Origin: a virus
Length of the DNA stretch: 22,914 nt
IMG/VR virus record: IMGVR_UViG_3300028559_000202
Location: 1-22,914 of that record
Reading direction: 5' to 3' (one strand)
A program made the position numbers and the translations under genes. Positions 1-22,914 of the stretch are shown here, piece by piece. Numbering within the stretch: position 1 is the first letter of the stretch; the number at the start of each line of letters is the position of its first letter. The notes under the pieces are model-generated. The model was not told where the DNA came from, searched no databases, and saw only the letters and a program-made list of their open reading frames with translations.

Positions 1-2
1 CT

Positions 3-302
3 AAACAACCATTTGATTTGAACTTGCCGGTCATCAATGGAGAGACTGTTGGCGGTAATTGTGATCTGTGTTTTTTGAAGTCATTGCCGAAGGTTGTGTC
101 ATTGATTAGGGAAAAGCCAGAACTTGCGACCTGGTGGATAAAAATGGAGGCTCTTATACCAACGGTTGCGGACGTTAAAAAGCTTGGAAGTGGCAACAGG
201 TTTAGACTGGATAGGCCGTCCTACCAAGATTTGCTAAACAACAACCATAATCAAAAAGAGTTATTTGACGATGGCGATATAGCTTGCTTTTGTGGTGATT
301 GA
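3..302 (+). CDS. PAPS reductase-like protein, C-terminal part (5' end outside window)
   Basis: The reading frame is open from the window edge, so the true start lies upstream; the TTG at 18 is not convincing as a start. The visible 99 residues resemble the C-terminal end of phage phosphoadenosine-phosphosulfate reductase family proteins (adenine nucleotide alpha-hydrolase fold). The recognisable pieces are FDLNLP, then GNCDLCFLK, then a helix with REKPELATWW, then RFRLDRPSYQDLL and a terminal ACFCGD. The two cysteine pairs (CxxC and CxC) could bind a metal or Fe-S cluster; that is inference. The nucleotide-binding N-terminus is not in the window. Family members reduce or transfer sulfur from activated sulfate, and some relatives act in nucleic-acid sulfur modification (DndC-type); the phage role is unknown. 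The stop overlaps the start region of the next gene. It looks more AT-rich than the next gene. Confidence 0.75.
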   Translation, partial: KQPFDLNLPVINGETVGGNCDLCFLKSLPKVVSLIREKPELATWWIKMEALIPTVADVKKLGSGNRFRLDRPSYQDLLNNNHNQKELFDDGDIACFCGD

Positions 303-303
303 T

Positions 304-1239
304 ATGGGCGAGCCAGCAAAAGTGATCGATTTCAAGCTGCCAAAGCGCCCACCCAAGATTGTGGAGAGGGACGCGCCACCGGATCAGCGCAGCTTGGCGG
401 TGGTGCCACTGCGAGCTATCCGAGACCGCGAGCTCACCGATGGTCAGCTGCGAGCTCTGGCCATTCTGTGCAGCTACTGCAACCGGGCGGGGATAACGTG
501 GGTGAGCCAGGGCAGGCTGGCCAAGGATATGCAGGTGAGCCAGCAGTCGATATCAAAGCACCTGAAGGCTCTGGTGGCCGCTGGATACATCGAGGTGACG
601 GCCAAGGGATTCAGGGGAGAGCGAGCTAACACCACGCGTGTTATTTACGATCCCAATGTTACGTCCCAGGACGCGATAGCTATCACCAGCGGGCAAGAGG
701 ACACCAGGCCACCACACCAGGCCAGGAAGGAGACAGCGCAGGCAATGGAGCCAGAGTTCACAGAGGAGCAGATGGCGGCCAACCGCAAGAGGCTCAAAGA
801 GATGCTGGGGGGACTAGCAACCAGGGACGGATTTCACTACAACAGACCAGAGAGGATAGGAGACATCGTGGCAAGGAAACCAAAGGCGAAACCAGCACCA
901 AAGGACACCACTCATACACAACCTAATGTGGTTGTGAATGAGAAGGGCTCCCATACACAACCACATACACAACCTAATACGGTTGTGGAAACACAGAAGA
1001 ACATAGGTATAGATAGGTTGTTTATGTCTATAGGTTTAGAAATAAATAAAGAATTAAAAAAGACTTTAGAAGATTGTTTAGATTCTAAGATGATCTTTAC
1101 AACCTTCGAGGAGTTGAAGAATCGATACGCAGCCGAGAGCTTGCCAATGCCCAAGAGCCCGGAGACCATCGTTGAGATGATGATCCTCATAGGCGCCGAT
1201 GCCTCTCTGACGCGATCTGAGGCTCCTCCATGCCGCTGA
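304..1239 (+). CDS. Winged-helix DNA-binding protein, putative replication initiator
   Basis: A 311-residue protein from the ATG at 304, which has a weak GGTGA five bases upstream; a GTG at 292 would add four residues. Residues about 30-105 form a winged helix-turn-helix: a helix around LRALAILCSYC, then GRLAKDMQVSQQSISKHLKAL as turn and recognition helix, then LVAAGYIEV leading to the wing. The middle is charged, low-complexity linker with HTQPNVVV and HTQPHTQPNTVV. The C-terminal part is a short helical region. This plan, an N-terminal DNA-binding domain with DNA repeats inside its own gene, resembles phage replication initiators such as lambda O, though I see no detailed similarity to O. 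It could instead be a transcription regulator. Base composition changes sharply to AT-rich between about 1001 and 1100, where the candidate origin lies. Confidence 0.7.
   Translation: MGEPAKVIDFKLPKRPPKIVERDAPPDQRSLAVVPLRAIRDRELTDGQLRALAILCSYCNRAGITWVSQGRLAKDMQVSQQSISKHLKALVAAGYIEVTAKGFRGERANTTRVIYDPNVTSQDAIAITSGQEDTRPPHQARKETAQAMEPEFTEEQMAANRKRLKEMLGGLATRDGFHYNRPERIGDIVARKPKAKPAPKDTTHTQPNVVVNEKGSHTQPHTQPNTVVETQKNIGIDRLFMSIGLEINKELKKTLEDCLDSKMIFTTFEELKNRYAAESLPMPKSPETIVEMMILIGADASLTRSEAPPCR
913..987 (+). repeat. Iterons and inverted repeats inside the initiator gene
   Basis: The 11-mer CATACACAACC occurs at 913-923, 952-962 and 964-974. Two of the copies continue into near-identical inverted repeats with arms CACAACC and GGTTGTG around a six-base spacer (TAATGT or TAATAC), at 917-936 and 968-987. 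Direct repeats plus dyads of this size are typical of binding sites for an initiator or repressor. They encode the HTQPN repeat in the protein, so protein-level repeat expansion is an alternative explanation, but the dyad arm GGTTGTG is not required by that. Confidence 0.85.
913..1104. other. Candidate replication origin (iterons plus AT-rich tract) within the initiator gene
   Basis: Iterons at 913-987 are followed directly by a strongly AT-rich stretch; 1001-1080 has only 18 G or C in 80 bases, against a GC-rich surrounding gene. Further half-sites GGTTGT (1016-1021) and ACAACC (1099-1104) flank this stretch. Iterons beside an AT-rich unwinding region inside the initiator gene is the layout of the lambda origin in gene O. 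The function is inferred from layout only; the sites could serve autoregulation. Confidence 0.55.
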
Positions 1240-1525
1240 AACGGGGTAGGGTAGGCAAGGGTAGCCAGCACACAACGCGATCCCGTCACAGCGCCTCTAA
1301 TCCAATCTGTTCAATTGCCAAACGAACGTATGGCTTTTGTACGCAGCCAGGGGTACGCTGCGTGTCAGGCGATTGGCGGCCAGTAGGGGCGTGGTGGTCA
1401 ACCTTTTGCGGTGGACATGGCCTGGGCTGGCTGTGGGAAAGACACCCCTTCCCTCCCCCCCGTCCACACCGTAGCGGGGGTGTCTCTCCGAAATTTTCCT
1501 CAACTTTTCTTGGAAGGAGTTTTTG
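1240..1525. other. Non-coding interval between initiator and SSB-like gene
   Basis: No frame here reads like protein: the open frame at 1230-1526 is rich in G, H, P, R and W and crosses the hairpin. Near its start is a run of G-tracts (GGGG, GGG, GG, GGG between 1243 and 1261). A GC-rich hairpin lies at 1440-1485. The end carries the Shine-Dalgarno of the next gene. A promoter is likely somewhere here because a gene cluster starts after it, but I found no convincing -35/-10 pair and no copy of the AATAGAAT motif. Confidence 0.6.
1440..1485 (+). other. GC-rich hairpin upstream of the SSB-like gene
   Basis: AGACACCCC (1440-1448) pairs with GGGGTGTCT (1477-1485), a perfect 9-bp stem with a 28-base pyrimidine-rich loop holding seven C in a row. 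It is not followed by an uninterrupted T-tract, so it is not a standard intrinsic terminator. It could act as a weak terminator, an mRNA stabiliser or an RNA regulator of the gene 40 bases downstream. Confidence 0.5.
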
Positions 1526-1825
1526 ATGGCGTATGAGATGAAACCTGGGCAGGGCTCTGCTTTCCCAAACGAGAAGAAGGCCGAAGATTGGCACGCCGAC
1601 TTCCGTGGCAAGGTAATGCTCCCAGATGGCAAGACCCACTGGCTGGACATTACAAACAAAAAGACCAAGGATGGGAAGGCGTATGTCACCGTCAAGATTG
1701 GCAACCAAACCCAGCAACAGGGCGAAGCCTACTCCGCAGCTCACAAACCATTTCCGGCCCAGGACAGTCACAACAAGGCCAAGGCCAATGGGTTCGTGGA
1801 CCTCGATGAAGACATTCCGTTCTGA
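1526..1825 (+). CDS. Small protein with SSB-like acidic tail (possible ssDNA-binding protein)
   Basis: The start at 1526 is set by a strong AAGGAG (1514-1519) six bases upstream; the TTG at 1523 is less likely. The product is 99 residues. Residues about 19-56 (DWHADFRGKVMLPDGKTHWLDITNKK and the following VTVKIG segment) look like a few beta strands. The last residues, DLDEDIPF, closely match the acidic C-terminal tip of bacterial and phage single-stranded DNA-binding proteins (consensus close to DDDIPF), which recruits partner proteins. The body is too short for a complete classical SSB domain, so it may be a minimal OB-fold or another replication accessory protein that uses the same tip. It sits after the initiator-like gene, which fits a replication role. 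Its stop overlaps the next start (ATGA). Confidence 0.65.
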   Translation: MAYEMKPGQGSAFPNEKKAEDWHADFRGKVMLPDGKTHWLDITNKKTKDGKAYVTVKIGNQTQQQGEAYSAAHKPFPAQDSHNKAKANGFVDLDEDIPF

Positions 1826-2259
1826 TGACCAGGCCCAAATCCCGTATATCCGAGCAGGTGCCCAGCCTCAAGAACTGGGGTGGGGTGCGCTCTATCCAGC
1901 GTCGCATGGAGCGCTCGGCCACGATTACGGAGAACCGAGAGGCTATTGCGTTTTCCCTGCTGTGCATGGCCAACACCAAGATCACAGATATCCTAACGTG
2001 GGACGAGGACGGAAATGTCAAGGTTAAAGCGGCAAGTCAAATTCCTGACCACGCCTTGCAAGCAATCAAAAATATCAGGGTCAGGCGTGAGAAGGATGGT
2101 TCGCAGACGCTGGACGTTGAACTCTACGACAAGGTTGGCGTGCTCCGTCTACTTGCTAAAGCGTCTGGACTACTTGATAACCCGGACGATGGATCAGATA
2201 AACCGTCGGTGCTAGATGTCAACGTAATTGCGCCTCACACCAACCAAGAGGAGGGGTAA
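1825..2259 (+). CDS. terS: Putative terminase small subunit
   Basis: A 144-residue protein starting at an ATGA overlap. The region around residues 38-117 resembles the C-terminal half of phage terminase small subunits: a helix ENREAIAFSLLCMAN, a WDEDG turn, IPDHALQAIKNIRVRRE, and LYDKVGVLRLLAKASGLL, in which DK plus L..LLAK is the usual family ending. In the family this part oligomerises and contacts the large subunit, while an N-terminal helix-turn-helix binds the packaging site. Here only about 35 basic residues (many R, K and S) precede it and no clear helix-turn-helix is visible. The large subunit lies about 500 bases downstream, with three small genes between. The assignment is family resemblance by eye. 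Confidence 0.65.
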   Translation: MTRPKSRISEQVPSLKNWGGVRSIQRRMERSATITENREAIAFSLLCMANTKITDILTWDEDGNVKVKAASQIPDHALQAIKNIRVRREKDGSQTLDVELYDKVGVLRLLAKASGLLDNPDDGSDKPSVLDVNVIAPHTNQEEG

Positions 2260-2264
2260 ACAAA

Positions 2265-2495
2265 GTGGACTTCACTAACCGCAACTTTGATTCTTGGGTA
2301 GCGTCCAGGCAAGACGCCAAGCACTGGTCAGAAGACGAGCTGGCCTGCGCCGAGGTGGCCTGGAAAGAGTGCCAAAGGCACTGGGAGGGCGTGTGCCAGA
2401 TGCACATGAACCGCGTGGCAGAGCTCGAGCGCTCCGTGGCCTGGCAAGATCACCACATCTGGAACCTAGAAAACCGTAAGGAGACCAAAACATGA
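2265..2495 (+). CDS. Hypothetical small helical protein
   Basis: Unrecognised, 76 residues, starting at GTG 2265 behind a strong GAGGAGGGG (about 2248-2256). The product is mostly helical and amphipathic, with many W, E, H and Q residues. It has no membrane segment and no known motif that I can see. A helix from about residue 23 to 65 (ELACAEVAWKECQRHWEG, then NRVAELERSVAWQDHHIWNLE) could form a coiled coil. The stop overlaps the ATG of the membrane peptide (ATGA at 2492). It sits between the terminase small and large subunits, a place where podoviruses carry small accessory genes. Confidence 0.7.
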   Translation: MDFTNRNFDSWVASRQDAKHWSEDELACAEVAWKECQRHWEGVCQMHMNRVAELERSVAWQDHHIWNLENRKETKT

Positions 2496-2575
2496 ACGAC
2501 CTTGGGTGGTTTTTTCTGTATTCCGTGTCCTGGCTTGCCTTTTCTATGTGGGCGGCGTGGAGGATGGACCAATGA
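2492..2575 (+). CDS. 27-residue single-pass membrane peptide
   Basis: A very short gene: ATG at 2492, TGA at 2573-2575, behind AAGGAG (2478-2483) with an 8-base spacer. The product begins MNDLGWFFLYSV and continues through SWLAFSMWAAW to RMDQ, giving one hydrophobic segment of about 18-20 residues with few charges. Both ends overlap neighbours by four bases (ATGA on each side), which fits a translationally coupled real gene. Small phage membrane peptides include holin-like and superinfection-related proteins, but nothing in the sequence selects a function. Confidence 0.6.
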   Translation: MNDLGWFFLYSVSWLAFSMWAAWRMDQ

Positions 2576-2787
2576 GCCAGGCAAACGACAGGCAAGAGGG
2601 CGGCAGTCACTACAAAACCAAGGCAATCCAGCCCTGGGACTACATTGTGGCCAACGATCTGGGGTTCCTCGAGGGCTCAATCATCAAGTACGTCACCCGA
2701 TACAAGGAAAAAAATGGGGTCTACGACCTAAAGAAGGCCGCACACTTTCTCGAAAAACTGATCGAGGTGCAAAGTGGCAAGAACTAA
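2572..2787 (+). CDS. DUF3310 protein (T7 gp1.7-type nucleotide kinase family)
   Basis: A 71-residue protein that starts at the ATGA overlap at 2572. An earlier start at 2506 in this frame would add hydrophobic residues read from the overlapping membrane peptide and is rejected. The sequence GGSHYKTKAIQPWDYI at residues 10-25, GFLEGSIIKYVTRYKEKNG at about 31-49, and DLKKAAHFLEKLIE at about 52-65 are the core of DUF3310. The best-known relative, T7 gp1.7, is a nucleotide kinase that phosphorylates dTMP and dGMP; short members like this have only the common core, so activity is uncertain. The last 14 bases overlap the large terminase. Confidence 0.85.
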   Translation: MSQANDRQEGGSHYKTKAIQPWDYIVANDLGFLEGSIIKYVTRYKEKNGVYDLKKAAHFLEKLIEVQSGKN

Positions 2788-4327
2788 GGAGCAATCCACC
2801 AAGGCCGTGGCCACAACTGGCCTCAACCTAGACTTCTCTAGGTCACCAACCGTCTACGACTTCATTGGGTCCAACGCATTTGTGCAGGGAGTCATGGGCC
2901 CGGTGGGCTCTGGCAAGAGCTACGCGTGCGCGGCCAAGGTAATGATCAAGGCCGTCAAGCAAAAGCCATCCCCTATCGATGGCATCCGATATACGCGTTT
3001 TGCAATTGTACGCAATAGCTACCCAATGCTAAAAACCACAACCATTAAGACCTGGTTGGACCTCTTCCCAGAGGCAACCTTCGGTCCCATGCTGTGGACG
3101 CCACCAATCACGCACCACATCAGGTTGCCGGCCAGGGACGGGGCAGCTGGAATCGACTGCGAGGTGATATTCCTTGCCCTCGATCAGCCTAAAGACGTGC
3201 GAAAGCTGTTGTCTCTGGAGCTTACCGGCGCCTGGGTCAACGAGGCCCGAGAGCTGCCAAAAGCGGTGATCGATGGCCTCACCCACCGGGTCGGCCGATA
3301 CCCAACTAAGAGAGATGGTGGCGCCACCTGGCACGGTATTTGGATGGACACCAACCCCATGGACGACGATCACTGGTGGCACAAGATAGCGGAGAAGGAA
3401 AAGATGTCTGGCCAGTACGCGTGGAAGTTCTGGAAACAGCCAGGTGGCATCGTCGAGGTAGACCCAGAGGAGCTGCCAGATAACCCAGAGGCAAACGACC
3501 ACATCTTCTCAGCTGGCAAGTGGTGGAAGGTCAACCCAAAGGCAGAAAACATCAACAACCTGCCACCCGGCTACTACCAGCAGATGCTGCTTGGCAAGAA
3601 CCTAGATTGGATCAAGTGCTACGCGGGTGGGATGTACACCTACGTCCAAGAGGGCAGGCCAGTTTGGCCAGAATATAACGACTCGACCATGTCTGGCGAC
3701 ACCACGGTCAACCCGCAGGTGCCAATCCAGGTGGGCCTGGACTTTGGTTTGACACCAGCTGCAACCATTGGCCAGAGATTGCCAAACGGAAGGTGGGAGA
3801 TTCACCACGAAATTGTCACCTTCGACATGGGACTCGAGAGGTTTGGCCACCAGCTGCTAGCCGAGCTCAACGCCAGGTACCCAAACCACCAAGTAATGAT
3901 CTGGGGCGACCCGGCAGGCCAGGCCAGAGACGCCATCTACGAGGTCACCGCCTTTGATTTCCTAAGAACCCTTGGTCTCAAGGCACAGCCCACAGCGTCC
4001 AACGACTTCAAGGTCAGGCGAGAGTCATCGGCTGCCCCAATGCAGCGACTCATCGAGGGAAAGCCAGGTCTCGTGGTGAACCGAGAGTGCAAGCTGCTGA
4101 GAAAGGCGCTAGCCGGGGGGTATCACTTTAAGCGGGTCGCAATTGGCGCAGGCCAGGAGCGATTCAGAGACGCCCCAAACAAGAACGAACACTCACACAT
4201 TGGCGATTCCTTTGGGTATCTACTGCTTGGTGGTGGCGAATACAATCGAATGACCAGGAGCCACAAACTAGGCGGCCAACCACAGGGCATGATTGTGGCC
4301 AACACAGACTTTGACATCTTTGCGTGA
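2774..4327 (+). CDS. terL: Terminase large subunit (packaging ATPase and nuclease)
   Basis: A 517-residue protein starting at GTG 2774, inside the end of the previous gene. The ATPase half has Walker A GPVGSGKS at residues 42-49, an adenine-binding-type segment RFAIVRNSYPMLK at about 75-87, and the Walker B/catalytic segment AWVNEAREL near 153-161. The motif MDTNPMDDDHWW at about 191-202 is typical of podovirus terminases. The nuclease half shows GLDFG (321-325), WGDPAG (377-382) and HIGDSFGY (475-482), whose aspartates are the expected metal ligands of the RNase H-like fold. It pumps DNA into the prohead at the portal and cuts it at the end of packaging. It uses many AGG/AGA arginine codons. 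A 61-base gap with a promoter-like site follows. Confidence 0.95.
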   Translation: MARTKEQSTKAVATTGLNLDFSRSPTVYDFIGSNAFVQGVMGPVGSGKSYACAAKVMIKAVKQKPSPIDGIRYTRFAIVRNSYPMLKTTTIKTWLDLFPEATFGPMLWTPPITHHIRLPARDGAAGIDCEVIFLALDQPKDVRKLLSLELTGAWVNEARELPKAVIDGLTHRVGRYPTKRDGGATWHGIWMDTNPMDDDHWWHKIAEKEKMSGQYAWKFWKQPGGIVEVDPEELPDNPEANDHIFSAGKWWKVNPKAENINNLPPGYYQQMLLGKNLDWIKCYAGGMYTYVQEGRPVWPEYNDSTMSGDTTVNPQVPIQVGLDFGLTPAATIGQRLPNGRWEIHHEIVTFDMGLERFGHQLLAELNARYPNHQVMIWGDPAGQARDAIYEVTAFDFLRTLGLKAQPTASNDFKVRRESSAAPMQRLIEGKPGLVVNRECKLLRKALAGGYHFKRVAIGAGQERFRDAPNKNEHSHIGDSFGYLLLGGGEYNRMTRSHKLGGQPQGMIVANTDFDIFA

Positions 4328-4338
4328 GGTGATTGCAC

Positions 4339-4363
4339 AGTGATATCGCTGGTATTGCATACC
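4339..4363. other. Two small dyads upstream of and overlapping the promoter-like site
   Basis: GGTAT-TGC-ATACC (4351-4363) is a perfect 5-bp inverted repeat that covers the TTGCAT box. AGTGATATCGCT (4339-4350) directly before it is a 10-of-12 palindrome. Such dyads at a -35 region could be a regulator site; this is inference from position and symmetry. Confidence 0.35.
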
Positions 4364-4382
4364 GATCAAAGACCAATAGAAT
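4355..4382 (+). promoter_or_regulatory. Candidate promoter P1: TTGCAT-N16-TAGAAT
   Basis: TTGCAT at 4355-4360 and TAGAAT at 4377-4382 are separated by 16 bases, and TAGAAT differs from the sigma-70 -10 consensus at one base. The identical pair with identical spacing recurs at 9421-9448 before the capsid gene. Both copies continue as AATAGAATAAAA and reach an ATG exactly six bases after TAGAAT. It sits in the 61-base gap after the large terminase, so it would drive the cupin-like gene and the head genes. Confidence 0.6.
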
Positions 4383-4388
4383 AAAAGC

Positions 4389-4877
4389 ATGAGTGGCTTA
4401 GTCATCTTCGAGAGCGGAGAGCTGTCAGTCGCAGATCAACGCGAGCTGGTGATTAAGATGCAGGGCGAGCTGCTCGATATGGAGCAGGCAAAAATTGTAA
4501 CGTCTCATCGATTCTTGCCTGGCCTGTACGAGCGCACGATTACGATACCACCGTGGACTGTGTTAACTGGAGCTGCACACAAAACGCAATACAGGGTTCG
4601 ACTTGAGAGTGGAACCATCGCAGTCAACACAGACAGTGGAGTAAAAGTGCTGGTGGCCCCAATGGAATTTGATGTGCCAGCTGGTTTTCAGAGAGCTGGT
4701 AGGGTGTTCGATGAAGAGGTTGTGTGGACTGACATATACGAGAACCAGGACAACTGCCGCGACATTGAATTACTTGAGAGTCGGTTGTATGAGGTTCCAG
4801 CGTGTGGGCTGGGTGAAAATCGTAGGTTGAAAGGGGAACTAATATGGCGGGATGGGTCGCAGGCGCAATTATCTTAG
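4389..4877 (+). CDS. Cupin-like phage protein of unknown role
   Basis: A 162-residue protein. Residues about 44-115 (FLPGLYERTITIPPWTVLTG, then HKTQYRVRLESGTIAV, then a VLVAPMEFDVPAG segment and GRVFDEEVVWTDIYEN) have the strand-rich pattern and GxxxxxxPxG-like spacing of a small RmlC/cupin barrel. Related unnamed proteins occur in podovirus genomes near head genes. I see no complete metal-binding histidine set. No Shine-Dalgarno precedes the ATG, which lies where transcription from the upstream promoter-like site would start, so translation may be leaderless. The first in-frame internal ATG is around 4458 and has no better ribosome site. The last 34 bases overlap the next gene. Confidence 0.7.
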   Translation: MSGLVIFESGELSVADQRELVIKMQGELLDMEQAKIVTSHRFLPGLYERTITIPPWTVLTGAAHKTQYRVRLESGTIAVNTDSGVKVLVAPMEFDVPAGFQRAGRVFDEEVVWTDIYENQDNCRDIELLESRLYEVPACGLGENRRLKGELIWRDGSQAQLS

Positions 4878-5290
4878 GCTCTGCCTACACAGCAAACGAA
4901 GCTCGCAAGGCTAGAAAAGACGCTGAGGGCCAACAGCGGCAGGCGCTGCAACAGCAGGCATCAGATGCAGCTGCAATGCGCGAGCAAGTTGCAAAGCAAA
5001 ACGAGATTTACTCGATGCAGGCAGCTAGCCTAAAAGAGCAAGCAGACGTTGCTCGCCAACAATTTGAGCAAGGCTCGCTGCAATACAAAGAAAACAAGTT
5101 GGCCATGGAAAAGAAAGCCGCAGAGGTGCAGGCCGCAGCTGACGAGGAGCGCCGAAAGGCAGCCGCAGCCGAGGCGTCAGCTCTAAAAGCTAGAACTAGG
5201 GGTGGGCGTCGAGCTCTTTTATCTCAAGAGCGACTAACACCGGAGCTTGGAATTGAGAGTCCACAGCTTGGAACGAGGGCGATGGTGTAA
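4844..5290 (+). CDS. Putative virion protein with N-terminal hydrophobic segment and coiled coil
   Basis: A 148-residue protein; AAGGGG at 4831-4836 supports the ATG at 4844 even though it lies within the preceding gene. Residues 2-17 (AGWVAGAIILGSAYTA) are hydrophobic and could insert in a membrane. Residues about 18-115 are a long Ala/Gln/Glu/Lys coiled coil. The end has RTRGGRRALLSQERL, a short Arg-rich tail motif of a kind I associate with small podovirus structural proteins placed between terminase and portal. A role as an internal or head-vertex virion protein is inferred. A spanin or other envelope role cannot be excluded, although no lysis genes are next to it. Confidence 0.65.
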   Translation: MAGWVAGAIILGSAYTANEARKARKDAEGQQRQALQQQASDAAAMREQVAKQNEIYSMQAASLKEQADVARQQFEQGSLQYKENKLAMEKKAAEVQAAADEERRKAAAAEASALKARTRGGRRALLSQERLTPELGIESPQLGTRAMV

Positions 5291-5292
5291 CC

Positions 5293-6063
5293 ATGGCGGC
5301 GCCGACCCTATATCAAAAACGCACAGCCGCAAAGCGCGGCTCAAGAGATATAGCTCGCCTAGCTGAACAATATAAGCGCGGCATTCAGTCTGTGTCGTCT
5401 GAGTACGAGCAAGCATTTGGCGCATACCAAACTAAGACAGCCGAGACATTGGCGCCATACGAGGCCGCTGTTAAGAAATACCAAGAGAGCACCCTACCTC
5501 AGTACGAAAGCGCAGCTGCCGCATACGAGACCAAGGCCAAAGAGTACCAAAGCAAAGTATCAAGCTACCAGGATTTATTAAAAAGCTATGTTGTCGACAC
5601 AAGCGGAAACCTAGCAAGATTTGAACGGTGGGCGTCTTTTATTGATCCAAGTGTTTTTAATATTATTGGTAGCCAGCCGGTCAATTTAGAAGAGAGCGCG
5701 TACTACGCAGCGCAGTTTCCTAGTCGAGTCAGACCGGATCTAGGTAAATATCAGTTTGTGGTAACCGGGGCCAGGCAAGAGGGTCGCACAAGTTTGCAGC
5801 AGGGGTACTTAAAAGCTGCAACCGCAACGCAGCCATTTGAGCAATTTACGCAGCGCACGGCGCCCGGCGCGTTTACAGAGAAGGCCCCAGCTACGCCAGA
5901 GGCTCCACCATCTGCGCCAACAATTGAGTCATTCTCTGATGAGCCATTTCAACAAAAGCGAGCTGCGCTAGAGAGTGAGTTTCAAAGGGAGCTTGGCGAG
6001 CGCAAGTCTGCTCGAATATCAGCTGTATCACGCCGCTCTGCGCGGCCACTAATGCAAGGGTAA
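5293..6063 (+). CDS. Putative virion-associated coiled-coil protein
   Basis: A 256-residue protein starting two bases after the previous stop. Residues about 15-105 are a helical, Tyr/Gln/Ala/Lys-rich coiled coil with recurring KYQ, QYES and KEYQSK units. Residues about 110-190 contain a more compact region (RFERWASFIDPSVFNIIG, YYAAQFPSRVRP). A Pro-rich linker (about 196-215) leads to a basic helical tail ending RRSARPLMQG. The tail resembles that of the preceding protein in being Arg-rich and terminal. No catalytic motif is visible. The position between terminase and portal and the coiled-coil composition suggest a virion component, but this is inference. Confidence 0.6.
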   Translation: MAAPTLYQKRTAAKRGSRDIARLAEQYKRGIQSVSSEYEQAFGAYQTKTAETLAPYEAAVKKYQESTLPQYESAAAAYETKAKEYQSKVSSYQDLLKSYVVDTSGNLARFERWASFIDPSVFNIIGSQPVNLEESAYYAAQFPSRVRPDLGKYQFVVTGARQEGRTSLQQGYLKAATATQPFEQFTQRTAPGAFTEKAPATPEAPPSAPTIESFSDEPFQQKRAALESEFQRELGERKSARISAVSRRSARPLMQG

Positions 6064-6065
6064 CC

Positions 6066-6227
6066 ATGGACAAAGTTGAAAAGGTGATGGGTGAATACAA
6101 GCGCGGCAAGCTCAAGAGCTCATCTGGTGACAAAGTTAAAAGCAGAAAGCAAGCGGTGGCCATTGCGCTATCTGAGCAGCGCCGGGCTCGCAAGGGTGGT
6201 CTTATGAAGGAAGCAAAATATGGATAA
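6066..6227 (+). CDS. DUF6496-like small basic protein
   Basis: A 53-residue gene starting two bases after the previous stop. The product (VEKVMGEYKRGKLKS, then GDKVKSRKQAVAIALSEQRR) matches my memory of the small DUF6496 family, whose core is a V-MGE-K-GKL start followed by a QA-AIALSE helix. Function is unknown for the family; the high Lys/Arg content suggests nucleic-acid contact. The stop is overlapped by the next gene's start at 6220. Confidence 0.7.
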   Translation: MDKVEKVMGEYKRGKLKSSSGDKVKSRKQAVAIALSEQRRARKGGLMKEAKYG

Positions 6228-6378
6228 GGAAGTGTGGGACAAACCCAGGCCAAAGAGCGCTGGCAAGCCAGAGAAACTTACGCCATCTGAAAAACGTATG
6301 GCCATGCGCAAAGCTAAGAAAGCTGGGCGGCCATATCCAAACCTAATTGATAACATGATGGCGGCTAAAGAAAAGTGA
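6220..6378 (+). CDS. Small basic hypothetical protein
   Basis: A 52-residue gene starting at ATG 6220 with AAGGAA (6207-6212) seven bases upstream. It overlaps the previous gene by eight bases and shares GTGA with the next. The product is strongly basic (KPRPKSAGKPEKLTPSEKR, then MRKAKKAGRPYPNLIDNM). The part MAMRKAKKAGRPYPNLIDN looks like a short conserved phage motif, but I cannot name a family. Tight overlaps on both sides support it as real. Confidence 0.65.
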   Translation: MDKEVWDKPRPKSAGKPEKLTPSEKRMAMRKAKKAGRPYPNLIDNMMAAKEK

Positions 6379-6698
6379 GCAAGTACAAGGACCCGGAGGG
6401 CGGCCTCACCGAGGCTGGCCGGCGAAAGTTTGAACGATCAGGCGAGAGCAAGAATCTCCAGCCTGGCGTCAAAGAGGGCTCCCCATCTGGAGACCGAGCC
6501 AGGCGCAAGGGTTCGTTTTTAACTCGCTTTTACACCAACCCGAGCGGACCACTGGTAGACGACAAGGGCAGGCCAACGCGTCTAGCGAAGGCAGCAAATG
6601 CTTGGGGCGAGCCAGTGCCGCGCACTAGAGCTTCAGCTGCAAGATTGGCCGCCAAGGGCCGCAACCTGCTTGAGAAGTACAAACTGGAAAAGGACTGA
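6375..6698 (+). CDS. DUF6321-like protein
   Basis: A 107-residue protein starting at GTG 6375 in a GTGA overlap. It contains the series PEGGLTEAGRRKFERSGES, LQPGVKEGSPSGDRARRKGS, FLTRFYTNPSGPLVDDKGRP, and TRLAKAANAWGEPVPRT, which I recognise as the DUF6321 pattern found in phages. It is basic and probably partly disordered at the N-terminus. The function is unknown; members lie near portal genes, which suggests a structural or DNA-associated part of the head. The portal follows after three bases. Confidence 0.75.
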   Translation: MSKYKDPEGGLTEAGRRKFERSGESKNLQPGVKEGSPSGDRARRKGSFLTRFYTNPSGPLVDDKGRPTRLAKAANAWGEPVPRTRASAARLAAKGRNLLEKYKLEKD

Positions 6699-6701
6699 CA
6701 G

Positions 6702-8324
6702 ATGGAAATTAGTTACTACGACAAGAAAGCTCCGGGTGGTATTCGTTTGTCTCCTGACGAAATAATGAAGCGCCAGGAAATAGCTCAAAAGAAAAAAGAC
6801 GAGTTCCAGCAGCTGTATCAAGACGCCTACGAGTTTGCCCTGCCACAGCGCCAGCTATATGGAATCTGGGAGGGCGGCACGTCGGGCACTAAAAAAATGC
6901 AGAGAGTATTTGATTCGACAGCAATCAACTCTACCCAGCGATTCGCTAACCGATTGCAATCTGTGGTGTTTCCTCCCCAGCGCAAGTGGGCCAGGCTAGA
7001 GCCGGGTCCGTCTATTCCCATGGACAAGACACAGATGGCGCAAGCTATCTTGGATGTCTACCAGGACAAGATGTTTGCGGCTCTGCGTCAATCTAACTTT
7101 GACATTGCAATCGGAGAGTTTCTTTTGGACCTCGCGGTTGGCACGGCCTGCATGATGGTCCAGCCGGGCGACGATATTAGCCCAATCAACTTTGTGCCGG
7201 TGCCGCTGTTTCTGGTCGCATACGAGGAGGGAGCCAACGGCCAGGTCGACAATGTCTACCGTCGGATGCGCATGAAGGGCGAGAGCATCGAGCGCCAGTG
7301 GCCAGATGCCAAGATGCCAGACGACATGGTTCGGCGCATTCAAAATAAACCCACAGACGACGTGGAGCTGCTCGAGGCAACCATATTCGACGCCAAGAGA
7401 GGCGACTACTGTTACCACGTTATCGACAAGGTATCCAAGCAAGAGATTGTTTACCGCAGGCGCAAGACATCTCCGTGGGTAATCTCTCGATACATGAAGG
7501 TGGCGGGTGAGATTTACGGTCGCGGTCCGCTAATGACGGCGCTGCCAGACATTAAAACCCTAAACAAGACCAAGGAGCTTCTGCTCAAGAACGCCTCTAT
7601 GGCGGTCTCTGGTGCATACACCGCAGCTGACGACGGGGTCTTAAACCCGAACACGGTCAAGATTGTCCCTGGCGCAATTATTCCCGTGGCGCGTAATGGT
7701 GGGCCACAGGGTCCCAGCTTGCTGGCGCTGCCAAGGTCTGGTGACTTCAACGTCTCCCAGCTGGTAATTAACGACATGACAGCTAGCATCAAGCGCATTC
7801 TCCTCGATGAGTCTTTGCCACCAGACAATATGTCCGCAAGGTCTGCCACAGAGATTGTGGAGCGCATGAAGGAGCTGGCACAGAACCTGGGCTCTGCCTT
7901 TGGCCGACTAATCAACGAGACCATGATTCCTTTGACGGCCAAGATTCTTGAGGTTATGGACGAGCGCGGGATGATTGATCTGCCGCTGCGGGTCAACGGC
8001 CTCGAGGTTAAGGTTACCCCGGTGGCCCCTCTTGCCCAGGCCCAGGCCATGGACGAGATCAACGCCATCTTGCAATACTCGCAGCTGATGCAGGGCTTTG
8101 GCACAGACGGTGCCGTAGCTATCAAGACAGACCTGGTTGTCGACTACATTGGCGACAAGCTAGGGGTGCCAGCTACTCTGAGAAACAACCAAGCAGAGCG
8201 AGCGGTGCTCATGGAGCAGATGCAGCAACAGCAGCAAAGCGCCTTGGCCATGCAGGCCATGAGCGCCCAGATGGCAGCCAGCGCAGAGCAGCCCATGGTC
8301 CCACCTGAGATGGTGCCGGCATGA
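6702..8324 (+). CDS. Portal protein (head-tail connector, T7 gp8-like)
   Basis: A 540-residue protein, close to T7 gp8 in length. The N-terminal part is characteristic of the podovirus head-to-tail connecting family: a helix with QLYQDAYEFALPQRQLYG at about 37-54, then VFDSTAINSTQRFANRLQ at about 69-86 and VVFPPQRKWARLEPG at about 88-102. The stem and crown region includes YGRGPLMTALPDIKTLNKTK. The C-terminal residues from about 502 are Gln/Met/Ala-rich (MEQMQQQQQSALAMQAM) and likely flexible. It forms the dodecameric ring at one vertex through which DNA passes and to which terminase and tail attach. The ATG has AAAGGA about ten bases upstream. The stop overlaps the next start (ATGA). Confidence 0.93.
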   Translation: MEISYYDKKAPGGIRLSPDEIMKRQEIAQKKKDEFQQLYQDAYEFALPQRQLYGIWEGGTSGTKKMQRVFDSTAINSTQRFANRLQSVVFPPQRKWARLEPGPSIPMDKTQMAQAILDVYQDKMFAALRQSNFDIAIGEFLLDLAVGTACMMVQPGDDISPINFVPVPLFLVAYEEGANGQVDNVYRRMRMKGESIERQWPDAKMPDDMVRRIQNKPTDDVELLEATIFDAKRGDYCYHVIDKVSKQEIVYRRRKTSPWVISRYMKVAGEIYGRGPLMTALPDIKTLNKTKELLLKNASMAVSGAYTAADDGVLNPNTVKIVPGAIIPVARNGGPQGPSLLALPRSGDFNVSQLVINDMTASIKRILLDESLPPDNMSARSATEIVERMKELAQNLGSAFGRLINETMIPLTAKILEVMDERGMIDLPLRVNGLEVKVTPVAPLAQAQAMDEINAILQYSQLMQGFGTDGAVAIKTDLVVDYIGDKLGVPATLRNNQAERAVLMEQMQQQQQSALAMQAMSAQMAASAEQPMVPPEMVPA

Positions 8325-8581
8325 GCTGGGAGGATCTCGATGAGCCGGTCCCAGCAGATATTAGGGACGTAACTCAACAGCGCGAGGAGCTGGCCAAGCT
8401 GTGCCTGCGTATATTTGCGACCGAGGACGGGCAGAAATTGATGACCTGGCTTCGGGCAACCTATGTCGACGTGCCTGTCGCCGCGCCTGGCACCGACGCC
8501 TCATTCGCTTACTTTGTCGAAGGGCAGAGAAACGTGGTGAGGGATCTAATGTCGCGGATTAACCAAGCAAGGAAACTATGA
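8321..8581 (+). CDS. Bbp19-like phage protein
   Basis: An 86-residue protein beginning in an ATGA overlap with the portal gene and ending in one with the scaffold gene. The segment LAKLCLRIFATEDGQKLMTW at about 25-44 and FAYFVEGQRNVVRDLMSRI at about 62-80 fit the Bbp19 family, named after a Bordetella phage BPP-1 protein, where a 'F..T.dG..vL..L' part is followed by 'EGqR.vv..i'. The molecular function is not known; the fixed place between portal and scaffold suggests a part in head assembly. Confidence 0.75.
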   Translation: MSWEDLDEPVPADIRDVTQQREELAKLCLRIFATEDGQKLMTWLRATYVDVPVAAPGTDASFAYFVEGQRNVVRDLMSRINQARKL

Positions 8582-9357
8582 GCGAAGACACCAACATCGA
8601 GCCCGGAGAGACCGGCCTACTTGATAACGTGCAACTAGAGGACCCAAACGCAAACAAAGAAGTAAACCCATCGGCAACCGAGGTTGACCACAAGGCAGCG
8701 CCGCCAGGCGAGCCAAAGCCAGAGGGCCCGAAGGACAGGCCAGAGTTTCTCCCGGAGAATTTCTGGAAAGACGGCAAAGCAGACTACGAAAGCCTGGCCA
8801 AGAGCTGGAAGGACCTACGGGCAAAAATTTCCAAGGGCGAGCACAACGCGCCAGCTGATGGAAAGTACAAGCTCGAGGCATTCGGAGAGGGCTACGACGA
8901 CCAAAACCCAATTGCTGGGACACTAAGCAGCTGGGCCAAGGAGAACGGACTATCTCAGGCTCAGTTCGATGACCTGGCCGGAAAGCTATCCTCCCAGGCC
9001 AGAGAGCTTATGCAGGGCGAATCGATTGACCCAGCCGAGGAGCTCAAGGCCCTTGGGCCAAACGGCAACGCCATCGTTAACGGCATGGTTGATTGGGCCA
9101 GGGGGATGGTCAATAAAGAGATTCTATCGAAGGAAGACTTTGAAGAGTTTAAGATTATGGGCGGCACAGCTCGGGGCATTAACGTACTTATGAAGATTAG
9201 GTCTGCCTACGAAGGTAGGATGCCAATTGACCCGGCACCGCTCGAAGATGGAATGAACCGCAACAAGCTCGAAGAGTACATCAAGGACCCTCGGTGGAAC
9301 AGCGACCCGAACTGGAGACAGTCTAGGGAGCGCGAGTGGTTTTCCTCACAGAGATAG
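8578..9357 (+). CDS. Scaffolding (capsid assembly) protein
   Basis: A 259-residue acidic protein between portal and capsid genes, the usual scaffold position. Residues 1-55 are disordered and rich in E, D, N and P. Residues about 56-98 (RPEFLPENFWKDGKADYESL, AKSWKDLRAKISKGEHNAPA, then GKYKL) form the recognisable scaffold segment of podoviruses. The rest is helical (SSWAKENGLSQAQFDDLAGKLS), and the C-terminus is basic and aromatic (RQSREREWFSSQR), a likely capsid-contacting end. It would act as a temporary core for capsid assembly. AAGGAA (8569-8574) lies before the ATG, which overlaps the previous stop. An intrinsic terminator begins about 30 bases after the stop. Confidence 0.85.
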   Translation: MSEDTNIEPGETGLLDNVQLEDPNANKEVNPSATEVDHKAAPPGEPKPEGPKDRPEFLPENFWKDGKADYESLAKSWKDLRAKISKGEHNAPADGKYKLEAFGEGYDDQNPIAGTLSSWAKENGLSQAQFDDLAGKLSSQARELMQGESIDPAEELKALGPNGNAIVNGMVDWARGMVNKEILSKEDFEEFKIMGGTARGINVLMKIRSAYEGRMPIDPAPLEDGMNRNKLEEYIKDPRWNSDPNWRQSREREWFSSQR

Positions 9358-9387
9358 ATTTCCTCCTCCCCTCTCCTTCGGGGATTT

Positions 9388-9415
9388 AACCCGGCCACAG
9401 CGCCGGGTTTTTTTT
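9388..9415 (+). terminator. Rho-independent terminator after the scaffold gene
   Basis: AACCCGGC (9388-9395) and GCCGGGTT (9402-9409) form a perfect 8-bp stem with a six-base loop (CACAGC), followed by a run of T to 9415. This is a textbook intrinsic terminator. It separates the portal-scaffold operon from the capsid gene and lies just before the promoter-like site at 9421. Confidence 0.93.
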
Positions 9416-9420
9416 GGTGC

Positions 9421-9448
9421 TTGCATTTTGTTTTTTAACAAATAGAAT
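9421..9448 (+). promoter_or_regulatory. Candidate promoter P2 for the capsid genes: TTGCAT-N16-TAGAAT
   Basis: TTGCAT (9421-9426), 16 bases, TAGAAT (9443-9448), with the same boxes and spacing as the site at 4355-4382. It follows the terminator by five bases. AATAGAATAAAA is shared exactly with that site. The spacer is T-rich. The predicted start of transcription is near 9455, giving a leader of about 140 bases before the capsid ATG. Confidence 0.7.
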
Positions 9449-9594
9449 AAAACTATGGCCCACCGCTTTTGATAGCGACCCTGACCGCAGTGAGATGCTG
9501 ACGATTGGCTGCCGTAAGTAGCAAGCACAGGCCCGGAGTATTGGCTCACCGACGCGATTAAACCCTTTTTTTTGACTAATTCAAGGAGCACAAA
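9449..9594 (+). promoter_or_regulatory. Capsid mRNA leader with five-codon mini-ORF
   Basis: This stretch holds no long reading frame. An ATG at 9455, exactly six bases after TAGAAT, opens a five-codon frame (MAHRF) ending in TGA at 9470-9472. The rest has no strong long-stem hairpin that I can see; a T-run lies near 9566-9573. The leader ends with AAGGAG (9583-9588), six bases before the capsid ATG, a strong ribosome site that fits high expression. Confidence 0.45.
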
Positions 9595-10449
9595 ATGGCC
9601 GTTTCTCTTTCAAACGCCTTCGTTACGCTCTTCGATGCTGAAGTCAAGCAAGCCTACCAGGGCAAAGCAATGCTGGTTGGTGCGGTTCGTCAGCGTCGTG
9701 GGGTAGAAGGTTCTACAGTTAAGTTTCCCAAGGTCGGCAAGGGCGTAGCCACAGCTCGCGTAACGCAGACCGAAGTTACTCCCATGAATGTGGGGTTCTC
9801 TAACGTAACTTGCACGTTGCAAGATTGGAACGCAGCAGAATATTCTGATGTGTTTTCGCAACAAAAAGTAAATTTTGACGAGCGCTCTGAGCTGGCCCAG
9901 GTAGTTGGCTCGGCTATTGGGCGCCGCCAGGATCAAATTATTTTGGACGCGTTGAATGCAGCTTCCAGCACGGGAACTGTGGCCAACAGCATTGGCGGGT
10001 CAAACACCAACATGAATATTGCTAAGTTGCGTGATGCCGCCAAAATCTTGAACAAGAACAACGTGCCATCCGACAACCGTCACATTATCATCCACGCTAA
10101 CAGTTTGGCATCGATGCTCGAGCAGACCTCTGTCACCAGCTCGGACTTCAATACCGTTAAGGCTTTGGTGCAGGGTGATATCTCGACGTTTATGGGATTT
10201 CAGTTTCACGTTCTAGGTGATCGTTCTGAGGGTGGCTTGCCGCTCGACGCATCCAATGACCGCACGCTGTATGCTTTCCATCGTGACGCAATTGGTTACG
10301 CAGAAGGTATCGCTCCCCGGACAGAAATCAACTACATCGCCGACAAAACAAGCTGGTTAGTAAATGCTTTGTTCTCTGCCGGCGGTATTGCGATTGACTC
10401 CGAGGGTATCGTTAAAATCACTGCTCGCGATACTGCAGCAGCGGCCTAA
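9595..10449 (+). CDS. Major capsid protein
   Basis: A 284-residue protein with a strong AAGGAG six bases before its ATG. The sequence fits the short podovirus capsid protein family with an HK97-type fold: N-terminal SNAFVTLFDAEVKQAYQGK, then VKFPKVGKGVATARVTQTEV (the strand and extended-loop region), RRQDQIILDALNAA in the central helix, and a C-terminal part with ALVQGDISTFMGFQFHV and YAFHRDAIGYAEGI. Hundreds of copies form the shell around scaffold. It has its own terminator-promoter pair upstream and a terminator after the following gene, so it forms a separate two-gene unit. Its 14 arginines are CGT (7), CGC (6) or CGG (1), with no AGG or AGA, unlike most other genes here; this suggests selection for efficient translation. 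Confidence 0.93.
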   Translation: MAVSLSNAFVTLFDAEVKQAYQGKAMLVGAVRQRRGVEGSTVKFPKVGKGVATARVTQTEVTPMNVGFSNVTCTLQDWNAAEYSDVFSQQKVNFDERSELAQVVGSAIGRRQDQIILDALNAASSTGTVANSIGGSNTNMNIAKLRDAAKILNKNNVPSDNRHIIIHANSLASMLEQTSVTSSDFNTVKALVQGDISTFMGFQFHVLGDRSEGGLPLDASNDRTLYAFHRDAIGYAEGIAPRTEINYIADKTSWLVNALFSAGGIAIDSEGIVKITARDTAAAA

Positions 10450-10464
10450 TAGGAGAATCTAAAC

Positions 10465-10740
10465 ATGGCATATTCTGCTGATGGTTTTGTGACCGTATGT
10501 GCATCGAAGGCTGGAAACGCGCCATCGATGTATTTGTATAAAACCGCTGACACGCAAGCTACCGTTAACACCGTTAGTTATTTTGATAGCATTGCATCGC
10601 TATTAAAAGTTGGCGACATTATATTTGTCTACGACTCAACCACGCCCAGCCTGGTGTTGACTTATGTCAATGCCGTGTCTTCTGCCGGTGTGGTTGACAT
10701 CGCTGATGGCACCACCGTAAGCGCAACTGACACCGACTAA
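10465..10740 (+). CDS. Putative capsid decoration protein
   Basis: A 91-residue protein 15 bases after the capsid gene, with GGAG about ten bases upstream. It is strand-rich and Thr/Ser/Val-rich with almost no basic residues (FVTVCASKAGNAPSMYLYKT, ADTQATVNTVSYFDSI, LLKVGDIIFVYDSTTPSLVL). Small proteins of this pattern (YKTADTQATV, YFDS, LKVGDIIFV) are often found directly after podovirus capsid genes. I recall them as structural and probably decorating or stabilising the head; the exact role is inferred. It shares the capsid promoter and is followed by an intrinsic terminator. Confidence 0.7.
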   Translation: MAYSADGFVTVCASKAGNAPSMYLYKTADTQATVNTVSYFDSIASLLKVGDIIFVYDSTTPSLVLTYVNAVSSAGVVDIADGTTVSATDTD

Positions 10741-10758
10741 TTGGTGCAGTTGTAACCG

Positions 10759-10794
10759 GGCCAGCCACTGAGCAATCGGAGGCTGGCCTTTCTT
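10759..10794 (+). terminator. Rho-independent terminator after the capsid cassette
   Basis: GGCCAGCC (10759-10766) pairs with GGCTGGCC (10781-10788), a perfect 8-bp stem with a 14-base loop, followed by TTTCTT (10789-10794). The tail is imperfect, so some readthrough into the tail genes is expected, and no clear promoter is seen before 10811. Confidence 0.82.
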
Positions 10795-10810
10795 ACACTG
10801 AGGGGTTGAA

Positions 10811-11425
10811 ATGGCGGCAGGTGATACCGGAATACGGATTTGCTCAGATGCCCTGCTTATGCTGGGGGCCAAAGCAATCACATCTTTTAATGATGGAACA
10901 GACGAGAGCTCGGTCTGCGACCGACTCTACCCAAATGTCCGAGACTCCACGATTACTATGTACCCGTGGGGATTTAGCCTAAAGAAGGTGCAGCTCTCGC
11001 AGCTGATCACCACTCCCAGCTCTGTGTGGAAATACGAATACCAGCTGCCAGGTGATCGGCTAGCCAGCCCCAGGGCAGTATTTGAGACCAGCGCTGTTGG
11101 CAGCTACCCAGTAAAAGATTGGGAAATACAAGGCGACAAGCTGCTTGCCAATATTCAATCCGTCTATATCGACTACCAATACTCCGTGCCAGAGTACGCA
11201 ATGCCGTCATATTTTATTCAGCTGCTCAAATATCAAATGGCCTGGCACATTGCAGAGACCGTTACGGAGCAGCAAGAAAAATCTACCAAGTGGCAGAGAG
11301 TCGCGCTGGGCGATCCATCCGAAAATATGCGAGGTGGGTACTTTAGGGTTGCCGCTAACATTGATGGCCAAAACCAACCCACCAGGGTAATTGAAGACTT
11401 TAGCTTAATAGCAGTGAGAAACTAA
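10811..11425 (+). CDS. Tail tubular protein A (gatekeeper, T7 gp11-like)
   Basis: A 204-residue protein, near the length of T7 gp11. It has the characteristic N-terminal segment IRICSDALLMLGAKAITSF followed by NDGTDESSVCDRLYPNVRDS, TITMYPWGFSLKK, LPGDRLASPRAV, a WEIQGDKLLAN strand and IDYQYSVPEYAMPSYFIQLL, all in the order known for this family. Twelve copies form the adaptor ring between portal and tail nozzle. The ATG lies 17 bases after the terminator tail, with GAGGGG (about 10799-10805) as ribosome site. The stop overlaps the next ATG by one base (TAATG). Confidence 0.92.
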   Translation: MAAGDTGIRICSDALLMLGAKAITSFNDGTDESSVCDRLYPNVRDSTITMYPWGFSLKKVQLSQLITTPSSVWKYEYQLPGDRLASPRAVFETSAVGSYPVKDWEIQGDKLLANIQSVYIDYQYSVPEYAMPSYFIQLLKYQMAWHIAETVTEQQEKSTKWQRVALGDPSENMRGGYFRVAANIDGQNQPTRVIEDFSLIAVRN

Positions 11426-13641
11426 TGCCGCGCTTTGTCGAGTTTCAAACCAACTTCTCAACGGGCGAGCTCGATCCCCTGCTGCGCGCCAGGGTAGATT
11501 TGCAGTCATATAACAACGCGTTAGCAAAAGCCACAAACGTCTTAATACAGCCACAGGGTGGCCTGCGTCGCCGACCAGGCACAAAGCACATCCTCGAGCT
11601 ACCAAACAGCTCCACGCCATCAGCTGGCAACGGAGTGCGCCTGGTGCCGTTTCAATTCTCGGTCGACGACAGCTATATGTTGTGCTTTACGCACCAACGT
11701 ATGTACGTCATCAAAGACGGCGCTGTAGTTACAGCGATTAACGGCGGCGCCAATAATTACTTAACGACATCGATTACCAGCGACATGGTGGACGATATGT
11801 GCTGGACGCAATCTGCGGACACGCTAATTGTTGTCCACCCAGACCTGCAGCCAACCACAATTGTGCGCGGAGCCACAGACGCAACTTGGACGGCGTCAAC
11901 TATTAGCTTCGACTCTATTCCAAAGTACGCATTTAATTTGCAAGTATTTACCCCGCTAGCAACTATTACGCCATCAGCTGTAAGCGGCAACATTACTTTG
12001 ACGGCGTCTGCGTACACGGGCGACACCGGAAGTTGCCAAGGAGCTACGGCTGGAACGCTGACTCTTAAAGCATCAGCAAGCTCAACAGACGACATTTATG
12101 TTGGGCTGTGCGTGCGCATGACATCTGGGTCGCAGTCTGGGAAAGCTCGAAAGATTACCGACTACAACGGCACCACCAAGGTTGCCACTGTGTTTCCAGA
12201 TTGGGACACGCCGCCAACAAGTGGGAATGGGTACAAGGTTGTTCCATTTGCCAACGAAAGCGTGTATCAATACATCAACGCATCTCCGCAGGGCAGGGTG
12301 CGCATTACAGAGTTTGTTAGCGATGATGTGGTCAAGGGCATCACCGAGTATCCATTCTTTGACTCTAGCGCCAGAACAACAGGCAACTGGACGGTTGAGT
12401 GTTTTTACGAAGATGTCTGGAGCTCAACTAGGGGCTGGCCAAGAACGGTCACATTTCACGAGGGCCGTCTATTTTTTGGTGGATCAAAGAGCAGGCCGTC
12501 CACGATTTGGGGATCTAAGATTGGTCTCTTCTATGACTTCGTTCCAAGCGAGTCTTTGGACGACGACGCGGTCGAGGCAACACTAGATACCAACGAGCTC
12601 AACGTCATCACGGACATTATCAGCTCGAGGGACTTCCAGGTATTTACTACTGGGGGCGAGTTCTATGTGCCGCAGCAGGGAACCGATCCTGTCACCCCGC
12701 TGACGTTTACATTTAAGAACGTATCGCGTAATGGTACAAAGCCAGGCACCAGGGTGCAATCGGTCGAAACCGGGTCGGTCTACATCCAACGCCAGGGCAA
12801 GTCTCTCAACGAGTTTGTGTTTTCTGACACACAGCTCACATACATTACGCAGCGCATCTCGCTGCTTTCTGGCCACCTTCTCAAGGGGCCGCAACGTATA
12901 GCTATGCGTCGTGCGTCTTCCACGGAAGAGGGCGACTTGCTATTGATCACAAACACGGACGACGGGTCGATGTCTGCGTTTGCGATTATGCGCAGCCAAC
13001 AGATTACTGCGCCATCTGAGTTTACAACTGACGGTGAGTTTATAGACGTTGGCGTAGATATCACGGACATCTACTGCGTGACAAAGCGCGTATTTAGTGG
13101 AACCACAAAATACTTTGTAGAGCTATTTGGATACGACTACTTTACAGATTGTGCTTTTGTTGGCGCATCCGCAAGTGGGATTGGGTCTGGGCTGCCGCAT
13201 ATCGGCAAGAGCTTAAACGTCATCTGCGACGGAGTGCCACAGTCTAACGAGACCGTCTCCGCTGGCGGCGCAATTACATTTGACCGCGAGTCAGTCACAA
13301 GCTACGAGGCTGGCCTGCCAATCCCGGTGTACGTTAAGACCATGCCGGTAGAGATCAAGCTGCAAACTGGCAGCCGGGTCTCATTCAAAAAGCGCATTGT
13401 GGAAATTAGCGCAATCGTGCAAGACACACAAAACTTAGAAGTTAACAACCAGCTCATCGAGTTTCGCTTGATGGATAACCCGCTGTTAGATTTGCCGGTC
13501 CCAACATTTACCGGAATCAAGCGCGTCAACGGTGTGTTGGGATATCAGCGCGAGCAGGCAATTGAGATTGAACAGACCCTGCCGTTGAAAATGAACTTGC
13601 TGGGCCTCGATTACCGCGTGGCCGTCAACTCGGGGACATAG
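11425..13641 (+). CDS. Tail tubular protein B (nozzle, T7 gp12-like)
   Basis: A 738-residue protein, comparable to T7 gp12 (about 790). The start is highly characteristic: VEFQTNFSTGELDPLLRARV, then SYNNALAKATNVLIQPQGG and LRRRPGTKHI in the first 60 residues. Later parts are beta-rich, with GRLFFGGSKSRPSTIWGSK and GLFYDFVPSESLDDDAVEAT (near 347-390), then ISSRDFQVFTTGGEFYV and the ETGSVYIQRQGKSLNEFVF segment, all typical of the nozzle family. It makes the six-subunit conical tube through which DNA leaves and carries the fibre attachment sites. The region around residues 170-280 (Thr/Ser/Gly-rich strands) looks like an inserted beta domain. Three bases separate it from the next gene. Confidence 0.92.
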   Translation: MPRFVEFQTNFSTGELDPLLRARVDLQSYNNALAKATNVLIQPQGGLRRRPGTKHILELPNSSTPSAGNGVRLVPFQFSVDDSYMLCFTHQRMYVIKDGAVVTAINGGANNYLTTSITSDMVDDMCWTQSADTLIVVHPDLQPTTIVRGATDATWTASTISFDSIPKYAFNLQVFTPLATITPSAVSGNITLTASAYTGDTGSCQGATAGTLTLKASASSTDDIYVGLCVRMTSGSQSGKARKITDYNGTTKVATVFPDWDTPPTSGNGYKVVPFANESVYQYINASPQGRVRITEFVSDDVVKGITEYPFFDSSARTTGNWTVECFYEDVWSSTRGWPRTVTFHEGRLFFGGSKSRPSTIWGSKIGLFYDFVPSESLDDDAVEATLDTNELNVITDIISSRDFQVFTTGGEFYVPQQGTDPVTPLTFTFKNVSRNGTKPGTRVQSVETGSVYIQRQGKSLNEFVFSDTQLTYITQRISLLSGHLLKGPQRIAMRRASSTEEGDLLLITNTDDGSMSAFAIMRSQQITAPSEFTTDGEFIDVGVDITDIYCVTKRVFSGTTKYFVELFGYDYFTDCAFVGASASGIGSGLPHIGKSLNVICDGVPQSNETVSAGGAITFDRESVTSYEAGLPIPVYVKTMPVEIKLQTGSRVSFKKRIVEISAIVQDTQNLEVNNQLIEFRLMDNPLLDLPVPTFTGIKRVNGVLGYQREQAIEIEQTLPLKMNLLGLDYRVAVNSGT

Positions 13642-13643
13642 AC

Positions 13644-14246
13644 ATGGCAATCACAGCTGGTCAGATGTATGGTGTAGCTGGGCTAATTTCTGCCTACGGC
13701 CAATCGGAGGCCATGAAGGCCCAGGGCATCTACAATCAAACCGCATACCTTCTGCAGGCAAGAGACACGCTGGCCATCTCTGGGGTTCGATCGGAGATGG
13801 ATTTGCAATATGCAGAGATCCAAGCTGGCCGTCTGCTAAAGAAAGCAGAGGTCGAGGCACAAAATTACACCATCGCTGGAAACTCACTGCTCAAAAACAT
13901 GAGGGCCACAAATGCGGCCATGCGCGCCAGGGCAGCCGCGTCCGGTGTCGCCTATGGCGAGGGCTCGGTTGCCGCTGTACAGCGAGAGAACGTGGCGGCC
14001 ACATACCGAGACGTTGGCATCACAGACCTTAACGCGTTGACCGCCAGGGTGATGGGATTCGAGGACGCATCCGCAATGTTGCAATCCGCGGAGCTGCAAA
14101 ACATTTTGACCCAATACTCAGCGCAGCGCCAGGCTGGCCAATACGAAATGGCAGGCGCAGCTGGCCGCAGAATTAGCGGTCTCATGGCAGACGCAACCCT
14201 GGTCTCTGGAGCAATTCAGGGCGCCAAAACAATTTCAAAGGTGTAA
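13644..14246 (+). CDS. Internal virion protein (T7 gp14-like)
   Basis: A 200-residue Ala-rich, almost fully helical protein directly after the nozzle gene, the position and length of T7 gp14 (196). The segments AITAGQMYGVAGLISAYGQ at the start, GNSLLKNMRATNAAMRARAA and ASGVAYGEGSVAAVQREN in the middle (about 77-115) match the pattern of gp14-like internal core proteins ('GNsll-nmRa--AA-RArAAaSGV-YGeGS'). In T7 gp14 leaves the particle first and forms a pore in the outer membrane for DNA entry. The first helix and the central Ala-rich helix could insert into membrane. It is translated as the first of four internal-protein genes. Confidence 0.82.
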   Translation: MAITAGQMYGVAGLISAYGQSEAMKAQGIYNQTAYLLQARDTLAISGVRSEMDLQYAEIQAGRLLKKAEVEAQNYTIAGNSLLKNMRATNAAMRARAAASGVAYGEGSVAAVQRENVAATYRDVGITDLNALTARVMGFEDASAMLQSAELQNILTQYSAQRQAGQYEMAGAAGRRISGLMADATLVSGAIQGAKTISKV

Positions 14247-14249
14247 AAC

Positions 14250-15977
14250 ATGGCAGAGCAACGAATTGAATCTGGTCGCGCACAGATTGCTGGCGTGGGT
14301 GGGGCACCACTGCAGCGCGTTGCTATGGCCCCGGTTGACTACGTTGGGGTTCGCGCAGAGGGGCAGGCAGCTGGGCAGCTCTCTCAGATGCTAGAGAGAA
14401 TGAGCTCGACACTGTTTAAGGAAGCAGGCGAGCTGCGCCAAAAAGAGGGCCTAGAATTTGTGGCCACAAACCCTGTTACCACAGAGCAGCTAGAGGCCGC
14501 CAAGGGCGGTAACATGGGACCACTTGATCTTGGCAAGGGATTCTCTATCTTTGATCAGGCGGTTCGCAAGGCCAGGGCCATGGAGATTTCTGGCCACTTT
14601 GAGATGGAGGGCCGCAACGAGCTCACAAAATTGCTTGTAGATGTTGAAACCGGCAAGGCAACATCAGCTGACGTTGAAACAAAAATCAAGGCTTTCACAG
14701 ACGGATACACCAAAACAATTTCAACGATTGACCCAGAGGCGTCGTTTAAGTTTCGGGCCACGATGGCCACCCAGGGCAACGCGGTGCTTAAGTCAGCGTA
14801 TGAGCTAGAGCTCAAGCGAGCCAAGAGCCAGCGCGTAGTTAAGTTTGATATGGACTTTGATAATCAAATGAGATTATTGGAGGCAGCCGTTAGCCAGGAC
14901 CCAAACAATATAGAGGGTATAGCTGATGTAGTGCGCAAAAATATTGGAATGCAATCCATGGTATTTGGCGACGCATCAATACAGAAAGACTACTCCACCA
15001 AGTTTGAGGCTGGCCTGCGCAACGCAAAAATTAACGCGCTCACCAAGGTGCTGACCTCAGATGAGTTTATGGTTAACCCAGACGATACCTTGGCAAAAAT
15101 TCGCAAGGGCGAGATTGGCAACTTGAGCCCGGTACTACAGCAGCTGATTAACTCAGACTTCGACGCGGTCGCAAAGGTAACGGCCAACTTTATGGTTGCG
15201 GCTAACCAGCGCGAGACACTGGCCACACAGAAAAGTGACCGCAATAAACGAGATGGCGAGGCAGCTGCAATTAACCTGCTCGAGCAAATCTTCCCGCTGT
15301 CTGAGGGAGACCCAAAGCGCAAGGTCCTGGTTGGCCAGCTCATGGATCTTCCACCTGGCTCTGTACCAATTGGCACCATCAAGGACCTGCTAGATGTCAA
15401 CGTGCGATCCAACCCAATGGTGCTTGGAAACGTATACAACCAAATTGACAAGGGCGTCATCAACACCAAGGAGCAGATCGACGCATACGTTGGCAAGGGC
15501 GTCGGTGGCCAAGACTATGTGGCGCTGATTAAGTATCTTAACGCCGACGACAGGCGCGACAAGCGAGATCTGCAACAGGGCATCTCCAGGCTCGCTGGCA
15601 TCCCAGTTATACCTGGCCAGATGATTGTGCTTGATCCCAAGGGAGCCGAGTTCCAGAGGCGCCAAGAGCTCGAGTCCGAGGCCCTTCGTATTCAGGCAGA
15701 CGCGGCCAAGGGCGGGATATCTTTAACAACGTCGCAGATTCTGCAGCAGCTCGAGACCAACATTGCGGCCAGGCGCAAAAGTGAAGCTGCCGTTAGTGCC
15801 GCCAAGGCCCTTGAGTTCTACGAGAAAAAGGATTGGATTGGTGGCCCAATTACTAGAGAAACTCTGGCCGCGCTTGAGCGCAAGGCTGGAACAGATAAAA
15901 ATAAGTTAAACGAGCTGCGACGTATTAAGACGCTGCTTGACCAAAAAGAAGGCATCGCGCCTGGAGGTGCAAGATAA
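14250..15977 (+). CDS. Internal virion protein (gp15-position)
   Basis: A 575-residue, mostly helical, highly charged protein following the gp14-like gene after three bases. Its N-terminus (RIESGRAQIAGVGGAPLQRV, APVDYVG) and the following QLSQMLERMSSTLFKEAGEL have the look of phage ejection proteins, and residues 100-340 are long amphipathic helices with alternating KE/DA content. No enzyme motif is visible. T7 gp15 (747 residues) is the positional counterpart and forms part of the ejected channel across the periplasm; the match here is by place and composition, not by clear sequence similarity. The stop overlaps the next ATG by one base. Confidence 0.7.
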   Translation: MAEQRIESGRAQIAGVGGAPLQRVAMAPVDYVGVRAEGQAAGQLSQMLERMSSTLFKEAGELRQKEGLEFVATNPVTTEQLEAAKGGNMGPLDLGKGFSIFDQAVRKARAMEISGHFEMEGRNELTKLLVDVETGKATSADVETKIKAFTDGYTKTISTIDPEASFKFRATMATQGNAVLKSAYELELKRAKSQRVVKFDMDFDNQMRLLEAAVSQDPNNIEGIADVVRKNIGMQSMVFGDASIQKDYSTKFEAGLRNAKINALTKVLTSDEFMVNPDDTLAKIRKGEIGNLSPVLQQLINSDFDAVAKVTANFMVAANQRETLATQKSDRNKRDGEAAAINLLEQIFPLSEGDPKRKVLVGQLMDLPPGSVPIGTIKDLLDVNVRSNPMVLGNVYNQIDKGVINTKEQIDAYVGKGVGGQDYVALIKYLNADDRRDKRDLQQGISRLAGIPVIPGQMIVLDPKGAEFQRRQELESEALRIQADAAKGGISLTTSQILQQLETNIAARRKSEAAVSAAKALEFYEKKDWIGGPITRETLAALERKAGTDKNKLNELRRIKTLLDQKEGIAPGGAR

Positions 15978-17734
15978 TGTCGTGGTCTGAAATTGAAAAC
16001 GCATACCTGGACCGTCTAGCGGCCAATGCATTTCCTGGCACGCCACCAGAAGATCAAGAGCCAGTTAAAGCTGCAAGCACAGCGCAGCCAGCTGCGGCAC
16101 CAGCTGAGATGAGAGCTATCCCCAAAAACGAAACACTGGGCGCTGTCGCTGACTTTGTGGGCCGGGTGCGGGAGATGGCCAACCAATACGAGATTAAGGA
16201 TTGGGTGCCACTTCTTGGTGGCCTGGGCGTTGGTGATTTGCTGGTGGGCAAGTCCCCAGAGGAGATTGAAAACTGGGCCTATGGCAACGCGCCAATGCGT
16301 ATTCCAGAAATGAGCAACGTGCCCATTGTCAAAACAGGTCGCAAGGAGAGTCTGGCAGACACCGCGATGCTAGGGCTCGACGTTGCTGGTCCAGCCGTTG
16401 GTGTTGGCAAGCTAGCCAAAACAATGGCCACCGAGATTGCTACGACACCACCTGTGGGCGCAATCAATATCAGTTCATTTAACCCGCAGCAAGAAATTAA
16501 AACAGCTGTAGATTTGGTAGCTCAAAATCCAGAGACATCTATTTATGTGCCGCAAGCAAATCGCGCACCATCTGTTGCGCTATCCGTTACCAGGCCAGAA
16601 ATTATTGGAACTGGCAGCAAAGGCATTATTACTGTCTCTGATGCCGGTAAGTTTTTAGAGCAAACCCAAGTTACATTTAATGGTGGCAAAACATTAGATC
16701 CAACTAATCCACAAGATTTAACGCGCATGATCGACTCTGCGTCAGCTGAAGCAGAATTTCAGCTATCGCAGCCAATTAGCGGCGCTACCTGGTACGAAGA
16801 CGATGTGGCCACCGCATTTAAGTTGTCATCTAAGATTGTTCCAGAGCTGGCCACGGATGAGCCATTGCGTGTGTTAACCACAGCGTTTGCGGCGTCTACC
16901 AGCTACAACACAAGAGCTGGAGCAAACTGGGGCATAGCTACAAAAATCTCTGATCACTTAATCAAGACCGGAGCAATAGCTGCACGCAATCCAGAAAATG
17001 GAAAACTATGGGGTGGCACTACCGGCCCAATCATGGAACAGCAGCTCAAGCTCCACGAATACATGATTAAAAAAATGGGGTTAGATGGCTACGCTAACTG
17101 GCTGCTTACACCCCACACAGTTAAAGAAATCACTCAGATGAAAATGGAATCCGGTCTCTATAAGAGCGCAACCACTCCTGGCAAGGCAACAGATATGAAG
17201 ATGGGTGCGTTTATTATGGGCGAGAAGGGTGGTGCGTTTTTCTTAAATCTTAACGGCATCAAAGAAACCACCGCAGATAAATGGTTCACCCGTACATTTA
17301 ACAGGCACACAGGAACTCTGACATCTGGCCCGGTATCTGAGCAAGGATTAGTTGATGCACCGCGCAATGAGGCAGAGCGCTCAGTAATGAAAGCCTGGAA
17401 CCGAGCTGTAGCTCAAAACGTCAAGCTAGATGAGCAGGCAAACCAAGCTGTTCTTTGGTATTTTGAGCAAAACCTGTATTACAATTTAGGTGTTAAATCA
17501 GCAAGATCGGAGAGCTTTTCAGATGGAGCCAAAAACCTACTCAACGCCAGAGGAATTGCCATCGACGAACCCACAGGAGCTGCAGCTGCAGGCGGCAGCA
17601 ATGCGGGTAAAGCTAGAGCAAAACAAGCTGGCCCAACAGCAGCAGGGAATTCAATCGGTAGCGGATCGCCTGCGGCAGATGCAAACACAACAAACGTAGA
17701 GCGGGGCCAGGCTCCCGCAATGGGAGCTGAGTAA
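15977..17734 (+). CDS. Internal virion protein, DUF7178-like
   Basis: A 585-residue protein. Residues about 20-50 are a Pro/Ala-rich linker and 75-91 (DWVPLLGGLGVGDLLVG) are hydrophobic. The C-terminal half has the conserved region KATDMKMGAFIMGEKGGAFF, DKWFTRTFNRHTGTL (about 434-448), RNEAERSVMKAWNRAVAQNV and AVLWYFEQNLYYNLGVKSAR (about 491-510), which I recall from internal virion proteins of podoviruses annotated as DUF7178. The function is unknown; an ejected or core component is likely from context. The last 70 residues (Gly/Ala/Ser/Asn-rich) are low complexity and overlap a second reading frame that looks coding (17523-17699). The middle of the gene is more AT-rich than its neighbours. 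The stop overlaps the next ATG. Confidence 0.7.
   Translation: MSWSEIENAYLDRLAANAFPGTPPEDQEPVKAASTAQPAAAPAEMRAIPKNETLGAVADFVGRVREMANQYEIKDWVPLLGGLGVGDLLVGKSPEEIENWAYGNAPMRIPEMSNVPIVKTGRKESLADTAMLGLDVAGPAVGVGKLAKTMATEIATTPPVGAINISSFNPQQEIKTAVDLVAQNPETSIYVPQANRAPSVALSVTRPEIIGTGSKGIITVSDAGKFLEQTQVTFNGGKTLDPTNPQDLTRMIDSASAEAEFQLSQPISGATWYEDDVATAFKLSSKIVPELATDEPLRVLTTAFAASTSYNTRAGANWGIATKISDHLIKTGAIAARNPENGKLWGGTTGPIMEQQLKLHEYMIKKMGLDGYANWLLTPHTVKEITQMKMESGLYKSATTPGKATDMKMGAFIMGEKGGAFFLNLNGIKETTADKWFTRTFNRHTGTLTSGPVSEQGLVDAPRNEAERSVMKAWNRAVAQNVKLDEQANQAVLWYFEQNLYYNLGVKSARSESFSDGAKNLLNARGIAIDEPTGAAAAGGSNAGKARAKQAGPTAAGNSIGSGSPAADANTTNVERGQAPAMGAE
17523..17699 (+). CDS. Nested small gene in the +1 frame of the DUF7178-like gene
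   Basis: A 58-residue frame lying wholly inside the end of the previous gene. The ATG at 17523 has GGAGAG (17509-17514) eight bases upstream, an excellent ribosome site. The product begins MEPKTYSTPEELPSTNPQEL, continues with QLQAAAMRVKLEQNKLAQ and ends in a Gln-rich amphipathic helix (QGIQSVADRLRQMQTQQT), so it looks like a folded coiled-coil peptide. Its codons (GAG, CTG, CAG, AAG) are those favoured by the phage, whereas the overlapped frame is Gly/Ala/Asn-rich low complexity. I recognise no family. The alternative is that the frame is open by chance; it stops 36 bases before the next gene start. Confidence 0.55.
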   Translation: MEPKTYSTPEELPSTNPQELQLQAAAMRVKLEQNKLAQQQQGIQSVADRLRQMQTQQT

Positions 17735-20658
17735 TGGCCATCAAACCACTTGAGCAGCGCTTAGAGTCAATTCTGCCGGCTGCAGATCAGATGGCATCTG
17801 ATCCCATGGCCCCAGTCGAGCCAATGCCTGGAGAGGCCATAGAGGCCCCACAGATGGAACTGCTGTCTGGTGAGCCAGGCACGCCTAACATGGAAGACAC
17901 AACCCAGGTCGCTGGGTTATTTGACAAGATCATTCGTGGTGGAGTCGGCTCGGTTACGCGCAAGGCACCAAAGGCAGGGCGCCAGATTGTGCCACAAAGT
18001 AAACCCGGTGTGCTCCCGGAGCCAGAGAAGATTGGGCGCTTCAAGGTAATCCCAGAGGCAGACGAGCAGCTGACCAAGCAAGTTGGCGAGGCCATAGAGA
18101 CCCGCCAGGTCTCAGGTAAGGTAGCCGGCAAGCCACCCGAGGAAGCATTTAATCTGTCTCGGTTCCAGACCGAGGACGCAGCTGCGGTTGTGGGTGGGGT
18201 GGCAGATGCACTAGGTATCAAGACCAAGTCTGTGACCTTTGATGAGATCAAGGCTAAGGCAAAGGAAAGCGGAATCTCCGAGGCGTTTCTGTCCAGGTTA
18301 GTTGCGGCAGATGGCAAGATGATGCCGTCAGCTGTGGAGACATACAAGGCGCTCGAGGTTCTAGAGACCTCGGCCAACGAGCTGGACCGTCTATTTAAGT
18401 TGGTCGCAGATGGCAACGCCACAGACGCACAGAAGCTGCAGCTGCGCCAGCAGGTGGCCTTCCACGGCCTGGTGCAAAAGGGTGTCAAGGGAATCCAGAC
18501 AGAGACGGCCAGGGCGCTGGCTGTGTTTCGCATTCCCCGAGAGGGCAACGCAGATGTCGTGCGCCAGGTGCTAGAGGAGTACGGCGGCGACCGCTCATTG
18601 CAAGACATGGCCAGGTCCTATCTGACCATAGAGTCTCGCGCAGCTCGCAACCAGATGGTTGAGAAGTCGATGTTCTCCAGCCTCAAGGATGTGTGGTTTA
18701 CGACATACATTAACGGCCTGCTAGCGAGCGCGGTGTCCCACGCCAAAAACATTGTGGGCAACACAATGTTTGGTCTGTATCAGATACCAGAGCGCATGAT
18801 GGCTTCGCTCTACTCTAAGTATTTGCCTAAAGCTGCCCGAGAAGGTGCGGTGCCAAAGTGGATGGGCGGCAGCTCCGTGTGGGGTGACCTGGTACCAGGA
18901 AGCGCAGCTGACAAGATAGCGCTAGACGAAGCGCTGACCATGATTCAATCTTTGCGCAATGGCGTCACCGAGGGCCTGCAGCTATCCGCTACATCTTTTC
19001 GAACAAATCAACCCAGCGACCTTGCGCAAAAGGTTGAGCTGCAGCGTATGCCCCAGGAGGCCCTGGGCGAGACGCTACAGCGGATCACCGGCGTTGGCCA
19101 GGACACCTGGATGGGCAAGGCCATGGACTACTACGGCACAGCTGTTACCTTGCCTGGCCGGGCCCTGATGTCCGAAGATGAATTCTTTAAGGGCGTCTTC
19201 TATAGGATGCAGCTCAATACTTTAATTGAGCGCAGGGGCAAAGGCGTGTACCGAGACGCAATTGCAAACGGCGCATCAGAGACGGACGCCATAGCGCTCA
19301 AGCAAGCAGAGATAGACTCTCTGTTTTCAAATCCACCAAAGGATTTAGACGACGCCGCGATGGAGTTTGCTAGGCGCGGCACGTTTACGGGTGAGCTGCC
19401 ACCAAACCTGGCCGCGCTGCAGAAAGTATTTAATCACCCGGCCCTAAAAATTGTGGTGCCGTTCTTTAAGACCCCAGCCAACATTGGCCTCGAGGTAATC
19501 GAGCGCACGCCGTTTGCTCCGCTGTCCTCTAGGTTCCGTGAAGACATTGCCAAGGGCGGCATTTACCGAGACATGGCCCTGGCCAAGGTAACCCTTGGGT
19601 CTACCTTGCTGGCCACATTTGCGCTGATGTCTGGGGAGGGAGAGATTACCGGGGGTGGACCAAAGCGTGCGGCACAGCGCCAGGCGTGGGAGCGCACCGG
19701 GGCAAAACCATATTCGTTCAAGATTGGCGACAGCTACTACAGCTACCAGGGCCTCGAGCCAATTGGGGCATTTATTGGCATGGCCGCAGACTACGCAGAA
19801 TATGCTCTGGAGGAGCCAGATGCCGACAAGGTAGAGCAGGTCTTCATGGGGATGGCATACGGCCTCTATGAGTACATGAAAGAGCAGCCATACCTACAGG
19901 GTATCGCGGAGGTAACAAAGGCACTGGGACTCGCTAGGGGCTCCGGGGAGGTAGACGGAGCAAAGGTTGTCAACGAAATCACCAAGCAGCTTGGCCAGTT
20001 TATTATTGGTGGTTCACCGCTGCCTGGAACCTCCGCTCTTGGCGGCGCCGTCGAGCGCCTATTGGACCCTCGGGCCACCAACGTAAACGCAAGCCCGGAC
20101 CTGCCCATGGGCCTGCGCGGCCTGGTCACATCGTGGAACCGCTACCGCTCGCGGTTACCGTACTACAACCAGGACCTACCAGAGGATCTAAACTTGTGGG
20201 GCGACCCAAAGATGCAGGCCAGCGAAAACCCAGCCATGCGTATGCTTGGAATGGTGCTACCTACTAGGGTTTCCCCTGATCAGTTCTCAGATGTGGACGA
20301 CGAGCTGGTGCGCTTGGGCTCACCCATTGGGATGCCAGAGTCCAAGGTTGGGTTTCAGATTGGCCAGGGCGAGGGGGCCATCTCTGGGAACGTGGAGCTG
20401 GACGCCAACCAGAGTCACCGGTTGCTGACCATCTATGGCAAGGAGACCAACGCCAAGGACGACATCTTGCGCCTAATCCGCACGCCTGGATTTGATCTGC
20501 TATCGAAGGCAGACCAGCAGCAACAGGTCCAAAGGCTGCACTCAAAGTATATGAATATTGCCAAAATGCAGCTTATGTCTGAGGACCCAGGCATCGAGGC
20601 CAAGATCATTGAGCTCAACGAATTGCGCCAGGCCCACGGAAACTACTACAAACCTTAA
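17734..20658 (+). CDS. Large internal virion (ejection) protein
   Basis: A 974-residue protein at the position of T7 gp16 (1318 residues). The first 100 residues are Pro/Glu-rich and disordered. A segment near 318-362 (VWFTTYINGLLASAVSHAKN, IVGNTMFGLYQIPERM) and another near 575-600 (HPALKIVVPFFKTPANI, then ERTPFAPLS) are of a type I associate with very large phage ejection proteins. LAKVTLGSTLLATFALMS near 615-632 could be a membrane-crossing helix. The C-terminal 250 residues are charged helices with a conserved-looking RYRSRLPYYNQDLPEDLNLW. I see no lytic transglycosylase domain such as T7 gp16 has at its N-terminus. It probably forms the ejected inner-membrane part of the DNA channel. The end is close to a promoter-like motif. 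Confidence 0.78.
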   Translation: MAIKPLEQRLESILPAADQMASDPMAPVEPMPGEAIEAPQMELLSGEPGTPNMEDTTQVAGLFDKIIRGGVGSVTRKAPKAGRQIVPQSKPGVLPEPEKIGRFKVIPEADEQLTKQVGEAIETRQVSGKVAGKPPEEAFNLSRFQTEDAAAVVGGVADALGIKTKSVTFDEIKAKAKESGISEAFLSRLVAADGKMMPSAVETYKALEVLETSANELDRLFKLVADGNATDAQKLQLRQQVAFHGLVQKGVKGIQTETARALAVFRIPREGNADVVRQVLEEYGGDRSLQDMARSYLTIESRAARNQMVEKSMFSSLKDVWFTTYINGLLASAVSHAKNIVGNTMFGLYQIPERMMASLYSKYLPKAAREGAVPKWMGGSSVWGDLVPGSAADKIALDEALTMIQSLRNGVTEGLQLSATSFRTNQPSDLAQKVELQRMPQEALGETLQRITGVGQDTWMGKAMDYYGTAVTLPGRALMSEDEFFKGVFYRMQLNTLIERRGKGVYRDAIANGASETDAIALKQAEIDSLFSNPPKDLDDAAMEFARRGTFTGELPPNLAALQKVFNHPALKIVVPFFKTPANIGLEVIERTPFAPLSSRFREDIAKGGIYRDMALAKVTLGSTLLATFALMSGEGEITGGGPKRAAQRQAWERTGAKPYSFKIGDSYYSYQGLEPIGAFIGMAADYAEYALEEPDADKVEQVFMGMAYGLYEYMKEQPYLQGIAEVTKALGLARGSGEVDGAKVVNEITKQLGQFIIGGSPLPGTSALGGAVERLLDPRATNVNASPDLPMGLRGLVTSWNRYRSRLPYYNQDLPEDLNLWGDPKMQASENPAMRMLGMVLPTRVSPDQFSDVDDELVRLGSPIGMPESKVGFQIGQGEGAISGNVELDANQSHRLLTIYGKETNAKDDILRLIRTPGFDLLSKADQQQQVQRLHSKYMNIAKMQLMSEDPGIEAKIIELNELRQAHGNYYKP

Positions 20659-20665
20659 TTGTGAA

Positions 20666-20675
20666 CCAATAGAAT
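20666..20675 (+). promoter_or_regulatory. Third AATAGAAT site, before the tail fibre gene
   Basis: CCAATAGAAT at 20666-20675 matches the core of the sites at 4373-4382 and 9439-9448 (CCAATAGAAT and CAAATAGAAT). TAGAAT occupies 20670-20675. No TTGCAT lies 16 bases upstream, so this copy is weaker as a sigma-70-like promoter, and the match to AATAGAATAAAA breaks after TAGAAT. It lies in the 38-base gap between the large internal protein and the fibre, whose AGGAAGGA ribosome site is at 20682-20689. Confidence 0.45.
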
Positions 20676-20696
20676 CCATACAGGAAGGACCCGATC

Positions 20697-22850
20697 ATGC
20701 CCATTCAGATTAACAACGTCTCTCGCCGAGCTGTGTATGCGCCAACCGGAGCTGGTGGCGCCGGCCCTTATTCGTTCACCTTCGAGATCCTGGCAGCCGG
20801 GGACATCGCGGTCTACAAGGACGACGTACTCTTAACCCTGACCACCCACTACACGGTATCGATTGCGGCCAACGGGACCGGCACGGTAACCATCACGGCA
20901 ACCGGCCTGGCCCTGGCCCCGGTGAGCCCAGCCCAATATGCAATTGTTGGGAATCGTACGATAGCGCGTACGACTGACTATGTGACAGGCGGCGACTTCT
21001 TCGCCAACACTCTGAACGACGAGCTGGACCAGCAGACAATCTTTGCCCAACAAAACGCGGAGGGCATAGAGCGCTCTCTGAAGGCGCCACAGACCGACCC
21101 AACCTCAATCAGTATGACCATGCCTAGGGCCTCTGCCAGAGCCGGAAAGGTGCTTTCCTTTGATGCCAACGGCAACCCGGCTGCGGTTGATTACATTGGA
21201 GAGAACCGTGGAAACTGGGCGGCAGGCGTAGCGTACAACCAACGTGACATTGCCAAGGATACGACCAACGACAATATCTACCAGGTTCTAACCCCGCACA
21301 CTTCAGCCGGTTCCTTGCCAATTACAACCAACGCCGACAGTGCCAAGTGGGCGCTGCTGGTTAATGCCGCAGCTGCCAACGCATCTGCCGTGGCTGCCGC
21401 AGCCAGCGCATCTGCCGCCTCAACGTCTGCGTCCAACGCCTCAACGTCTGCCAGCAATGCCAGCACCTCGGCAAGCAACGCATCGACCTCTGCATCCAAT
21501 GCATCGACCAGCGCATCTGCGGCAGCGGCTGACGCAGCATCGGCTGCCTCTGCCCTGGCCCAGACCCTGGCGGCATACGACAACTTCGATGATCGCTACC
21601 TCGGGACCAAGGCCAGCGACCCAAGCGTGGACAACGACGGCAACGCTCTGGTAGCCGGTGCGCTTTACTTTGATTCAACCACCGGGGCCATGAAGGTCTA
21701 CACGGGTAGCGCGTGGGTGGCAGCGTATGTGTCTGGTGGGGCTGGGGTTTTGCAAGCAGCTAACAACCTATCTGACGTTAGCAGCACAACCACGGCCAGG
21801 ACCAACCTTGGGGTTGGCACGGGAGACAGTCCACAGTTTACAGCTGTCAACATTGGCAACGCATCTGACACAACCGTGACTAGGGTCTCAGCTGGGGTCA
21901 TCGCGGTCGAGGGCAGCAACGTGCTACTGGCGTCCAACATTGGAACCACAGTACAAGGGTACGACGCGCAGCTCGCAGACATCGCCGGTTTAACGCCAAC
22001 AGATAATAACTTTATTGTCGGAAACGGAACCAACTTTGTCGCAGAGTCTGGCGACACTGCTCGCACTAGCTTGGGCGTTGGTAGCGGTGACAGCCCTCAA
22101 TTCACGGCAGTGAATGTTGGCCACGCGTCAGACACAACTGTAACCCGTGTATCTGCCGGGGTGATTGCGGTTGAGGGTAGCAACGTCTTGATGGCCAGCA
22201 ACATTGGATCAACCGTTCAGGCATACGATGCACAGCTAGCTGACATTGCAGGGTTGACCCCGACAGACAATGGCGTGGTAATCGGCAACGGTACTAACTT
22301 TGTAGTCGAGTCTGGCGCAACGCTAAAGACATCGCTTGGCCTGACCATCGGCACGGACGTGCAAGCCTATGACGCAGACACAGCCAAGACAGACGTAGTC
22401 CAGACATTCACAGCAGCCCAGAGCTTTAACTCTGGCAACCTTAAACTCAATGGCTCCAGTAGCGGAGCGTCTACTCTTAATGCTGCCGCTGCCGCTGGTA
22501 CTACAACCATTACTTTACCTTCTCAGACTGCAACGCTAGGCTACATCAATATCCCGCCAGTAGGAACCAAGACCGGCTCCTACACTCTTGCTACCTCTGA
22601 TGTTGGTGAGTACGTCCAAGTAAGCACAGGGGGTTCAATCACAATCCCTGACGCTACGTTTGCCGAGGGCGATGCGGTCTCAATCTTCAATAACACAACA
22701 GGCGCAATCACAATCACCTGTACCATTACCACGGCTTATATCGCTGGGACTGATACCGATAAGGCTACTGTCAGTTTAGCAACCCGTGGCGTAGCAACAA
22801 TCCTATTTATCTCTGGAACCGTCTGTGTAATCACAGGGAACGTGTCATAA
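20697..22850 (+). CDS. Tail fibre protein with T7 gp17-like N-terminus
   Basis: A 717-residue protein. Residues 1-150 (SRRAVYAPTGAGGAGPYSFT, DIAVYKDDVLLTLTTHYTVS, GDFFANTLNDELDQQTIFAQ, then ALKAPQTDP-like KAPQTDPTS) are the T7-type fibre domain that docks to the tail nozzle. Residues about 172-222 (GNWAAGVAYNQRDIAKDTTN, then DNIYQVLTPHTSAG and a KWALL end) resemble a small carbohydrate-binding module. An Ala/Ser stalk with a heptad repeat follows (about 222-290), then AGALYFDSTTGAMKVYTGSA, two near-identical 88-residue modules, and a C-terminal beta domain (GSYTLATSDVGEYVQVSTGG and on) probably at the tip that touches the host. AGGAAGGA (20682-20689) precedes the ATG. It binds the host receptor. 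Confidence 0.9.
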   Translation: MPIQINNVSRRAVYAPTGAGGAGPYSFTFEILAAGDIAVYKDDVLLTLTTHYTVSIAANGTGTVTITATGLALAPVSPAQYAIVGNRTIARTTDYVTGGDFFANTLNDELDQQTIFAQQNAEGIERSLKAPQTDPTSISMTMPRASARAGKVLSFDANGNPAAVDYIGENRGNWAAGVAYNQRDIAKDTTNDNIYQVLTPHTSAGSLPITTNADSAKWALLVNAAAANASAVAAAASASAASTSASNASTSASNASTSASNASTSASNASTSASAAAADAASAASALAQTLAAYDNFDDRYLGTKASDPSVDNDGNALVAGALYFDSTTGAMKVYTGSAWVAAYVSGGAGVLQAANNLSDVSSTTTARTNLGVGTGDSPQFTAVNIGNASDTTVTRVSAGVIAVEGSNVLLASNIGTTVQGYDAQLADIAGLTPTDNNFIVGNGTNFVAESGDTARTSLGVGSGDSPQFTAVNVGHASDTTVTRVSAGVIAVEGSNVLMASNIGSTVQAYDAQLADIAGLTPTDNGVVIGNGTNFVVESGATLKTSLGLTIGTDVQAYDADTAKTDVVQTFTAAQSFNSGNLKLNGSSSGASTLNAAAAAGTTTITLPSQTATLGYINIPPVGTKTGSYTLATSDVGEYVQVSTGGSITIPDATFAEGDAVSIFNNTTGAITITCTITTAYIAGTDTDKATVSLATRGVATILFISGTVCVITGNVS
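21423..21521 (+). repeat. Heptad repeat TSASNAS in the fibre stalk
   Basis: Four full copies of TSASNAS start at 21423, 21444, 21465 and 21486 (21 bases each), followed by a partial one. The amino acids are constant but codons vary (ACG/ACC, TCT/TCG, GCG/GCC/GCA, TCC/AGC), so this is not a recent slippage product. Ala/Ser heptads suit a trimeric helical stalk. Confidence 0.85.
21807..22334 (+). repeat. Tandem duplication of an 88-residue fibre module
   Basis: Module 1 is 21807-22070 and module 2 is 22071-22334, each 264 bases. The proteins share long identical blocks (TTVTRVSAGVIAVEGSNVL, then ASNIG and YDAQLADIAGLTPTDN), while many third codon positions differ, as in GTCTCAGCTGGGGTCATC against GTATCTGCCGGGGTGATT. 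A truncated third start (LGLTIGTDVQAYDADTAKTD) follows at 22335. It is an old in-frame duplication. Confidence 0.9.
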
Positions 22851-22914
22851 ATGACGGGCATCTTTCAGATTCTTCTTGCTGGGCAGGGTGCGCCGACTAT
22901 CCTTGCTGACTACC
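22851..22914 (+). CDS. Small unknown protein, start only (cut by window end)
   Basis: An ATG follows the fibre stop codon at once (TAA at 22848-22850, ATG at 22851) and the frame stays open to the window end for 21 residues (MTGIFQILLAGQGAPTILAD and Y). It resembles short hydrophobic-start proteins that often follow fibre genes in podoviruses, but the fragment is too short to identify. No clear ribosome site; it may be coupled to the fibre gene. Confidence 0.5.
   Translation, partial: MTGIFQILLAGQGAPTILADY

Follow-up and report, generated by a model that had tools for sequence, protein, structure and literature searches.

A candidate replication origin inside the initiator gene of a podovirus of about 34 kb

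The window analysed here, the whole 22,914-nucleotide stretch of IMG/VR virus record IMGVR_UViG_3300028559_000202, carries near its beginning a gene for a winged-helix protein in which short repeats, dyads and an AT-rich tract are all contained within a single open frame (304-1239), and the locus raises the question of whether a phage origin of replication lies inside the gene of its own initiator. The best explanation of the observations as a whole, including the mechanism proposed below, is that positions 913-1080 are the origin of a podovirus of about 34 kb, placed within its own initiator gene; from the sequence evidence, we assign this reading a probability of roughly 0.88. The relevant features are:

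304..1239, + strand: initiator gene, open reading frame of 311 aa, with an alternative GTG start at 292
394..642, + strand: winged-helix DNA-binding domain, approximately residues 31-113 (AlphaFold2, pLDDT mostly >90)
541..582, + strand: recognition helix, residues 80-93 (a helix in the model, covarying with the half-sites)
874..999, + strand: disordered linker, residues 191-232 (pLDDT <50), the DNA of which is the iteron block
913..940, no strand: dyad 1, CATACACAACC-N6-GGTTGTGAATG, two inverted half-sites
952..962, + strand: single half-site CATACACAACC, 12 bp upstream of dyad 2
964..987, no strand: dyad 2, CATACACAACC-N6-GGTTGTG
1001..1080, no strand: AT-rich tract, also coding for the beginning of the C-terminal domain
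1009..1218, + strand: helical C-terminal domain, residues 236-305 (AlphaFold2 helices)
1308..1342, no strand: conserved non-coding palindrome E1, 3' of the initiator gene, approximately TGTnCAAnnCCAnACGaaCGTaTGGnnTTTGnACA
1441..1500, no strand: non-coding element E2, a pyrimidine tract and GACACCCC/GGGGTGTC arms followed by AAATTTTCC
1526..1825, + strand: single-strand DNA-binding protein gene, next downstream (phrog_18154, E 3.7e-08)

Inspection of the repeat region revealed three copies of CATACACAACC matching exactly in the window (913-923, 952-962 and 964-974) and two CACAACC-N6-GGTTGTG dyads (917-936 and 968-987), the first of which is longer than originally noted and reads CTCATnCACAACC-N6-GGTTGTGnATGAG over 911-942. 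The preliminary description had reported three iterons, two dyads and an AT-rich tract with 18 G/C in the gene of a winged-helix protein, and this anatomy proved exact to the letter and beyond chance expectation. The window contains 12 copies of CACAACC against 3.7 expected (at least 12 were reached in none of 100 dinucleotide shuffles), five of which are packed into 71 bp in the orientations > < > > <, forming the largest two-orientation 7-mer cluster of the window (maximum of 3 in 30 codon-block shuffles). The tract at 1001-1080, with 18 G/C in its 80 bases, coincides with the lowest-GC 80-mer of the 22.9 kb (17 G/C, the next lowest elsewhere having 26), and the least stable 60-mer of the window by nearest-neighbour energy also lies there, 4.9 sd from the mean; on these sequence properties it is probably the duplex-unwinding element. 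GC and TA skew of the complete relative G001 pinpointed no origin: gene orientation dominates the signal, and skew was dropped as an independent origin marker. An Rfam scan of 880-1560 returned chance-level microRNA models only.

Since the linker is disordered and reads HTQPN...HTQPHTQPN, the DNA repeats could in principle just mirror a repeated peptide (HTQP/IDN) of low complexity. This seems most improbable: the inverted arms code for an unrelated peptide (VV), and when synonymous codons were redrawn from phage usage with the protein kept constant (n=5000), two dyads with an identical 7-bp arm appeared in 0/5000 genes. The synonymous codons of the linker are, moreover, nearly frozen. In the comparison of the window with relative L006, 43 of 44 synonymous codons are identical over codons 201-250, as against approximately 45-79% synonymous identity per 25-codon block over codons 1-200, a constraint acting at the level of DNA. 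Finally, the peptides HTQP, HRQP, HSQP and IDN vary among relatives exactly as the helix-matched DNA half-sites require.

The encoded protein matches HTH_36 (PF13730) with an E-value of 1.6e-10 (41 bits versus a curated cut-off of 25), and all 48 aligned family members match this domain as well as PHROG 270 'replication initiation protein' and PHROG 391 'replication initiation O-like'. In the AlphaFold2 model, the C-terminal domain comprises helices at residues 236-242, 249-258, 261-277 and 286-305, and it returned no Pfam match. A fold search of the PDB with the N-terminal domain gave 4pt7, 4pql and 5kbj as three of the four best matches, with modest scores (TM ~0.5; E 6e-4 to 1e-3); their titles name an initiator, a DNA-binding protein N-terminal domain and a Rep-DNA complex, and we take them to be RepA_N-type structures. 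Kinship to solved structures was also sought by sequence, where generic regulator winged helices alone were recovered, and this line was abandoned.

Winged-helix proteins also resemble MarR-type regulators in both sequence and fold, the sites lie upstream of the ssb and terminase genes, and promoters often sit in AT-rich tracts, so that the protein might be a repressor or activator bound within its own gene, with the AT-rich tract as promoter of the genes downstream. We regard this as very unlikely. The sites are located ~600-690 nt inside the gene, the extended type never occurring upstream of it; MarR-like regulators lack the linker and the helical C-terminal domain; the PHROG matches are overwhelmingly to replication initiators, and no second initiator gene was found in these phages. 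The sites may nevertheless have a secondary autoregulatory role alongside that of an origin.

Relatives of the protein were retrieved from IMG/VR at 395, 443 and 484 loci with three profile queries, the overlapping sets amounting to some hundreds of relatives in total, about 400-480, while two scans of GTDB species genomes (84,980 genomes) gave no match and no prophage copy. The initial label of a podovirus with a T7/BPP-1-like structural block was loosely right, the nearest named phage by terminase being OM43 phage MEP301 (74% identical; MW452941; PMC8024684), which has a collinear genome; BcepC6B (41%) and others are more distant. The only match among named phages, MEP301 gp55, is homologous over the winged-helix domain (31.6% identity over the N-terminal half, E 4e-18). 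This 201-aa protein lacks the linker, the iteron block and the C-terminal domain, and no iteron cluster was found in a scan of MEP301, indicating that not every member of the wider group shares the design. Around gp55 (positions 34057-34774 of MEP301, our locus L250), a lone AACACG-N6-CGTGTT dyad of the same 18-bp geometry lies upstream in AT-rich DNA, and is perhaps an origin outside the gene.

Within the family itself, all site types preserve the order of dyad, half-site, dyad and AT-rich tract; dyads and half-site are spaced by 36-39 and 12 bp, or more widely in certain R and K types. In 89 of 91 relatives, the AT minimum comes immediately after the last dyad: the 60-mer with the lowest GC in the gene starts between -10 and +90 nt from that dyad (median 10). 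Where each genome was searched, class-B dyads were found twice per genome and exclusively in the initiator gene. The proposal of a candidate origin inside the initiator gene is supported by a half-site block kept in 91/91 CAT-type members and an AT-rich tract placed alike in 89/91.

Comparison of the half-sites with the recognition helix further linked the two. The half-sites, which lie within the linker DNA of the gene, have the general form CATn-p1p2-CAAC, and the helix residue corresponding to Q80 of the window protein (541-543) predicts base p2: Q, R and K are paired with A, with G, and with A or T, respectively, in 91/91 unique proteins having CAT-type half-sites. The rule was formulated on the first 53 proteins and then applied to unseen ones; among 33 new proteins from a later scan, nearly all of them Q-type and with 14 of their 16 helix strings not seen before, it was obeyed by 31/31 assessable proteins (30 Q, 1 R). 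Counted over 33 distinct helix strings, and ignoring relatedness, R occurs with G in 14:0 and non-R with non-G in 19:0. A tree built without the helix requires seven residue changes and seven base changes; only two to three switch pairs fall on well-supported branches, too few for a sign test, and all differing ones are concordant. In particular, the window-type helix VSQQ... goes with CACAACC, VxKQQVARAM with GACAACA, SRQA... with GGCAACC, and KQA..SK and KQA..NK mostly with GTCAACC and in some cases with GACAACC. Absence of the dyads from relatives had been named as the finding that would speak against the origin; they are instead kept in 91/91 CAT-type members, changing with the recognition helix. 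That one residue predicts a letter of the DNA site in ~120 natural variants from these aquatic phages strongly suggests, at the sequence level, that initiator and half-sites work as lock and key.

Additional variation was observed outside this rule. In L074, L075, L085 and L330, ITN replaces IT[KR]/IS[KR] in the helix and the half-site core is GGACAC rather than NNCAAC; the altered core is common to the ITN-helix lineages of L074 and L330, which are distant from each other, and this points to a possible further position of the code that can be read. Between their inner half-site cores, window-type dyads have a spacer of 8 bp and those of classes B and C one of 6 bp, which implies that dimer geometry differs between the classes. 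In L009 (3251-4150), the initiator gene carries a short deletion after GAATTA and its frame stops early (after ...INKEL), reflecting either an assembly chimera or a real truncation.

Natural domain swaps, as judged from sequence comparison, argue most strongly for a reading of the half-sites by the winged helix. The DNA of L330 and L324 is 95-100% identical over residues 121-200, the 240 nt between the winged helix and the half-sites, and mostly >90% identical after residue 240, but identity drops to 53% in the recognition helix and to 33-43% in the iterons; within each of the two phages, helix type and iteron type match each other. L156 and L154 have the leader and the C-terminal domain in common and differ over the whole domain-to-iteron stretch, and in L011 the window-type helix and iterons are joined to another C-terminal domain. 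This co-replacement also bears on the idea that the dyads are a pac or cos recognition site of the nearby terminase, which is prompted by the position of terS and terL 0.8-1.8 kb downstream and by several metagenomic contigs that end inside the region. A site type that tracks the initiator's recognition helix and is swapped together with it is unlike a terminase site; the contig ends are accounted for by an assembler overlap of 82 bp, located in a stretch that co-occurring strains share without differences, and E1 and E2, being nearer to terS, are better candidates, so that a packaging role of the dyads has very little probability.

Comparison with known systems places the origin reading between two designs. 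As in lambda O/ori-lambda and its Stx-phage relatives (PMC7466680; NC_001416), the origin would lie midway along the initiator gene, the dyad-like repeats lead directly into an AT-rich tract with the same relative orientation, the protein consists of an N-terminal DNA-binding domain, a linker and a C-terminal domain, and lambda-type recombination genes are located nearby. The 'lambda O layout' originally suggested accordingly describes the design, with iterons and AT-rich tract in the gene and lambda itself as the control, but not the family: the window protein has no Phage_rep_O Pfam match at E <= 1, comparison with the lambda O profile (hhalign) gave a probability of 0.4% with no detectable match, and unlike in lambda, no P-type helicase loader gene was found downstream, where ssb is present instead. 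The arrangement of 2.5 dyads with a directly repeated half-site likewise differs from the four near-identical iterons of lambda.

The second design is that of the RepA_N plasmid initiators. Like pSK41 Rep, the protein falls in the range of ~310-320 aa with a winged-helix N-terminal domain and a helical C-terminal domain, and the putative origin lies within the linker DNA; in pSK41 Rep, the linker is origin-encoded and the C-terminal domain binds DnaG (PMC5703833). The structural model is thus consistent with the RepA_N-like combination of winged-helix domain, origin-encoded linker and helical C-terminal domain, the likeness of the last consisting in helical character rather than in sequences or structures set side by side. 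None of 48 members matched the RepA_N Pfam family at E <= 0.01, and RepA_N initiators belong to Gram-positive plasmids, whereas the locus studied here belongs to a phage, the named relative of which has an OM43 methylotroph as its host. The chimeric Rep of pPR9/pUSA03 has an HTH_36 (PF13730) N-terminal domain described as phage-like, which was exchanged together with the origin segment against a conserved C-terminal domain (PMC5703833). This exchange resembles the L156/L154 and L330/L324 mosaics, a likeness at the level of the published description; pPR9/pUSA03 is a staphylococcal plasmid, and the part of the paper drawn on here describes no iteron code (PMC5703833). The locus is therefore best read as a self-contained initiator-origin cassette of lambda-O/RepA_N-like design that belongs detectably to neither family. 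The earlier term 'undescribed replicon type' can be accepted for this group of phages, although initiators with internal origins, including the HTH_36 one of pPR9, were already known. The design itself is known from lambda O, RepA_N and pPR9; what is new is the family itself, the lack of a loader, the way in which the iterons are arranged and the helix-to-base rule across natural alleles, and no description of this initiator-origin system was found in the open-access literature.

Under the proposed mechanism, dimers of the winged-helix N-terminal domain would occupy both dyads and the additional half-site, and residue 80 of the recognition helix would read base p2 through the major groove. For this first step, the covariation provides strong support. 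The protein-bound array would then strain the adjacent AT-rich tract and lead to its opening, and the helical C-terminal domain, tethered by the iteron-encoded disordered linker, would recruit the host replicative helicase and/or primase, as the parallels with lambda O and pSK41 Rep suggest. The genome would be copied by host polymerase, with the RecT-like, RecE-like exonuclease, RusA-like and SSB genes serving later replication. The sequences themselves establish the anatomy of the locus, the constraint on its DNA, its uniqueness within the genome and the covariation and joint replacement of helix and iterons. That the protein physically binds the sites, opens the duplex, recruits host factors and starts replication here is what we infer, the steps after dimer binding being modelled on lambda O (PMC7466680) and pSK41 Rep (PMC5703833). 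It is somewhat more probable than not, in addition, that the locus works as an exchangeable cassette, in which winged helix and iterons are swapped jointly across conserved DNA, changing the replication type, and the C-terminal domain loads host helicase or primase without a loader. If so, the helix sequence alone would be enough to predict the origin of an uncultured phage and, with it, replicon compatibility, so that origins and possibly compatibility groups could be told directly from sequence. A family of hundreds would gain an initiator, an origin and a testable mechanism, with a loader-free route to the host replisome suggested, and its natural alleles with matched sites form a dataset on DNA reading by winged helices and on how initiator-origin specificity evolves without breakage.

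The gene content of the phages agrees with such dependence on the host. Genes for a RecE-like exonuclease, a serine recombinase, SSB, a RecT-like or ERF annealing protein and a RusA-like protein are present in MEP301 and in two relatives with near-complete genomes of 33,994 and 34,587 bp, and no polymerase, primase, helicase or P-like loader was found in G001, G002 and MEP301, nor a C-terminal domain of known function. The MEP301 paper likewise reports no polymerase and lists recombination genes with no initiator or origin, gp55 being annotated as hypothetical only and standing outside its replication gene list (PMC8024684); the initiator gene described here fills this gap in phages of the MEP301 type, for which no initiator had previously been named.

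Some minor observations concern the surroundings of the gene. Upstream, window positions 3-302 encode the C-terminal end of a PAPS-reductase-like gene, the place of which is taken by other genes in G001 and G002. The complete relative represented by the start of L079 and the end of L080 (contig of 33994 bp) closes upon itself via a repeat of 82 bp located precisely within dyad 2 and the AT-rich tract, and contigs L008, L043 and L044 end at the same place, as would fit DNA common to co-occurring strains; the notion that such ends are physical genome termini was rejected in favour of the assembler overlap. Downstream, E1 was detected in 65 of 95 relatives with a strict pattern and may belong to the origin region. 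E2, with the pattern CACCCyTTsCCCCCyCCCCC ... GCGGGG ... AA[AT]TTTTCCyCAC, is present 3' of the initiator gene in 92 of the 95 and is a candidate for a cos/pac site, a terminator or a second origin element.
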